A stretch of 64,000 nucleotides of DNA from Cupriavidus sp. MP-37 (GTDB lineage: Bacteria > Pseudomonadota > Gammaproteobacteria > Burkholderiales > Burkholderiaceae), in contig NZ_CP085345.1 of the NCBI RefSeq assembly GCF_020618415.1, positions 1,426,001 through 1,490,000 on the forward strand, in the 5' to 3' direction. Position 1 is the stretch's first letter. Every line of letters begins with the position of its first letter. The notes under the pieces are model-generated. The model saw only the letters and a program-made list of their open reading frames with translations, ran no database searches and was not told the origin of the DNA. The translations under genes and the position numbers were made by a program. Shown piece after piece: positions 1 through 64,000 of the stretch.

Positions 1-1
1 C

Positions 2-226
2 TACTGGTCCGAAGCACACGGCACCGGACTGACGCCGCATGCGCAATCTTTCCCCAGCGAAGCGATGCGCGAGGCGCTGCGTTTCACCGAAGCGCTGCGC
101 CAGCGCCAGCATGCGGGCGAGCCGGTCAGCTTTGTCACGCTGTGCTCGGAGAATCCCGACTCGGTCGGCCGCGCCGGCGCGGCCGATCCGCCGCCCGACT
201 ACGAGTGGAAGAAGCGGCGGCCCTGA
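2..226 (+). CDS. Hypothetical protein, 5'-truncated by window edge
   Basis: An open frame enters from the left edge and ends at TGA 224-226, giving 74 visible residues. The visible part begins YWSEAHGTG and ends DYEWKKRR, with a hydrophilic helix rich in Arg, Glu and Gln in the middle. There is no signal peptide or membrane segment in what is visible. I do not recognise a named domain; small conserved proteins of this type with a DY(E/D)WKKRR tail are, from memory, common in Ralstonia and Cupriavidus. Only a few N-terminal residues are probably missing. It is convergent with the MFS gene that follows. Confidence 0.55.
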   Translation, partial: YWSEAHGTGLTPHAQSFPSEAMREALRFTEALRQRQHAGEPVSFVTLCSENPDSVGRAGAADPPPDYEWKKRRP

Positions 227-245
227 TCCGTTTGTTGCGGCGCGC

Positions 246-1589
246 TCAGGCGCGCGCTGCTGCGGGCCGCAGCGCCGCGCGCACGACGAAGGCCATCAGC
301 ACCGCAAACAGCAGCATCGCCGCCAGGAAATACAGCCCGGCCGCCAGGCTGCCGGTGGCGTCCTTGATCACGCCGATGCCATACGGCCCGAAGTAGCCGC
401 CCAGATTGGCCAGCGAATTGATGGTGGCAATGCCCACCGCGGCGCTGGCGCCGGTCAGGAACTCGCCGGGCAGCGCCCACACCACCGCCTGGATCGAATA
501 GATCGAGAACGCGGTCAGGCAGATCAGCAGGAACTGCAGCACCGGCGACTGCACCCATGCGCTCAGCGCCATGGTGATCGCTGCCATGCCTGACACCACC
601 ACGATATGGCCGTAACGCTCGCGCTTGCGGTCCGAATGGCGCGGCACCACGCAGAGCCCGACCACGGCAAACAGGTAGGGCACCGCCGACAGCACGCCGG
701 TCATGGCATCGGTGACGCCGAACTGCTTGATGATGGTCGGCAGCCACAGCGACAGCCCGTAGATGCTCAGCGGGAACGGCAGGAACAGCAGCGACAGCAG
801 CAGCACGCGCTTGTCCTTGAGGGCGCGCAGCGGATTGCCATGCGCTTTCAGCGCATAGGCAGCCTGGTCGGCGGCGAGTTCGCGCTCGATCCAGGCGCGG
901 TCCGCCGGCGCCAGCCACGCGGCGCTAGCCGGCGACTCGGGCAGCAGCTTCAGCGTCGGCAGGCACAGCAGCACCGCGGGCAGGCCGCTGAGCACGAACA
1001 GCGTCTGCCAGTTGCTCATGCCGAACAGGCCGTGGGTCGACAGCACCAGCCCGGCGATCGGTCCGGTGATGATCAGCGCGATCGGCTGGGCCAGCACCAG
1101 CAGGCCGATGATGCGCGCGCGGTGCCGCATCGGGAACCACTTGGTCAGGAAGTAGAGGATGCCCGGATACAGGCCGGCCTCGGCCGCGCCCAGCAGGAAG
1201 CGCAGCACGTAGAAGCTGTGCGCGCCCTGCGTGAAGGCCATCGCCATGGTGATCACGCCCCAGGTGAACAGGATGCGCGCAAACCAGCGGCGTGCGCCGA
1301 AGCGTTCCAGCGCCAGGTTGCTCGGCACTTCGCACAGGAAATAGCCGACGAAGAACAGGCCCGCGCCCAGGCCGTACGCCGCATCGCTGATGCCGATCGC
1401 CGCGTTCATGTGCAGCTTGGCGAAGCCGACCACCGAGCGGTCGATATACGCCACCACGTAGATCAGCGCCAGGAACGGGATCAGCCGGCGCACCAGCATG
1501 CCGATGATGCGGGTCTCTTCCTGCGCCTGCGCGCCGGTTTCCTGTCCTGGGACGGCGCGCGCCAGCGGCGCGGTCTGTGTGCCTTGCAT
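246..1589 (-). CDS. MFS transporter, anion:cation symporter (ACS) type
   Basis: A 447-residue inner-membrane permease with about 12 hydrophobic segments, starting after a short polar N-terminus. Residues around 40-100 carry the ACS-type signature: YIDRSVVGFA in TM1, then GYFLCEVPSNLALERFGARRW. ACS members import sugar acids and other organic anions such as glucarate, galactonate and tartrate. The ATG at 1587-1589 is chosen because AGGAG lies just upstream and the frame before it lacks transporter sequence. The gene follows the IlvD/Edd dehydratase by 76 bp on the same strand, so it probably imports that enzyme's substrate, likely L-arabonate. Substrate is inferred from context only. Confidence 0.85.
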   Translation of the reverse strand: MQGTQTAPLARAVPGQETGAQAQEETRIIGMLVRRLIPFLALIYVVAYIDRSVVGFAKLHMNAAIGISDAAYGLGAGLFFVGYFLCEVPSNLALERFGARRWFARILFTWGVITMAMAFTQGAHSFYVLRFLLGAAEAGLYPGILYFLTKWFPMRHRARIIGLLVLAQPIALIITGPIAGLVLSTHGLFGMSNWQTLFVLSGLPAVLLCLPTLKLLPESPASAAWLAPADRAWIERELAADQAAYALKAHGNPLRALKDKRVLLLSLLFLPFPLSIYGLSLWLPTIIKQFGVTDAMTGVLSAVPYLFAVVGLCVVPRHSDRKRERYGHIVVVSGMAAITMALSAWVQSPVLQFLLICLTAFSIYSIQAVVWALPGEFLTGASAAVGIATINSLANLGGYFGPYGIGVIKDATGSLAAGLYFLAAMLLFAVLMAFVVRAALRPAAARA

Positions 1590-1665
1590 GGCAAGTCTCC
1601 TCTGTTCTTGTAAGGGTTCGCGCGCGCGCCGAGGGGGCCGCGCGGGTTCAATGCAGCCGGGTGGA

Positions 1666-3411
1666 TCAGTGCGAGTGGCGCGGCACCTCGCGGCCGCGGC
1701 AGCCGACCAGGAAGTCGAGGTCGCAGCCCTCGTCCGCCTGCAGCACGTGGTTGACGTAGAGCTTGCGATAGCCGCCGTCGGCGGGGGCCTGCAGCGGCTG
1801 CACGTCGGCCATGCGGCGCGCAAACTCGGCATCGTCGATATCGAGATGCAGGCGTCCGGCCTCGCAGTCGAGCTCGATCCAGTCGCCGTCGCGCACGATC
1901 GCCAGCGGCCCGCCGGCGGCAGCTTCCGGTGCCACATGCAGCACCACGGTGCCGTAAGCGGTGCCGCTCATGCGCGCATCGGAGATGCGCACCATGTCCT
2001 TGATGCCCTGGCGCAGCAGCTTGGGCGGCAGGCCCATATTGCCGACCTCGGCCATGCCGGGATAGCCGCGCGGGCCGCAGCGCTTGAGGACCAGCACCGA
2101 GTTCTCGTCGACGTCGAGCGACTCGTCGACGATGCGTTCTTTGTAATGCTCCAGGTTCTCGAACACCACCGCGCGGCCGCGGTGGCGCAGCAGCTTCGGC
2201 GTCGCCGCCGACGGCTTGAGCACGGCGCCGCGCGGCGACAGGTTGCCGCGCAGGATGCGGATGCTGCCGTCGCGGATCAGCGGCCGGTCCAGCGGGCGGA
2301 TGACTTCGTCGTTGCTGATCGGCGCATCCCTGACGTTGTCCCAGATCGCCTTGCCGTTGACGGTCAGCGCGCCCGGATGCGGCAGCAGGCCGGCCTCGCC
2401 CATCCGGCGCAGCACCGCGGGCAGGCCGCCGGCGTAGTAGAACTCTTCCATCAGGAAGCGGCCCGACGGCATCAGGTCGACGATGGTCGGCGTGGCGCGC
2501 CCCACGTTGCTCCAGTCTTCCAGTTCCAGCGGCACGCCGATGCGCCCGGCGATCGCCTTCAGGTGGATCACGGCGTTGGTCGAGCCGCCGATCGCCGCGT
2601 TGACGCGGATCGCGTTCTCGAACGCCTGGCGGGTCAGGATCTTCGACAGTGTCAGGTCTTCGCGTGCCATCTCGACGATGCGGATGCCGGACATGTGTGC
2701 CAGCACATAGCGGCGCGAATCGACCGCAGGAATCGCCGCGTTGTGCGGCAGCGAGGTGCCCAGCGCTTCGGCCATGCAGGCCATGGTCGACGCCGTGCCC
2801 ATGGTGTTGCAGGTGCCGGCCGAGCGCGACATGCCGGCTTCGACCGACAGGAACTGGTGCAGGTTGATCTCGCCCGCCTTCAGCGATTCATGCAGCTGCC
2901 ACACCGCGGTGCCCGAGCCGATGTCCTTGCCGTCGAGCTTGCCGTTGAGCATCGGCCCGCCGGTGACGACGATGGCCGGCACGTCGCAGCTGGCCGCGCC
3001 CATCAGCAGCGCCGGCGTGGTCTTGTCGCAGCCGGTCAGCAGCACCACCGCATCGATCGGGTTGCCGCGGATCGCTTCTTCCACGTCCATCGCGGCCAGG
3101 TTGCGCGTCAGCATGGCGGTCGGGCGCAGGTTGGATTCGCCGTTGGAGAACACCGGGAATTCGACCGGGAAGCCGCCGGCTTCATACACGCCGCGCTTGA
3201 CGTGCTCGGCCAGCTTGCGGAAATGCGCGTTGCAGGGGGTGAGTTCCGACCACGTGTTGCAGATGCCGATTACGGGACGCCCGTCGAAGGCGTGGTCGGG
3301 AATGCCCTGGTTCTTCATCCAGCTGCGATACATGAAGCCGTTCTTGTCGGCGGTGCCGAACCACGCCGTCGAGCGCAGCGGCTTGCGTTGCTTGTCCTTG
3401 GAATCCGACAT
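1666..3411 (-). CDS. IlvD/Edd-family sugar-acid dehydratase, probable L-arabonate dehydratase
   Basis: A 581-residue iron-sulfur dehydratase. Three Cys positions match the cluster ligands of the L-arabonate dehydratase branch: C60 (SELTPCNAH), C128 (TGCDKTTPA) and C201 (SAGTCNTMG). The C-terminal DARMSGTAYG loop carries the conserved catalytic Ser. The expected reaction is L-arabonate to L-2-keto-3-deoxyarabonate plus water in the cytoplasm (EC 4.2.1.25 is the best guess). Assignment within IlvD/Edd rests on the nearby DapA-like dehydratase and ketoglutarate semialdehyde dehydrogenase, which complete that route. D-xylonate or another pentonate/hexonate is possible. It is divergent from a LysR gene across a 209-bp promoter region. 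Confidence 0.8.
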   Translation of the reverse strand: MSDSKDKQRKPLRSTAWFGTADKNGFMYRSWMKNQGIPDHAFDGRPVIGICNTWSELTPCNAHFRKLAEHVKRGVYEAGGFPVEFPVFSNGESNLRPTAMLTRNLAAMDVEEAIRGNPIDAVVLLTGCDKTTPALLMGAASCDVPAIVVTGGPMLNGKLDGKDIGSGTAVWQLHESLKAGEINLHQFLSVEAGMSRSAGTCNTMGTASTMACMAEALGTSLPHNAAIPAVDSRRYVLAHMSGIRIVEMAREDLTLSKILTRQAFENAIRVNAAIGGSTNAVIHLKAIAGRIGVPLELEDWSNVGRATPTIVDLMPSGRFLMEEFYYAGGLPAVLRRMGEAGLLPHPGALTVNGKAIWDNVRDAPISNDEVIRPLDRPLIRDGSIRILRGNLSPRGAVLKPSAATPKLLRHRGRAVVFENLEHYKERIVDESLDVDENSVLVLKRCGPRGYPGMAEVGNMGLPPKLLRQGIKDMVRISDARMSGTAYGTVVLHVAPEAAAGGPLAIVRDGDWIELDCEAGRLHLDIDDAEFARRMADVQPLQAPADGGYRKLYVNHVLQADEGCDLDFLVGCRGREVPRHSH

Positions 3412-3555
3412 GTTGTTCCTGATGCGAGGGCTGCCCGCGAAGGCAGCGGGAATGGCAGGGACGACGGATCCAGCGGCTTGGCGGACATGGCGTCATGGCG
3501 GGCGCCACGCTGTCTCCGGTCGTTGTGGTTTGGTCGGACGGAGTGTATGCAGCCG

Positions 3556-3605
3556 GCCGATATGCTACTAATGAAGAGTTCGGCATTTGCCATATCGATA
3601 TCGGC
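3556..3605. promoter_or_regulatory. Candidate LysR operator between dehydratase and lysR
   Basis: GCCGATAT at 3556-3563 is repeated in inverted form as ATATCGGC at 3598-3605, and a perfect palindrome ATATCGATAT (3592-3601) overlaps the right arm. The site sits 15 bp before the lysR start at 3621 and about 145 bp upstream of the divergent dehydratase. Position and shape fit a LysR recognition site with autoregulation. This is inferred from symmetry alone. Confidence 0.45.
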
Positions 3606-3620
3606 ATTGGTATTAACCCT

Positions 3621-4613
3621 ATGGAAGCCCCAATCTTTTCTGACACGGCTGGCGCGGTCCACGCGCCGCCCGCCTGGCACAGCCACACCCGCCTCAAGAC
3701 GCGCCAGCTGCTGCTACTGCTGGCCGTCGCCGACGAAGGCAGCATCCACCGCGCGGCGGAACGGCTGGCGATGACGCAGCCGGCCGCTTCCAAGCTGCTG
3801 CGCGAGCTGGAAGAGATGCTGTCGGTACCGCTGTTCGAGCGCCTGCCGCGCGGCATGGCGCCGACCGACTATGGCCGCGCCATGATCCGGCACGCGCGCG
3901 CGGTGATCGGCAGCCTGAACCAGGCGCGCGAGGAAGTGCTGGCGCTGAAGGCGGGCCGGCTCGGCCATGTGGCGATCGGCGCGATCACCTCGCCCGGCGT
4001 GCGGCTGCTGCCGCCGGCGATTGCAAGCGTGAAGGCGCGTTATCCGGGGCTACGGGTCTCGGTGGAGATCGATAACAGCAATGTGCTGCTCGACCGGCTC
4101 GGGCAGGAAAAGCTCGACATGGTGGTCGCTCGGCTGTTTCCCGAGCACGACAAGGGCCGGCTGCGCTACGAGCCGATGGCGCAAGAGCCGGTCTGCGCCG
4201 TAGTGCGGCCCGGCCACCCGATGCTGGCGGCGCCCGCGCTGGCGCTGGCCGACACCGCCGATGCCGCCTGGCTGATCCCGCCGGCCGGCACGGTGCTGCG
4301 CCACCGCTTCGAGCTGATGTTCCAGCGCGCTAGCCTGGCGCCGCCGGTCAATGTGGTCGAGACCGCCGCGCTGCTGTTCCTGACGCGCATGGTGACGCAG
4401 TCAGACATGATCGCGGTGCTGACCGCCGACGTGGCGCAGTACTACGCCGCGTTCGGCATGGTGGAGATTCTGCCGATGGCCATGCCCTGCCATATGGACG
4501 ACTTCGGCCTGATCACGCCGACCGACCGGCTGATGTCGCCCGGCGCGCTGCTGGTTGCGGAGGCGCTGCGCGAGGCCGCGCAGGCCATTTATGGCGGGCA
4601 AGCGCCGGCGTAA
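3621..4613 (+). CDS. LysR-family transcriptional regulator (GbpR-like), divergent from dehydratase
   Basis: A 330-residue LysR protein. The winged HTH lies at about residues 28-88 (DEGSIHRAAERLAMTQPAASK), followed by a linker helix and an effector-binding domain. The start at 3621 is used because the HTH then sits near the N-terminus; the open frame extends 42 codons further upstream without LysR character. The motif LFERLPRGMAPTDYG is shared in form with the LysR proteins at 8047-9003 and 11879-12805, so the three are probably paralogs of the GbpR-like, sugar-related subgroup. It probably controls the dehydratase-MFS operon, with a sugar acid or downstream keto acid as effector. Confidence 0.88.
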   Translation: MEAPIFSDTAGAVHAPPAWHSHTRLKTRQLLLLLAVADEGSIHRAAERLAMTQPAASKLLRELEEMLSVPLFERLPRGMAPTDYGRAMIRHARAVIGSLNQAREEVLALKAGRLGHVAIGAITSPGVRLLPPAIASVKARYPGLRVSVEIDNSNVLLDRLGQEKLDMVVARLFPEHDKGRLRYEPMAQEPVCAVVRPGHPMLAAPALALADTADAAWLIPPAGTVLRHRFELMFQRASLAPPVNVVETAALLFLTRMVTQSDMIAVLTADVAQYYAAFGMVEILPMAMPCHMDDFGLITPTDRLMSPGALLVAEALREAAQAIYGGQAPA

Positions 4614-4621
4614 GCGATCGA

Positions 4622-4637
4622 CGCAAGCCGGCTTGCG
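4622..4637. terminator. 16-bp perfect palindrome between convergent genes
   Basis: CGCAAGCCGGCTTGCG is a perfect palindrome between the end of lysR (4613) and the end of the convergent dehydratase gene (4649). It could act as a bidirectional terminator, but there is no T-run on either side, so the role is tentative. Confidence 0.35.
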
Positions 4638-4648
4638 GGTTGCCGGCG

Positions 4649-5824
4649 TCAGCCGAGGATGTCGAACTGGTCGAAATACGCTTCGTTCAGTTCCAGCCCC
4701 AGCCCCGGCAGGTGGTCGTCAAGCTGCAGGTAGCCATTGTCCGGCGCCGGGTCGCCCTTGAAGATGTAGTAGAACAGCTCGTTGCCGACCTCGACATCGT
4801 GTACCGGGAAGTACTCGGCCATCGGCGACGCGGTCGACGCCATGGTCAGGTGGTAGTTGTGCATCTGCCCGGCGTGCGGGATCACCGGCACCGACCAGGC
4901 CTCGGCCATGGCGTTGATCTTCTGCGCCGCGGTGATGCCGCCGACACGGTTGGTATCGTACTGGATCACGTCGACCGCGCGGCGCTCCAGCAGGTCCTTG
5001 AAGCCGTACGAGGTGAACTCGTGCTCGCCGCCGGAGATCGGGAACGGGCTCGCTTTCTTCAACTCGACATAGCCCTCGATATCATCGGCGATCACCGGCT
5101 CTTCCAGCCAGCGCGGGTTGAACTCGGCCAGGCGCGGCAGCATGCGACGCGCGTATTCCAGGGTCCAGCCCATGTAGCACTCCAGCATGAGGTCGACGCC
5201 GTCGCCGACCAGCTCGCGCAGCAGCCGTACCTGCTCGATATTCTTCTGCATGCCGGCGGGGCCATCCTTGGGGCCATAGCCGAAGCGCATCTTCATCGCG
5301 GTGAAGCCCTGGTCGAGGTAGCCCTGCGCTTCGGCGAGGAAGGCATCGCGGTCGTCGTTGTTGTAGAGCTTGGAGGCGTAGCACCAGATCTTTTCCTTGG
5401 TGCGCCCGCCCAGCAGCTTGAACACCGGCTTGCCGACGGCCTTGCCCATCAGGTCCCACAGCGCGATATCGACCGCCGAGATCGCCGCCATGCCGATGCC
5501 CTTGCGGCCCCAGGCGTGGGTGCGGCGGTACATCTTCTGCCACAGGTATTCGTTGTCGAACGGGTCCTGGCCCAGCACCACCGGCGCCAGGTACTGGTCG
5601 ACAATCTGCTTGGCCACGCGCGGCGCCAGCGCGCAGTTGCCGATGCCGACCAGGCCGCTATCGGTCTCGATCTCGACCACCATCCAGCCGTGGAAACGGA
5701 ACGAGCCCATGGCGTCGCCGCGCTCGAACAGGATATCGGTGGCGTTGGTGCAGAAATGCGCCTGCGGCGGCACGGTCTTGCCCTTCCATTCGAAGACGCG
5801 GGCGCGGACGTTGGTGATCTTCAT
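4649..5824 (-). CDS. rhmD: Enolase-superfamily sugar-acid dehydratase, L-rhamnonate dehydratase-like
   Basis: A 391-residue mandelate racemase/muconate lactonizing-type enzyme. The capping domain is about residues 1-130 ([13 protein letters not shown]). The barrel carries K178-x-R180 (MKMRFGYGP), metal ligands E215 (LECY), E241/E242 (WLEEP) and E267 (GGEHEF), and H317 (IPHAGQ). The sequence [14 protein letters not shown] resembles the rhamnonate dehydratase loop, and spacing of acid ligands and His matches that group. The predicted reaction is L-rhamnonate to 2-keto-3-deoxy-L-rhamnonate. Another six- or five-carbon aldonate is possible. ATG at 5822-5824 has AGGAG upstream. It is the distal gene of the Bug-PdxA-RhmD leftward set. 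Confidence 0.65.
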
Positions 5825-5919
5825 GTTCAGCTCCTGATGATGGCAATGCGTTGGCGCGAACGCGCCCCGGCCGCGCCGGGGGGCGGTCTTGCGTGTTGCG
5901 GTATGGATTGACGGGTTGG

Positions 5920-6942
5920 TTAGGCTTGCGCGGCGGCGCGCCGTTGCGCACCCATGCGGCAGGCAAGCTGGAACGCCTGCAGCGTGGCGCCCGGATCGGC
6001 GCGGCCCTGCTGCGTGATATCGAAGGCAGTGCCGTGCGCCGGCGTGGTGATCGGCACCGGCAGCCCGCCCTGCACCGTCACGCCGCGCGAGAAGCCCATC
6101 AGCTTGATGCCGATCTGCCCCTGGTCGTGGTACATGGTGACGATGGCGTCGAACTGGCGCTGCGCTGGCCCGCCCTGCACCTTCAGGAAGATAGTGTCGG
6201 CCGGGAACGGGCCGTCGGCATTGACGCCGCGCTCGCGCGCCGCGGCGACGGCCGGCGCAATCACGTCGATCTCTTCGCGGCCGAAGGCACCGTTGTCGCC
6301 GTTGTGCGGGTTCAGGCCGCACACCGCGATGCGCGGGCTGGCCATGCCGGCGCGGCGCAGCGCCTGGTCGATCAAATCGATCGCGCCGCCGACGCGTTCG
6401 GGCGTGATCAGCGCGGGCACGTCCTTGAGCGCGACATGCGAGGTCACGCGCGAGGTCCACAGCCCGTCCAGCACGTTGAACTCGCAGAAATTGCCGTGGT
6501 AGCCAAGCTGCTCGGCAAACCAGTGCAGCTCGTCGCTGTGGGCCATGCCGGCGGCGTGCAGCGAGCTCTTGTTGAGCGGCCCGAACAGGATGGTATCGGC
6601 CTGCCCGCCCTGCGCCAGCTGCAGCGCCAGCTTCAGCGTGCCCAGGCTGTAGCGCCCGCCTTCGGCGCTGGCCACGCCACGCGCATAGGCGGGGCTTTCG
6701 GGCAGCTGCCAGTGGTACAGACGAGGCTTGCCGTCGGTGGCAAAGACGGGCTCGTCGGTCTCGGCCAGCGCCAGTTCAACGCCTGCGATGCGCATGCCAT
6801 GGCGCCATTCGGCACGGTCGGCGATCAGCAGGATCTCTGCCTGCGCGGCCGTGCCGGCGTCGGCCAGCAGCCGCGCGATCAGTTCAGGGCCGATGCCGGC
6901 GGGGTCGCCCAGCACCATGGCGATTCTTGGACGGGAATTCAT
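5920..6942 (-). CDS. PdxA-family dehydrogenase (4-hydroxythreonate-4-phosphate dehydrogenase-like)
   Basis: A 340-residue PdxA-family oxidative decarboxylase. The N-terminus has GDPAGIGPE, and the metal-binding His residues are H169 (TSHVALKD), H213 (LNPHNGDNG) and H272 (MYHDQGQ). Canonical PdxA acts in pyridoxal phosphate synthesis, but the PdxA2 branch acts on 4-phospho-tetronates in catabolic operons. Its place between a Bug receptor and a sugar-acid dehydratase, with no pyridoxine gene nearby, favours the catabolic branch. No DUF1537/OtnK-type kinase that would supply a phosphorylated substrate is visible in the window. It lies 15 bp after the Bug gene. Confidence 0.78.
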
Positions 6943-6957
6943 GAGGCTTCCGAAGGA

Positions 6958-7938
6958 TTATTGGTCGAGCTTGACGCCCAGTTCGGCGATCAGCTTGCCG
7001 TAGCGCGCATATTCGGCGCGCGAGAACGCATCGAACTGCGCGGCGGTCAGCGTGCCGGGCACGGCACCGACGTCGGCCAGCCGGCGCACCGTGTCGGGAT
7101 CCTTGATCACCGTGGCGAGCGCGCTGCCCAGCTTCTGCAGCGTCGCCGGCGGCGTGCCGGCCGGTGCATAGACACCGTACCACGCACTCATCTGGATCCC
7201 CGGCACGCCCGCTTCAGCCAGCGTGGGCACATTGGGCAGCAGCGCCGAGCGCTGGTCGGCGGTCACCGCCAGCGCGCGCAGCTTGCCGGCCTTGATATGG
7301 CTGATGACCGACGGCATGGTCTCGAAGCTCAGATCCACCTGCCCGCCCATCAGGTCCACCAGCGCGCTGCTGCTGCTCTTGTACGGCACATGCAGCAGCT
7401 TGCCCTTGATCTGGCGCGCAAAGGCGGCGCCGGCCAGGTGCTGGGTGCTGCCGACCCCCGACGAGCTGTAGCGAAACTTGTCCGGATTGGCCTGGATCTG
7501 CGCCACCAGCGCCTTGACGTCGCGCGCCGGCACCTGGTTGTTGACCACCAGCACATTGGGCACGGTCGATACCAGCGCCACCGGGACCAGGTCCTTGAGC
7601 GGGTCGAACTGCAGCTTGAGCAGGTGCGGCGCGATCGCCTGCGAGGTGACCACGCCCATCAGCAGCGTATTGCCGTCCGCCGGCGCCTTGACGGTGAGGT
7701 CCGCGGCAATGGTGTTGGATGCGCCGGGGCGGTTGTCGACCACCACCGGCTGCTTCAGTTGCGCGGCAAGCTTGTCGGAGACGATGCGCGCCATCACGTC
7801 GGTGCCGCCGCCCGGCGCGGCACCGACCATCAGCCGCAGCGGGCGGGTGTCCTGGGCCCATGCCACGCCCGTCGTTACCCCGACCGCCGCGGCCACCGTG
7901 GCGAGGCCGGCGAGTGCGCCGGCGATCCATGTCTTCAT
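6958..7938 (-). CDS. Bug/TctC-family periplasmic solute-binding receptor
   Basis: A 326-residue tripartite tricarboxylate transporter receptor. It has a classic signal peptide at residues 1-29 (cleavage near VAWAQD), then the Bug core: PLRLMVGAAPGGGTDVMARI, VVDNRPGASNTIAAD and a C-terminal LADVGAVPGTLT region. Bug proteins bind carboxylated solutes in the periplasm. No TctA or TctB membrane gene is nearby, so it is an orphan receptor of the kind greatly expanded in Bordetella and Cupriavidus. As first gene of the PdxA/RhmD-like set, its ligand is probably a sugar acid. The gene starts 108 bp downstream of the lysR stop at 8047. Confidence 0.9.
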   Translation of the reverse strand: MKTWIAGALAGLATVAAAVGVTTGVAWAQDTRPLRLMVGAAPGGGTDVMARIVSDKLAAQLKQPVVVDNRPGASNTIAADLTVKAPADGNTLLMGVVTSQAIAPHLLKLQFDPLKDLVPVALVSTVPNVLVVNNQVPARDVKALVAQIQANPDKFRYSSSGVGSTQHLAGAAFARQIKGKLLHVPYKSSSSALVDLMGGQVDLSFETMPSVISHIKAGKLRALAVTADQRSALLPNVPTLAEAGVPGIQMSAWYGVYAPAGTPPATLQKLGSALATVIKDPDTVRRLADVGAVPGTLTAAQFDAFSRAEYARYGKLIAELGVKLDQ

Positions 7939-8046
7939 TGCTGTCTCCGTCGTTTGCTGTCCGGCTCTGTGGCGCGGATGGCCAGACTATAGGAGCATCA
8001 GCGATTCGCTACTACTGACGTTTTTTGAACTGGCGATCACCTGACG

Positions 8047-9003
8047 TTATACCTCGGCGTGCGCGCCACCGCGCCGGCGCGGACCCGCTTTCAGGATAGC
8101 GACCAGCTGCCGCGCCGCGGCCGACAGGCCACCGCCGCGGCGCGTGACGATACCGAAGGTCTGCTGGCGCGACTGCAGCCGCACCGGCAGGATGCGCAGC
8201 ATCTTCTGGCGCGCGAACATGGCGGCCACGCCCGCCGGCAGCAGCGACACCAGGCCGGGGTCGTCCTGCAGCATCGCCACCGTGACGAACGCCGACGAGG
8301 TCGACACCGCATTGGCCGGAAAGCCGATGCCGGCGAGGTCCAGTTCACGCTGCAGCAGCGCATGCATCGGCATATGGCCGGCATACGTGATCCAGCGATA
8401 GCCCGCGAGGTCGGCAAACCCCATCGCGGCCGCGCGCGGCGCGGGATGCGAACGGCCCACCACCACCGCCACCTGCTCGTCGCCCAGCGGGTGATAGTGG
8501 TAGCGGGCCGGCTCGTCGCTGACCAGCGAGCGGCCGATCACCAGGTCCAGGTGCCCGTCATCGAGCAGTTCCAGCAGGCGGCGGCTGGTGTCTTCGATGA
8601 CTTCCAGCGCCAGCTCCGGGTGCGCCTGCCGCAACTGCGCCAGCGCCGGCACCAGCACGTCGGGCACCGCGCCCATGATCGTGCCCACCGCCACGCGGCC
8701 GCCGCTGCCGGCGCGGATGCCCGCCACCTCGTCGCACATTGCGCCCAGGTCCGCCACCAGTTGCCGTGCATGCCGGATCACGCAGTGGCCGAAGGCGTTG
8801 GGCCGCATGCCGCGCCGGGAGCGCTCGAACAGCGGGGCCTCGAGCATGCTTTCCAGCTCGTGCAGCGACTTGCTGGCCGCGGACTGGGTCATCGCCATGG
8901 CCGCAGCGGCCTGGTGCAGCGAGGCCTGTTCGTCCAGCGCGATCAGCAGCTGCAGCTGCTTCACGCGCAGGCGGCCCATGAGGGTTTCCAGGGTGGATTT
9001 CAT
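8047..9003 (-). CDS. LysR-family transcriptional regulator (GbpR-like)
   Basis: A 318-residue LysR protein with the HTH at about residues 15-75 (DEQASLHQAAAAMAMTQSAA) and the shared motif LFERSRRGMRPNAFG. The substrate-binding domain follows. ATG at 9001-9003 is preferred to an upstream in-frame extension because the HTH spacing is then normal. It is divergent from the DapA-family gene at 9116 and reads toward the Bug-PdxA-RhmD set, so it could control either or both. A candidate operator lies at 9049-9081. Confidence 0.88.
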   Translation of the reverse strand: MKSTLETLMGRLRVKQLQLLIALDEQASLHQAAAAMAMTQSAASKSLHELESMLEAPLFERSRRGMRPNAFGHCVIRHARQLVADLGAMCDEVAGIRAGSGGRVAVGTIMGAVPDVLVPALAQLRQAHPELALEVIEDTSRRLLELLDDGHLDLVIGRSLVSDEPARYHYHPLGDEQVAVVVGRSHPAPRAAAMGFADLAGYRWITYAGHMPMHALLQRELDLAGIGFPANAVSTSSAFVTVAMLQDDPGLVSLLPAGVAAMFARQKMLRILPVRLQSRQQTFGIVTRRGGGLSAAARQLVAILKAGPRRRGGAHAEV

Positions 9004-9048
9004 GACAGCTCGGTGAGTCGCAAAAGCGATCACCAGATGGAAAGGTTT

Positions 9049-9081
9049 CAATATACAGCGCGCCGCACGGCTCGTATATTG
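9049..9081. promoter_or_regulatory. Inverted repeat, candidate LysR operator/divergent promoter
   Basis: CAATATAC (9049-9056) and GTATATTG (9074-9081) are perfect inverted arms separated by 17 bp in the 112-bp divergent region between lysR (start 9003) and the dehydratase (start 9116). The AT-rich arms stand out in GC-rich surroundings. Placement fits a LysR site; no direct evidence of binding. Confidence 0.5.
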
Positions 9082-9115
9082 GCCCGACCCATTGACCGAC
9101 AGCCGGAGCGAGACC

Positions 9116-10048
9116 ATGACCCGCAGCCCCACCCCCACCGTCTACCGCGGCGTATTCCCGGTGGCGCCCACCATCTTCGACGCGCAAGGCGGGCTCGACC
9201 TCGACGGCCAGCGCCGCTGCATCGACTTCATGATCGATGCCGGCTCGCACGGCCTGTGCATCCTGGCCAATTTCTCCGAGCAGTTCGTGTTGAGCGACGA
9301 CGAGCGCAACGTGCTGATGAAGACCGTGCTGGAACATGTGGACGGGCGCGTGCCGGTGATCGTCACCACCACGCATTTCAGCTCGCGCCTGTGCGCCGAG
9401 CGCAGCCGCGCGGCGCAGGATGCCGGCGCCGCCATGGTGATGGTGATGCCGCCCTACCATGGCGCCACCATCCGCATGCCCGAGCGCAGCATCTACGAAT
9501 TCTTCGCCACGGTCTCGGACGCCATCGACATCCCCATCATGATCCAGGACGCGCCGGTCAGCGGCACCACGCTGAGCGCGCCGTTCCTGGCGCGCATGGC
9601 GCGCGAGATCGGCAATGTCTCGTACTTCAAGATCGAGGTGCCGCAGGCCGCGGCCAAGCTGCGCGAGCTGATCGAACTGGGCGGCGACGCCATCGTCGGC
9701 CCGTGGGACGGCGAAGAGGCCATCACGCTGATGGCCGACCTGGAAGCGGGCGCCACCGGCGCCATGACCGGCGCGGGCTTTCCCGATGGCATCCGCCAGA
9801 TCCTCGATGCCTGGCAGGCCGGCGACGCCGAACTGGCCGCGCAGCGCTACCAGCAGTGGCTGCCGCTGATCAACTACGAGAACCGCCAGGGCTGGCTGGC
9901 GACCAGCAAGGTGCTGATGCAGGAAGGCGGCGTGATCGCCTCGGACGCGGTGCGGCATCCGCTGCAGCCGATGCACCCGGCCACGCGCGAAGGACTGATG
10001 CGGATTGCGCGGCGGCTGGATCCGATGGTGTTGCGGTGGGGGCGGTGA
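9116..10048 (+). CDS. DapA-family L-2-keto-3-deoxyarabonate dehydratase (probable)
   Basis: A 310-residue class I aldolase-superfamily TIM barrel. The Schiff-base Lys is K172 (VSYFKIEVP) and the catalytic Tyr is Y114 (PPYHG). The usual GTTGE loop is replaced by LANFSEQF near residue 50, and the tail has PLINYENRQG and LDPMVLRWGR, features I associate with Azospirillum-type L-KDA dehydratase (EC 4.2.1.43), which converts L-2-keto-3-deoxyarabonate to alpha-ketoglutarate semialdehyde. The aldehyde dehydrogenase at 10292 would use that product. ATG at 9116 is preferred to TTG at 9092. 5-keto-4-deoxyglucarate dehydratase is the main alternative. Confidence 0.78.
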   Translation: MTRSPTPTVYRGVFPVAPTIFDAQGGLDLDGQRRCIDFMIDAGSHGLCILANFSEQFVLSDDERNVLMKTVLEHVDGRVPVIVTTTHFSSRLCAERSRAAQDAGAAMVMVMPPYHGATIRMPERSIYEFFATVSDAIDIPIMIQDAPVSGTTLSAPFLARMAREIGNVSYFKIEVPQAAAKLRELIELGGDAIVGPWDGEEAITLMADLEAGATGAMTGAGFPDGIRQILDAWQAGDAELAAQRYQQWLPLINYENRQGWLATSKVLMQEGGVIASDAVRHPLQPMHPATREGLMRIARRLDPMVLRWGR

Positions 10049-10086
10049 GCGCACGGCAATGATGTGCTGGCGCCTCGCATCGAGAG

Positions 10087-10212
10087 GCGCCGGCCCTCAC
10101 CCCAACCCTCTCCCGCAAGCGGGAGAGGGAGCACACAGAAGGCATTGGCAACGCCCGCCGGTTTGCTCCCCTCTCCCGCTCGCGGGAGAGGGGCGGGGGT
10201 GAGGGCCGGCGC
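10087..10212. repeat. Palindromic twin-hairpin repeat (REP/BIME-like), copy 1
   Basis: Two hairpins face each other. The first is an 11-bp perfect stem at 10106-10129 with an AA loop; the second is a 12-bp perfect stem at 10168-10193 with a TC loop. Both share the core CTCTCCCGC. The outer ends, 10087-10103 and 10196-10212, are a perfect 17-bp inverted repeat, so the whole 126 bp can fold as one cruciform. It lies between the DapA-family gene and the aldehyde dehydrogenase and might stabilise or attenuate the transcript. A second copy in reversed order is at 19331-19455. Confidence 0.9.
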
Positions 10213-10291
10213 GTCCACGAAGCGCTACCACTAACGATGCCTCCCCCCATCGCAGATGCCAACAACATCCCCACCCTTCAAAAACCCACCC

Positions 10292-11875
10292 ATGACCCTC
10301 ACCGGCAACCTCATGATCGGCCGCCAGACCCCACGCGGCACCCATGGCAGCCTCCACGCCATCGACGCCGCCACCGGCGCCACGCTGGAACCCATCTTCG
10401 GCGGCGCCACGCCCCAGCAACTCGACCACGCCTGCGCCCTCGCCTGGCAGGCGTTCGATGCCTACCGCGAAACCGCGCCCGAGCGCCGCGCCGATTTCCT
10501 CGAGGCCATCGCCGCCAACATCCTGGCGCTGGGCGATGCGCTGGTCGACCGCTGCGTCACCGAGTCCGGCCTGCCGCGCGCCCGCATCGAAGGCGAGCGC
10601 GGCCGCACCGTGGGCCAGTTGCGCCTGTTCGCCAACGTGCTGCGACAAGGCGATTTCCTGGAACTGCGCGTGGACCCGGCCCAGCCCGAACGCAAGCCGC
10701 TGCCGCGCCCGGACCTGCGCCTGCGCCATATCCCGCTGGGTCCGGTGGCGGTATTCGGCGCCAGCAATTTCCCGCTGGCATTCTCGGTGGCGGGCGGCGA
10801 TACCGCATCGGCGCTGGCCGCCGGCTGCCCGGTCATCGTCAAGGCGCATGCCGCGCATCCCGGCACATCGGAACTGGTCGGCCGAGCGGTCCGCCAGGCC
10901 GTTGATGACCTGGATCTGCCCGAGGGCACTTTCTCGCTGCTGTTCGACGCTGGTCTGGAAGTCGGCCAGGGCCTAGTAGCAGATTCACGCATCAAGGCGG
11001 TCGGCTTCACCGGCTCGCGCGCCGGCGGCATGGCGCTGATGGCGATCGCGGCCGCCCGCGCCGAACCGATCCCGGTCTATGCCGAGATGAGCAGCATCAA
11101 CCCGGTGCTGCTGTTCCCGCAGGCACTGGCCCGCCGCGCCGAAGCCATTGGCACCGCTTTCGCCGATTCGCTGACGCTGGGCGCCGGGCAGTTCTGCACC
11201 AATCCCGGCCTGGTATTGGCCGTGGCAGGGGACGATCTGGACCGCTTTCTGCAGGTCGCTTCGGCACGGCTGGCCACGCTGCCCGCGGCGACCATGCTGA
11301 CGCCCGGCATTCATCGCGCCTATTGCGCCGGCGTCGCGTCGCTCTCCGGTCATGCGCAGGTACAGACCATCGCGCGCGGCCCGTCGGGATCGGCCACGCA
11401 GGGCCAGGCGGCGCTGTTTGCCACCGACGCCGCGGCCTTCCTCGCCGAACCGGCGCTGCGCCACGAAGTCTTCGGCGCCGCCGCACTGGTGGTGCGCTGT
11501 CGCGATCTTGCCGAGATGCGAAGCATCATCGATGCGCTGGAAGGCCAGCTGACTGCCGCGCTGCATCTCGACGAGGCCGACCACGACGCCGCACGCCCGT
11601 TCCTGCCCGCGCTGGAACGGCTGGCGGGACGCATCCTGGTCAATGGCTTCGGCACCGGCGTCGAGGTTGGCCACGCGATGGTGCATGGCGGGCCGTGGCC
11701 GGCCACCTCTGACGGCCGCAGCACCTCGGTCGGCAGCCTGGCCATCGCGCGCTTCCTGCGCCCGGTCAGCTACCAGGACATGCCGGCCGGGCTGCTGCCC
11801 GCATCGCTGCGTCCGGACAGCGCGCAGCGCCACGCCTGGCGCGTCGACGGCAAGCTGCCTGGCAGCGCCGGCTGA
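10292..11875 (+). CDS. Alpha-ketoglutarate semialdehyde dehydrogenase, NADP-type aldehyde dehydrogenase
   Basis: A 527-residue aldehyde dehydrogenase. The nucleophile is C302 ([10 protein letters not shown]), the general base E265 (YAEMSSINP), and the Rossmann entry GFTGSRAGG is at about residue 238. Length and the GQFCTNPG form match the type III ketoglutarate semialdehyde dehydrogenases (2,5-dioxovalerate dehydrogenase, EC 1.2.1.26), which oxidise the product of L-KDA dehydratase to alpha-ketoglutarate. It therefore completes the L-arabonate route. ATG 10292 is preferred; ATG 10256 in the same frame would add 12 residues. It is separated from the upstream gene by the palindromic repeat. Confidence 0.88.
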
Positions 11876-11878
11876 GCC

Positions 11879-12805
11879 CTAGCGCGACAATGCCCGCAAG
11901 GCATCGATCAGCAGGCTCATCGATGCCGTCGGCGGGCGGCCCCGCCGCGTGACGATGCCGTAGGGCCCCAGCTTGCGCGGCAGCGGCAACGGCAGCACCG
12001 CCAGCGCGCCAAGCCGGCCATAGTAGGCCGCCACCGATTCCGGCAACACCGCGATCAGCTCGCTGTCCGCCAGCAACGAGGTCGTCATCAGCACCGCCGC
12101 GGTCTCGATGGTCGACGGCGGTGCCGGCACGCCGGCATCCTCGAACGAGCGGTCGATCAGCGCCCGCATCGGGCTGGGGCGCGGCTGCATGATCCACGGA
12201 TAGCGGGTCAGCTCCGCGAACGACAGCTTGCGGCGCCGCGCCAGCGGATGCTGCGGCCCAACTACGATGGTGAGGCCCTCGTCGCCGAGCTGCTCGAACT
12301 CGAGACCACTGCTGTCCCAGCCATCGGGCACGCGCCCGAGCACGATATCGAGCTGGTCGCGCTCCAGCTGCGGCATCAGCACATCGCTGGTCTCCACATG
12401 CACCGCCACCTCCAGCCGCGGGTGATCGCGGTTGAGCTGCCGGATCACATCGGCCAGCAGCCCCGGCGTCGGCGCCATCACCGCGCCGATGCGCACCCGG
12501 CCGATCTTGCCGGATTCCAGCGCCACCAGCTCGTCGCGCAAGCCGCCCATATCCGCAAACACCAGCCGCGCGTAGCGCGTCGCCGCCAGCCCGAAGCGCG
12601 TCGGCCGCAGGCCGCGCGCATGGCGCTCATACAACGGCACGCCGAGCAGGTCTTCCATGTCCTGCAGCATCTTGCTGACCGCGGGCTGCGTCAGCGTCAG
12701 CGCCTCTGCCGCCTGGCGCAGCGAGCCGCGCTCTTCCACCGCCAGCAGCAGCCGCAGGTGCTGCATCTTCAGGCGGCCGTGGAGGGTGCTGACGGGTGGG
12801 ATCAT
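11879..12805 (-). CDS. LysR-family transcriptional regulator (GbpR-like)
   Basis: A 308-residue LysR protein with the HTH at about residues 12-75 (RGSLRQAAEALTLTQPAVSK) and YERHARGLRPTRFG. The effector domain has the typical GRVRIGAVMAPTPGLLADV entry. It is convergent with the aldehyde dehydrogenase, the two stop codons being only 3 bp apart. It is the third related LysR of the sugar-acid island and probably closes it. Its target is uncertain because no divergent partner lies upstream; the next gene is an unrelated nuclease-like gene on the same strand. Confidence 0.87.
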   Translation of the reverse strand: MIPPVSTLHGRLKMQHLRLLLAVEERGSLRQAAEALTLTQPAVSKMLQDMEDLLGVPLYERHARGLRPTRFGLAATRYARLVFADMGGLRDELVALESGKIGRVRIGAVMAPTPGLLADVIRQLNRDHPRLEVAVHVETSDVLMPQLERDQLDIVLGRVPDGWDSSGLEFEQLGDEGLTIVVGPQHPLARRRKLSFAELTRYPWIMQPRPSPMRALIDRSFEDAGVPAPPSTIETAAVLMTTSLLADSELIAVLPESVAAYYGRLGALAVLPLPLPRKLGPYGIVTRRGRPPTASMSLLIDALRALSR

Positions 12806-12928
12806 GGGTGGGGCGACGGAGAGCGACTCGGGCGCGGGGAGAGGCGCCGCGATGACGAATTCTTGTCGCTTGGGGCGGGCTGGTCAAGCCCACCTGCGCG
12901 AAGTGGTCACGGGGCGTATACCACTCCA

Positions 12929-13981
12929 CTATGGCTTGCGGGATGGCCGGGCACCGTTGGCTTCCGATTCCAATTCGGACTCGATCTGCTCGATAGAAGG
13001 CAAGTCAGAAGTCAGCAGATCAGGAATTTCCCGTAAGAGCTGATATTCGGCTACGCCCATTGGCTTGGCGAGGCCTCGCAGCGCATATTCGGCAACCAAT
13101 CGATTGCGCTCCTTGCACAGCAGCAAGCCGATCGACGGGCGGTCATCCGGCGCCTTGAGTTGGCTATCGATGGCCGACAAATAGAAGTTCAACTGGCCGG
13201 CGAACTCTGGTCTGAAAGGCGTTGTCTTCAGTTCGACTGCCACATAGCAGCGTAACTTCAGATGGTAGAACAGCAAATCAATATAGAACTCTTCGCCGCC
13301 AACTTCGAGTCGGTACTGCTGCCCCAAAAAGGCAAAGCCCGCGCCGAGCTCCAGCAGGAAGCGCGTGATGTGTTGCGTGAGCGCGCGCTCAATGTCACGT
13401 TCGCGCGCGTCGGCGGCCAGGCCCAGGAAGTCGAAGATGTATGGATCCTTTAGCGCGTCCCTGGCCAGGTCCGAATGTGCGGGCGGCAGCCGTTCCGCAA
13501 AATTGCTGACTGCGCCACCTTGCCGGTCATGCAAGCGCGTCTCGATCTGAAAAACCAGCACGTTGCGCGACCAGCCGTGTTCCGCTGCCTGAATGGCATA
13601 CCACTCGCGTGCCTCACGCTTCTTGACCTTGTCTAGCAGCGTGCACCAATGGAACCAGGGCAATTGTGCAGCAGCCTGCTGCACAAATTCCCCACTCGGC
13701 CAAGCTTGCGCCAAAGCACGCATGTATTTCAGGTTGCGTGGCGAAAATCCTTTCATGTCTGGAAACGTCTTGCGGAGATCGTGCGCAAGGCGGTCAATGG
13801 TCCTTGCACCCCAGCCCTGGCGTTTCTGGCGATCGAGAATATCGCTTCCGATCTGCCAGTAGAGGACGACCAGTTCCCGATTGACGGAAAGGGCAGCACG
13901 TCGGCGCGCTTGCTCGACTCTTGTTTTCAGGTCAGCCAACCACGACAGGTAATCAGCATTCGACGGCGATACGTTAGCCAT
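12929..13981 (-). CDS. DUF1016 / YhcG-family PDDEXK nuclease-domain protein
   Basis: A 350-residue YhcG-type protein. The N-terminal DUF1016 part (about 1-170) has VVLYWQIGSDIL, GWGARTIDRLAHDL and FSPRNLKYMRALA. The C-terminal PDDEXK fold has EEFYIDLLFYHLKLRCYVAVELK at about residues 225-248, which keeps the D...ExK catalytic pattern. The family is linked to recombination nucleases and is often found in restriction-modification islands, but no methylase or specificity gene is present here. Base composition is lower in GC in places than its neighbours, consistent with transfer. It stands alone and its function is unknown. Confidence 0.82.
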   Translation of the reverse strand: MANVSPSNADYLSWLADLKTRVEQARRRAALSVNRELVVLYWQIGSDILDRQKRQGWGARTIDRLAHDLRKTFPDMKGFSPRNLKYMRALAQAWPSGEFVQQAAAQLPWFHWCTLLDKVKKREAREWYAIQAAEHGWSRNVLVFQIETRLHDRQGGAVSNFAERLPPAHSDLARDALKDPYIFDFLGLAADARERDIERALTQHITRFLLELGAGFAFLGQQYRLEVGGEEFYIDLLFYHLKLRCYVAVELKTTPFRPEFAGQLNFYLSAIDSQLKAPDDRPSIGLLLCKERNRLVAEYALRGLAKPMGVAEYQLLREIPDLLTSDLPSIEQIESELESEANGARPSRKP

Positions 13982-14206
13982 GCGGCAAGCGCCGGGAAAC
14001 CAGCGGAAGCAGGGATCCTGGACATTTTCAGTATGGGCTTAGCGCCATCAATATCCAGACCGTGAAATTCAGAGGGCTCTCAACGGCAAGCCCGCTTGCG
14101 GACCCAGCCTTTGCCAAGCCGGACGAAGGTACAATGCCCCTGCCTGGCACCATGGCCAGCCAGACCCGTCACTCTGCAAACCGCTTTCAGGAACAGGACA
14201 CCAGCC

Positions 14207-15256
14207 ATGGGCAACACCAGCCGTGCTTTCCTTCTCGGTCCGCTGCTCAAAGGCGTCTCGCGTTCGTTCTATCTCACACTGCGCGTGCTGCCCGCCGGCA
14301 TGCGCGAACCGGCGGGGCTGGCTTACCTGCTGGCGCGTGCGGCCGATACGATTGCCGATACCGCGCTGATCCCGCCGGCGCGGCGGCTGACGTTGCTGCT
14401 GTCGCTGCGCGAGCAGGTCAACGGCACCGCCGGAGGCGCGACCCCTGCCATCGATATCGCGGCGGAAGTGGCCGGGCACCAGGAGCAGTCGGACGAGCGC
14501 CTGCTGCTTGCATCGCTGGAGCCTGCGCTGGCGGTGCTGACGCAGCTTGGCGCGGCCGACCGGCAAGCGGTACGGCAGATCGTGTCGACGCTGACCGAAG
14601 GCATGGAATTTGACCTGCGCACGTTTCCAGACGAAGGTTCCGGCCGCGTGGCCGCGCTGAGCGACTGCGACGCGCTGGACCGCTATACCTACATGGTCGC
14701 CGGATGCGTGGGCGAATTCTGGACGCGCATGACCAGCGCCCGGGTGCCGGCTGCGATCGGCGACAGCGGGGCCATGCTGCGCCGCGGCGTTCGCTTCGGC
14801 AAGGCCCTGCAAATGACCAACGTGCTGCGCGACTGCGGCAAGGACCTGAGCATCGGCCGCTGCTACCTGCCTCAGACGATGCTGGAGCGGCACGGCTTGC
14901 GCGCGGCGGACCTGCTGGGCCCGGACGCCTCGGCGTTGGCGCGGCCCCTGATGTTCGAGCTGGTGCGCAAGACGCTGGAACACTTCGACGAGGCGCTGGC
15001 GTACACGCTGGCCATCCCCACGCGCTTCGTCAGGCTGCGGCTGGCGTGCCTTTGGCCGGTGCTGATCGGCATGGAGACCTTGCTGCGCCTGGTCCGCAAC
15101 GACGACTGGCTGGATCCGGCAAAGGCGTCCAGGCTGCCGCGCAGCGCGGTTTACCGGATCCTTGCCGGTTCGCTGCCGGCGGTGCTGTCGAACGGCCGCT
15201 TGCGGCGGTGGTTTGCGCGTCTGCGGCGGGACATCGACGCCGCCGTCGTCCGCTGA
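14207..15256 (+). CDS. Squalene/phytoene synthase family protein
   Basis: A 349-residue all-alpha prenyl synthase. The first aspartate motif is D47TIAD51 and the second is D209CGKD213. Between them YTYMVAGCVGEFWTRM (about 161-176) resembles the YVAGLVG block of squalene synthases, and SRSFYLTLRVLP (18-29) is typical of the N-terminus. The expected reaction is head-to-head condensation of two prenyl diphosphates, probably farnesyl diphosphate to squalene. No hopanoid or carotenoid partner gene (shc, hpnC/D/E, crtI) is adjacent, so it is an orphan here. The start at 14207 leaves a motif-bearing N-terminus; an upstream in-frame extension is also open. Confidence 0.8.
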   Translation: MGNTSRAFLLGPLLKGVSRSFYLTLRVLPAGMREPAGLAYLLARAADTIADTALIPPARRLTLLLSLREQVNGTAGGATPAIDIAAEVAGHQEQSDERLLLASLEPALAVLTQLGAADRQAVRQIVSTLTEGMEFDLRTFPDEGSGRVAALSDCDALDRYTYMVAGCVGEFWTRMTSARVPAAIGDSGAMLRRGVRFGKALQMTNVLRDCGKDLSIGRCYLPQTMLERHGLRAADLLGPDASALARPLMFELVRKTLEHFDEALAYTLAIPTRFVRLRLACLWPVLIGMETLLRLVRNDDWLDPAKASRLPRSAVYRILAGSLPAVLSNGRLRRWFARLRRDIDAAVVR

Positions 15257-15277
15257 CGCGCACCGGGTCGTTGCTGC

Positions 15278-15934
15278 TCAGTCCGACTGGTACTTCGGCG
15301 AGCGCGGCCCATACAGCAGGCCGCCGGGCTGGCCCGCTGCCAGCAGCCGGTAGCTGGTGCTGCCGGCAACGGTGTAGCTGGCGTCCATGGTGTGGTTCAT
15401 CGCCTGCGTGATGGCCGCACTTATCAGCATGCCGATCAGCCCGCCGCCGCTGCTCGAGCTGTCGGTGGCGGCTACGGCGGTGCCGGACCACAAGACATCG
15501 CCCTTCTTCAGGTCGACCAGCTTGGCGTTTGCCGCCACCCGCGTCACGCTGCTGAGGATCTGGTAGCGGGAGCCATACTCGGTCACGGTGACATACAGCG
15601 CCGCATCCGCGCCAAAGATCTCGTGCAGCTTGGCCAGTGGCAGGGCATGGATCTCGTCCGGCACCGTCAGGCCGTTCTGCCGGAAGGTTTCGTCGACCAC
15701 GGCCACGGGCAGCACGTAGTAGCCCGATTCCGCCAGCGGGAAGGTGGCTTGCGACAGCATGGCATAGGTGGCCTTGATGTCCGGCGAGGTGTTCTGCGGC
15801 GGCAATACCACGATCGAGCGCGGCCGGCTGGCCTTGAAGGCGGAGTAATCGACCTGCTTGGTCGGCACGGCACAGCCAGCGAACAGCATGGCCATGGCCA
15901 CGCCTGCGACATAGGTGAGGAGGCGGCGCATCAT
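15278..15934 (-). CDS. DUF799 lipoprotein, CsgG-operon partner
   Basis: A 218-residue outer-envelope lipoprotein. The signal peptide ends in a lipobox (AMLFAGC, Cys near residue 20). The mature part begins VPTKQVDYSAFKASRPRSIVVLPP, the hallmark of DUF799/GNA1162-type proteins. The C-terminal half has a glycine/serine-rich hydrophobic stretch (SSSSGGGLIGMLISAAITQA). It is the last of three lipoprotein genes; its start overlaps the stop of the DUF4810 gene by ATGA. In other genomes this trio accompanies CsgG-like pores. Exact function is unknown. It is convergent with the squalene synthase gene 21 bp away. Confidence 0.82.
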   Translation of the reverse strand: MMRRLLTYVAGVAMAMLFAGCAVPTKQVDYSAFKASRPRSIVVLPPQNTSPDIKATYAMLSQATFPLAESGYYVLPVAVVDETFRQNGLTVPDEIHALPLAKLHEIFGADAALYVTVTEYGSRYQILSSVTRVAANAKLVDLKKGDVLWSGTAVAATDSSSSGGGLIGMLISAAITQAMNHTMDASYTVAGSTSYRLLAAGQPGGLLYGPRSPKYQSD

Positions 15935-16365
15935 TGGGGGCTCCCTGCGGTGCTGGCGGTACCGGCGTCCTTGCTTGCGGCGGCGCCGGTCTTGATCTCG
16001 GTGCGGGTGTCGCTCTTCACGTTCCGGAGCAGGAAATCCATATATTGCGTCGATTCCGGAAACAGCGTCTTTTCGGTCTGGAATTCCTTGATCATCTGGT
16101 CGCCCTTGCCGATGTTCAGGTACAGCAAGCCAAGCTGGGCGTGATAGCCCGGCGGCACCGACCCGCTCTGCGCCTGGATCTTCTGCAGCCCGCTTTCCAG
16201 GGCCGTGATCTGGGCTTCCTTCGATTCGCCCTTGAAATACTCGTAGACCTGCGTCTGATACCCCTCCCACTGGTACATGGGCTTGGGCGCCGCGCAACCG
16301 GCAAGCAGGATGCTGCCGGCGGCCGACAATATTGCTGCGCGATGCAGCATGACCGTGTTCATCAT
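15931..16365 (-). CDS. DUF4810 lipoprotein, CsgG-operon partner
   Basis: A 144-residue small lipoprotein. The lipobox is ILLAGC near residue 24, followed by the DUF4810 signature CAAPKPMYQWEGYQTQVYEYF. The middle is helical with a TPR-like segment (GYHAQLGLLYLNIGKGDQMIKEFQ), and the tail is Ala/Ser/Thr-rich and probably disordered. It lies between the CsgG-like gene, 42 bp upstream, and the DUF799 gene, with which it overlaps by 4 bp, so the three are translated from one message. Function is not established. Confidence 0.82.
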   Translation of the reverse strand: MMNTVMLHRAAILSAAGSILLAGCAAPKPMYQWEGYQTQVYEYFKGESKEAQITALESGLQKIQAQSGSVPPGYHAQLGLLYLNIGKGDQMIKEFQTEKTLFPESTQYMDFLLRNVKSDTRTEIKTGAAASKDAGTASTAGSPQ

Positions 16366-16407
16366 TGTTGTTCTCGTTGCGTTGGACTCAGCGCCGTGAC
16401 CGGGCGC

Positions 16408-17091
16408 TTATTGCTGGGCCGGCTTCCAGGCGCCCGTCTCGATGGCGCTGACCAGGTTGTTCACGGCCTCGCGCATGGCCAGGTCCATGACCTTGCCGTT
16501 GAGGGTCGAGTCATAACTGGCCGTGCCGCCAAAACCGATCACCTCGCGGTTCGACAGCTTGTATTCGCCCGCGCCTTGCGTGGCATAGACCACTTCCGAG
16601 GTGTTGATGTTGACGATGTTGAGATTGACCTTGGCATAGGCCACCTGCTCGCGGCCGCGGCCGAGAATGCCGAACAACTGCACGTCGCCGACTTCCTTGC
16701 GGCCGAACTCGGTAATGTCGCCGGTCACCACATAGTCGGCGCCCTTGAGGCGTTGCGCCTGGTTCTTGATCGCCGCCTCGCGCTTGATTTCCGCCAGGTT
16801 CTCGCGCTCCAGCACATTGAAGCGGTTGGTCTGCTGCAGATGGGTCACGAGGCTGGTCTTGGCCTGGCCGCTCAGGCGGTCGATGCCGTCCGAAAACACC
16901 CCGCGCATGTAGTTGGAACGGTTGTCGAACTTGCCGACGGCAATCGGCGTGCGCACGCCCTGGTAGGGCCGGCTGGCGCTCTCCACCTTCTGTACCGGCA
17001 AGGCGGTCGAGGTCTCGGTAGCGCAGCCTGCCAGCAGCAGCGCGGCGGCGGCGGCGGCGGCGAGCAGGCAGCACGATTTCATGGTCTTCAC
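16408..17091 (-). CDS. CsgG/HfaB-family outer-membrane lipoprotein
   Basis: A 227-residue CsgG-like lipoprotein with lipobox LLLAGC. The core has RTPIAVGKFDNRSNYMRGVFSDG and the SLVTHLQQTNRFNVLERENL block typical of the family, then GADYVVTGDITEFGRKEVGD. CsgG forms the curli export pore; this shorter relative belongs to the CsgG-DUF4810-DUF799 trio, whose role is uncharacterised. No curli subunit gene (csgA/B) is nearby. A GTG start at 17089-17091 has GGAG at good spacing; an ATG three codons later (17080-17082) is the alternative. Confidence 0.83.
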   Translation of the reverse strand: MKTMKSCCLLAAAAAAALLLAGCATETSTALPVQKVESASRPYQGVRTPIAVGKFDNRSNYMRGVFSDGIDRLSGQAKTSLVTHLQQTNRFNVLERENLAEIKREAAIKNQAQRLKGADYVVTGDITEFGRKEVGDVQLFGILGRGREQVAYAKVNLNIVNINTSEVVYATQGAGEYKLSNREVIGFGGTASYDSTLNGKVMDLAMREAVNNLVSAIETGAWKPAQQ

Positions 17092-17280
17092 TTGGTCTTC
17101 TCCCTGTTGTGATTGAGCGGATGCCATGGTCCGGGCGCACCATGGCGGCCCGCGGCGCGCCATGCTACACCGTGTCCGGTGACGGACAGTCAATCTGGAT
17201 CAACGGGTTGGCGCGGCGGGTACACGGATCGCAGTCCTGTCTTACGGCAGGAACTGGCCAATCCTTAGCCGCGCGTGGCG

Positions 17281-17312
17281 AAGAAAAAAAAAAACCGGCC
17301 CAACGGGCCGGT
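17281..17312 (-). terminator. Rho-independent terminator of the pca-SDR-Bug unit
   Basis: On the minus strand ACCGGCCC and GGGCCGGT pair across a GTT loop (17294-17312) and are followed by an almost unbroken run of T (17281-17293). It lies 30 bp after the stop of the Bug gene at 17343 and ends the leftward unit. Confidence 0.92.
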
Positions 17313-17342
17313 TCGATACTGCAGCAAGAGCCTGGCGGATAC

Positions 17343-18350
17343 TCAATCCACCGTCGCCCCCGACGCCTTCACCACCTTCGCCCACTTGGCCGTTTCCGAC
17401 TTCATGAACGCAGCCAGCTGCGCCGGCTTTTCCGGGTTGGGTTCGGCGCCCTGGTCGGCCATCTGCTTCTTCACGTCGGGCATGGCCAGGATCTTCACCA
17501 GCTCGGCGTTGAGGCGGTCGACGATGGCCTGCGGCGTGCCGCCGGTGGCGTACAGCGCGAACCACGAGGTGGCTTCATAGCCCGGCACGCCGGATTCGGC
17601 CACGGTCGGCACGTTGGGCAGCGCCGGCGAGCGCTTGGCCGAGGTCACGGCCAGCGCGCGCAGCTTGCCCGCCTTCACGTGCGGGTACGACGACGGCATG
17701 TTGTCGAACATCAGGCCGATCTGGTTGCCCAGCAGGTCGTTCACGGCCGGCGCGCTGCCCTTGTAGGGGATGTGCTGGATATGCAGGCCGGTCATCGAGT
17801 TGAACAGCTCACCCGACAGGTGCATCGACGAGCCGCTGCCCGACGAGCCGTACGACAGCTTGTCCGGGTTGGCCTTGACGTAGGCGATCAGCTCCTTGAT
17901 GTTGTTGACCGGCACCTTGGGGTTGGCCACCACCAGGTTCGGCACCATCGCCACGCGGCTGATCGGGGCGAAGTCCTTGACCGGGTCGTACGGCAGCTTG
18001 GAGTACAGCGACTGGTTGATCGCGTGCGTGCCGATGGTGCCCATGAACAGCGTGTAGCCGTCGCCCGGAGCCTTGGCGGCGAGCGAGGCGCCGATGTTGC
18101 CGCCCGCGCCCGGACGGTTGTCGATCACCACCGGCTGGCCGAGCGCCTTGCCCAGCTGCAGGCCGACGATGCGCGCCAGGATGTCGGTGGTGCCGCCGGC
18201 CGAGAACGGCACGATCAGCGTGATCGGCTTGGTCGGATAGCCGCCCTGTGCATGGGCCGCGCCGGCAAAGCCGGCGATGGTGGTGGCCAGCGCCACGCCG
18301 GCGGCAAGCAGGCGGCGGCGCGTGGTGGAGGTTTGGGAATCTTGTCTCAT
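17343..18350 (-). CDS. Bug/TctC-family periplasmic solute-binding receptor
   Basis: A 335-residue receptor with a twin-Arg-like N-terminus (TTRRRLLAAGVALATT) and signal cleavage near AAHAQGGYP. The mature protein has YPTKPITLIVPFSAGGTTDILAR, VIDNRPGAGGNIGA and KAPGDGYTLFMGT, all standard Bug motifs. It binds an organic acid in the periplasm; no TctAB genes are present. It is the last gene of the leftward pca/SDR unit, just before a strong terminator, so the ligand may be an aromatic acid or a related carboxylate. GGAG lies about 8 bp before the ATG. Confidence 0.9.
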   Translation of the reverse strand: MRQDSQTSTTRRRLLAAGVALATTIAGFAGAAHAQGGYPTKPITLIVPFSAGGTTDILARIVGLQLGKALGQPVVIDNRPGAGGNIGASLAAKAPGDGYTLFMGTIGTHAINQSLYSKLPYDPVKDFAPISRVAMVPNLVVANPKVPVNNIKELIAYVKANPDKLSYGSSGSGSSMHLSGELFNSMTGLHIQHIPYKGSAPAVNDLLGNQIGLMFDNMPSSYPHVKAGKLRALAVTSAKRSPALPNVPTVAESGVPGYEATSWFALYATGGTPQAIVDRLNAELVKILAMPDVKKQMADQGAEPNPEKPAQLAAFMKSETAKWAKVVKASGATVD

Positions 18351-18558
18351 CGGTAATGCTCCGGTGCTATGTCGTTCCGGCGGTGATCGGGTACCGCGGG
18401 AGGTTGTGCTGAATGGCGTGATTGCCGTTCCCGAACGGAGCGCGCACACGCGCGCTTCCGGTGGGCGACCCGCGCTTAACGCTTAAGGGCCGCCATGCGT
18501 GACGCTTGGTTAACGTCTCTTCTTGTTGAATGCTTGAGTCGCGCAGGCCGGCCGGTCT

Positions 18559-19290
18559 TTACACCGGCGCAACGCCCAGCGTGGTGCCGCCGCACACGTA
18601 CAGCACCTGGCCGGTGACGAAGCCGTTGTCGGGCGACAGGAAGAACATCGCAGCGCGCGCGACGTCTTCGGGCGTGCCCATGCGCTTGACGGTGATGCTG
18701 GCGAGGATGCGCTTGGTCTGCTCGGCGCCTTCCGGATTGCTCTTGCGGAACAGCTCGGTGGCGATCGGGCCCGGCGCCACCGCGTTGACGGTGATGCCGT
18801 CGCCGCCCAGCTCCATCGCCAGCGTGCGCGTCATGCCGATCAGGCCGGCCTTGGTGGCGGAGTACACCACGCGCTCGGGCTTGCCCAGCGCCGCGCGCGA
18901 GGCCATGTTGACGATGCGGCCGAAGCCTGCGGCGCGCATCGCGGGCAGGCAGGCTTGCAGCAGCAACAGCGGCGCCTGCAGGTGCAGACCGGTCACGTAG
19001 TCCAAATCGGCGACGGTGGCGCTGGTGGCGGTGCCGGGGCGCGTGGCACCGGCATTGTTCACCAGGCGCGTGACGGCAAAACGCGACGTGACCTGCTCCG
19101 CCACGGCGCGGGTGGCCTCGGCGTCGGTCAGGTCGGCCTGGAAGAAGGTCATGTTGGGATGCGACCACGCCGGCTCGGCATAGTCGACATTGACCACCTG
19201 GGTCACGCCATCGGCCAGCAGCATTTCACAGATGGCGCGGCCGATGCCGGAACTGCCGCCGGTGACGAGGGTGGCTGGGGGGAGGGACAT
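18559..19290 (-). CDS. Short-chain dehydrogenase/reductase (SDR)
   Basis: A 243-residue classical SDR. The cofactor motif TGGSSGIG is at residues 10-17, NNAG at about 84, catalytic Ser in NMASRAALG, and Tyr/Lys in YSATKAG near 149. The C-terminal VCGGTTLGV is typical of FabG-like members. The reaction is NAD(P)-linked oxidation or reduction of a hydroxyl/keto group on an unknown substrate. ATG 19290 is chosen; a TTG six codons earlier is in frame. It follows pcaF after the palindromic repeat and precedes the Bug gene, so it may process the imported compound. Confidence 0.87.
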   Translation of the reverse strand: MSLPPATLVTGGSSGIGRAICEMLLADGVTQVVNVDYAEPAWSHPNMTFFQADLTDAEATRAVAEQVTSRFAVTRLVNNAGATRPGTATSATVADLDYVTGLHLQAPLLLLQACLPAMRAAGFGRIVNMASRAALGKPERVVYSATKAGLIGMTRTLAMELGGDGITVNAVAPGPIATELFRKSNPEGAEQTKRILASITVKRMGTPEDVARAAMFFLSPDNGFVTGQVLYVCGGTTLGVAPV

Positions 19291-19330
19291 CTTTGGACTC
19301 ACTTTCAAAACGACTGCGGACTGCGGTCTT

Positions 19331-19455
19331 GCTCCCCTCTCCCGCGTGCGGGAGAGGGGCCGGGGGTGAGGGCAGGACCTTGCATACCAGAGCGACTGAC
19401 TTCGTTGATGCGCTCGCCCTCACCCCAACCCTCTCCCGCAAGCGGGAGAGGGAGC
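19331..19455. repeat. Palindromic twin-hairpin repeat (REP/BIME-like), copy 2
   Basis: This is the same element as at 10087-10212 but with the hairpins in the opposite order. A 12-bp stem with GT loop is at 19334-19359 and an 11-bp stem with AA loop at 19429-19452. GGGGTGAGGGC (19363-19373) pairs with GCCCTCACCCC (19416-19426). It lies between pcaF and the SDR gene, within what is probably one transcript. Confidence 0.9.
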
Positions 19456-19483
19456 AAACAAGCGGTAGTACTGACAGCCGCGC

Positions 19484-20686
19484 TCAAACCCGCTCGATCA
19501 CCATCGCAATGCCCTGCCCCACGCCGATGCACATCGTGCACAGCGCGAAGCGGCCGCCGGTGCGGTGCAGCTGGTACATCGCGGTGGTCACCAGGCGCGC
19601 GCCGCTCATGCCGAGCGGGTGGCCCAGCGCGATCGCGCCGCCGTTGGGGTTGACACGCTGGTCGTCGTCGGCAACGCCGAGTTCGCGCAGCACGGCCAGG
19701 CCCTGTGCGGCAAACGCTTCGTTCAGCTCGATCACGTCGATCTGGTCCAGCGTCATGCCGAGTTGCTTGAGCAGCTTCTGCGTCGCCGGCGCCGGGCCGA
19801 TGCCCATCACGCGCGGCGCCACGCCGGCGGTGGCCATGCCGACGATGCGCGCGCGCGGGGTCAGGCCGTGTTGCTTGATGCCGGCTTCGCTCGCCAGCAG
19901 CAGCGCGCAGGCGCCGTCATTCACGCCCGAGGCATTGCCGGCGGTCACGGTGCCGTCAGGACGGACCACGCCGCGCAGCTTGGCCAGCGCTTCCATGCTG
20001 GTGGCGCGCGGGTGCTCGTCGCGCTCGACCACGATGGCATCGCCCTTCTTCTGCGGGATCGTGACGGCGGTGATTTCCTGCGCGAGCGTGCCGTCGGCCT
20101 GCGCGCGCGAGGCCTTTTCCTGGCTGCGCAGCGCCATCAGGTCCTGGTCTTCGCGGCTGATCTTGTAGTCGGTGGCGACGTTCTCGGCGGTCTCGGGCAT
20201 CGAGTCCACGCCGTAGGCGGCGCGCATCGCCGGATTGATGAAGCGCCAGCCGATGGTGGTATCGAAGATCTGCGCATCGCGCGAGAACGCGCTGGTGGCC
20301 TTGCCCATCACGAACGGGGCGCGGCTCATGCTTTCCACGCCGCCGGCGATCATCAGGTGGGCTTCGCCCGCCTTGATCGCGCGCGCGGCGGTGCCGGTGG
20401 CGTCCATGCCGGAACCGCACAGGCGGTTGATGGTGGCGCCCGGCACGTCCTGCGGCAGGCCCGCCAGCAGCGACGACATGCGCGCCACGTTGCGGTTGTC
20501 TTCGCCGGCCTGGTTGGCGTTGCCGTAGATCACGTCATCGATGGCCTTCCAGTCGACGTTGGCATTGCGGGCCATCAGCGCCTTCAGCGGCACCGCGCCG
20601 AGGTCGTCCGCGCGCACCGCGGACAGGCTGCCGCCGTAGCGGCCGATGGGGGTGCGGATGGCGTCGCAGATAAAGGCTTCGGTCAT
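19484..20686 (-). CDS. pcaF: 3-oxoadipyl-CoA/acetyl-CoA thiolase
   Basis: A 400-residue thiolase. The acyl-accepting Cys is C90 (INRLCGSGMDA), with the C-terminal His in GGAIALGHPLG and Cys in CTMCIGVGQG. The catalytic set is complete and the length matches PcaF. It cleaves 3-oxoadipyl-CoA with CoA to succinyl-CoA and acetyl-CoA (EC 2.3.1.174), the last step of the beta-ketoadipate pathway. It follows pcaJ by 40 bp. The adjacent CoA-transferase subunits support the assignment over a generic acetyl-CoA acetyltransferase. Confidence 0.9.
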   Translation of the reverse strand: MTEAFICDAIRTPIGRYGGSLSAVRADDLGAVPLKALMARNANVDWKAIDDVIYGNANQAGEDNRNVARMSSLLAGLPQDVPGATINRLCGSGMDATGTAARAIKAGEAHLMIAGGVESMSRAPFVMGKATSAFSRDAQIFDTTIGWRFINPAMRAAYGVDSMPETAENVATDYKISREDQDLMALRSQEKASRAQADGTLAQEITAVTIPQKKGDAIVVERDEHPRATSMEALAKLRGVVRPDGTVTAGNASGVNDGACALLLASEAGIKQHGLTPRARIVGMATAGVAPRVMGIGPAPATQKLLKQLGMTLDQIDVIELNEAFAAQGLAVLRELGVADDDQRVNPNGGAIALGHPLGMSGARLVTTAMYQLHRTGGRFALCTMCIGVGQGIAMVIERV

Positions 20687-20726
20687 GGTGCGTCTCTCTC
20701 GTTGTGATGGATATCGATGCGGGCGC

Positions 20727-21365
20727 TCAGGCCTGCTTCAGGGGCACGCCGGTCAGGCGCTGCAGTTCGTCAAAGCTCAGGCCCTCCACCAGGTCGCGCG
20801 CAACCAGGCCGTCGGCGGTGACGTCGAGCGTGGCAAGGTCAGTGTAGATGCGCGTCACGCAGCCGATGCCGGTGAGCGGATAGGTGCATTGCGCCACGAT
20901 CTTGCTTTCGCCCTGCTTGGTCAGGTGCTCCATCATCACGAACACCTGCTTGGCGCCGATCGCCAGGTCCATCGCGCCGCCCACGGCGGGGATGGCGCCC
21001 GGTGCGCCGGTGTGCCAGTTGGCCAGGTCGCCCTGCTGCGACACCTGGAACGCGCCCAGCACGCAGAAGTCGAGATGGCCGCCACGCATCATCGCGAACG
21101 AATCGGCGTGGTGGAAGTACGAGCCACCCGGCTTGATCGTCACCGGCTGCTTGCCGGCGTTGATCAGGTCGCCGTCTTCCTCGCCGGGCGCGGGCGCCGG
21201 GCCCATGCCGAGCAGGCCGTTCTCGCTGTGCAGCAGGATTTCCTTGTCCGCCGGCAGGTGGTTGCCGACCAGGGTGGGCAGGCCGATGCCGAGGTTGACC
21301 ACGGCACCGTCGGGAATGTCTTTGGCCACGCGGGCGGCCATCTGATCGCGGGTCAGGCGTTGCAT
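20727..21365 (-). CDS. pcaJ: 3-oxoadipate CoA-transferase subunit B
   Basis: A 212-residue beta subunit of a family I CoA-transferase. The catalytic Glu is E48 in LLHSENGLLGMGP, and GIGLPTLVGNHLP precedes it. GGHLDFCVLGAFQVSQQGDLANW is the typical subunit B block. With PcaI it moves CoA from succinyl-CoA to 3-oxoadipate. ATG at 21363-21365 is preferred because the 14 upstream residues in frame are not family-like. It sits 22 bp after pcaI. The succinyl-CoA:acetoacetate transferase pair ScoAB is similar in sequence and is the main alternative. Confidence 0.9.
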   Translation of the reverse strand: MQRLTRDQMAARVAKDIPDGAVVNLGIGLPTLVGNHLPADKEILLHSENGLLGMGPAPAPGEEDGDLINAGKQPVTIKPGGSYFHHADSFAMMRGGHLDFCVLGAFQVSQQGDLANWHTGAPGAIPAVGGAMDLAIGAKQVFVMMEHLTKQGESKIVAQCTYPLTGIGCVTRIYTDLATLDVTADGLVARDLVEGLSFDELQRLTGVPLKQA

Positions 21366-21387
21366 GCTGTTTCTCCTGTATTCGCGC

Positions 21388-22050
21388 TCAGGCGACCTTG
21401 ACGACACGCTTGACGAACAGGCCCGGCGTGACGATGTGCTCGGGATCCATCTCGCCCAGCTCGACCACGCGGGTGACCTGCACGATCGCGCATTTGGCGG
21501 CCATCGCCATGATCGGGCCGAAGTTGCGCGCGGTCTTGCGGTAGGTCAGGTTGCCCCAGCGGTCGGCGGTGTCGGCCTTGATCAGCGCAAAGTCGGCGTG
21601 GATCGGGGTTTCGAACACATAGCCCTGGCCGTCGATGATGCGGGTTTCCTTGCCCTCGGCCAGCGGCGTGCCGTAGGCGGTGCGGGTGAAGAAGCCGCCG
21701 ATGCCGGCGCCGGCGGCGCGGATGCGCTCGGCCAGGTTGCCCTGCGGCACCAGCTCCAGCTCGATCTCGCCGGCGTGGTAGAGCGAATCGAACACGTAGG
21801 AATCCGCCTGGCGCGGGAACGAGCAGATGATCTTGCGCACGCGCCTGGTCTTGAGCAGCGCGGCCAGCCCGGTGTCGCCGTTGCCGGCGTTGTTGTTGAC
21901 GATGGTGAGGTCGCGCGCGCCCTGCGCGATCAGCGCGTCGATCAGTTCCGCGGGCATGCCTGCCAGGCCGAAGCCGCCGGTCAGGATGGTGGCGCCGTCG
22001 TGGATGCCGGCAACCGCCGCTTCCACCGAGTCGTATAGCTTGTTGATCAC
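21388..22050 (-). CDS. pcaI: 3-oxoadipate CoA-transferase subunit A
   Basis: A 220-residue alpha subunit of the CoA-transferase. Near the start it has GATILTGGFGLAGMP, then LTIVNNNAG and ICSFPRQADSYVFD, and the KADTADRWGNLTYRKTARNF block. The start is GTG at 22048-22050, the position that begins the family sequence INKLYDSVEAA; a weak GGAA lies upstream. It is the first gene of pcaIJF-SDR-Bug. A PcaR-like operator lies 234 bp upstream at 22284-22298. Confidence 0.9.
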   Translation of the reverse strand: MINKLYDSVEAAVAGIHDGATILTGGFGLAGMPAELIDALIAQGARDLTIVNNNAGNGDTGLAALLKTRRVRKIICSFPRQADSYVFDSLYHAGEIELELVPQGNLAERIRAAGAGIGGFFTRTAYGTPLAEGKETRIIDGQGYVFETPIHADFALIKADTADRWGNLTYRKTARNFGPIMAMAAKCAIVQVTRVVELGEMDPEHIVTPGLFVKRVVKVA

Positions 22051-22575
22051 TTGCGTTCCAGGTCGGAAGATCCGACAGGCTACCGGAGCGGGCCGCAAGC
22101 CGCGGCGCATGAAAGACGGTCTCCGGTAATCCTGCCGGAAGGATGTTCGTTGCGGCGGGCGGCGTGGCCTGCCCGGTGAACGAGTCCAGCAGTCTGCGCG
22201 TGCTCTGCTTTGGTTGAAGTGGACCAGGCACTCGTCGATCGAACCTTCGGACAAGCCGGGAAAAAACCGGGATATACCGAAATGTTCGATATACGAACTT
22301 GAATTCGCAGAATGAACAGATTACACCCCGGCGTCGCCGACGGTCAAGCCGACCGGGCGGTCGGCCAACCGGTTTGTGCGATCACCGCGCACGGGTGACG
22401 CGCACAGCCCGTGTGTAGGACAGAGCCGACATCACAATCGGCTCGCACGGGATAGGGCGCGATGCCGGCCAGGCCTATCGTTGAAACAGAACAAGGCAGC
22501 GCCGTACAGCAGCCACCGGACCACCCGGCTCAGCAGGCCTGCCTGGCAACACACAAGAACGAGGAGCCCGTCATC
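22051..22575. other. Intergenic region: pca leader and promoter side
   Basis: This 525-bp stretch separates pcaI (leftward) from a small rightward gene. It contains the inverted repeat at 22284-22298. On the minus strand TTCATT and TATATC are spaced 17 bp apart as a weak -35/-10 pair, and the -10 overlaps the operator. Several out-of-frame ORFs cover the region but none has convincing coding character, and I see no RNA gene. Confidence 0.5.
22284..22298 (-). promoter_or_regulatory. PcaR/IclR-type operator upstream of pcaIJF
   Basis: GTTCG (22284-22288) and CGAAC (22294-22298) form a perfect 5-bp inverted repeat with a 5-bp AT spacer. The 15-bp size and GTTCGAT start match the known Pseudomonas putida PcaR site. 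The likely minus-strand -10 (TATATC) lies inside it, as in the known pcaIJ case. The IclR regulator at 57317-58156 is a candidate binder. Confidence 0.65.
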
Positions 22576-22788
22576 ATGGCCACCGCCAACGTCCCGTTTT
22601 CTTCCACACCCCATGCAGCAGCGCTCGCCCGCATCCTGCATGTCACCCGCCATGCCTGGGCGATGGACAATCACCCGCTGCAAGCCACGCCGGCGCTTTC
22701 GCGCCGCGCCCGCCTGGCCCGCTCGGCCGCCCGCGCCTTCGAGGCGCAGGTGATGGCGATCCGCTGCCGCCAGGCCGTCGTCGCCTGA
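22576..22788 (+). CDS. Small hypothetical protein
   Basis: A 70-residue protein starting MATANVPFSS. The ATG at 22576 is preceded by GAGGAG about 11 bp upstream, which supports translation. The sequence is basic and helical (LSRRARLARSAARAFEAQV), with no signal peptide or membrane segment. I do not recognise a family. It is convergent with sbcC, with only 16 bp between stops, and its promoter would share the region upstream of pcaI. It could be a real small protein or a chance ORF with a good ribosome site. Confidence 0.5.
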   Translation: MATANVPFSSTPHAAALARILHVTRHAWAMDNHPLQATPALSRRARLARSAARAFEAQVMAIRCRQAVVA

Positions 22789-22804
22789 CCCTTTCCGCCC
22801 CCGC

Positions 22805-25800
22805 CTAGGCCGCTACCGGCACACCAGTCAGCAGCACGCGGCTGCCGCCCGTGCCGGGGCGCACTTCCAGCCGTACATCGATACGTTCGCGCAGCTCGGT
22901 CACGTGCGAGATGATGCCGACCAGGCGCCCGGCCTGCTGCAGGTCGAGCAAGGTGCGCAGGGCGAAGTCCAGGCTTTCGGGATCGAGCGTGCCGAAGCCT
23001 TCGTCGACGAACAGCGTGTCGAGCTGGATGCCGCCCGAGCGCGACTGCACCACGTCGGCCAGGCCCAGCGCCAACGATAGCGACGCGAGAAAGCCTTCGC
23101 CGCCCGAGAGCGTATTGGCCGGCCGCGCCGCGCCGGTATCATGGTCGAACACTTCGATATCGAGCCCGCCGGCGCTGCGCTGGTCGGCCTGCTCGCGCAC
23201 GCGCTGCAGCACATAACGGCCGCGGCTCATCGCCAGCAGGCGCATGGACGCGGCTTCCAGCACCTCGTCGAGCAGCGTGGCCAGCACGAAGCGCTGGAAC
23301 GTCATGCGGCGCGGGTTGTTGCCGTTGGCCACTTCGGCCAGCCGGCCCAGCACGGCAAAGCGGGCTTCGATGTCGCGGCCTTCCTGGTCCAGCTGCTGCA
23401 GCCGCTGCTGGCATTGCACCAGCGCGTCGCGCGAACGGCCGCGCTCGGCCTGTTGCCGCACCAGGTCCTCCACCTTCGCCGCGGCAGCCCCCAGCGCTGC
23501 GCGCAGCCCGTCGAGGTCGGGCGCATCGAGCGCTTGCGCGGCAGCTTCGGCGCGTTCGCGCCGGTCCGCGGCGGCGGCCAGTTGGCTGTCGAACGTGCGC
23601 AGCGTGGCGTCGAGCGCCTGCATCGCGTCGTCATCGAGACACGCCTCGGCATGCGCGCGGGCATCGCCAAAACCGTGCTGGACGAGCGCCTGCGCCAATG
23701 CCGCGTCGGCGTTGGCCAGGCGTTCAGCGGTCTGCGCCTGGGCCTGCCGTGCCGACACCAGCGCGGCCTGCGCAGCGGCAGCTTCTGCAGCGGCCTGCCG
23801 CTCGGCCGCCTGCGCCGTCGCCAGCGCTTGCTCAAGCCCGGCCAGCGCGACCTGCGCCTGGCGCAGTGCCTCGCCCAGGGCCACCGGATCGCGCGAATCC
23901 TCAGGCATTTGCGCGCTTTCGGCTTGCCATTCGCCGCGGCGATGCGCCAGCGCCTGCGCGGCGGCATCGGCCAGCGCAACGGCATCGCGGTGCGCGGCTT
24001 CGGCGCTGTCGCGCGCCGCGCGCGCGGTCGCGATCGCGGCCTCGCGCTGCGCCAGGCTGGCCGACGCCTGCCGCTGCTGCGCGAGTGCCGCTTGCCGCGA
24101 CTGGATCTCGGCGTTAAGGCTGGCGGCCGCCTCCTCGCTGGCATCGCCCAGTTCCGCGGCCAGTTCTTCCACCCGCTCGCGTGCCTGCGCGATCGCCAGC
24201 TGCGCGGCCTGGTGCTGGGCGGTACAGCGCACCGCTTCGGCTTCCGCTTCCAGCAGGGCGTGACGCGCGGCCTCCAGCGCCACGTCCGACAGCGGCTGCG
24301 CCACGTGCCGGGCCGGCTCGGGATGCGCGGTGCTGCCGCAGACCGGGCAGGCATCGCCGGCCGCCAGGCTCTGCGCCAGGCGGGCGGCCTGGCCGGCGCG
24401 CCACGCGGCTTCAGCTTCGGCCAGCGCGGTGCGGCAGCGGTCGCGCTGATGCAACGCCTGCTGTTCGGCTTGCACATGCCCGGCGGCGTGCGTATTCGCG
24501 GCGTCCAGCGAACGCGCCGCTTGCCGGTACCGTTCGAATTGCCGCGCGCGATCCTGCAGCGCGGCCAGCTGCAAGGCAGTGGTCTGTGCCTGCGCCGCGG
24601 CGAGCTGCGCCTGCGCCAGTGCCGATTCGGCGGCCACCGCGGCAGCACGGCTGGTGTCCAGCTGCGCCGCGGCGCGATCGCGCGCGGCGGCGGCGGCGGC
24701 CTGCCTGGCTTCGGCCTCCTGCAACGCGCGATGCAAGGCACCCATCCGCTGCGCGCGCGGCAGCATCGCCTCGAGTTGCGCTACGCGGCGCTGCGCGGCC
24801 TGGCGTGCGTCGGCCTGCTGCACCTGCGCCTGCAAGGCCGCGGCAGCCAGCGTGGCCCGTTGCCCGGCATGCGCGGCGTGCTCGGTCGCCTGCGCCAATG
24901 CCGCCGCACCAGCGCTGTGATCGCGCTGCGCGGCCTGTGCGGCCAGCACCACCGGCATCACGCGCGCGGCGCGCTGGGCCGCATGCAAGCGGCTGCGCTG
25001 GTCATCCATGGCGGCCTGCCGCGCCAGCAGCGCGGCATGGGCGGCCTGCGCCTGCGCGCGCTCCTGCAAGCGCGCCGCCACCTGCTCGCCGGCCGCCAGC
25101 GCCGCCTGCGCGGCGGCTTGCGCGGCGCGTGCGCCTTGCTCCTGGCCTTGCAGCGCCTGCAGTTCGGCCTGCATGGTCGCGATGCTGTCCGACAACGCTT
25201 GTGCCGACTCCACCCCGGCCTGCCGCAACGCTTCCTCGCGCTGGATGGCGATGCGCTCGGCGCCGCGCCGGATGCCCGCGGCCTCGGTCTTCAGCAGCTC
25301 TTCCACGCGGCGGTACAGCTCGGTGCGGAACAGCCGCTCCAGGATCGCCTGCCGCGCCTGCGAGCTGGCGGTCAGCAGTTCGCGGAAGCGCCCCTGCGGC
25401 AACACGATCACCTGCCGGAACTGCGCGCTGTCGAACCCCAGCAGGTCACGCACGGCATCGGTGACCTTGCCCGGCTGGCTGGCCTTGCTGACCCAGCCAT
25501 CGCCGTCGTGCAGATCCAGCTGCGCCCTGGCAGGCTCGGTCACCCAGCCCTCGCCGCGCTGTTTGGGCCGGTCCTGCATGGGCGAGCGCACCACGCGCCA
25601 GCGCTGCGCGCCAAGGCTGAATTCCAGCGTCACCTCGGTGCGCAAACCCGCGGCGGCATTGGCGCTGCGCATGGCCTGCGCGCTGCGCTCGCCGCCGGAG
25701 GTATCGCCATACAGCGCGAAGCAGATGGCATCGAGCAGCGTGGTCTTGCCCGCGCCGGTGGGGCCATGGATCAGCACGAAGGCCTGCTCGCCCAGCCGCG

Positions 25801-25867
25801 TGAAGTCGATCGCCTCGGTCGCGGCAAAGGGGCCGAACGCCTGCAGCGTCAGATGCAGCGGTCTCAT
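22805..25867 (-). CDS. sbcC: Exonuclease SbcCD subunit C
   Basis: A 1020-residue SMC/Rad50-type ATPase. Walker A is at residues 35-43 (GPTGAGKTT). A very long Ala/Gln/Arg-rich coiled coil is interrupted near the middle by the zinc-hook DACPVCGSTAHP. The C-terminal ABC signature is LSGGEGFLASLSLALGLADV and Walker B is DTLFVDEGFGTLD. With SbcD it opens hairpins and processes double-strand breaks at the nucleoid. The start overlaps the sbcD stop as ATGA. Length is normal for the family. Confidence 0.96.
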   Translation of the reverse strand: MRPLHLTLQAFGPFAATEAIDFTRLGEQAFVLIHGPTGAGKTTLLDAICFALYGDTSGGERSAQAMRSANAAAGLRTEVTLEFSLGAQRWRVVRSPMQDRPKQRGEGWVTEPARAQLDLHDGDGWVSKASQPGKVTDAVRDLLGFDSAQFRQVIVLPQGRFRELLTASSQARQAILERLFRTELYRRVEELLKTEAAGIRRGAERIAIQREEALRQAGVESAQALSDSIATMQAELQALQGQEQGARAAQAAAQAALAAGEQVAARLQERAQAQAAHAALLARQAAMDDQRSRLHAAQRAARVMPVVLAAQAAQRDHSAGAAALAQATEHAAHAGQRATLAAAALQAQVQQADARQAAQRRVAQLEAMLPRAQRMGALHRALQEAEARQAAAAAARDRAAAQLDTSRAAAVAAESALAQAQLAAAQAQTTALQLAALQDRARQFERYRQAARSLDAANTHAAGHVQAEQQALHQRDRCRTALAEAEAAWRAGQAARLAQSLAAGDACPVCGSTAHPEPARHVAQPLSDVALEAARHALLEAEAEAVRCTAQHQAAQLAIAQARERVEELAAELGDASEEAAASLNAEIQSRQAALAQQRQASASLAQREAAIATARAARDSAEAAHRDAVALADAAAQALAHRRGEWQAESAQMPEDSRDPVALGEALRQAQVALAGLEQALATAQAAERQAAAEAAAAQAALVSARQAQAQTAERLANADAALAQALVQHGFGDARAHAEACLDDDAMQALDATLRTFDSQLAAAADRRERAEAAAQALDAPDLDGLRAALGAAAAKVEDLVRQQAERGRSRDALVQCQQRLQQLDQEGRDIEARFAVLGRLAEVANGNNPRRMTFQRFVLATLLDEVLEAASMRLLAMSRGRYVLQRVREQADQRSAGGLDIEVFDHDTGAARPANTLSGGEGFLASLSLALGLADVVQSRSGGIQLDTLFVDEGFGTLDPESLDFALRTLLDLQQAGRLVGIISHVTELRERIDVRLEVRPGTGGSRVLLTGVPVAA

Positions 25868-27012
25868 GCCGACTCCCGCTCGGCCGCGGCGATGCCGGCC
25901 AGCACCTGGTCGAGCGCGGCGCGCTGGTCCGGGTCCAGCTCGGCATCGGCCACTTCGCGGAAGAAGCTGGCGAACAGCTCGCCCGTGCCCAGTTGCCGCA
26001 GCTTGCGGCCCGCCTCGGACGCGATGCCACTGCGCGCCAGCACCGTGCGCTCGATCGCCAGCGCGTTGGGATAGACCTGGCGCAGCCGCGCCATCGGATC
26101 CAGCAGCGCGCCGGTATCCGTGAGGCGCGCGTGGATGTAGTCGTCGCATTGCGGGTCGTCGGCGCCGGCGGCCAGCAACTGTGCCAGTTCGCCCTCGAGC
26201 ACGCGCACGTCGCGCAGCGGCTGCAGCGTCAACGGCGTGATGGTGACGGCCCCGTCCGCATCCAGTTCGATGCACGACACCGACTTCTGGTGCGCGCATT
26301 CCGACAGCGAGTATTTCAGCAGCGAGCCCGCATAGTAGATGCGTCCGCCGCCCAGCGTCTGGGGCCGGTGCAGGTGGCCCAGCGCGACCAGGTCGAAGCC
26401 GGCGAACAGCTCCGCGGCCACGGCGCCGCTGCCACCGACCGACAGCGGCCGTTCGGATTCGCTGGCCGCGCCGCCCACCACGAAGGCATGGCCCACCACC
26501 ACCGCGCGCACGCCCGGCGGATGCACCGCGCGGATGGCATCGAGCTGCGCGCGCAAGGCGGCTTCATGCGATGGCATGTCGGCGCCGATCGCATCGCGCA
26601 CCACCGCGGGCTCGGCATACGGCAGCGCATAGACGCGGACTTCGCCGTGGGCATCGTGCAGGTGCACGCAACTGGCCTCGGGCAGCGTGCGGCCGGCCAC
26701 GTGCAGCCCCTGCGCGCGCATCAGGCGTGCGCCGAATTCCAGCCGCTGCGCGCTGTCGTGGTTGCCGGCGATCATCACCACCGGCACGCCGGCGTCGACC
26801 ACGATGCGGCCGAGCACGTCGTCGAGCAAGGCCACCGCCTCGGGCGGCGGCACGGCGCGGTCATAGACGTCGCCGGCAATCAGCACCGCATCCGGGCGCT
26901 CGGTGCGGACCAGTGCGACAAACTGGTCGAGGAGATGGGCCTGGTCTTCCAGCAGGCTGCGCGCATGGAAGAGGCGGCCAAGATGCCAGTCGGCGGTGTG
27001 GAGGAAACGCAA
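25864..27012 (-). CDS. sbcD: Exonuclease SbcCD subunit D (Mre11-like nuclease)
   Basis: A 382-residue metallophosphoesterase nuclease. Phosphoesterase motifs run in order: FLHTADWHLGR near the N-terminus, LIAGDVYDRAVP, IAGNHDSAQR, VVGHAFVVGG and ALGHLHRPQ. It forms the nuclease half of SbcCD. No ATG or GTG lies at the right place; the TTG at 27010-27012 (giving LRFLHTADWH) is the natural start because family members begin just before FLHTADWH. The upstream open frame is not family sequence. It is translationally coupled to sbcC. Confidence 0.94.
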   Translation of the reverse strand: MRFLHTADWHLGRLFHARSLLEDQAHLLDQFVALVRTERPDAVLIAGDVYDRAVPPPEAVALLDDVLGRIVVDAGVPVVMIAGNHDSAQRLEFGARLMRAQGLHVAGRTLPEASCVHLHDAHGEVRVYALPYAEPAVVRDAIGADMPSHEAALRAQLDAIRAVHPPGVRAVVVGHAFVVGGAASESERPLSVGGSGAVAAELFAGFDLVALGHLHRPQTLGGGRIYYAGSLLKYSLSECAHQKSVSCIELDADGAVTITPLTLQPLRDVRVLEGELAQLLAAGADDPQCDDYIHARLTDTGALLDPMARLRQVYPNALAIERTVLARSGIASEAGRKLRQLGTGELFASFFREVADAELDPDQRAALDQVLAGIAAAERESA

Positions 27013-27118
27013 TCCGGGGTCCGTTGGAGAATCGGCGAAACCCGCATCATAATGCGTCGCAGCCCCGGCGCCGGTCCAGCACCGGTTCAGGCGGGCACGG
27101 CCCTGATAACGATGGCGC

Positions 27119-28483
27119 TCAGACCGGCTCGGCCTCGCTGTCGGCGATCTGGTATTTGCGCATTTTTTCCCACAGCACCTTGCGGCTGATGCCCAGGCTG
27201 GCCGCCGTGTCCTGCCGCCGCCAGCCGTTGGCGTCGAGCGCGGCCAGGATGCGGCGGCGTTCTTCCATGTCGCCGCGCAGGTCGGCGCGCTCGCCGCCAT
27301 CGAACGCGCCCGGATGCAGCGCGCGGAACAGCGGCCGGATCCGCTCCTCGTCCCAATGCCCGGTCTGCTGCACGGTGATGCCGACGCGCTCGGCGAGGTT
27401 GCGCAGCTCGCGCACGTTGCCGGTGAAGTAGGCGGTGCCGACCGCGCCCTTGAGCCAGTCCGGCATCGGCGGCAACGCGTCATAACCGGACGCGCCCAAC
27501 ATATGGCGCAGGAACGACTGCAGCAGCGCCACCTTGTCGGCCGGACCACGCTCTTCCAGGCTGGGAATGCGCATCTCGATCACCGCCAGGCGGAAGAACA
27601 GGTCGGCGCGGAAGCGCCCCTGCCGCACCGCGTCGCGCAAGTCCTTGTTGGTCGCCGCGACCAGCCGGAAATCCAGCTTGACCGCCAGCGTCGAGCCCAG
27701 CCGGGTGATCACGTTCTCTTCCAGCACGCGCAGCAGCTTGACCTGCTGGAACAGCGGCAGGTCGCCGATTTCATCGAGAAACAGCGTGCCGCCGTTGGCC
27801 TGCTCGAAATACCCGCGATGCGCGAACGAAGCGCCCGTGAACGCGCCCTTGGCGTGGCCGAAGAACTGTGACTCGAACAGTCCGTCGGGAATCGCGCCGC
27901 AGTTGACCGCGACGAACGGGCCCTTGCCGTAGGTGCTGTTGCGCTCATGGAACAGGCGCGCGATGCGCTCCTTGCCGGCACCGGTTTCGCCGTACAGCAT
28001 CACGTTGCTGCCGAAGTCGGCAAAGGTTTCCACATGCTGCAGCAGCTGGCGCATCGCCGCGGAGCCAGCCACCAGGTCAGCCTCGCGCTCGCCTGGCGCG
28101 TCGGCCGCGAGCAGCTGCGGCAGCAGCTTGCCGATCTGGCTGCGCAGGTCGGCGCCGGTAAAGTCATCCGCCAGGATATGCGCGTACTCCGGCGGGAAGC
28201 GTCCGGGATCGGTCTCGCGCCCCGGTCCCGCCACCCAGATCACCGGCATGCCATGCGCGGCCTCCCAGTCCAGCGAAAAGCGCGCGGCGCCGATCACCGA
28301 CACGCTGATCACCGCGATGCACGGCTTCAGGCGCGGCTCGGCCGGCAAGGCCTCGAGCGCGCCGGCCCGAATCACGTCCACGCCCAGCGGCGCGAGGAAA
28401 CGCGTGACGCGGTCGGCAATCTCGTACTTGCCTTCCCACACGTACACTTCAAGGTTTTCGTAGGCCCAGCGGTCTGTCTTCAT
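27119..28483 (-). CDS. Sigma-54-dependent activator with degenerate receiver (VpsR-like), tad-linked
   Basis: A 454-residue enhancer-binding protein. Residues 1-130 look like a receiver fold, but the usual phospho-acceptor acidic pocket is not evident. The AAA+ domain has Walker A G165ETGAGKE172, the sigma-54 loop G213AFTGA218 and Walker [14 protein letters not shown]. The C-terminus is a Fis-type HTH ([17 protein letters not shown]). The intact GAFTGA predicts true sigma-54 activation. VpsR-type relatives respond to cyclic-di-GMP rather than phosphorylation; that this one does is inference. It is 38 bp after tadG and probably the last gene of the operon, so it may regulate it in feedback. 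Confidence 0.88.
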
Positions 28484-28521
28484 TCTGTTTCTGCCATCAG
28501 GCGGTTTGGCGCGATCATGGC

Positions 28522-30234
28522 TCAGTACACCAGTTCAGCGTTGTTGCAATCGATGCTGTGGAGCCAGAGGTCGGCGGTGCCGAGCTGGATGCCGAGGCTC
28601 AACAACAACGAAGTCAGCAGCGTGTCTAGCGGAGCGATGACGGGCAGGAGAATCGCACTGAAGTCCATCGTCGGCAACACTTGCATCCCCATTACCTCTG
28701 GAGCGACTTTCAGTGCCAGCACCTGCGTTAGTATTCCCGTGAGCGGCGTGTCCGACTGCAGCGGTTTGTGTCCGCCTGGCGCCAGTGCAACATCCTTTAC
28801 TTCCTGGCCAATACTGCGCGTCTGGGGATCATCAACGACGACGAGGTCGAGCAACGGTAAGGTCAGCGCCGAGGCATGACCGATAGAAACCTTGGAAGCG
28901 GTGCATTGATCGGTCAGGCAAACGGTGAGCACGCTGGGCTTGACCTCCAGGATTGCCAGGCGGTCCTCGGGCCTGGCAGCGCACTGCAACGCTTTCAGAT
29001 TGGCTCGCGCTTTGCCTACGCTGATATGCAAGGGCAAGGTCAGCTTGATATTGGCTAGCGGCGCAAGCGCTCCGACATTGATCTCCGCACTCACCTTCAG
29101 GCTGACTTGCGAGGTTTGTGCAGACGTTTGCCAGGATCCGTCGGAAAGCTGTCGTGCAGGCCCAACCGCGGTCACGGGCGGCGAGATTACCTTCAGGCTG
29201 GCCGTGGCGCCGCCCAGCCCGAGCGGTAACGCCGGTATGGGCACCGCGGCAGATAGTGCGGCATTTGCACTGGCAACTTGTGCGCCCGCAAGAATCAGCT
29301 GTGCCACATTCAGACCGACTTGCGCGGCGGATGAACCCGTCGGCGCTAGAAGATCCAAGTCAAGCAGCTGGTTAAGCCTCACAGTCGCCGTGGCAGCAGA
29401 AACGCCGAGCGCCGCCGGCACACCTTGCACCCACGCGTCCAGGACTCGATTCCGGCTCGCTGCGTCAAGAACCAAGGCATAAAAATCACCCAATGCCATG
29501 GTCATGCCAAGCAGACCCTGAACGGTGCCAGCCTTAGCCTGGAGCCGCAATTGGTCTACCGTCACCGTCGTATTCAGCAACCCATTCCAATCGATACTTG
29601 CAGCTAGGGCATTGCCTAACAGTGGGGCCAGCAGGCTCTTCGCCGTGTCGGCAGTCAGCACACCGGAGCCGAGCGTAAATGAGGCCACCGGCGGGCTGCC
29701 ACTGGCGACGGCTTCGGCATACAACTGTCGCCCGGCACCGCCTGGTAACACAAACAATATTGGCACCGTCTGTGTAGCCTGCACCCGCACAGCGTTGGGC
29801 GACTCTTTTTCGGGGGCGTAGGTCGCAGTGAAATAACGAGGTGCGGCATTGGCAGCCGGATCCCACATGCCCAGGCAAGCCGTCATTGCATCGGCCTTGC
29901 CACCCGTGGCTTCGCTGCAACCCAACGCGCTGCCCGAGGGGTATCCGTTCTTCGCACTGATGTTGGCAACGGTACCGAGTACTGCATTGTTCAGTTGCGT
30001 CTGGTCGGGGGTAGCCGTGGTTGGACTATCCGCCCGCTTGAGCTGCTGCGCCGCCGACATCGCCGCCAGGTCCACCATGTTCTGCAGCTGCCGCTGGCGC
30101 ATGAACACATGGCCGACGTCGATCGACACCAGCGCGGCGATCGCCACGGTGGCGAGCAGCAGCGCCGCCATCACGCTGACGGCGCCGCGCGCGGTTCGAC
30201 GGGTGCGGTGCACCGGCGGCTGGCGCAGGCTCAT
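28522..30234 (-). CDS. tadG: TadG-like pilus-assembly protein
   Basis: A 570-residue protein. After a basic N-terminus ([12 protein letters not shown]) one TM helix follows ([22 protein letters not shown]), the TadE/G-type pseudopilin start. Next comes the DUF2134 Cys-containing region ([22 protein letters not shown]) and a long Ala/Leu/Val-rich periplasmic part. It is anchored in the inner membrane and acts in Tad pilus assembly. Part of the gene falls to about 57% GC, well below its neighbours. Its start overlaps the DUF3613 gene stop by 4 bp. Confidence 0.82.
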
Positions 30235-30602
30235 TTGCCGCCCAGCGTCTGCCCGGCCGAGCCGGCGCGCGCGGTACTGGCGTTGGCCTGGCCCGTGTAA
30301 AACTCGGGCAGCGCAAAGCGGAAGCTGTTCAGGTAGCGCTCATAGCCCAGCGCGGCCTGCTCGCCGTGCATCGGCAGCATCGGCCCGGCCTGCGTGCCCT
30401 CGCGCTGGATCGCCAGGATCGCGCGCGTGTCGGCGCCGATCTCGCGCTGCGCGGCCCGCGCCGCCGGCATGCCGGCGGATGCGGCGACCGCGTCCGGCAT
30501 CGCAGCGTCGCCTTGTGCGTGCGCGAGCGGGGCCAGCGCACACAGGCCGAGCGCCACGCATGCGGCGCGCTTTGGGATCGCAACAAGTAGCTTGGCTGTC
30601 AT
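30231..30602 (-). CDS. DUF3613 periplasmic protein of the Tad operon
   Basis: A 123-residue secreted protein with signal peptide cleavage near LAHAQGDAA. The mature part carries the DUF3613 pattern: IGADTRAILAIQREGTQAGPMLPMHGEQAALGYERYLNSF. The family is restricted to Tad loci of betaproteobacteria and has no assigned function. It overlaps both tadD and tadG by 4 bp, so it is made together with them. Confidence 0.82.
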   Translation of the reverse strand: MTAKLLVAIPKRAACVALGLCALAPLAHAQGDAAMPDAVAASAGMPAARAAQREIGADTRAILAIQREGTQAGPMLPMHGEQAALGYERYLNSFRFALPEFYTGQANASTARAGSAGQTLGGK

Positions 30603-31471
30603 GGTGTAGCGCCGGTTTGCGCGGCGATGGCGATTGGCTTGGCCACGACCGCCACGGCGGCAGCGGGCGCGGAGATCGGTTTCTGGCCCTGGCGCGCCGT
30701 AGCGCGGTCACGCGCCGAGGCGGCGCGGGCAATGCGGTCGGCTTCCTTGCGGATCGCGCTGCGGGTGGGCTCGGGCAATGCGGCCTTCTGCATCATGGCG
30801 TTGGCCTGGGCGCGCTTGCCATCGGCCATCAGCCACACCACGGCATTGCTGATCACGCGCGGATTGCGCGCGTCCAGTTCGAGCGCCTGCATCACCGGCA
30901 CGCGCGCGTCCTGCAGCGCGCCGGCGCGCATCAGCGCATAGCCCAGGTCGCTGGCGATGCGCGCGTTGACCGGGTCCAGCGCGGCGGCGGCGCGCAGTTC
31001 CGTGACCGCGCGCGCAAAGTCATCCTGGCGCCCCGCCAGCAGGCCAAGGCCGTGGTGCGCATGCGCGGCCTCCGCGCCCTTCGCGGTGGCGGCCAGCGTC
31101 TGGTACGCCTCGATCGCGGCCTGGTCCTGCCCGGTTTCGCGCAAGGCATCGGCGCGCATGACCTGGATCTCGGGGCCGGCGCCGAAGCGCTGCACATAGA
31201 CCTCGATATGCGCGAGCGAGGCAAAGTAGAGCCCGTCCTGCTGCATCTTGCGGATCAGGCCCAGGTAGACCGCCTGCTCGCTGTATTCCGCGCGCGCGGT
31301 CTTGTCGCGCAGCTTGGCCAGTTCCACCTGGGCCTCGGCCTGCTCGCGCATGGCCGAGGCGCCATTGTTGCCGGCGGCGCAGCCCGACAGTGCGGCCACC
31401 AGCGCGCACGCGGCCGCGGCCCGGATCCGGCCCGTCGCCACCGCGGCTGCGTGCGCCATGAAACCCATCAT
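30599..31471 (-). CDS. tadD: TPR lipoprotein TadD
   Basis: A 290-residue lipoprotein with lipobox AALSGC near residue 31. TPR repeats follow, the clearest being QAAIEAYQTLAATAKGAEAAHAHHGLGLLAGRQ and the next unit ending ASDLGYALMRAGALQDARV. TadD is the outer-membrane pilotin-like TPR protein of Tad systems and helps secretin assembly. The start codon overlaps the tadC stop as ATGA. The Ala-rich C-terminal tail is probably disordered. Confidence 0.88.
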   Translation of the reverse strand: MMGFMAHAAAVATGRIRAAAACALVAALSGCAAGNNGASAMREQAEAQVELAKLRDKTARAEYSEQAVYLGLIRKMQQDGLYFASLAHIEVYVQRFGAGPEIQVMRADALRETGQDQAAIEAYQTLAATAKGAEAAHAHHGLGLLAGRQDDFARAVTELRAAAALDPVNARIASDLGYALMRAGALQDARVPVMQALELDARNPRVISNAVVWLMADGKRAQANAMMQKAALPEPTRSAIRKEADRIARAASARDRATARQGQKPISAPAAAVAVVAKPIAIAAQTGATP

Positions 31472-32520
31472 CGCGTTCCTCCCATGTTTGCCAGCATGCG
31501 GATCACCCCGAGAAAGCCGGGGCCCGCGGTCAGGATCAGCAGCACCGGCAACAGGCTGACCACCATCACCGCGGTCATCTTGACCGTGAGGCGGCCGATC
31601 TCGTCCTTCATGCGCGACTTGCGCGCCTCCTGCAGGCGCAGCCCGAACTGGCGCAGCGGCTCCTGCACCGCGCCGCCATGCTTGTCGACCTGCGTCAGCA
31701 GCGTGATCAGGCTCTTCAGGTCTTCGCTGTCGAACAGCCGGCCAATGCGCAGCAGCGTCTGCTCGCGCGAGCGGCCCGACGCGAACTGCTGGTTGGCGCG
31801 CGCCAGCTCCGGCCCGAGCACGCGCAGCATGCTGCCGAACTCGGCCACGATCACCTGCAGGCTCTGGTCGATCGACAAGCCCACGCCCTGCAGCAGCCGC
31901 AGCATGTCGATCAGCACCGGCAGCTCGTCGTCGACCAGGCGCAGGCGCGCGGCGGCGCGCCTGCGCAGGAACCACTTGGGCGCCAGGTAGGCCACGGCGA
32001 AGGTGCCGAAGCCCCATGCCATCACCATGAAGGCACTGGCGCCGAGATGCCACAGCATCGCCAGCACCGACAAGGCCAGCGGCAGGCCCAGCCGCAGCAC
32101 GCCGAACACCACGCGCGCCTGCACGCCATACCAGCCGCATTGCTCGAGCAACTGCTGGTCTTCCGGCGTCACCACCGCGCGGCCGAGGCGCGATTCCAGC
32201 CAGTGGGCATCGAAGCGCTCGCCCACGCGCGCACCCAGCTGGGCGCCGAGCGCGGTGGCGACGCCTGACGTTGCCGCGCCGGCCGCAGCGTTGCTCGCGG
32301 GGCGCGCACCCGGCGTACCGGGCACGCCCGGCGCGGCAGCGGGCGCGGCCCTGGCTGCCTGCGCCACTTCCGTCGTGCGCTGCTGGCGCGCCAGCGCGGC
32401 GTCGATGGTGCGTGCCGACAGCCGGCGCTGGCGCCAGTCGCGCAGCAGCGGCAACGCCAGTACGCCGACGCCGCATGCGGCGAGCAGCAGGCTCAGCGAG
32501 ATCAGCGTCAGGCGGTCCAT
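31468..32520 (-). CDS. tadC: Tad inner-membrane platform protein TadC (T2SSF family)
   Basis: A 350-residue inner-membrane protein with an N-terminal TM (LISLSLLLAACGVGVLALPLL), a low-complexity Ala/Pro/Gly linker at about 60-90, two central TMs, the T2SSF cytoplasmic helical domain (DDELPVLIDMLRLLQGVGLSIDQSLQ) and a final TM (VSLLPVLLILTAGPGF). With TadB it forms the pilus platform driven by TadA. It lies 22 bp after tadB. Confidence 0.92.
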   Translation of the reverse strand: MDRLTLISLSLLLAACGVGVLALPLLRDWRQRRLSARTIDAALARQQRTTEVAQAARAAPAAAPGVPGTPGARPASNAAAGAATSGVATALGAQLGARVGERFDAHWLESRLGRAVVTPEDQQLLEQCGWYGVQARVVFGVLRLGLPLALSVLAMLWHLGASAFMVMAWGFGTFAVAYLAPKWFLRRRAAARLRLVDDELPVLIDMLRLLQGVGLSIDQSLQVIVAEFGSMLRVLGPELARANQQFASGRSREQTLLRIGRLFDSEDLKSLITLLTQVDKHGGAVQEPLRQFGLRLQEARKSRMKDEIGRLTVKMTAVMVVSLLPVLLILTAGPGFLGVIRMLANMGGTR

Positions 32521-32542
32521 GGTGGCGATGTCATGGTTGCCT

Positions 32543-33469
32543 TCAGATCGACTTGGCCAGCCGGTACAGCATCAGCGCGCCGGCGACTTCCAGCGCCGCG
32601 GCCGACAGCAGCATGGTCTTGCCGGTGGGGTCTTTCCACATCATCAGGATGTAGCCCGCATTCAGCGTGAACAGGCCGCCGGCCACCACCAGCGGCAGCA
32701 GGCCCAGCACCCATGCCGACAGCCGGGTCTCGGCCGACAGCGCCATCAGCTCGCGCTGCGCCTGCTCGCGGTCGCGCATGAAGGCGGCGGTGCGCTCCAT
32801 CACCACGTCGGCGCGGCCGCCGTAGCGCACCGACAGGCGCAGCACGGAAGCCACCAGCACCAGTTCCTCGACCTTGTAGGCGCGCCCCACCTGCAGCACC
32901 GCCTGGTCCAGCTCCTTGCCGGCGCGCTGCAGGTGCACCGCCTGCACCAGGCACTGGCGCAGCGGCGCCTCGGTATTGGCGATGGAATTCTGGAATGCGG
33001 CGGGCACGCTGCTGCCGATGGTCATCAGCCGCACCACGCCATCGAGGAAGCCGGGCAATTGCGACAGCAGCTTCTTGTGCAGCCGACGCACCCGGTGCCA
33101 GGCCGCGCACGCCGTCACCGCCAGCGCCACCACCAGCGCCGACACCGCGCCCAGCCATTGCCCCGCGGCCGCGCCGGCCAGCGTGCACAGCACCAGCGGA
33201 GACAGCCAGACCAGCGCGGTGCGGCGCGTCGGCGCCAGGTCGGCGCGGCGCAGGAAGTCGTCCCAGCGGCGGCGCAGGTCGCGCGCGGGCAGCTGCAGCG
33301 ACGGGTCCGGCGCCTGCGTGTAGCGCATCCGCACCTGCTCGGTCTGCGCCTGCAGGAAGGCCTGCTGCTGTTCGCGGCGCGCGCGTGCCTGCGCGCCGGC
33401 GAGCAGCAGCAGCCCCAGCCCGGTGATGACCAGGGCGAGCGCGGCAAGCAGCAGCGTGGCGCTAGACAT
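32543..33469 (-). CDS. tadB: Tad inner-membrane platform protein TadB (T2SSF family)
   Basis: A 308-residue inner-membrane protein. The N-terminal TM is LLLAALALVITGLGLLLLAG, followed by a cytoplasmic segment, a TM pair near 100-140, the T2SSF domain (LSQLPGFLDGVVRLMTIGSSVPAAFQ) and a C-terminal TM pair. The ATG at 33467-33469 overlaps the end of tadA by 8 bp; the upstream in-frame extension is tadA shadow. It is the platform partner of TadC. Confidence 0.92.
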   Translation of the reverse strand: MSSATLLLAALALVITGLGLLLLAGAQARARREQQQAFLQAQTEQVRMRYTQAPDPSLQLPARDLRRRWDDFLRRADLAPTRRTALVWLSPLVLCTLAGAAAGQWLGAVSALVVALAVTACAAWHRVRRLHKKLLSQLPGFLDGVVRLMTIGSSVPAAFQNSIANTEAPLRQCLVQAVHLQRAGKELDQAVLQVGRAYKVEELVLVASVLRLSVRYGGRADVVMERTAAFMRDREQAQRELMALSAETRLSAWVLGLLPLVVAGGLFTLNAGYILMMWKDPTGKTMLLSAAALEVAGALMLYRLAKSI

Positions 33470-34778
33470 CGAAGCGGTCGTCCAGCATGAAGCCCGGGCC
33501 ACGCATGCGTGCCAGCTTGGGCGAATGCGGCAGCAGGCCCAGCGACAGCCAGCGGTCGGTCTCGGTGCCGTCGGGGTTCACGAACGGCTCGTGCCGGTAC
33601 AGCTCCTGGGTCGAGATGATGTTGTCGCCCAGGCCGGTGACCTCGGTGATCGACACGATGCGGCGCTTGCCGTTGGACAGCCGCGCGATCTGCACGATGA
33701 AGTCGATCGCGTTGGCGATCTGGCGGCGCAGGCTCATCTCGCTGCCCTGGAAGCCGGCGAAGCCGGCCAGCATCTCCAGCCGGTACAGGCACTCGCGCGG
33801 GCTGCTGGCGTGGATGGTGCCCATCGAGCCGTCGTGGCCGGTGCTCATGGCCTGCAGCATCTCCAGCACCTCGCCGCCGCGCACTTCGCCGACGATGATG
33901 CGGTCCGGGCGCATGCGCAGGCTGTTGCGCAGCAGGTCGCGGATCGACACCACGCCGGTGCCCTCGAAGCCGCCAGGGCGGCTTTCCAGCCGCACCACAT
34001 GCGGGTGGTTCAGCGCCAGCTCGGCGGTATCCTCGATGGTGATGACGCGCTCGGTGGGCGGCACGAAGGTGGCCAGCGCATTGAGCAGCGAGGTCTTGCC
34101 GGAGCTGGTGCCGCCGCTCACCAGGATATTGCAACGCGCCTGCACCGCGGCCTGCAGCAGGTCGCAGATCTCGGGGCTCATGGTGCCCAGCGCCTGCAGG
34201 TCGGCGGGCGTCATCGGGTCCTTGCGGAACTTGCGGATCGACACCACCGGGCCTTCCAGTGCCAGCGGCGGGATCACCACGTTGATGCGGCCGCCGTCGG
34301 GCAGGCGCGCGTCGACCATCGGGTTGGACTCGTCCAGGCGCCGGCCGATCGGCGCCAGGATGCGGCGCACGATGCGCAGCAGGTGGCCGCTGTCGGCAAA
34401 GCGCACCGGGATGCGCTCGAGCACGCCATGGCGCGACACGTACACGTCGAGGTGGCCGTTGACCAGGATGTCTTCGACCGCGGGATCGTTGAGCAGGTCC
34501 TCGATCGGGCCGAAGCCGGCCAGCTCCTTGGTCAGCGCCTCGGCAATCTGGCGCAGCTCGGCCTCGTTGATGGGAATGCGCCGCAGCCGCGTAAAGCTCT
34601 CGAGCTCGAGGTCGACAAAGCGCTGGATCGCGGTGCGCGACCAGCGCCCGAACTCGGCGCCCAGCTCTTCGATGCGCGTCAGCAGGTGCTCGTGCGCGGC
34701 TTCCTTGATGTTGTGGAACTCCTGCGACACCGGGAACGGTGCGGGGGCGTTGTCCGAGAATTCGATCGCTTGCGTCAT
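33462..34778 (-). CDS. tadA: Tad pilus ATPase TadA/CpaF
   Basis: A 438-residue secretion ATPase of the CpaF type. Walker A is at residues 222-230 (GGTSSGKTS), the Asp box around TIEDTAEL, and the Walker B/His region RMRPDRIIVGEVRGGE followed by TGHDGSMGTIHA. It powers Flp pilus assembly on the cytoplasmic face of the inner membrane. It lies 1 bp after tadZ and overlaps tadB. Confidence 0.95.
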   Translation of the reverse strand: MTQAIEFSDNAPAPFPVSQEFHNIKEAAHEHLLTRIEELGAEFGRWSRTAIQRFVDLELESFTRLRRIPINEAELRQIAEALTKELAGFGPIEDLLNDPAVEDILVNGHLDVYVSRHGVLERIPVRFADSGHLLRIVRRILAPIGRRLDESNPMVDARLPDGGRINVVIPPLALEGPVVSIRKFRKDPMTPADLQALGTMSPEICDLLQAAVQARCNILVSGGTSSGKTSLLNALATFVPPTERVITIEDTAELALNHPHVVRLESRPGGFEGTGVVSIRDLLRNSLRMRPDRIIVGEVRGGEVLEMLQAMSTGHDGSMGTIHASSPRECLYRLEMLAGFAGFQGSEMSLRRQIANAIDFIVQIARLSNGKRRIVSITEVTGLGDNIISTQELYRHEPFVNPDGTETDRWLSLGLLPHSPKLARMRGPGFMLDDRFDV

Positions 34779-34779
34779 G

Positions 34780-36039
34780 TCAGCTTCCAGTGCGTGCCGC
34801 GCGCACGCCGCGCGCTACCAGCGCCGAGCGCAGCGCGCCGGGCAGTTTGTCCTTGATCCGCGCCAGCAGCGTGGTGTCCCGGGCGGCGGCGGTGCGATAG
34901 CCCAGCCGACCCAGCAGCTCGGCCAGCGCGCGCACATAGGGGCAGTGCGGGTCATCGTCGGCCAGCACCGCGCCGCGGTTCATCGCCAGCACCAACGCCT
35001 CGCGGCTGTCCGGCAGCGTCGCCACCGACTCCACGCCCACGCGCCGCGCGATCTGCGCGGCATCCACGCCCAGCCGCGCATCGAAGCGCGACACCAGCAG
35101 GTGCAGGTCGTCGCGCTCCACCTCGCGCGCGCGCAGTTCATGCACCAGCTCCGCCGCGGAGACGATCGCGCCCACGCTCTGGTCCGCCACCAGCACCACG
35201 CTGTCGGCCGCCTTGACGATCTGCGCGGTGAATTCGGCATTGCCGAAACCGCCCAGGTCGACGATCTGCAGGTCGAAGAACGCGCGCAGGCGCTCGAGCA
35301 GGCCGATCGCATCGGCGTACGAGATGTCGCGCAGCTCGCTCAGCGCGGCCGGCAGCGGCAGCACGCACACGCCGTTGGCGTGGCGCGTCAGCGCGGTCTG
35401 CACGAAGACCTGGTCGAAGCGGCGCAGGTTGCGCACCGCCTCGACGAAATGGAAGCCCGGGCTCAGGTTCAGGTAGAGCGCGCCGTCGCGCGCCGGCAGG
35501 CCCAGGTCGGTCAGCAGCACTTCGGCGCGGGCATCGGTCTTGGCGTGGCGCGGCAGGTGGCGTCGCGCCGCCGCGGCCAGGTTCACCGCCAGGCTGGTCA
35601 CGCCCACGCCCGCGCGCGCACCGAGCAGCGCCACGATCCTGCCCTGGCGCGCGGCCTCGGCCGGGCGCACCTGTTCGCTCGGCACGGCCAGGCGCTTGAC
35701 CACGGCCTCGGCCTCGGCCGGCGCATCGCGCAGATCGATGAAGTCCTTTACGCCTGCGCGCAGCGCGGCCAGCATCACGCCGGGCTCGCCGGCCTGGCCC
35801 ACGGCCACCAGCGGCAGGCCGGGGAACAGCCGCTGCAGCTGCTCGGCCAGCCGCGCCGACGGCGCCGCGAGTTCCTCCGAAAAATGCAGGAACACCAGGC
35901 CCGGGCGCAGCTCGGAGACGCGCTCGATAAAGCCTTCCTGGGCGCCGCCATCGGCCACCAGCGTGCCCAGCGCGCCAATGACCCGGCCCAGCCAGTCCCT
36001 GACTTCGCCCTGCGTTGCGTGCAACAGAAAATAATCCAT
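34780..36039 (-). CDS. tadZ: TadZ/CpaE-like pilus localisation ATPase
   Basis: A 419-residue MinD/ParA-like protein. Residues 1-125 are an atypical receiver domain. The P-loop at 140-149 is GARAGVGVTS, in which the usual Lys residues of KGGxGK are replaced, so ATP hydrolysis may be weak or absent. The rest keeps the MinD fold (VLLTDLGLPARDGALYLNL, LQIVDLGGFGN). TadZ directs the pilus machine to the pole. Deviant P-loops are known in TadZ, so this may still be a working protein. Confidence 0.87.
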   Translation of the reverse strand: MDYFLLHATQGEVRDWLGRVIGALGTLVADGGAQEGFIERVSELRPGLVFLHFSEELAAPSARLAEQLQRLFPGLPLVAVGQAGEPGVMLAALRAGVKDFIDLRDAPAEAEAVVKRLAVPSEQVRPAEAARQGRIVALLGARAGVGVTSLAVNLAAAARRHLPRHAKTDARAEVLLTDLGLPARDGALYLNLSPGFHFVEAVRNLRRFDQVFVQTALTRHANGVCVLPLPAALSELRDISYADAIGLLERLRAFFDLQIVDLGGFGNAEFTAQIVKAADSVVLVADQSVGAIVSAAELVHELRAREVERDDLHLLVSRFDARLGVDAAQIARRVGVESVATLPDSREALVLAMNRGAVLADDDPHCPYVRALAELLGRLGYRTAAARDTTLLARIKDKLPGALRSALVARGVRAARTGS

Positions 36040-36086
36040 CTCTCCGCCTCAAAGCTGTTGGCCATGCCAGCCGGCATGGCCGGCGG

Positions 36087-37499
36087 CTATTTCGAGAAAC
36101 CCGGCAAAGTCGGGTCCGCGTATTCACCCAGCATGTACCACCCCCACACATTGGGGCTGGCACTGGTCCGGCCGTCGGCGCCGACGGCCTGCGCCGCCGG
36201 CGAGTTCCTGGCCATCGGCTTCACCAGGCGCGGCGTGACGACGATCATCAGCTCGCGGTCTTCCTGGTGGAAGTTCAGGTTCTTGAAGAACACGCCGATC
36301 ACCGGCAGGTCGCCCAGCACCGGCACCTTGTTGACGTTGCTGACGGTGTTGCGGCTGACCAGCCCGCCGATCACGAAGCTCTCGCCGTCGCCCAGCTCGA
36401 CCGTGGTGTCGGCGCGCCGCGTGACGATGGCCGGCACCACCGCGCCGTTGATCGAGATGCCGCGCGACGGGTCCAGATCGCTCGCCTCGGGCGCCACCTT
36501 GAGCGCAATGCGGTCGGCCGACAGCACCGTGGGCGACACCGTCAGCCCGATGCCGAACGGCTTGAACTGGATCGTGGTGGTGCCCAGCGCCTGCGGCACC
36601 GGGATCGGGATCTCGCCGCCGGCCAGGAAGCTGGCGCTCTGGCCCGACAGCGCCACCAGGCTGGGCTCGGCCAGCACGCGCGCCAGGCCGTTGGCCTCGA
36701 GCAGGCTGATGTTGGCGAAGATGCCGTGCGTGAGCGACGCGGCCACCAGGTTGAAGGCATTGCTCATCGGCTGCGCAATGTCGGCGCTGAAGCTGCCGGG
36801 CGCGCCGCCGCTGCCCGGCGTGAAGGTGAACTTGTTCAGCGTCGACGGCGAAAACGTTCCGAAGGCAAAGCCCGAGTTGTTGCGGAAGAAGTTGATGCCG
36901 ACTTCCTTGAGCACGGTCTTGCTGATTTCCACCACCTTGACATCGACCTGCACGGTGCCGGACAGCGGCACGGTGGAACGGTCCACCACCAGGCCCGGCT
37001 TGCCGTCGGTCCTGCCGGCCGTGGCCGCGCGCGCCGCAGCTTGCGCGCGCGCGGCGCCATAGGCGTCGGGCGACTGCCCGGTGATGGTGGCGCCGGCTGC
37101 CGAGTAGCCCAGCTGCGCGCCGTTGGCATCGGGCGCGATGGCATCCACCTGCACGCTGTAGGTCTGCGGCTCGGCGCCGCCGCGGGTCCACACCATCACG
37201 TCGGTCACGCCGGGCTGCTTGGCCACCAGCAGCACGCTGGGCGCGCCGCGGGTGCGCAGGATCAGCGCATCGGCGACCGCGGGGTTGCCCACGGCGACGC
37301 GCTCCACCGGCTGCGCGCTGCGCAGCTCTTTCTGTGCGCCGGCCATCAGGCGCAACTGCCGCGCGGTGGCGGCGTCCTGCGCCTGCGCACGGGGCGCCAG
37401 CGCGCACCATGCGGTGGTGGCCAGCATGGCGGCAAGCGTGAGCTGCATCAGCCGGCGGCGCAGCGTCACGGCATGGGCGGATGTGTTCTGGATTGGCAT
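36087..37499 (-). CDS. rcpA: Tad secretin RcpA/CpaC
   Basis: A 470-residue outer-membrane secretin with a long signal peptide ending near PRAQAQD. A pilus-formation N-domain (LRLMAGAQKELRSAQPVERVAVGNPAVADA) and a BON-like part follow. The secretin domain shows VEISKTVLKEVGINFFRN and FVIGGLVSRNTVSNVNKVPVLGDLPVIG, then FFKNLNFHQEDRELMIVVTPRLV. ATG 37499 is preferred; an in-frame GTG at 37514 is also possible. It forms the pore for the Flp pilus. Confidence 0.93.
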   Translation of the reverse strand: MPIQNTSAHAVTLRRRLMQLTLAAMLATTAWCALAPRAQAQDAATARQLRLMAGAQKELRSAQPVERVAVGNPAVADALILRTRGAPSVLLVAKQPGVTDVMVWTRGGAEPQTYSVQVDAIAPDANGAQLGYSAAGATITGQSPDAYGAARAQAAARAATAGRTDGKPGLVVDRSTVPLSGTVQVDVKVVEISKTVLKEVGINFFRNNSGFAFGTFSPSTLNKFTFTPGSGGAPGSFSADIAQPMSNAFNLVAASLTHGIFANISLLEANGLARVLAEPSLVALSGQSASFLAGGEIPIPVPQALGTTTIQFKPFGIGLTVSPTVLSADRIALKVAPEASDLDPSRGISINGAVVPAIVTRRADTTVELGDGESFVIGGLVSRNTVSNVNKVPVLGDLPVIGVFFKNLNFHQEDRELMIVVTPRLVKPMARNSPAAQAVGADGRTSASPNVWGWYMLGEYADPTLPGFSK

Positions 37500-37518
37500 G
37501 CGATGGGCGCCCACGTTC

Positions 37519-38469
37519 TTATTCGATGTCGCGCTTGCCGGCGCGGATCACTTCCACGCCAGCGCGTTCTCTCAGTTGTGCCGGCGCCGGTGGCACTGCG
37601 ACCTGCAGCGGCCGCGGCGCCGGCGCTGCCGCCGGTGCGCGCGCAGCTGGCGCGCCGTTGGTGGCGGCCAGTCCGGACAACAGCACGCCGGCCGTGGCCT
37701 TGTCGGTGGCGGCGCGCGGTGCATCGGCGGGCACGCCGGCGCGTGCGGCCAGCGCGGGCGGAGGCTCGGCAAACATGCCGTCGCTCGGCATGGCCTCATC
37801 CTGCGGATTGCGCAGCGCCAGCATCAGGCGCCCGGAGTGCTGCGCCATCGCCAGCCGGCTGACCTGTTCCAGCGGCACCGACAGCACCGCGGTCTTGGCG
37901 CCTTCCTGGCGCGCCATCATCTGTTCCGGCTTGGCCGCGTGCGGCCGGTTGACCGAGGCCACGCCATAGGCCAGCACACGCAGGCGCGACAGCAGCATGC
38001 GCGCCTGGCTGTCGGGGATTTCCTGCTGGTCGCGCCGCAGCACCAGGAACACATCGACATAGTCGCCCGGCTGCACCTGGTTGCCGACGCCGATGACTTC
38101 ATCGACCGACACCGCGACTGCGCGCTCGCCATCCGGCACTTGCGCGGCCAGGCCGGACAGCAACTGGCTTTCCAGCACCGGCACGTTGGCGCCGAGCGCC
38201 ACCAGCGGCACCTGCCCGGTCACGCGCGCCACCTCGCGGTAGGCGCCGGCGGGATCGATCGGCAGCATCTCGACCTTGAGCGCGTCGGCATCGAGCGGCT
38301 TGCCGGCTTCGGCCGGGCGCGTGGTCACCACCACCGGATGCAGCGGCCTCGCGCCCGCCGATGCCGCGGGCTGGGCCGGCTGGCGTCCCACCTGCCACGC
38401 CAGCAGCGCCAGCAGCATGGCCAGGCCAAGCAGCACTATGGCCAGTAATCGGATCTGCTTGCTGGTCAT
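37519..38469 (-). CDS. rcpC: Tad protein RcpC/CpaB
   Basis: A 316-residue CpaB-type protein. One N-terminal TM (LLAIVLLGLAMLLALLAWQV) is followed by a SAF domain (VVVTTRPAEAGKPLDADALKVEMLP) and the RcpC segment VQPGDYVDVFLVLRRDQ. The C-terminus is Ala/Pro-rich and ends in a charged tail. CpaB acts in the periplasm with the secretin. It starts 43 bp after tadE ends and its stop is 19 bp before the rcpA start. Confidence 0.9.
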   Translation of the reverse strand: MTSKQIRLLAIVLLGLAMLLALLAWQVGRQPAQPAASAGARPLHPVVVTTRPAEAGKPLDADALKVEMLPIDPAGAYREVARVTGQVPLVALGANVPVLESQLLSGLAAQVPDGERAVAVSVDEVIGVGNQVQPGDYVDVFLVLRRDQQEIPDSQARMLLSRLRVLAYGVASVNRPHAAKPEQMMARQEGAKTAVLSVPLEQVSRLAMAQHSGRLMLALRNPQDEAMPSDGMFAEPPPALAARAGVPADAPRAATDKATAGVLLSGLAATNGAPAARAPAAAPAPRPLQVAVPPAPAQLRERAGVEVIRAGKRDIE

Positions 38470-38512
38470 GCGGAAATCCTTGGTTCGGGCATGGGGCGGT
38501 TGGTCATGCGCA

Positions 38513-38989
38513 TCAGATGTCAGGAGAGAGCTGGACCATGGCGGAGCCCGACAGCGCCGCCGGCAGCGGCACCATCGGTACCGCGGGCATGATGCTGGTC
38601 GTGGGCAGGGACAGCGTGACCTGTACGCAGACGTCGGTCGAGCCGGTCGCGCATGGCACCGCCGCGGCAACGCCGGCGGCGGGAATCAGGTCACGCAGGG
38701 ATGCGGGAAGGGTGCCGCGCGCCATCGCGGCGGCGGCATTGACACGGGCCTGCTGCGTAGCCGCGAGGCCGGTGCCGGAAACTCCTGCGGGATAGCGCAG
38801 CGCGGCGCGCGCGCCTTCTTCGGCGGCCAGCGTCAGCACCTGCTGCAGCGCCAGCATCACGCCGTAATAGACGATGCCGATCACGATGGTGATCAGCACC
38901 GGCGCCACGATCGCGAACTCGATCGCGGCGCTGCCGGCACCGTGGCGGCGCCGGCTGATTGTCCTGTTGACCCTTGCGTGCAGCAACAT
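38513..38989 (-). CDS. tadE: TadE-like minor pseudopilin
   Basis: A 158-residue pseudopilin. The basic leader RRRHGAGSAAIEFAIVAPVLI keeps the Glu at +5 relative to the processed Gly/Ser position, followed by the hydrophobic helix and QQVLTLAAEEGARAALRYP, the standard TadE pattern. It is processed by TadV and inserted at the pilus base. It is 72 bp downstream of tadV. Confidence 0.88.
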   Translation of the reverse strand: MLLHARVNRTISRRRHGAGSAAIEFAIVAPVLITIVIGIVYYGVMLALQQVLTLAAEEGARAALRYPAGVSGTGLAATQQARVNAAAAMARGTLPASLRDLIPAAGVAAAVPCATGSTDVCVQVTLSLPTTSIMPAVPMVPLPAALSGSAMVQLSPDI

Positions 38990-39061
38990 CCGAAACCCCG
39001 GTCTCTTGGTGTCCTGCCGCGCCGACCGGCGGCGCGGCCTGCTGGCGTCAAGCCTTTCCGG

Positions 39062-39535
39062 CTATCGGCCCGCAGCCATCCAGGCCAGCACGCCCACGGC
39101 CAGGTACGCCGCATACGGGATGCCGCGCGCCAGCGAAAACTGCGCCGTAGGAAGTGTTGGGTCCTGGGAATGCAAAGCGTGATCCGCGGCCGGCGTGCGG
39201 CGTGCCAGTGCCAGCGCCAGCAGCGCGTGCACCAGCCCGAGCAGGCTGCCGACGACCCATGCCACCACCAGCCCTTGCGGACCGGTGAACAACCCCGCCA
39301 CCGTCAGGAACTTGACGTCGCCCGCGGCCATGCGCCCGAGGGCGTAGACCGGCAAGGTGACGGCAAGACCCAGCCCCGCGCCGATCAGGCGCGCGGCCAG
39401 CGGCGGCTCCGCGGCCTGTCCGGCAACCAGCGCCAGCCCGAGGGCCAGCACGGCGATCGCCAGCAGGAGGTTCGGAACCCGCCGGTAAGCGAAGTCTGTG
39501 TAGAGGGTCGCCGCGCAGAGGAGCGCGGCAATCAC
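39062..39535 (-). CDS. tadV: Prepilin peptidase TadV/CpaA
   Basis: A 157-residue A24-family aspartic prepilin peptidase. The two catalytic Asp are D14 (LYTDFAYRRVPN) and D73 (RMAAGDVKF). About five hydrophobic segments are visible. It cleaves the Flp and TadE leader peptides in the inner membrane. The start is GTG at 39533-39535 because an in-frame TAG lies directly upstream. It follows flp after 30 bp. Confidence 0.87.
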   Translation of the reverse strand: MIAALLCAATLYTDFAYRRVPNLLLAIAVLALGLALVAGQAAEPPLAARLIGAGLGLAVTLPVYALGRMAAGDVKFLTVAGLFTGPQGLVVAWVVGSLLGLVHALLALALARRTPAADHALHSQDPTLPTAQFSLARGIPYAAYLAVGVLAWMAAGR

Positions 39536-39565
39536 ACTAGTCTCGTTGGAGAAGCCGGTTTCTCA

Positions 39566-39745
39566 TTATGTAGTGAACCAGCCCTTGACCTTGACGGAGA
39601 GCCGCTCAAAGCTCGCGTCGAGCTCAGTGCCAAGCTTTCCGGCGCCAACGGTAATAGCTAAAGCGACGAGCCCCACGATCAGCCCATATTCAATAGCCGT
39701 CGCCCCGCGCTCATCTTTGATAAAGCGTGCAATGAGTCGTTTCAT
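39566..39745 (-). CDS. flp: Flp-type major pilin
   Basis: A 59-residue Flp/Fap pilin. The leader MKRLIARFIKDERG ends at G14, and the mature protein begins ATAIEYGLIVGLVALAI, the Flp hallmark with Glu-Tyr at +5/+6. A GGGAG ribosome site lies 9 bp before ATG 39743-39745. The C-terminal WFTT is short. Codon choice is more AT-rich than in the following tad genes. It is the major subunit of the pilus; TadV cleaves it and TadA-driven assembly polymerises it. It is the first gene of the operon and heads a 372-bp leader. Confidence 0.95.
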   Translation of the reverse strand: MKRLIARFIKDERGATAIEYGLIVGLVALAITVGAGKLGTELDASFERLSVKVKGWFTT

Positions 39746-39864
39746 GATTTGACACTCCCAAGGTGATCTGATGCCGCGATCACGCTTTCCCCCGTTCGAT
39801 TATCACGGTGCTCTGACGGCCCGCTCTTTTATCGACTTTTCACGCTTGCTGCGCTTTTTTTATA

Positions 39865-39889
39865 AGACATGGTATGTCTCAACCATACC
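39865..39889 (-). promoter_or_regulatory. Nested inverted repeats upstream of flp
   Basis: AGACAT-GGT-ATGTCT (39865-39879) overlaps GGTATG (39871-39876) paired with CATACC (39884-39889). On the minus strand a TATAAA-like AT run follows immediately. The arrangement suggests an operator at a promoter, or a hairpin in the flp leader, about 120 bp before the flp ATG. Confidence 0.4.
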
Positions 39890-39967
39890 CCTCCCTCGGG
39901 TGATAGTAATGACCCGAAGGGGTTAATGCACCCGTTTGAAACGACCGGCACGCGCCGGCTCATAGCT

Positions 39968-39979
39968 TGTTAAAGAGCA
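39968..39979 (-). promoter_or_regulatory. rRNA-type boxA antitermination sequence
   Basis: The minus strand reads TGCTCTTTAACA, and with flanks CTGCTCTTTAACAAGC, which matches the boxA of Escherichia coli rRNA leaders. BoxA RNA is bound by NusB-S10 to build a transcript-antitermination complex. It lies between a GC hairpin and flp in the order hairpin-boxA, as in rRNA leaders (boxB-boxA). No rRNA gene is near. Function here is inferred. Confidence 0.6.
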
Positions 39980-39980
39980 G

Positions 39981-40004
39981 GCGGGCCGGCGCAAGCCGGC
40001 CCGC
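39981..40004 (-). promoter_or_regulatory. GC hairpin (boxB-like) preceding boxA in flp leader
   Basis: GCGGGCCGGC (39981-39990) and GCCGGCCCGC (39995-40004) form a perfect 10-bp stem with a four-base loop (TTGC on the minus strand). There is no T-run after it, so it is not a normal terminator. It lies directly before the boxA-like site, the position of boxB in rRNA leaders. It could equally end the upstream lipoprotein transcript with Rho. Confidence 0.5.
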
Positions 40005-40117
40005 AGCCTGGCCATGCAGGCTTTTCAGCCGCGCGGCCAGGTGGAATAAAAAGATGCGCTGCGACGGGGTGATGAGCGACAGCGCACCGTGAAAACACCT
40101 ATGCGGGTTGAGACATT

Positions 40118-41317
40118 TCAGTGGTGAAGCAGTCCGCCCAGGATCGGCAGTTGCGGCTTGCTGTCGCCGCCGCCCGAGCCGCCCCCGGCGCTGCCGCCGA
40201 CGCCGCTCTTGATGCCGCCGACCAGGCCGGTGACCGGTGCCAGCAGCGCGCCGACCGGACCCAGTGCACCGCCGCCGCTGGCACCGCCGTCGCCGCTGCC
40301 CGGCTTGACCAGCGGCAGGTTGCCGAGCAGCCCGCCGAGCGCATTGCCGCCGTGGCCGCCATCGCCGCCGTGGCCGTTGCCGGCACCGGCCAGCGGCAGG
40401 TTGTTCAACAGGCCGCCCAGCGGGTTGCCGCCGGTCTGGCCGTTGCCGTTGACCAGCACGCCGACCGCGGCAACGGTCTTGCCGGCCTCGGTCACCACGC
40501 CGCCGAGCGGCGCGACCACCGGTGCCTGCGTGTGGCTGAGCATGCTGCCGCCGGTGGCCACCGTATTGCCCACCTTGTAGAGCAGGCCGTCGACCGGTCC
40601 GCCCAGGCGCGTGGCCGCGCCCAGCGTCTGCGTGCCGTCGGTGACCTTGCTGGTCAGCGGCACGATGACCTTGCTGAGCGAGTTGGTGACCTGCGCGACG
40701 GCGCCATCGGACAGCACCGTCTGCAGCTTGTCGCCGCCGCCTTGCACCACCGTGCCGACCTTTGTGACCAGGCCGCCCACCGGCGTGGTCAGCGGTGCCA
40801 GCGGCGCCAGCTTCTCGGTGCCCAGGCCCTTCACCAGCGCACCGCCGCTGACCACGGCATCGCCCACTTCGCGCACGACGTTGCCGGTGCTGGACACGGT
40901 CACGCCGAGCGGGTTATCGACCGAGCCCATCTGCCCGAGCCCGTCGCGCACGCCGGCGCCGAGCGCGCCGACCGCTTCGCCCGCATTGACCACCACCCCG
41001 CCCGCGCCCTTGCGCGCGTCGGTGGGCAGCAGCGGCAGCGGCGCGTCCTGGATCGACTTGCCGATCTCGCTGACGGCATTGCCCGCTGCCACCACGGTAT
41101 TGCCGGCGCCTTCGGCGACCTTGGCGGTCGGCGTGGTTTGCGCGGCGGCCGGCGGCGGCGGCGTGACCGGCGTGTCGGAGCCGCCGCCGCTGGGCTGCGG
41201 ATTGGCGCCGCTGCCGCCGCCGCTCGACGAGCAGCCCGACATCAGCAAGGCAAGGGCGGCCATGCCGGCCGCGGCCAGCGAGGTCATGGAAAGCGGTGCG
41301 GGATGCTTGGTCTTCAT
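40118..41317 (-). CDS. Glycine-rich collagen-like-repeat lipoprotein A
   Basis: A 399-residue secreted lipoprotein; the lipobox LLMSGC is followed by SSSGGGSGANPQPSGGG. Residues about 65-290 consist of repeating hydrophobic/Gly/Val units such as GNTVVAAGNAVSEIG, GGVVVNAGEAVGALG, and LAPLAPLTTPVGGLVTKVG. The C-terminus has NPLGGLLNNLPLAG and NALGGLLGNLPLV repeats and ends KPQLPILGGLLHH. It aligns over about 230 residues with the protein of 42007-43617, so they are paralogs. A GGAGAAGGA ribosome site precedes the ATG. Function is unknown; a surface or matrix role is inferred from repeats and neighbours. Confidence 0.82.
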   Translation of the reverse strand: MKTKHPAPLSMTSLAAAGMAALALLMSGCSSSGGGSGANPQPSGGGSDTPVTPPPPAAAQTTPTAKVAEGAGNTVVAAGNAVSEIGKSIQDAPLPLLPTDARKGAGGVVVNAGEAVGALGAGVRDGLGQMGSVDNPLGVTVSSTGNVVREVGDAVVSGGALVKGLGTEKLAPLAPLTTPVGGLVTKVGTVVQGGGDKLQTVLSDGAVAQVTNSLSKVIVPLTSKVTDGTQTLGAATRLGGPVDGLLYKVGNTVATGGSMLSHTQAPVVAPLGGVVTEAGKTVAAVGVLVNGNGQTGGNPLGGLLNNLPLAGAGNGHGGDGGHGGNALGGLLGNLPLVKPGSGDGGASGGGALGPVGALLAPVTGLVGGIKSGVGGSAGGGSGGGDSKPQLPILGGLLHH

Positions 41318-41633
41318 TGTCCTTCTCCTGTCTGGTTGGCCACGGCGCTGCCGGGCCGTCTTTTCTTGTGAACCGCATGGAATGCCGACGAGCCCCCCCG
41401 GTTGTCCCGCTTTGTTCCACCTGCCTGCCATCCCCATCAGTCATGGCAACACGGTGGAACGCGAAATCGTCGGCGCGTCGGGATAGCAAATGGCAAGGCG
41501 CGTGCCAGCGCTGCAAGGTGCGCTGGCGCGCAGACCGGGCGGGCGGTTGCATGCCTTGCGCGGCGCGGGTTGCAAGGCGAATCGGGGTAGCGGCGCCACC
41601 CACGCTGGCGGCGCCGCGGCCGGGTCAGAACGT

Positions 41634-41650
41634 GTTACGTGCTACGTAAC
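41634..41650. promoter_or_regulatory. Operator-like inverted repeat GTTACGT-GCT-ACGTAAC
   Basis: Perfect 7-bp arms with a 3-bp spacer lie 317 bp before the lipoprotein A start and 357 bp before the lipoprotein B start. The same GTTACGTAAC core recurs 118 bp away. This fits a dimeric repressor or activator site; the protein is unknown. Confidence 0.55.
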
Positions 41651-41753
41651 GTGTTCCGCGCAGGCGGGAACACGCAGTGGCGGCGCGGGCAGCGCGCGCC
41701 GGCCGCCGACGCACCCCATCGCCCACGCTGTTTTGTTCCCCGCCCACGACACA

Positions 41754-41765
41754 CGTTACGTAACG
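41754..41765. promoter_or_regulatory. Operator-like palindrome CGTTACGTAACG with extra half-site
   Basis: A 12-bp perfect palindrome followed directly by CGTAACGCG, which gives an additional GTAACG half-site. Its centre is about 118 bp (some 11 helical turns) from the sister site at 41634-41650, a spacing compatible with looping or cooperative binding. Confidence 0.55.
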
Positions 41766-42006
41766 CGTAACGCGCCAACCCCTTTACGCAAACGCTCGCG
41801 CAACGCTCGCGGCGTTTTCCCCGACCGGCGTGCAGGCCGCATGCCGCAAGGCTTTGCGGGGGCCATACCCGACTTCGGCGGGGTCTGTGCGGTAGCGCGC
41901 TGAAACGCTGGCATACCGATTGCGCCATCACCGTCACCGCAGCACGCAGAAGACGAACGCGTTGCGCGGCCGAGCGATTGAAACGACGGGAATGAAGGAA
42001 CAGATC

Positions 42007-43617
42007 ATGCGCAAACAACAACTCGCCATCACGGCACTCCTCGCAACCCTGCTGGCCCTGGGTGGCTGCGCCAGCGGCAGCGGTTCGACGTCGATGGGCA
42101 CCAGCGATACCGCGGGGACCAATGGCGGCACCAACGGCGGCACCAACGGCGGTACGAGCGGCGGTACCAATGGCGACACCAACGGGGGCACCGGCAGCAC
42201 CGGTGGGACGGGTGGCACTGACGTGGCCGGTGGCGGTACCGGGGGCACGGGTGGTGGGACCGGTGGCGGCAGCGGCGGCACGGGCGGTGGCAATGGAGGC
42301 AATACCGGCGGTGGCGAGACGCCCGCCGCAAAGACCCCGACCGCCACGGTGATCAACAACGCCGGCACGGTGCTGGGCAATACGGGCAGCACCGTCAGCG
42401 ATCTCGGCAACCAGCTTGGCAACGCCAACCTGCCGCTGCTGCCGGGCCAGACCCAGAGCGGGCTGGGCGGCGTGGTGGCGTCGACCGGCGATGCCGTCGG
42501 CGCGCTGGCCACGGGTCTGCAATCGGGCCTGGGCAGCATGCCCAATTCGACTAACCCGGTCGGCACCACCGTCGCCAGCACCGGCAACGTGGTGACCGAA
42601 CTGGGCAAGGCGGTGTCGAGCGCCGGCACGGCCGTGAGCGGCCTGGGCACCGGCCAGCTGGCACCGCTGGCGCCGCTGACTTCGCCGCTGGGCACGGTGG
42701 TCGGCACGCTGGGCAATACCGTGAGCAACACCGGCGGGACGCTGACCTCGGTGCTGTCGAGCGGTGCGGTCGAGCAGGTCACCATCACCACCAGCAAGCT
42801 GATCGTGCCGATCACCTCGCAGCTGACCAGCACCACGCAATCGCTGGGCGCCGCGACCGGGCTGGGCACCCCGACCGCCGGCCTGCTGGCGACGGTGGGC
42901 GGCGCGCTGGCCACCGCGGGCAGCAAGCTGCAGCAGACCAACACGCCGGTGGTTTCAGGCGTCGGCGGCGTGGTGAATGCCACCGGCACCACCGTGGCCG
43001 CGCTCGGCGGCGCGGTGAACGGCCCGGCCGGCGGCGGCGGGCTGGGCGCGCTGAGCCCGGTCCTGGCACCGGTAACTTCGCTGGCCGGGGGGCTGACGGG
43101 GGGTGGGGGCGCTGGCGGCACCGGTTCGCCGCTGGCGCCTGTCACCGGCCTGGTCGGCAGCGTCACCGGCGGCCTGACTGCCGCCACCGCCAACACGCCG
43201 CTGGCACCGGTCACGACGCTGGTCAGCGGCGCGGTGGGCGGCCTCGGCAGCACCACCGGCGGCAGCAGCGCTTCGCCGCTGGCGCCGGTCACCGGCCTGG
43301 TCGGCGCCGTCACCGGCGGCCTGACCTCCGCCACGGCCAGCACACCGCTGGCACCGGTCACCGGCGCGGTGAGCGGCGTGGTGAATGGCGTCGTCGGTGG
43401 CGTCGTCGGTGGCGTGGTCGGCAGCGTTGGCGGCGCAACCGCCGGCACCGGCACCACCAGCCCGCTGGCTCCGGTCACCAATGTCGTCTCCGCCGTGACC
43501 GGCGGCGCCACCACCACCGCGGGCAGCACCACCACCAAGGGTTCGGTCACCGGCCCCGTCGGTGGCCTGGTCGGCGGCTTGCTCGGCGGCCTGAGCGGCG
43601 CGCTCGGCCAGAAGTAA
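42007..43617 (+). CDS. Glycine-rich collagen-like-repeat lipoprotein B
   Basis: A 536-residue lipoprotein. Lipobox LLALGGC ends the signal, then residues 22-105 are a Gly/Thr repeat tract built on NGGT and GGTGG units. The middle repeats the pattern seen in lipoprotein A (GGVVASTGDAVGALATG, TVASTGNVVTELGKAVSSAG). The C-terminal third repeats SPLAPVTGLVG-VTGGLT-TPLAPVT units. ATG 42007 has AAGGAAC upstream; ATG 41992 is an alternative. It reads toward the FhaC-type transporter gene 181 bp downstream. Codon content is extreme GC. It is a probable surface/matrix protein of unknown function. Confidence 0.8.
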   Translation: MRKQQLAITALLATLLALGGCASGSGSTSMGTSDTAGTNGGTNGGTNGGTSGGTNGDTNGGTGSTGGTGGTDVAGGGTGGTGGGTGGGSGGTGGGNGGNTGGGETPAAKTPTATVINNAGTVLGNTGSTVSDLGNQLGNANLPLLPGQTQSGLGGVVASTGDAVGALATGLQSGLGSMPNSTNPVGTTVASTGNVVTELGKAVSSAGTAVSGLGTGQLAPLAPLTSPLGTVVGTLGNTVSNTGGTLTSVLSSGAVEQVTITTSKLIVPITSQLTSTTQSLGAATGLGTPTAGLLATVGGALATAGSKLQQTNTPVVSGVGGVVNATGTTVAALGGAVNGPAGGGGLGALSPVLAPVTSLAGGLTGGGGAGGTGSPLAPVTGLVGSVTGGLTAATANTPLAPVTTLVSGAVGGLGSTTGGSSASPLAPVTGLVGAVTGGLTSATASTPLAPVTGAVSGVVNGVVGGVVGGVVGSVGGATAGTGTTSPLAPVTNVVSAVTGGATTTAGSTTTKGSVTGPVGGLVGGLLGGLSGALGQK

Positions 43618-43628
43618 TCCTGCCTTGG

Positions 43629-43663
43629 CCGCTGCCCGGCGATCGCGTGATCGCGGGCAGCGG
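43629..43663 (+). terminator. Strong stem-loop after lipoprotein B
   Basis: CCGCTGCCCG and CGGGCAGCGG enclose CGATC-GCGT-GATCG, giving a 15-bp stem with a single bulged G. It starts 11 bp after the stop codon. There is no T-run, so termination would be partial or Rho-assisted, allowing read-through to the transporter gene at 43799. Confidence 0.5.
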
Positions 43664-43798
43664 TGCTCACCTGATTCAACGTAGCGGCCACGCGCTGGAC
43701 CGGCAGCATCGGACAGCAGGCGCCAGGGGGTAGCGGCAATCCCCACGCCGGTGGCACGCGACGTCAATAGCCGCAGTGTTTCTTACAGGGGTTTTGCC

Positions 43799-45466
43799 AT
43801 GCGTGCACGTCATCGCGTTGCCGCGCTGCTGGTCGGCGTCGGCGCGTTCCATCACGGCCTGGTCCAGGCCGATCCGCGCAGCCCGGTCCAGGGCGATCCG
43901 ACCCAGACGCTTCCCAAGATTGCACCGGCCCGGCCCGACAGCCGCGTGACCGTGCAGGTCGAGCGGCCGCAGCCCGCGATGCAGGACCTGCTCAACGCGC
44001 GCCTGACGCCGCGGCGCTTTCGCATCGAGGGCGCCAAGACGCTGCCGTTCGACGAAGTGGCCGCGCAGTTCAAGCCGCTGGCCAACCGCGAGATCACGGT
44101 GGCGCAGCTGCTGGAAGCCGCCAATGCGGTGACGCAGATGTACAAGGAGCGCGGCTACCCGCTGTCGTTCGCCTTCGTGCCGGCGCAGGACTTCGCCAAC
44201 GGCGATGTGCTGGTGACGGTGGTCGAAGGTTACGTGGCCAAGGTGACCGTGACCGGCAAGGCGGGCCCGGCCGAGCGCCGCCTGCGCGCCATCGCCGAGA
44301 AACTGCAGCAGGACCGCCCCCTGCGCCAGGACCGCTTCGAGCACTACGTCAACGCGCTGGCGCTGCAGCCGGGCCTGCAGGTGGCGGCCACGGTGCAGCC
44401 GCCGACCACCACCGACGGCGCCTGCGAGATGGTGCTCGAGGTCAAGCGCAAGCCCTTCACCTTCGGCACCGGCATCGAATACATGTCGCCGGGCCTGCGC
44501 GCCATCGCCACGGCGACCACCAACAGCCTGACCCCGCTGGGCGAGCAGATCTCGGTGTCGGCGCTGTTTCCGAAGGGCCGCGACAGCGAGGAGTACTACG
44601 CCGCCAGCTATGCGCAGCCGATCGGCACCGAAGGCATGGTGGCGCGGCTCAATGCCTCGCACTACCGCGGCGTGCCGCAGAACGCGACGCTGCCGCCGAT
44701 CGGCTTCAACCCCCGCTATGTCAACGACACCAAGCGCATCGGCGGCACCCTGAGCTATCCGCTGCTGCTGTCCAACGCGCATACGCTCACGCTGACCGGC
44801 GGCGTCTACGGTGCCGACCAGTTCGAGCGCTATACCCATGCCGCGACCGGCACGCGCGTCACGCTCGGCACCAATGTGCGCGTGGCCACCGCCGAGCTGA
44901 CCTACGTGCAACGCGGCGAAGGCGTCAGCCGCAATGCCACGCTGGGCCTGTACAAGGGTTTCGATGCGATGGGCGCGAGCCGCCAGAACAACAGCAACGA
45001 CCTGAGCTTCTTCCGCACGCGGCTGCTGCTGTCGCAATCGAAAGACCTGCCCGCGGGCTTTGGCCTGACCGTGGCCGCGGCCGGCCAGTACAGCGGCGAC
45101 CGGCTGGCATCCGGCGAGCAGATCAGCTTTGGCGGACGCTTCTTCGGCCTGGGCTATCCCGCCGGGGAAGTTGCCGGCGACAAGGGCTGGGGCGCGTCGG
45201 CGGAAATCAGCCGGCTGTTCCTGCCGGACCTTACCTACCTGCGCACGATCCAGCCTTATGTCTCCGCCGACGTGGCGCGCGTGTATTCCAACAGCGTGTC
45301 GCTGTCGCACCGCAGCCTGTCGTCGGTGGCCCTCGGCGCGCGCTTCTCGGACCGGCGCTACTACACGCTGGACCTGTCGCTGGCGCAGCCGGTCGGCGAC
45401 AAGCCGACCAATGCCAGCCGCCGCTCGCCGCGCATCAACATGATTTATTCCTACCAGTTCGACTGA
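43799..45466 (+). CDS. ShlB/FhaC/HecB-family two-partner secretion transporter (TpsB)
   Basis: A 555-residue outer-membrane protein with a signal peptide (about 1-24) and an N-terminal plug/linker. The POTRA_2 domain is at about 80-160 (RRFRIEGAKTLPFDEVAAQF, YKERGYPLSFAFVPAQDFANGDVLVTVVEGYVAKV). The FhaC-type 16-strand barrel ends in IYSYQFD with a C-terminal aromatic. Normally TpsB exports a large TpsA exoprotein, but no TpsA gene is adjacent; the neighbour is the glycine-rich lipoprotein B. It may export that protein, a distant substrate, or act in another way. It ends at a strong terminator. Confidence 0.9.
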   Translation: MRARHRVAALLVGVGAFHHGLVQADPRSPVQGDPTQTLPKIAPARPDSRVTVQVERPQPAMQDLLNARLTPRRFRIEGAKTLPFDEVAAQFKPLANREITVAQLLEAANAVTQMYKERGYPLSFAFVPAQDFANGDVLVTVVEGYVAKVTVTGKAGPAERRLRAIAEKLQQDRPLRQDRFEHYVNALALQPGLQVAATVQPPTTTDGACEMVLEVKRKPFTFGTGIEYMSPGLRAIATATTNSLTPLGEQISVSALFPKGRDSEEYYAASYAQPIGTEGMVARLNASHYRGVPQNATLPPIGFNPRYVNDTKRIGGTLSYPLLLSNAHTLTLTGGVYGADQFERYTHAATGTRVTLGTNVRVATAELTYVQRGEGVSRNATLGLYKGFDAMGASRQNNSNDLSFFRTRLLLSQSKDLPAGFGLTVAAAGQYSGDRLASGEQISFGGRFFGLGYPAGEVAGDKGWGASAEISRLFLPDLTYLRTIQPYVSADVARVYSNSVSLSHRSLSSVALGARFSDRRYYTLDLSLAQPVGDKPTNASRRSPRINMIYSYQFD

Positions 45467-45493
45467 GTCCTGGCTTTTCCAAGGTTCCCTGCA

Positions 45494-45529
45494 CGGCCGG
45501 CGGCAGTTCAGCGCCGGCCGATTTTTTTT
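45494..45529 (+). terminator. Rho-independent terminator after TpsB gene
   Basis: CGGCCGGCG (45494-45502) pairs with CGCCGGCCG (45512-45520) across a 9-base loop and is followed by a run of eight T. It starts 28 bp after the stop codon. Confidence 0.93.
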
Positions 45530-45638
45530 GGGCCGACATCCCGGCCGCAGCGCAGCCGGCGCCGCAATTTCGCAACACTTTGGGCGGAACTGCCCCTGAC
45601 TCCGCACGCCAGCCTTGACCTGTCAACCATCACCAAAT

Positions 45639-45657
45639 GATAATCCTTCTCATTATT
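45639..45657 (+). promoter_or_regulatory. Fur box upstream of siderophore receptor
   Basis: The 19-bp site beginning GATAATCC and ending CATTATT matches the Fur consensus GATAATGATWATCATTATC at 15 of 19 positions by my count. It is 33 bp before the receptor start and predicts repression by iron. Confidence 0.8.
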
Positions 45658-45689
45658 GTTTCGTTTTGCTAATACATTAGAGGCGCAAA

Positions 45690-47966
45690 GTGCAGTATTC
45701 GGCAGTCATAACAAAAAAGAGCCACGGGAAGTCGGGTGCCATTCCACGTTTGACCAGCATGGTCGGCGCAGCCGTTGCAGCGGCGCCGGTTGCCGCCCAG
45801 CAGGCGCCCAAGCCGGTCGAGCTGCCGCAGGTCACGGTCACCGGCGACAGCGGCTTCAAGGCGGAAAGCTCGTCGTCGATCAAGAATCCCGAGCCGCTGC
45901 GCGATACGCCGCGCTCGATCACGGTGATTCCGCAGGAAATCATCCAGAGCACCGGCTCGACCACGCTGACCGACGTGCTGCGCACGGTGCCGGGCATTGC
46001 GTTCGGTGCGGGCGAGGGCGGCAACCCGGTTGGCGACCGTCCGTTTATCCGCGGCTATGACGCGCAGGCGAGCACCTTCCTCGACGGTTTCCGCGATATC
46101 GGCGCGCAGTCGCGCGAGCTGTTCAACGTCGAGAACGTCGAAGTGACCAAGGGCCCGGCCGGCGCCTACGACGGGCGCGGCTCGGCCGGCGGCAGCATCA
46201 ATATCACCAGCAAGGCGCCGAAGCTGGCCAACTTTGCCGAAGGCAATATCGGCGTCGGCAATGCGCAATATGTCCGCGGCACCGCCGACGGCAACTGGCA
46301 GTTCGCCGACCACGCGGCGTTCCGCCTCAATGCGATGTTCCACGACCAGGACGTCGCCGGCCGCGATGCCGTGCACCAGAAGCGCTGGGGCGTGGCGCCG
46401 TCGGTGGCGTTCGGGCTGGGCACCGACACGCGCCTGACGCTGTCGTACTACCACATGCAGACCGACGACATCCCCGATGTCGGCATCCCCTACAACAACC
46501 CCGCCTTCACCGCGCGCCGCGACGGCCGTCCGCGCACGCGCCAGACCGGCGACGGCTCGCCGGTCAACGTGCCGCGCAGCACCTACTACGGCCTGCTCGA
46601 CCGCGACTTCCGCAAGGACCAGGCCGACATGGGCACGATCCGCTTCGAGCACGATTTTTCGCCGGCGCTGAAGTTCCGCAACCAGACCCGCTTCTCGCGC
46701 ACCAACCAGGACTACATCTACACGCAGCCTGACGACAGCAAGGGCAACATCTATTACGACCTGCTCTGGCGCCGCGTCAACACGCGCTATTCCACCGCGC
46801 GCACGGTGGCCAACCAGACCGACCTGTCGGGCGAGTTCCTGACCGGCGCGATCAAGCACAAGTACGTCTTCGGCGTCGAGTTCTCGCAGGAGAAGAGCGA
46901 GAACGACACCTACACCGTCGACACCGGCAACAGCAGCTGCCCGAACGGCGCGGGCGCGGCCGGCGGCTACAACTGCACCACGCTGCTCAACCCCAACCCC
47001 AACGACCCGTGGCGCGGCAGCATCGCGCGCACCAACAACCCGACCAACGCCAAGACCAACACGGCGTCGGTGTACCTGTTCGACTCGGTCGAGCTGAACA
47101 AGCAGTGGATCGTCAACGGCGGCGTGCGCTTCGACAGCTACCGCACCAGCTTCACCGCGGCGCGCGCGGCCAACGGCTCGCGTGCCGAATACTCGCGCGA
47201 CGACAACCTGTTCAACTACCAGCTGGGCGTGGTGTACAAACCGGTGGAAAACGCCAGCTTCTACATGTCGTACGGCACCTCGTCGACCCCCGCGGGCGCG
47301 TTCCTGGCACAGGGCTCGGATCCCAACGGGCTGGCCCCGGACCGCAGCGGCAACCGCGGCGACCAGCTGGCGCCGGAAAAGAACCGCTCGTTCGAACTGG
47401 GCACCAAGTGGGACGTGCTGAAGAATCGCCTGGCACTGACCGCGGCGATCTTCCGCATCGAGACCACCAACGCCCGCATCGTGCAGCAGGACGGCACCGC
47501 GGCGATGGCCGGCAACAAGCGCGTGGACGGCTTCGAGCTGGGCTTCTCCGGCAACCTGACCGACAAGTGGGCCATGTTCGGCGGCTACACCCACCTGAAG
47601 AGCGAGCTGCGCAACAACGGCGGCGCCGGCGCGGCCTTCGGCCAGACCAACGGCCAGGCGTTCCCGAATACGCCGGAAGACAGCTTCAGCCTGTGGACCA
47701 CGTACCAGCTGCTGCCTAACCTGACCATCGGCGGCGGCGCGTACTACGTGTCGAAGATCTGGGGCAACCAGGGCACCAACAAGTGGGTGGCGCCGTACTG
47801 GCGCTTCGATGCGATGGCCGCATACCGCATCAACAAGAACGTGGCGCTGCAGCTGAACGTGCAGAACCTGACCGACAAGACCTACTACAGCCAGGCCTAT
47901 ACCTCGCACTATGCGACGGTGGCACCGGGCCGCACCGCGGTGCTGAACCTGAACCTGCGCTACTGA
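45690..47966 (+). CDS. fiu: TonB-dependent catecholate siderophore receptor, Fiu-like
   Basis: A 758-residue outer-membrane receptor with signal and TonB-box region VELPQVTVTGD. The plug domain has RDTPRSITVIPQEIIQ, VPGIAFGAGEGGN, FIRGYDAQASTFLDGFRDIG and VEVTKGPAGAYDGRG. A 22-strand barrel follows and ends in LNLNLRY with a C-terminal aromatic residue. The plug motifs place it near Fiu/PiuA, which import iron with mono-catechols or dihydroxybenzoyl-serine. The start is GTG 45690. The Fur box upstream, a Sel1-repeat gene downstream, and a terminator after it support a single iron-regulated unit. Confidence 0.9.
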   Translation: MQYSAVITKKSHGKSGAIPRLTSMVGAAVAAAPVAAQQAPKPVELPQVTVTGDSGFKAESSSSIKNPEPLRDTPRSITVIPQEIIQSTGSTTLTDVLRTVPGIAFGAGEGGNPVGDRPFIRGYDAQASTFLDGFRDIGAQSRELFNVENVEVTKGPAGAYDGRGSAGGSINITSKAPKLANFAEGNIGVGNAQYVRGTADGNWQFADHAAFRLNAMFHDQDVAGRDAVHQKRWGVAPSVAFGLGTDTRLTLSYYHMQTDDIPDVGIPYNNPAFTARRDGRPRTRQTGDGSPVNVPRSTYYGLLDRDFRKDQADMGTIRFEHDFSPALKFRNQTRFSRTNQDYIYTQPDDSKGNIYYDLLWRRVNTRYSTARTVANQTDLSGEFLTGAIKHKYVFGVEFSQEKSENDTYTVDTGNSSCPNGAGAAGGYNCTTLLNPNPNDPWRGSIARTNNPTNAKTNTASVYLFDSVELNKQWIVNGGVRFDSYRTSFTAARAANGSRAEYSRDDNLFNYQLGVVYKPVENASFYMSYGTSSTPAGAFLAQGSDPNGLAPDRSGNRGDQLAPEKNRSFELGTKWDVLKNRLALTAAIFRIETTNARIVQQDGTAAMAGNKRVDGFELGFSGNLTDKWAMFGGYTHLKSELRNNGGAGAAFGQTNGQAFPNTPEDSFSLWTTYQLLPNLTIGGGAYYVSKIWGNQGTNKWVAPYWRFDAMAAYRINKNVALQLNVQNLTDKTYYSQAYTSHYATVAPGRTAVLNLNLRY

Positions 47967-47992
47967 GCGCGGCGGCCGCAAGGCCAAACCAC

Positions 47993-48027
47993 GCGGCACG
48001 CGGCCGGCAGCGGCCGCGTGCCGCTTT
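47993..48027 (+). terminator. Terminator-like hairpin after siderophore receptor
   Basis: A perfect 14-bp stem (47993-48006 with 48011-48024, GCAG loop) is followed by only three T. It lies 26 bp after the receptor stop and 24 bp before the Sel1 gene start, so it may attenuate rather than stop transcription. Confidence 0.7.
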
Positions 48028-48050
48028 GCCATTCAACCGAAGCCCTTCGT

Positions 48051-48854
48051 ATGGATACCCTGCCCTTCCGCGTTGCCACGCCGGTCGAACTCGACCAGCT
48101 CGGTCCCGCCGCGCTGCGCGACAAGCTGGCCGGCCCGCCCCACCTGGCACTGCCCTGGCTGGGCGGCGCCGCGGTGGCGGGCCACCTCGACGCGCAGATG
48201 GTGCTGGGCCAGTGGTTCCTGGCCGGCCATGGCGTCACGCGCGACCCGGTGCGCGCCTTCACCTGGTTCAAGCATGCGGCGCACGCGGGCCACGCGGGCG
48301 CGGCCAACCTGGCGGGCCGATGCTACGAGAACGGCTGGGGCACCGCACCGGATGCGCGCGCCGCCGCGCACTGGTACACGCTGGCAGCCGAGCGCGGCTC
48401 GGACTGGGGCATGTACAACCTGGCCACGGCGCTGGTGCTGGGACAGGGCATCGCCGCGGACCGGCGCGCCGCGCTCGGCTGGTACCAGCGCGCCGCGGCG
48501 CTTGGCCATGCCAAGTCGCTCAATATCGTCGGCGGCTTTTATGAAGACGGCTGGGAGGTGGCACCCGACCCGGTGCGCGCGGCCGCGTACTACCGCCAGG
48601 CGGCCGAAGGCGGCGATTTCCGCGGCCAGTTCAACCATGCGCGCATGCTGGCGCTGGCAGGGCGCGAGGCTGAAGCGCAGCAATGGATCGGGCTGGTGCC
48701 GCAGACCGCCACCGCGCCCTTCATCGACAAGATGCTGGCCTTCCTGCGCGACGCGCCGCAGCCGGCGCTGCAGCGCCTGTACCCGCATGCCCGCCAGGCC
48801 GCACAAGCCGCGCAGACCGCGCAGCCGCAGCCGGAAGCCGTCGCCGCAGCCTGA
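48051..48854 (+). CDS. Sel1-repeat (TPR-like) protein, siderophore-receptor partner
   Basis: A 267-residue protein with no signal peptide, built of Sel1 repeats: LGQWFLAGHGVTRDPVRAF, AGRCYENGWGTAPDARAAAH, LATALVLGQGIAADRRAALG and VGGFYEDGWEVAPDPVRAAA. It serves as a protein-protein scaffold. In Pseudomonas-type loci a Sel1 protein sits with the piuA/fiu receptor and piuC oxygenase; here piuC is missing. ATG 48051 is used because the upstream frame is hairpin sequence. Confidence 0.87.
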   Translation: MDTLPFRVATPVELDQLGPAALRDKLAGPPHLALPWLGGAAVAGHLDAQMVLGQWFLAGHGVTRDPVRAFTWFKHAAHAGHAGAANLAGRCYENGWGTAPDARAAAHWYTLAAERGSDWGMYNLATALVLGQGIAADRRAALGWYQRAAALGHAKSLNIVGGFYEDGWEVAPDPVRAAAYYRQAAEGGDFRGQFNHARMLALAGREAEAQQWIGLVPQTATAPFIDKMLAFLRDAPQPALQRLYPHARQAAQAAQTAQPQPEAVAAA

Positions 48855-48867
48855 ACGCCGCGAGGGC

Positions 48868-49074
48868 TCAGGTCACGCGGAAGCCCACCTTCAACGTGAC
48901 CTGGTAGTGCGCGATCTTACCATTCTGGATATGGCCGCGCGTTTCCACCACTTCGAACCAGTCGATGTTCTTGATGGTTTCGCCGGCCTTGGCGATGGCG
49001 CTCTGGATGGCCTGGTCGCAGCCGTCGGGCGAAGAGCCGACGATCTCGACCAGCTTGTAGGTGTGGTTCGTCAT
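48868..49074 (-). CDS. Dodecin flavin-binding protein
   Basis: A 68-residue dodecin with the full family pattern: YKLVEIVGSSPDGCDQAIQ, then AKAGETIKNIDWFEVVETRG (flavin-stacking Trp at W39) and HYQVTLKVGFRV. It forms a hollow dodecamer that binds flavins and probably stores or buffers them. ATG at 49072-49074 has a GGAG-like site upstream. It is convergent with the Sel1 gene and divergent from the PLD gene. Confidence 0.94.
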   Translation of the reverse strand: MTNHTYKLVEIVGSSPDGCDQAIQSAIAKAGETIKNIDWFEVVETRGHIQNGKIAHYQVTLKVGFRVT

Positions 49075-49294
49075 TGTTTCTCCTTGGCGGCCGCCGCCGC
49101 AGGCGGTTGCATCCATCATAGGCGCCGCCCGCGCATAGCCCCAAGGCCGCGGCGGAACGCCGTGCGCGCCACAGATCCTGTTACACAATCCCCCTTTGCC
49201 AGTGGCGTATGCGGCTGCTACGCTGCGTTCCCGCCCCGGACAGGTGCGGCGCGCGGCGCGCGCACGCTGTCCTTCACCGACGCCAAGATCCGCC

Positions 49295-50011
49295 GTGACT
49301 TATCGCTTCCTTCGCCGGGCCGTGCTGGGCCTGGGCCTGGCCGCCGTGTTGTCGGCCTTCACCTCGTTCAGTCCCTTCGCGCTGCTGGCGCATGCCCGTT
49401 CGGCATCGACCTTCGACCAGGTCTCCGAGACCATCGCCGACAGCATCAGCGAGACCTTCAACGAGGCCATCGCCAATCACTTCCCTTCCCGCACCGGCAA
49501 GCCCGCGCAACCGGCGCAGCCGCCCGATGCCAGGCCGCTGCCGACCAAACCCTTTGCCGATGGCAGCGGCTACACGCTGTGCTTCGTTCCCGACGGCGCG
49601 AGTTGCCAGGCGCTGCTGATCAATGCGATCCGCAGCACGCGCCAGCGCCTGCTGATCCAGGCCTATTCGTTCACCAGCGCGCCGATTGCCGAGGCCGTGG
49701 CGCAGGCGCACCGGCGCGGCGTCGACGTGCGCGTGATCCTCGACAAGAGCCAGCAGAGCGAGCGCTATACCAGCGCCACCTTCCTCAAGCACGCCGGCGT
49801 GCCGGTGGTGATCGACAACAAGCCCGCGATCGCCCATAACAAGGTGATGGTGTTCGACGACCAGGCGGTCTTCACGGGATCATTCAACTTCACCAAGTCG
49901 GCGCAGGAGCGCAACGCCGAGAACGGCATGCTGATCCGCGGCGACGCGGCGGTGGTCAAGGCCTATACCGACAACTGGCACAAGCGCTACCGGCAGTCGC
50001 GCGCGTACTGA
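49295..50011 (+). CDS. Phospholipase D-like (HKD) protein, secreted or membrane-anchored
   Basis: A 238-residue protein with an N-terminal hydrophobic segment (AVLGLGLAAVLSAFTSF) that is a signal or anchor. The catalytic domain has one HKD motif, HNKVMVFDDQAVFTGSFNFT, near residues 192-211, so it would act as a dimer like Nuc endonuclease or PLD6. GTG 49295 is favoured; TTG 49196 and GTG 49202 are in frame. Substrate is unclear (phospholipid, DNA or RNA). Confidence 0.83.
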   Translation: MTYRFLRRAVLGLGLAAVLSAFTSFSPFALLAHARSASTFDQVSETIADSISETFNEAIANHFPSRTGKPAQPAQPPDARPLPTKPFADGSGYTLCFVPDGASCQALLINAIRSTRQRLLIQAYSFTSAPIAEAVAQAHRRGVDVRVILDKSQQSERYTSATFLKHAGVPVVIDNKPAIAHNKVMVFDDQAVFTGSFNFTKSAQERNAENGMLIRGDAAVVKAYTDNWHKRYRQSRAY

Positions 50012-50118
50012 AGGCGGCATCGGCGCGGCCCCCGCCTGCACGAAGCGGCATGCGGTGGCACACTGGCGGGCTGATATTGCGGCAACCCTGCCAAGTCCTT
50101 TCCGGAGAACCCTTCGCC

Positions 50119-50829
50119 ATGACAGCCATTCCCGACAGCCAGTGGATCCGCGTCGATACCGCCGCGGGCAGCTTCGATGCCTACCTGAGCCTGCCGCCGG
50201 CGGGCGTGCAGCCCGGCGCGCCGGGCATCGTGCTGCTGCAGGAAATCTTCGGCGTGAACGAGCATATCCGCGCGGTGGCCGACCAGTACGCCGCCGACGG
50301 CTATGCCGTGCTGGCGCCGGACGTGTTCTGGCGCCAGGCGCCGCGCGTGCAGCTCGGCTACGAGGGCGACGACATGGCGCGCGCGATGGCCTTGCGCAAG
50401 GCGGTGGACGTGGCCGCCGCACTCGACGATATCGCCGCCACGGTGCAGGTGCTGCGCCAGCATACCGGCGCCGGCAAGGTGGCCGCGGTGGGCTACTGCT
50501 TCGGCGGGCTGCTGTCGTACCTGAGCGCGGCGCGCGGACTGGTCGATGCGGCCGTGCCCTTTTACGGCGGCGGCATCCAGAACCAGCTTCAGGAAGCCGC
50601 CAACATCCGCGTGCCGGTGCAGTTCCACTACGGCGCGCTCGACGCGCATATCCCGCCCGACGCCGTGCAGGCCGTGCGCGACGCGATGGCCGGCAAACCC
50701 GCCACCGAGATCCACGTCTACCCGCAGGCCGACCACGGCTTCAATTGCTGGGCGCGCGGCTCCTACCACCAGCCCAGCGCCGCCCTGGCGCACGGGCGCG
50801 CGCTGGTGTTCCTGTCGGCCTCGTTGTAG
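50119..50829 (+). CDS. Dienelactone hydrolase family protein
   Basis: A 236-residue alpha/beta hydrolase of the DLH type. The nucleophile is C127 in GYCFGG, Asp lies in GALDAHIPP and His in ADHGFNCW, with the conserved E42 in LLQEIFG. ATG 50119 has a GGAG upstream. The classic role is cis-dienelactone to maleylacetate in chloroaromatic degradation; many paralogs have other ester substrates. It lies about 110 bp before an acyl-CoA ligase gene and could be co-transcribed. Confidence 0.9.
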   Translation: MTAIPDSQWIRVDTAAGSFDAYLSLPPAGVQPGAPGIVLLQEIFGVNEHIRAVADQYAADGYAVLAPDVFWRQAPRVQLGYEGDDMARAMALRKAVDVAAALDDIAATVQVLRQHTGAGKVAAVGYCFGGLLSYLSAARGLVDAAVPFYGGGIQNQLQEAANIRVPVQFHYGALDAHIPPDAVQAVRDAMAGKPATEIHVYPQADHGFNCWARGSYHQPSAALAHGRALVFLSASL

Positions 50830-50941
50830 TCTGCCCTCCGCCACAAGGAACCGCCGGCTTGCCATGGCGAGCCGGCACACCTTATCCTCGGCGCTTGGCT
50901 TCAAGACTTGCTGGACCCCAACCATAACAATGGAGACCACC

Positions 50942-52489
50942 ATGCAGTCAGAGCAGCAGCGCGCCCTGCGCAACACCATCCCCGACGCCATGGCCCGCGC
51001 GGTGCGGCGCAGCCCGGACAAGACCGCGATCCGTTTCGGCGAGCGGTCCTGGAGCTTTCGCCAGCTCGATGACGCCACCGCGCGCGTAGCCGGCGCGCTG
51101 GCCCAGTGGGGCCTGCGTCCCGGCGACCGCGTCGCCGCCTTCGGCAAGAACTCCGACGCCTATGTGCTGTTGTGGCTGGCCTGCCTGCGCAGCGGCCTGA
51201 TCCATGTGCCGGTGAATTTCTCGATGACGCGAGCCGAGGCCGAGTACATCGTCACGCAATCGGGCGCCAGCGCGATCTTTTCCGACCCGGCGCTGGCCGA
51301 GCGCGTCGACGGCCTGCCGTGCAAGGTCCGCGGCACGCTGCATGGCGGCGATCGTCGCACCGATATTCTCGCCGCGGCCGCCGACGGCCCCACGGTGCCG
51401 GTGTCCGACACTCTCGCTGAGTCCACGCCCGCGCAGATCCTGTACACCTCCGGCACCACCTCCGCGCCCAAGGGTGCCGTGCTGACGCATCGCGCGCTGC
51501 TGGCCGAATACTTCAGCACCATCGCCGCCTGCGATATCCGCGCGTCGGACTATTCGCTGGCGGCGCTACCGCTGTACCACTCGGCGCAGATGCATGTGTT
51601 CCTGATGCCGCTGCTGCTGTGCGGCGGCACCACGCTGATCGCCGACAGCCCGGAAGCCGGCTATTGCCTGCGCACCATCCACGCCGAGCGCATCACCAGC
51701 TTCTTTGCGCCGCCGACGGTCTGGATCGCGCTGCTGCGCCATGCGGAGTTCGAACCGGCCCGGCTGGGTATGCTGACCAAGGCCTACTACGGTGCCTCGA
51801 TCATGCCGGTGCCGGTGCTGCTGGAGCTGCAGGAGAAACTGCCGGCGCTGCGCTTCTACAACTGCTACGGGCAAAGCGAGATCGGGCCGCTGGCCACGGT
51901 GCTGGGACCCGACGAGCACGCCGCACGGCCGGCCTCGGCAGGGCGCCCGGTATTGAATGTCGAGACCCGCATCGTCGATGAAACCCTGCAGGACGTGCCG
52001 CCCGGCGAGCTGGGCGAGATCGTGCATCGCTCGCCGCAGTTGCTGACGCACTACTGGGACAAGCCGGAGCAGACCGCCGAAGCCTTCGCCGGCGGCTGGT
52101 TCCATTCGGGCGACCTCGGCTACATGGATGCCGAGGGCTACCTGTATGTGGTGGACCGGATCAAGGACGTGATCAACTCGGGCGGCGTGCTGGTGTCGAG
52201 CCGCGAAGTGGAAGAGTGCCTGTACACCCATGGCGCGGTGGCCGAGGCAGCGGTGTTCGCGCTGCCGCACCCGAAGTGGGTCGAGGCGGTGACGGCGTGC
52301 GTGGTGCGCAAGCGCGGCCACGACGACGCAACCGAGGAGGCACTGATCGCGCATGCGCGCCAGGCGCTGGCGCCGTTCAAGGTGCCCAAGCGCATCGTGT
52401 TCGTCGCGGACCTGCCGCGCAATACCGCGGGCAAGTTGCTCAAGCGCCAGCTGCGCGAGGAATACGCGCAGCTGTTCAGCAGAGACTGA
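50942..52489 (+). CDS. Acyl-CoA synthetase (AMP-binding, fatty-acid/aromatic-acid ligase)
   Basis: A 515-residue ANL-family ligase. The phosphate-binding loop is ILYTSGTTSAPKGAVLTH at about residue 162. YNCYGQSEIGPL, HSGDLGYMDAEGYLYVVDR and the C-terminal PRNTAGKLLKRQLRE (catalytic Lys) follow in the correct order. It activates a carboxylic acid by adenylation and forms a CoA ester. Specificity cannot be read reliably; FadD13-like fatty acyl is one guess. ATG 50942 has GGAG 7 bp upstream; ATG 50930 is in frame. Confidence 0.9.
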   Translation: MQSEQQRALRNTIPDAMARAVRRSPDKTAIRFGERSWSFRQLDDATARVAGALAQWGLRPGDRVAAFGKNSDAYVLLWLACLRSGLIHVPVNFSMTRAEAEYIVTQSGASAIFSDPALAERVDGLPCKVRGTLHGGDRRTDILAAAADGPTVPVSDTLAESTPAQILYTSGTTSAPKGAVLTHRALLAEYFSTIAACDIRASDYSLAALPLYHSAQMHVFLMPLLLCGGTTLIADSPEAGYCLRTIHAERITSFFAPPTVWIALLRHAEFEPARLGMLTKAYYGASIMPVPVLLELQEKLPALRFYNCYGQSEIGPLATVLGPDEHAARPASAGRPVLNVETRIVDETLQDVPPGELGEIVHRSPQLLTHYWDKPEQTAEAFAGGWFHSGDLGYMDAEGYLYVVDRIKDVINSGGVLVSSREVEECLYTHGAVAEAAVFALPHPKWVEAVTACVVRKRGHDDATEEALIAHARQALAPFKVPKRIVFVADLPRNTAGKLLKRQLREEYAQLFSRD

Positions 52490-52494
52490 CGCCT

Positions 52495-53166
52495 TCAGTA
52501 CGGCACGGCCACGCCGTTCTCGATCCTGACGCGATCGCCGATGCGCATCTGGTAGGCGTTGGACTGGGTCAGCGTCAGGTAGGCGTTGTCGCTGGTGCGC
52601 ACGCGCACGCGGTAGGCCGGGGCACTGCTGCCGGTGCGCTTCTCGACCTCGTTGCCGGCCACCGCCCCCACCACGGCGCCGCCGATCGTTGCCACGGTAT
52701 TGCCGCGCCCGCCGCCCACCTGGTGGCCCAGCAGCCCGCCGACGATGCCGCCGACCACGGCGCCCGCGCCGCTGGTCGATGGCGGCTGGCCCGGCACCAC
52801 CTCGATGCCCTCGACCCAGCCGTAGCGCACGCCGTAGGCCTGGTTGCCGTAGCCGTTGCCATAGCTGCCGTCCTGGTACGACGGCTGGGGATACGGCTGC
52901 TGCGGATACGAAGACTGCGGGTAGTCCTGCTGCGGATAGCCTTGCTGCGGGTAACCCTGTTGCGGATAGCCCTGCTGCGCCGGGTAACCGCTGATGGTGG
53001 TGCCGCCGCCGTAGCCGGTGCTGCCGTAGCCGTTGTTGCCATAGCCGCCGTAGCCCCCGCCATACCCTGCGCCATAGCCGTTGTCGTAGCCATACGGCGT
53101 GGCACACCCGGCCAGCGCACCGGCGCCAAGCACCGCAAGCACAACCGAACGAAGGGGGATGGACAT
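52495..53166 (-). CDS. Glycine-zipper 2TM lipoprotein with Tyr/Gln/Pro repeats
   Basis: A 223-residue lipoprotein with lipobox AGALAGC. Residues 24-60 are Tyr/Gly-rich (GYGAGYGGGYGGYGNNG), then QQGYPQ units repeat (about 62-100), followed by the glycine-zipper GAGAVVGGIVGGLLGHQVGGGRG and a second zipper GGAVVGAVAGNEVEK. The tail has RIGDRVRIENGVAVPY. The zipper part is like SlyB/Rcp17-kDa antigens that insert in or span the outer membrane. The repeat tract is unusual. It is convergent with the ligase gene, 5 bp between stops. Confidence 0.85.
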   Translation of the reverse strand: MSIPLRSVVLAVLGAGALAGCATPYGYDNGYGAGYGGGYGGYGNNGYGSTGYGGGTTISGYPAQQGYPQQGYPQQGYPQQDYPQSSYPQQPYPQPSYQDGSYGNGYGNQAYGVRYGWVEGIEVVPGQPPSTSGAGAVVGGIVGGLLGHQVGGGRGNTVATIGGAVVGAVAGNEVEKRTGSSAPAYRVRVRTSDNAYLTLTQSNAYQMRIGDRVRIENGVAVPY

Positions 53167-53296
53167 GTCAGGACTCCTGCGCGCTGCGCGTGTTGGGGAA
53201 TGCGCGCGAGTCTAGGGCCGCCGCCCGCCAGCGGGTGTCACCGGAGCTTGTGATTGGTAACCGCCTGTAACGGCCTGCGGTGCCGCCGCGGCAAGT

Positions 53297-53755
53297 TCAG
53301 CCGCGCTCCGCGCCGTCGTCGTTGAACTGCGTGATGCGGGCCACGCGGAACGCGCCGCGCAGCGATTCCAGCTCGGTCCGGTGCAGCATCGCCAGCCGGT
53401 TCAGGTAGCGCTCGCCCTTGGCCGTCAGGTGCACCTGCACCACGCGGCGATCCTCGGCGTTGAGCCGCCGCTTGACCAGCCCGGCGGCCTCGCAGCGATT
53501 GACCAGTGCCACCACGCCATGCTGCTTGGCCTGCAGACGCTCGGCCAGTTCGCCGATCGAGGCCCAGTCCTTGTCGGCACAGCCGCGGATATGCAGCAGC
53601 AGCAGGTATTGCTGCACCGTCAGGCCTTCCTCGCGCGCCGCGTCTTCGGAGAACCGCAGGAAGCGGCGCAGCTGGTAGCGGAAGTCGGACAGTGCCTCGA
53701 AGTCGGCCTTGCTGAGCGGGGCGGGTTGCGGCGACGAGGCGGACTTGCTGGGCAT
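53297..53755 (-). CDS. MarR-family transcriptional regulator
   Basis: A 152-residue winged-helix regulator: LSDFRYQLRRFLRFSEDAAREEGLT leads in, the HTH is IGELAERLQAKQHGVVALVNR, and the wing is NAEDRRVVQVHLTAKG. ATG at 53753-53755 is favoured. MarR proteins are repressors that respond to phenolic or oxidative ligands. Target genes are not apparent; it lies 130 bp upstream of the glycine-zipper lipoprotein gene on the same strand and might control it. Confidence 0.88.
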   Translation of the reverse strand: MPSKSASSPQPAPLSKADFEALSDFRYQLRRFLRFSEDAAREEGLTVQQYLLLLHIRGCADKDWASIGELAERLQAKQHGVVALVNRCEAAGLVKRRLNAEDRRVVQVHLTAKGERYLNRLAMLHRTELESLRGAFRVARITQFNDDGAERG

Positions 53756-53942
53756 GGGCGGCAAAAAACGCGAAAGGGAAAGAAGGCGCGGCAATCCGCG
53801 CAAACCCCAGGCGGGGCGCTCGCAATTATAGGGGCCGCACGGCGCACCGGCAGCCGATCCCGGTTTGCGCCGTGCGCGCGCCCGGCTATGGCAGAATCTG
53901 TGCGGTTGCAGACACCTTCACCCGTCACCGGAAAACGCACCG

Positions 53943-54503
53943 ATGTTCTCGGAAATCGCTCTCTTCCTGCTGGATACCGTCTTTACCCTGTTCGGCATGG
54001 CGCTGCTGCTGCGCGTCTGGATGCAGCTGACGCGGCTGCCCACGCGCAACCCGGTCTCGCAAGGCGTGTTCCAGATCACCGACTGGCTGGTGCGGCCGCT
54101 GCGCCGGATCATCCCGGGCGTGGGCGGCATCGACTGGGCCACGATCCTGGCCGCGTGGCTGACCGCGGTGGTGTTCCTGGCGCTGGTCGCGCTGATCAGC
54201 GGCATCGACCTGCCCGGCTTCATCCCCGCCATGCTGCTGACCGCCGTGCTCTATGTGCTGAAGTGGGCCATCAGCCTGGTGATGTGGGTCACGCTGCTGA
54301 TGGCGATCCTGTCGTGGGTCAACCCGCATTCGCCGATCACCCCGGCCATCGACCACCTGACCGCGCCGGTGCTGCGCCCGATCCAGCGCGTGGTGCCGCG
54401 CCTGGGCGGCTTCGATGTCTCGCCGCTGGTGCTGTTCGTGATTGCGCAGATCCTGCTGATGGTCATCGCCCGGCTGGGTGCCGGCATCATCGGCCTGCAC
54501 TGA
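53943..54503 (+). CDS. YggT-family integral membrane protein
   Basis: A 186-residue inner-membrane protein with two YGGT repeats, each with two TM helices and the signature LLRVWMQL...NPVSQGVFQITDWLVRPLRRIIPG and LLMAILSWVNPHSPITPAIDHLTAPVLRPIQRVVP. The family is widespread and linked to osmotic/division functions, mechanism unclear. ATG 53943 puts the first TM at the N-terminus. Confidence 0.9.
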   Translation: MFSEIALFLLDTVFTLFGMALLLRVWMQLTRLPTRNPVSQGVFQITDWLVRPLRRIIPGVGGIDWATILAAWLTAVVFLALVALISGIDLPGFIPAMLLTAVLYVLKWAISLVMWVTLLMAILSWVNPHSPITPAIDHLTAPVLRPIQRVVPRLGGFDVSPLVLFVIAQILLMVIARLGAGIIGLH

Positions 54504-54551
54504 CGGCATCGGGGGCGCAGGACCGGCGCAACGCCTTCGCCGACTGCGCCC

Positions 54552-55538
54552 TCAACCCGCCGTGCGCGCCTCGCCCGGCGCGAGCCCGTCCGCGGCGGCA
54601 TCCAGCCCCGCATCCCGCGCCGTCTCGGCGTCCCCCTCCGGCGGCAACTCCGACACCATCATCGATTCGATCGCTTCCATGAAGGCGCGCACCTTGCGCG
54701 GCTGCAGGCGCCGGTCGGGCAGCAGCGCGAACACGCGCAGCGGCGGCAGCGGATAGTCAGGCAGCACGCGCACCAGCCGGCCTTGCGCAACCTCGGCCTC
54801 GCAATAGATCACCGACAGCCGGGCGATGCCCAGCCCCGCCAGCGCGCCCTGCAGGCGCAGCTCGGCGTTGTGGGTCTGCATGCGCGGGCGGATCGGCACC
54901 GATACGGTCTGGCCGTCGCGAGTGAATTCCCACACCGTGTCGCCGGGCGTGGTCAGCGTCGGCATATTGGCCAGGTCTTCCGGGCGCAGCTGCGCCGGCA
55001 GGCTGGCCGCCAGCGCCGGCGCGGCGAACAGGCCGCGTTCGACATGGTAGATGCGGCGCGCCACCGTGCCCGAATCAGGCAGGTCGGCGTCGACGATGAC
55101 AAAGGCGACGTCAAAGCCGTCGCGGATCGGATCGACCAGGCCCTGCGTGATTTCCACCGCCACATCCAGCGCGGGGTGTGCCGCCAGCGTGCGGCAGATC
55201 ACCCCGCCCAGTTGCTGCGCGCCGAATTCATAAGGCGTGGCGATGCGCAGCACGCCCTGCACGCGCTCTTCGCGCGCCAGTGTTTCCTGGCGGATCTCGC
55301 GCAGCCGCGCGAACAGCGGCGCGACATCGCGATACACCGCCTTGCCCGCATCGGTGAGGCGCATGCGGCGCGTGGTGCGCTCCAGCAGCTTGGCGCCGAT
55401 GGCGGTTTCCAGCCGCGCGACCGCGGCCGACACGCGCGACTTGGGACAGTCAAGCTGCTCTGCCGCGGCCGTGAACGTGCCCTGCTCGACCACGCAGCAG
55501 AACGCCTCCCAGTCATTCCATTGGATTGTTTCGTTCAC
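54552..55538 (-). CDS. LysR-family regulator, divergent from MFS efflux gene
   Basis: A 328-residue LysR protein of the CrgA/DhcR-like clade, with HTH EQGTFTAAAEQLDCPKSRVSAAVARLE and effector domain starting GVLRIATPYEFGAQQLGGV. A GTG at 55536-55538 is preferred; TTG 55559 would add seven residues. It is divergent from the MFS transporter at 55600 with a 61-bp gap, so it most likely controls that gene. C-terminal Ala/Glu/Gly tail is disordered. Confidence 0.86.
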   Translation of the reverse strand: MNETIQWNDWEAFCCVVEQGTFTAAAEQLDCPKSRVSAAVARLETAIGAKLLERTTRRMRLTDAGKAVYRDVAPLFARLREIRQETLAREERVQGVLRIATPYEFGAQQLGGVICRTLAAHPALDVAVEITQGLVDPIRDGFDVAFVIVDADLPDSGTVARRIYHVERGLFAAPALAASLPAQLRPEDLANMPTLTTPGDTVWEFTRDGQTVSVPIRPRMQTHNAELRLQGALAGLGIARLSVIYCEAEVAQGRLVRVLPDYPLPPLRVFALLPDRRLQPRKVRAFMEAIESMMVSELPPEGDAETARDAGLDAAADGLAPGEARTAG

Positions 55539-55599
55539 CGGACAATGTTTCCCTGACAACCTGTAGTTCTCGACGGTGGGCCTACATTATGCTTGAGCG

Positions 55600-57210
55600 A
55601 TGCAACAAACGCCTGTCCAGGCTGGATCGGACGCGCTAGCCCCCGCCATTCCAGCCATCCCCGCCCCCGCCGCCCCCGGCACCACTACCTCCCCGCGCCC
55701 GCGCATGCAGATCGCCAGTCACCCCGAGATGGGTCACTGGCGTCTTTCATTGTTCGGTTTGACGCTGGGGCTGGTGACCGGCATCGACTTCTCTTCCACG
55801 CTGATGATGGGCGTGGCCAGCCAGCATATCCAGGGCGGCGTGGGCGCTGCGCCGGAAGACTACCTGTACGCGATCTCGGCCTACGCCGCCACCGCGGTGC
55901 TGATGAACATGGTGCTGGACCAGCTCGCGCGGCGCATCACGTACAAGCGCTTCACCATGGTGTCGCTGCTGGTGTTTATCGCGGGCTCGCTGATCTGCGC
56001 CGAGTTTGCCAGTCCGGCCGGGCTGATCAGCGGCAAGGCGGTGCAGGGGCTGGGCGCGGGCGGCCTGTTCGCGGCCTCGCGCATCCTGGTGCAGCTGGTG
56101 TCGACGCCGGCCGAGCGCGCGCCGCTGATGCTGCGCTTTGGCGGCGGCGCGTTCTCGATGCTGGCGATCACGCCCTGGCTGACCAGCATCTTCCTGGACG
56201 ATATCGGCTGGCGCGCGGTGTTCCTGTTCCAGGCCGGCATTGCGCTGCCGGTGCTGCTGTCGGTCGCGCTGACCTATCCGACGCGCGCGGCGCGCGATCC
56301 GCATCCGCCGGTGTCGACGCTGGACTGGCCCGCCGCGATCGCCGCCGCACTGGGCGCGCTGGTGTTCCTGCATACGCTGCAGGAAATGCGCTACACGCGC
56401 TTCTTCAGCTCGCTGGAAATGCCGCTGGCCGCGCTGTGCGGCGTGGCGCTGTTTGCCTTCAGCGGCTGGCGGCTGTATCGCCATCCGGACCCGTGGATCG
56501 ACTTCTCGCGCCTGGCCGGGCGCCAGTACCTGTACGGGTTGGGCTTCTACACGCTGTATTACCTGCTGTCGTCGGCGTGGTCGTTCCTGCTGCCGACGCT
56601 GACGCAGACCGGGCTGGGGCTGACCTTCCGCACCACCTGCATGCTGCTGTCGACCAGCGGCACGGTTTCCGCCATCGGCGCCATCGTGATCACGCTGGGC
56701 ATGGCACTGGTGTTCCGCAAGCGGCGCGTGATCGCGATCGGCTTTGTCATCTACGCGTGCGCGGCGATGCTGCTGTCGCACCAGCTGATGCCGGGCGCGC
56801 CGGATTACGCGCTGGTGCCGGTGGTGCTGCTCGAAGGACTGACGCCGGTGCTGCTGATGGTGCAGGTGGCGTCGATGACCTACCTGGAAGTGCCGGTCGA
56901 GGACTTCTCGCACGCCTACCAGTTCAAGAACGTGTGCAAGCAGATCGCCTCGGCGATGGGCACCGGGCTGGCCAGCGTCTTCATGCAGGACGGCCTGGCG
57001 CAGCACCGCACTCACCTGGTGGAGCACATCACCCGCTTCAACCCGGGGCTGCAGATGCCCGACGCACTGTCCGCCGCGGGACTGGCCAAGATCTCGCAGG
57101 AAGTCGACCGGCAAGCCACGCTGCTCGCCGGCATGGACCTGCTGCATGGCTTTGCCGCGTTGTGCGTGGTGGCGGCGGTGTTCGTGCTGGTGCAGCGCAG
57201 CTTCCGCTGA
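55600..57210 (+). CDS. MFS transporter, DHA2/EmrB-like drug efflux
   Basis: A 536-residue inner-membrane protein with about 14 hydrophobic segments and a polar Pro/Ala-rich N-terminus of about 45 residues. ARRITYKRFTMVSLLVFIAGSL and GLGAGGLFAASRILVQ are DHA2-type. EmrB-type members expel drugs or aromatic compounds. The ATG 55600 start lacks a strong ribosome site; an internal ATG at 55705 (MQIASHPEMGHW) would remove only polar sequence. It is paired with the divergent LysR gene. Confidence 0.87.
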   Translation: MQQTPVQAGSDALAPAIPAIPAPAAPGTTTSPRPRMQIASHPEMGHWRLSLFGLTLGLVTGIDFSSTLMMGVASQHIQGGVGAAPEDYLYAISAYAATAVLMNMVLDQLARRITYKRFTMVSLLVFIAGSLICAEFASPAGLISGKAVQGLGAGGLFAASRILVQLVSTPAERAPLMLRFGGGAFSMLAITPWLTSIFLDDIGWRAVFLFQAGIALPVLLSVALTYPTRAARDPHPPVSTLDWPAAIAAALGALVFLHTLQEMRYTRFFSSLEMPLAALCGVALFAFSGWRLYRHPDPWIDFSRLAGRQYLYGLGFYTLYYLLSSAWSFLLPTLTQTGLGLTFRTTCMLLSTSGTVSAIGAIVITLGMALVFRKRRVIAIGFVIYACAAMLLSHQLMPGAPDYALVPVVLLEGLTPVLLMVQVASMTYLEVPVEDFSHAYQFKNVCKQIASAMGTGLASVFMQDGLAQHRTHLVEHITRFNPGLQMPDALSAAGLAKISQEVDRQATLLAGMDLLHGFAALCVVAAVFVLVQRSFR

Positions 57211-57316
57211 CGCCAAGGCTGGCCGGGCCGGGGGCCGGCACTGGCGCAATCCCGGCATTTCCTCTACCCTTTCGGCCTTTCCGTGCCAATCCGGCGAACC
57301 GCGCCGGGCTACGCAG

Positions 57317-58156
57317 ATGGCCAGTTCCACCGATTCCCGCCAGACCCCGCCGCCAGCATCGCCGACCGCCGACAGCGCCGCCGCGCCCGAAAAGCCGAGC
57401 GACAGCTATGTGCAGTCCTTTGCACGCGGGCTGTCGGTCATCCGGGCCTTCAATGCGCAGCACCCGGCCCAGACCCTGACCGAAATCGCCCAGGCCAGCG
57501 GCCTGACGCGCGCCGGCGCGCGCCGCATCCTGCTGACGCTGGTGGGGCTGGGCTATGTGCAGGCCGACGGGCGCCTGTTCCGGCTCACGCCCAAGATCCT
57601 CGACCTGGGCTTCGCCTACCTCACCTCGATGCCGTTCTGGAACCTGGCCGAGCCGATCATGGAGGCGCTGTCGCAGCAGGTCCATGAAAGCTGCTCGATC
57701 TCGGTACTGGACGGCACCGAGATCGTCTACGTGCTGCGCGTGCCGGCGCGCAAGATCATGACCATCAACCTGTCGATCGGCAGCCGCCTGCCGGCGTATT
57801 GCTCGTCGATGGGACGGGTGCTGCTGGCCGGGCTGAGCGAGCCCGAGCTCGACAGCGTGCTGCGCGCCACCGACCTGCGCGCGCGCACCGGGCGCACCGT
57901 GACGGATGTGGACGCGCTCAAGGCCATCGTCGCCGATATCCGCCAGCGCGGCTGGGCTCTGAACGACCAAGAGCTGGAGGAAGGACTGGTGTCGCTGGCC
58001 GCGCCGATCCGCAACCGCGCCGGCCACACCATCGCCGCCATCAACATCAGCGGCCAGGCGAATCGCACCAGCGCGCAGGAGATGCTGGAGCGCTTCCTGC
58101 CGCCGCTGCTCGAGGCTTCCGAGAAGATCTCCGGGCTGGTCGGGCTGCGCACCTGA
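57317..58156 (+). CDS. IclR-family regulator, PcaR/PobR-like
   Basis: A 279-residue regulator. The HTH is at about residues 50-90 (TLTEIAQASGLTRAGARRIL), preceded by SFARGLSVIRAFN. The effector domain has LSIGSRLPAYCSSMGRVLLAG and QELEEGLVSLAAPI, which closely resemble PcaR/PcaU. PcaR binds beta-ketoadipate and activates pcaIJ. The site at 22284-22298 is of PcaR type, 35 kb away, so this may be its regulator. Other IclR aromatic-acid regulators are possible. It is convergent with the dioxygenase gene 16 bp away. Confidence 0.85.
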   Translation: MASSTDSRQTPPPASPTADSAAAPEKPSDSYVQSFARGLSVIRAFNAQHPAQTLTEIAQASGLTRAGARRILLTLVGLGYVQADGRLFRLTPKILDLGFAYLTSMPFWNLAEPIMEALSQQVHESCSISVLDGTEIVYVLRVPARKIMTINLSIGSRLPAYCSSMGRVLLAGLSEPELDSVLRATDLRARTGRTVTDVDALKAIVADIRQRGWALNDQELEEGLVSLAAPIRNRAGHTIAAINISGQANRTSAQEMLERFLPPLLEASEKISGLVGLRT

Positions 58157-58172
58157 GCGCAGCCGCGCCGGC

Positions 58173-58994
58173 TCAGACCGCCGCGGGCAGCTCCACGCTG
58201 CCGAACTCGGCCGAGCGCGTGCCCTCCAGCGGCCGGTTGCTGGCGCCGAAATACGCGAACGCCACCGACAGCTTGACCGCATTGGACGCATTGCGGCCGG
58301 CCGCATGGAACAGCCGGCTGTCGAAGCACAGCACATCGCCGCGGTGCAGCGCCAGCGGCTGCGCGGCATCCAGCAGCGGCTGGCTGGCCGGGTGCGCCTC
58401 GATCAGGAATTCGGCCGGGTCCAGCTGGCCGGGCTCGAGCTTCGCCTGGTGCGAGCCCGGGATGACGCGCAGCACGCCATTGCGCTCGTCCTCGTCGCCC
58501 AGCGCCAGCCACACCGTCACCAGTTCCGGGCGCGCGAACGACCAGTAGCGCGTATCGCGGTGCCAGCCGGTCTGGCTGCCGTAGTGCGGATGCTTGGTCA
58601 TCACGCAGTTGTGATGCGCCAGCGTGATGCGGGCGGGCTCGCCGAGCAGGGCCTGCACCACGGCGACCAGCTTCGGATCGCTGGCCCAGCGGCGGAACAC
58701 CGCATCGCGCCCGTAGGCCTGGCGCAGGCGCCTGACGGTGCCGCCGCCGGCGGCATCGCGCGTGGCCGGGGCACCCGGATAGCCGAGATCGGCCTCGAAC
58801 TCCACCGGCGGCACCGCCGCGGCCAGGTGCTGGCGCGTCACCGCCTCCAGCGCCGCGCACGCCGGCTCGTCGGCAAAGCCGCGCAGGATCACGAAACCGT
58901 TGGCATGGAAAGCCTGCACCAGGCGCGGCAGCGCGCCGGCATCGGCGGACAGGGTGGAAGCGGGCAGGTCGGCGCGGGGATCCAGCGAGGTCAT
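58173..58994 (-). CDS. Phytanoyl-CoA dioxygenase (PhyH) family Fe(II)/2-oxoglutarate oxygenase
   Basis: A 273-residue double-stranded beta-helix enzyme. Iron ligands appear as the HxD of TGWHRDTRYW and the distal His of DSRLFHAAGRN; NVAxx-like HHNCVMTKHPHYGSQ precedes. It hydroxylates an unknown substrate with Fe(II), O2 and 2-oxoglutarate in the cytoplasm. ATG 58994 is favoured over an extension of six residues. It is divergent from moxR across 268 bp that hold nothing recognisable. Confidence 0.84.
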   Translation of the reverse strand: MTSLDPRADLPASTLSADAGALPRLVQAFHANGFVILRGFADEPACAALEAVTRQHLAAAVPPVEFEADLGYPGAPATRDAAGGGTVRRLRQAYGRDAVFRRWASDPKLVAVVQALLGEPARITLAHHNCVMTKHPHYGSQTGWHRDTRYWSFARPELVTVWLALGDEDERNGVLRVIPGSHQAKLEPGQLDPAEFLIEAHPASQPLLDAAQPLALHRGDVLCFDSRLFHAAGRNASNAVKLSVAFAYFGASNRPLEGTRSAEFGSVELPAAV

Positions 58995-59262
58995 TGCAGC
59001 AGTGCGGCGCAAGGCCGCGCAAAGAGGCGGAAACAGGAACAGGGCCGCGGTGGCCCGACAGCCTCATGATGCCAGAACCCGCGCCATCTGGCGCAGGCGC
59101 CGCATCCGCATCCGCATCCAGAAGGCCGCGCCGCGCCATCGGCCCGTGCGTACGGCAACAGACGGTAGCGCATGCCGTGCGCGCCGCTACAATGCGCTGG
59201 ACTTTGCCCGATAATTCCAGCACCCACCGCGATTTTTTCAGGCCCTTGCGCCGAGGTCCCAC

Positions 59263-60189
<927 letters not shown>

Positions 60190-60194
60190 GCGCC

Positions 60195-61226
60195 ATGGCG
60201 GCGCGCAAGGGCGTGCTCGGCGGCACGCCACGCCTCGCCCGGCGCCGCACAGCCAGCCGGCGCCCGGCAAGTGGCGCGGGCGGCGTGGTGCTGCTGGACC
60301 GCCGCCATCTCTATATCCTGCCCACGCGCGGCGGCATCGGCTTTGCGGTGGTGCTGGCCGCGATGCTGATGACCTCGCTGAACTACAACATCAGCCTGGG
60401 TTTTGCGCTGACCTTCATGCTGGCGGGAATCGGCATGTCATGCCTGTGGCTGGCCTATCGCAACCTGCTTGATCTTGCCGTGGCCGCGGGACCGGTGGCG
60501 GCAGTCCATGCCGGGCAGGATGCCGTCTTCCACCTGCGTGTCGACAGCCGTGGTGGCGACGCCCGCATCGGCATCGAGGCGCGCGTGCCCGCCATGCCGG
60601 AAGTTGCTGCCGCGACGCTCACGCTCGATCCCAATGCCAGCGGCATGCTGGCACTGCACGTGCCGGCGCCACGCCGCGGCCGCCTGGCGCTGCCGCGCGT
60701 GACGATTGCCAGCCGCTTTCCGTTCGGCCTGTTCCATGTCTGGAGCCATGCGGACCTGGAGTTGTCGACGCTGGTCTACCCGGCGCCGGAACCCGGTGCC
60801 CCGCCGCCCCCGCCCGTGCATCGCCCCGACGCCGACAACGGCACGCACGCCGCCGCCAGCGCTGCGAGCAGCGAAGACGGCATCGACCAGCTGCGCCGCT
60901 ACCGCAGCGGCGACCCGCTGCACCGCATCGCCTGGAAGCACAGCGCGCGCACCGGCCGCTGGCTCAGCCGCGCCGGCGAGCCGCCGTGGCAGCCGGCGCG
61001 CTGGCTGGACTGGCACGCGCTGCCCGCGGGCATGGAGGCCGAGGCCCGGCTGTCGCGCCTGTGCGCATGGCTGCTTGCCGCCGGCGACGAGGCCGAGATC
61101 GGCCTGCGCCTGCCCGGCATCGAACTGCCGCCGGCGCGCGGCGCCAGCCACCGGCGCGCCTGCCTCGAAGCGCTGGCCTTGTGGCCACAGCGTCCTGGCA
61201 CATACCGCGCCGCGGACCAGGCATGA
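60195..61226 (+). CDS. DUF58 domain protein
   Basis: A 343-residue protein with an N-terminal TM pair (GIGFAVVLAAMLMTSLNYNISLGFALTFMLAGI) and the C-terminal DUF58 core (YRSGDPLHRIAWKHSARTGRWL). The family links MoxR ATPases to transglutaminases, and its biochemical role is unknown. The stop overlaps the next gene as ATGA. Confidence 0.9.
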   Translation: MAARKGVLGGTPRLARRRTASRRPASGAGGVVLLDRRHLYILPTRGGIGFAVVLAAMLMTSLNYNISLGFALTFMLAGIGMSCLWLAYRNLLDLAVAAGPVAAVHAGQDAVFHLRVDSRGGDARIGIEARVPAMPEVAAATLTLDPNASGMLALHVPAPRRGRLALPRVTIASRFPFGLFHVWSHADLELSTLVYPAPEPGAPPPPPVHRPDADNGTHAAASAASSEDGIDQLRRYRSGDPLHRIAWKHSARTGRWLSRAGEPPWQPARWLDWHALPAGMEAEARLSRLCAWLLAAGDEAEIGLRLPGIELPPARGASHRRACLEALALWPQRPGTYRAADQA

Positions 61227-63193
61227 AGCCCGCGCCCCGGCCGCTGCGGCATGAAGACCACGGCCTGCTGCTCGGCCAGCTGGCGCTGGTGCTGGCGCCG
61301 CAGGCGCGCACGCTGCCGGTGGCGGTCAGCCTGCTGCTGGTGCTGTTGCTGGCGTGGCGCTGGCTGCTGTGGCGGCGGCGCGCGCCGCTGCCGTCGCGCT
61401 GGATGCTCGGCACCACCGCGATGCTGGTGCTGCTGGTGGCGTGCGCGCTGGTGTGGCAGGACGGCGGCGGCATCGGACGCGAGCTGGCGGTAGCATTGCT
61501 GGGCGCCTTTGTCATCCTCAAGCTGCTGGAATGCCGAGCGCTGTCGGACGCGACCCTGGTCACGCAGCTGTCGTTCTACCTGCTGCTGACGCTGTACCTG
61601 TCCGACCAGCCGTTCTGGCTGGCGCTGTACAGCCTGGCGATCGGGGCCTGGGTGCTGCGCAACTGGCTGTTGCTGCATCACCCCGAAGCTCGCAGCCGGC
61701 TGGCGATCTGGCCGCTGCTCGGCCGCATGGCGCTGCTGGGGTTGCCGTGGGCGCTGGCGCTGTTCGTGCTGTTCCCGCGCCTGGAGCACCCGCTGTGGCA
61801 GCTGCCGCAATCGGCGCAGAGCGGCACCACCGGCATCAGCGATACCATGCGTCCGGGCAGCGTCGGGCAACTGATCCGTTCCCCCGAGATCGCCCTGCGT
61901 GCCGAAATCGCCGGCCCGCCGTTGCCGGCGTCCGCGCTCTACTGGCGCGCGCTGGTGCTGTGGGAATACGACGGCACCACCTGGCATCCCTCGCGGCTGC
62001 GGCGGCAGCAACTGGCCCCCGCGGCCGGCACCGGAGGCAATGCCGGCATCGACATCAGCATCACGCTCGAGCCCAGCCGGCAGCGCTGGCTGTTCGTGCT
62101 CGACCGCGGCCAGGCGCTGTCCGCCGGCGCGGATGCTGCCATCACACCCGATAGCGAATTCATGGCGCGCCGGCCGGTGGAGCAACGCATCCGCTATCGC
62201 ACGCATTCCACGCTGTCGCCACCGGCCGAATCGTTGCCACCCGCCACGCTGCGGCTGGCGCTGAGCCTGCCGCCGGGCAATCCGCGCGCCCGCGCGCTGG
62301 CCGCGCAATGGGCCGAGCGCCATGCCGATCCCGCCGCACGCGTGCAGGCGGCGCTGCGGCTGTTCGCGTCAGCACCCTTTGCCTATACGCTGACCCCGCC
62401 GCCGCTGGGGGCCGAACAGATCGACAGCTTTGTGTTCGACACCCGGCGCGGCTTCTGCGAGCACTACGCCAGCAGCTTCGTCTTCCTGATGCGCGCCGCC
62501 GGCGTACCGGCGCGCGTGGTCACGGGCTACCAGGGCGGCGAGTACAACCCCATGGCCAACCACTACGTGGTGCGCCAGTCCGATGCGCATGCATGGGCCG
62601 AAGTCTGGCTCGACGGCCGCGGCTGGATACGCGTGGACCCGACCAGCGCGGTCGCCCCCAGCCGCATCGAGCAGGGGCTGGATGCGGTGGTCGGCAACGA
62701 AGCCGCTGACTGGCGCCCGTCGCGGCAACCGGCGTGGCTCAAGGATTTGCGCTGGGCCTATGAGGGCATGGTCTACACCTGGCAGCGCTGGGTGCTGCAG
62801 TACGACCATGCGCGGCAGCAGCGGCTGCTGCAGGCGCTCGGCACCAGCGCGGGCGCCGGACCGTTGCTGGCAGCCGTGCTTGGCATGCTGTGCCTGCTGG
62901 CGCTGGTGCCGCTGTGGCGGCGGCGCGCCCCGGCCGACCCGGTCGGCGCGGCCTATGCGCGCTTCTGCGCCGTGCTTGCCCGCCACGGCTGCTCGCGCGC
63001 ACCGGCCGAAGGCCCGCAGGACTTTGCAGTGCGGGCCAGCGCGCAGCTGCCGCGTGCCGGCGCGGCGATCGCCGCGGTCAGCGCCGCCTATGTCAGCCTG
63101 CGCTACGGCAACCTGCCGGCCGACACGCAGGCGCAGGTCCTGGCCTCGATGCGGGCCGGCATCCGCGGGATCTCGGCGGCATTGCGTCGATAA
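61223..63193 (+). CDS. TgpA-type transglutaminase-like membrane protein
   Basis: A 656-residue protein. The N-terminal part has about six TM helices (1-200), a periplasmic domain follows, and the transglutaminase triad is at about C412 (RGFCEHYASSF), H455 (DAHAWAEVW) and D470 (WIRVDPTSA). A further TM pair lies near 550. TgpA-type proteins are inner-membrane periplasmic transglutaminase homologues essential in some pseudomonads. It overlaps the DUF58 stop by 4 bp. Confidence 0.91.
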   Translation: MKPAPRPLRHEDHGLLLGQLALVLAPQARTLPVAVSLLLVLLLAWRWLLWRRRAPLPSRWMLGTTAMLVLLVACALVWQDGGGIGRELAVALLGAFVILKLLECRALSDATLVTQLSFYLLLTLYLSDQPFWLALYSLAIGAWVLRNWLLLHHPEARSRLAIWPLLGRMALLGLPWALALFVLFPRLEHPLWQLPQSAQSGTTGISDTMRPGSVGQLIRSPEIALRAEIAGPPLPASALYWRALVLWEYDGTTWHPSRLRRQQLAPAAGTGGNAGIDISITLEPSRQRWLFVLDRGQALSAGADAAITPDSEFMARRPVEQRIRYRTHSTLSPPAESLPPATLRLALSLPPGNPRARALAAQWAERHADPAARVQAALRLFASAPFAYTLTPPPLGAEQIDSFVFDTRRGFCEHYASSFVFLMRAAGVPARVVTGYQGGEYNPMANHYVVRQSDAHAWAEVWLDGRGWIRVDPTSAVAPSRIEQGLDAVVGNEAADWRPSRQPAWLKDLRWAYEGMVYTWQRWVLQYDHARQQRLLQALGTSAGAGPLLAAVLGMLCLLALVPLWRRRAPADPVGAAYARFCAVLARHGCSRAPAEGPQDFAVRASAQLPRAGAAIAAVSAAYVSLRYGNLPADTQAQVLASMRAGIRGISAALRR

Positions 63194-63422
63194 CGGGCAG
63201 GTGGAACCAGGACGCGCCAGTTACGTAGCAGGCCGCACTGATCGCTTGCGAGGACATCTATCGTCTGATTGCCGGACTGGCTGGAACGGCGCCGGCTGCA
63301 GGCTACGCTCGGGGACTGCAGAAACAACTGGGAAGATCAGGGAGAAGCGAAGGCACCGCGCGCGAAGGGTGGGCGCGGACGGGTCGCAGTGCCGGCGAAC
63401 GCGGCACCGGCGAAGATCCTGC

Positions 63423-63755
63423 TCAGAACAGCGACAGCTGGCGCATGCCGAAACCGATGGTCTCTTCCACGCGCGCGCGGGCGTGGGCCAGCGAGCCTTC
63501 CGCGCCGGAGTAGTTGCCGGCGGCCCAGTGGTAGACCACGGGGAGTTCGCCGCGCTCGGACAGGCGCACTTCGCCAAGCTTGTCGCCGCGCTCGTTGCGA
63601 TAGAAGTGCGAACGGTAGCCGCGCTCCCAGTGCGGGGCCACTTCTTTCTTGCGCCGCCGGGGCTTCGGCGCGGAGCCGGTGGCAGACGTCGTGGACGTCA
63701 GCCGCCGCGCTCTATCGGTACCCGGCATCGGGGCACGGGTGAAATCCAACTGCAT
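63423..63755 (-). CDS. Small hypothetical basic protein
   Basis: A 110-residue protein. The N-terminal 40 residues are polar and basic (SAPKPRRRKKEV). The rest has two aromatic-rich segments, HWERGYRSHFYRNERGDKLGEV and PVVYHWAAGNYSGAEG, and ends GFGMRQLSLF. There is no signal or membrane segment. I do not recognise a family; similar orphans occur in Burkholderiaceae. It is convergent with tgpA and is separated from it by 229 bp without a visible feature. Its upstream side has the hairpin at 63900-63967. Confidence 0.65.
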   Translation of the reverse strand: MQLDFTRAPMPGTDRARRLTSTTSATGSAPKPRRRKKEVAPHWERGYRSHFYRNERGDKLGEVRLSERGELPVVYHWAAGNYSGAEGSLAHARARVEETIGFGMRQLSLF

Positions 63756-63899
63756 AGACTTCCTCTTTGTCGATTCAGCAGAACCAGGGCCGGCGGGGGC
63801 AGCCGCCGCATGCTTCGTGCATCGCAGTCGAGATGATACCTGCTGGCGCGCTTTCTGTAAGCCCTTCGTTGCGCTGAATCCCGCCTCCCGTAAGGCTTA

Positions 63900-63967
63900 G
63901 CGGGCCGTATACCGGCACGTATACCCGTCTGTTTACGTATCGGTATACGTGCGGGTATACGGCCCGC
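63900..63967. repeat. Very strong hairpin with GTATAC units
   Basis: Arms 63900-63925 and 63942-63967 pair over 26 positions with one mismatch, around a 16-base loop. Each arm holds two GTATAC palindromes, giving four in all. It lies 145 bp upstream of the small gene at 63423-63755. It has no T-run and does not look like a terminator. Confidence 0.85.
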
Positions 63968-64000
63968 GGAGGCGTCAAAGCCTTGCTGGTTAACGGCTTG

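Follow-up and report, generated by a model that had tools for sequence, protein, structure and literature searches.

Sequence comparison indicates that the boxA upstream of the flp pilin gene in Cupriavidus sp. MP-37 is a real, genus-level, non-rRNA site. The reading that we favor, to which we assign a probability of roughly 45%, is that this boxA is genuine, would be carried on RNA that reads through from a collagen-like gene past the weak terminator T1, and would antiterminate the tad operon. The stretch of DNA that was analyzed (the window; 64,000 nucleotides) is on the smaller replicon (2.5 Mb) of a two-replicon genome of 6.1 Mb and contains the following features.

40118..41317, minus strand: collagen-like gene (PF15984), upstream of flp and in the same direction; ORF list and Pfam
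40045..40088, minus strand: T1, a terminator-like hairpin with a 9-bp stem, a long loop and the short T-run TTTTTATT; sequence and covariation
40007..40041, minus strand: T2, a hairpin lying after T1 and before boxA; maintained by compensatory changes in both clade 1 and clade 2
39981..40004, minus strand: T3, the GC hairpin GCGGGCCGGCTTGCGCCGGCCCGC, called boxB in an earlier note on this DNA; 10-bp stem, poorly conserved
39967..39979, minus strand: boxA, TGCTCTTTAACAA; motif scan and genus comparison
39933..39943, minus strand: palindrome CGTTTCAAACG, 76-78 bp before TATAAA
39859..39891, minus strand: probable flp promoter GGGGTATGGTTGAGACATACCATGTCTTATAAA with TATAAA as -10, suggested by a conserved pattern
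39566..39745, minus strand: flp pilin gene; ORF list and Pfam PF04964
28522..39535, minus strand: tad genes; ORF list and Pfam
27119..28483, minus strand: sigma-54-type activator at the end of the tad cluster; Pfam PF00158 and PF02954

Along the direction of transcription, the order is collagen-like gene, T1, T2, boxA, CGTTTCAAACG, GGGGTATG...TATAAA and flp. The start of the collagen-like gene (41317) was picked by its ribosome-binding site, and the relatives examined carry a gene of the same kind upstream of flp. A second collagen-like gene (PF15984; 41920-43617, plus strand) is divergent from the first and is followed by a ShlB/FhaC-type transporter gene (43751-45466, plus strand). The tad genes encode an A24 peptidase, TadE-like, RcpC/CpaB, secretin and TadZ-like proteins, a T2SSE ATPase, two T2SSF proteins, a TPR protein and a Tad_C protein; the Flp pilin, prepilin peptidase, RcpC, secretin, TadZ, ATPase, two T2SSF and TadE/G-like components by which a Tad/Flp pilus cluster is recognized are all present.

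The boxA motif and its occurrence in the genome

On the minus strand, a GC hairpin (40004-39981) is followed by a single C (39980) and then by TGCTCTTTAACA at 39979-39968. This bears out the earlier description of a GC hairpin, 1 bp and an rRNA-type boxA at 40004-39968, and the long operon of about 11 kb said to lie behind it was found as flp plus an 11.2-kb tad cluster on the same strand. Even when two mismatches were tolerated, TGCTCTTTAACA had no other match in the window; since chance would yield 0.84 matches at that stringency, the window by itself is little proof of boxA.

The motif was scored by the published boxA consensus GYTCTTTAANA, which is gamma-proteobacterial (excerpts of PMC5725501), the host being a beta-proteobacterium. 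The flp-upstream site matches this consensus, for which the whole genome contained 10 matches, compared with 5 for the reversed pattern. Nine of the 10 are at rRNA operons and the other is the site upstream of flp, which reads GCTCTTTAACA, the genome's own rRNA boxA sites being GTTCTTTAACA. Using Rfam, four of the nine rRNA-linked sites were placed between 16S and 23S matches, and four others are 1.85-2.05 kb upstream of a spacer site and thus, by position, in 16S leaders. The remaining site lies before a 23S match with two tRNAs (L004, one of five spacers), with no 16S match listed in the 1.5 kb upstream and no leader boxA found; the 16S gene at this locus may be broken, missing or masked. 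Permitting G at the ninth base added one genome site, C1:1122385, which was rejected as an extra boxA as it is antisense within a coding frame that we take to be hemC (recognized by eye). The plasmid collection searched gave no match, and Rfam returned three matches, with E values up to 5, all below gathering scores. A NusB gene is present in the genome.

Conservation of boxA within and outside Cupriavidus

The T1 hairpin pattern was found once each in 40 of 60 Cupriavidus genomes (reversed pattern, 0), and 39 of the 40 (all but G051) were read for boxA. Of the 39, 28 had a boxA differing from YGYTCTTTRACAA at no more than one position, and in 21 it was exact; GYTCTTTAANA was matched exactly in 20 of 39, rising to 26 of 39 when position 9 of the 13-mer could be A or G. 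Thirty-six of the 39 genomes carry a T1 with an ACCCCG loop, and boxA accompanied it in 28 of these and was absent from eight (G008, G010, G016, G017, G023, G025, G031, and G042). As boxA is missing from 8 of 36 leaders of its type, it is dispensable. A second type of T1 was found in 3 of the 39 genomes (G009, G011, and G012), none of which has boxA. In the 30 leaders found by the promoter-module pattern among the 60 genomes, boxA was exact in 21 and within one mismatch in 24, with 0 antisense copies, 0 reversed copies and 0.05 expected from dinucleotide shuffles. Named loci of the genus numbered 23 (the 22 top secretin loci plus L231, overlapping with the other genus genomes), and 19 of them had boxA within one mismatch. 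These are all Cupriavidus records except one titled Ralstonia sp., which was placed among Cupriavidus in the tree. The version in C. basilensis is TGCTCTTTAAAAA.

On a CpaC tree (root arbitrary, L217 left out, frame of L221 bad, and L231 a fragment), boxA occurred throughout the genus, with four isolated tips lacking it, and its labels showed no more clustering than many shuffles did (73 of 500 scored as low). Across 24 leaders with boxA, a choice that favors boxA somewhat, identity between clades 1 and 2 was 86% in boxA and 81% in T1 and the palindrome, compared with 48% in the T1-boxA stretch (shuffled, 46%) and 33% in the linker after boxA; boxA is in sense orientation and is conserved beyond the neighboring sequence. 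Genus-wide, YGCTCTTTRACAA was no commoner than its reverse (30 matches each), with 12 of its 30 matches in Flp leaders. Two of the 18 non-Flp matches resemble rRNA spacers, and most of the other 16 are in or opposite long open frames, an assignment of context that leaves out L160, L162, and L163. Under the favored reading, boxA is old within the Cupriavidus tad locus.

Outside the genus, no boxA within two mismatches was identified in 600 bp of any of 59 Flp leaders from other genera of the family; these leaders came from 64 loci, five of them without a flp start, the 64 being part of the places listed. At two mismatches, the controls in the same leaders gave antisense matches in L072, L078, L083, and L131 and reversed matches in L088, L093, and L114. 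Similarly, boxA was found in none of 54 tad loci of other genera, mostly from other families (L225, L239, and L245, where 800 bases were covered, are not among the 54). As far as sampled, the element is confined to the genus. The rRNA-type boxA of the earlier note is thus genuine-looking and in sense, and most genus genomes sharing the region keep it upstream of flp; its expected presence there in relatives held for 28 of 39 Cupriavidus genomes with T1 but not for other genera.

In the nearest other genus (L061, L062, L069, L094, and L097), a T1 that looks homologous is followed by a T-run of 7-8, with no boxA, and these Flp leaders share further blocks, such as GCCTATAAA and GTTACGTGACAT. One locus, L242, is titled Bacillus subtilis SK7B5 and has a secretin gene resembling those of Stenotrophomonas; this assembly is probably contaminated or mislabelled.

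Hairpins and the promoter-like module around boxA

T1, the terminator of the collagen-like gene, was missed by a simple terminator scan limited to loops of 3-8. In clade 1, pairing was kept in 100% of cells for T1, 97.5% for T2 and 81% for T3, the weakest helix there, with a two-sided change in one of nine T3 pairs. The covariation score was 0.194 in clade 1 with T3 included (shuffled, 0.098) and 0.232 in clade 2 (shuffled, 0.118), in each case reached by 0 of 500 shuffles, though such covariation is strand-blind by itself and can be inflated by the relatedness of the sequences. T1 and T2 behave as RNA hairpins, and since both covary, RNA beyond T1 is likely.

T3 occurs as a perfect 9-bp stem once in the genome and was terminator-like in the terminator scan. 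In rRNA leaders boxB precedes boxA, and the earlier note, which had compared the motif with the E. coli rRNA boxA, took the adjacent T3 for boxB on this basis. That assignment had to be abandoned: T3 is poorly conserved relative to T1 and T2, no conserved hairpin lies directly before boxA, and in clade 2 the hairpin before boxA is T2, farther upstream. The elements boxB, boxA and boxC are named together in excerpts of PMC10250234.

Of the 36 ACCCCG-type leaders, 35 have a T-run of 4-5 after T1 (the exception, G040, has 7 and carries boxA), and the run is still short where boxA is missing. It is 6-7 in all three second-type leaders, which have no boxA, and 8 in G013; 12 leaders from the nearest other genus have 7-8, in a survey that gave no value for L191. 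A weak terminator followed by boxA suggests that read-through would be made processive. The T1 loop motif ACCCCG (40088-40053, minus strand) is kept in 36 of 39 genomes, and, speculatively, a small RNA made from the 3' end of the collagen-like gene could finish at T1.

A promoter-like pattern was found once each in 30 of the 60 genus genomes (reversed control, 0), and in all 30 leaders the module sits between boxA and flp. In all 30 leaders, TTTCAAACG, or a variant of it, stands 76-78 bp before TATAAA, and in three C. basilensis loci this spacing is 77. In the 28 genomes that have boxA, it follows the first G of T1 at a near-constant 100-111 nt. The spacing between boxA and the palindrome ranges from 21 to 64. 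From these three spacings, boxA would be tied to T1 and not to the promoter module, and the leader looks like two rigid modules joined by a flexible linker. Palindrome CGTTTCAAACG is a probable upstream activator site.

The -35 region of the promoter-like module showed no fit by eye, and a consensus sigma-70 scan of 39500-41500 and 41250-42100 gave no promoter match; an activator or another sigma factor is therefore likely, and neither a local nor an upstream start is certain. Two other candidates were rejected by eye: TTTRACA as -35, which has no -10 at a fixed distance, and a sigma-54 promoter before flp, prompted by the activator at the cluster end, for which there is no conserved GG-N10-GC (-24/-12). 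GGTATG-N7-CATACC, taken from the terminator scan as a possible RNA hairpin, was not kept in relatives.

An 11-bp inverted repeat has one half, ATGTCTCAACC, just after the stop of the collagen-like gene (40116-40106) and the other, GGTTGAGACAT, in the promoter-like module (39884-39874). It is nearly invariant in clade 1, and a single regulator may bind both halves. RNAalifold proposed a long-range helix of 9 pairs joining about 40116-40106 to 39884-39874; this was discarded, being almost invariant and hence without covariation, and it was missing from clade 2 on inspection by eye.

The position of these elements bears on which RNA would contain boxA. Covarying T1 and T2 are upstream of it, and the sole promoter-like module found is downstream, so RNA started at that module would be without boxA. 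The placement of boxA in the tad leader by the earlier note was consequently only partly upheld, since the motif is in sense before the long tad cluster but the module follows it in 30 of 30 leaders. A start for flp downstream of 39968, which the same note had weighed against its claim, is expected from position near 39851, although no sigma-70 consensus match was found there.

Proposed read-through antitermination and its alternatives

Under the favored reading, boxA at 39967-39979 would be where NusB-S10 (NusE), part of the rRNA antitermination complex, binds the RNA, and would be carried by RNA entering from the collagen-like gene past a weakened T1, not by RNA from the flp promoter. After T2, boxA would load the Nus complex onto that read-through polymerase, which would become less prone to Rho-dependent termination on its way through the untranslated gap and the 11-kb tad cluster. 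The tad genes would thereby be transcribed processively from read-through as well as from the local promoter. These steps, from promoter position through read-through and Nus binding to the effect on tad, are predicted from sequence. That a terminator-gated boxA converts read-through of the collagen-like gene into Rho-resistant, processive transcription of the Tad pilus operon is a tentative and rather unlikely extension. If true, two surface structures would be coupled and pilus expression tied to the Nus pool of ribosome synthesis, linking surface-attachment genes to the ribosome-production machinery. A single genus-level non-rRNA site before a pilus operon would offer a clean test of an rRNA-type boxA at an mRNA operon and of why boxA would sit between a terminator and a promoter.

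Alternatively, the main tad transcript may start upstream of boxA, which would then be part of a long leader, the TATAAA module not being the main promoter. The sense orientation and conservation of boxA before a long operon, the covariation of T2 between T1 and boxA, which implies that some RNA covers it, and the lack of a consensus sigma-70 match at the TATAAA module are all consistent with this. We consider it unlikely, however, as the fixed-spacing module lies downstream of boxA in 30 of 30 leaders, no promoter match was found between the collagen-like gene and boxA, and the spacing of boxA is fixed to T1 rather than to flp. Less probable still is that Nus-bound boxA helps Rho to stop read-through and so insulates the tad promoter from the collagen-like gene. 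Its placement between a weak terminator and a promoter would suit such a role, and the Nus complex promotes Rho-dependent termination at suhB, but the effect there is mainly via blocked translation (excerpts of PMC5725501), and no gene start is near boxA here.

It is also improbable that the motif is a look-alike, such as a DNA or other RNA element bound by a protein working with the nearby palindrome. Several decayed copies (G010, G017, G025, and G042) do keep the 3' part, (R)ACAA. Against this, the varying positions 1, 3, and 10 are those free in the published consensus, position 9 (A/G) being the only addition, the distance to the palindrome is variable, and antisense copies are missing from all 30 leaders. 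A chance match is hardly credible despite the 0.84 two-mismatch matches expected in the window and the equal genus-wide frequency of YGCTCTTTRACAA and its reverse, as 12 of the 30 YGCTCTTTRACAA matches fall in Flp leaders and boxA is conserved amid scrambled flanks.

Returning to read-through antitermination, Stringer and colleagues reportedly found in 2020 that boxA in the leaders of CRISPR arrays protects a long non-rRNA transcript from Rho; here the operon encodes a pilus, and boxA is upstream of a promoter. The boxA of rRNA operons, in the 16S leader and 16S-23S spacer, has the same sequence as the flp-upstream site, whereas the latter precedes a protein-coding cluster, between a terminator and a promoter-like module, and has no conserved boxB. 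Few non-rRNA targets of the rRNA antitermination complex have been described, and those known here are gamma-proteobacterial: excerpts of PMC5725501 report suhB and a ParE-type toxin gene as targets of the Nus complex, with boxA-like sites also preceding other genes, in a search that kept sites within 50 bp of gene starts. Those at suhB and the ParE-type gene are likewise non-rRNA and near mRNA genes, but the site described here precedes flp by about 220 bp, belongs to a beta-proteobacterium and is expected to act by antitermination. Among the matches listed from the open-access literature (titles and abstract starts), no report of boxA before pilus genes was found, and the consulted part of the main text of a C. 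metallidurans start-site paper (PMC7563307) had no mention of flp, tad or pilus. RfaH and LoaP similarly help RNA polymerase through long operons but, unlike the boxA route, need a specialized NusG-like protein.
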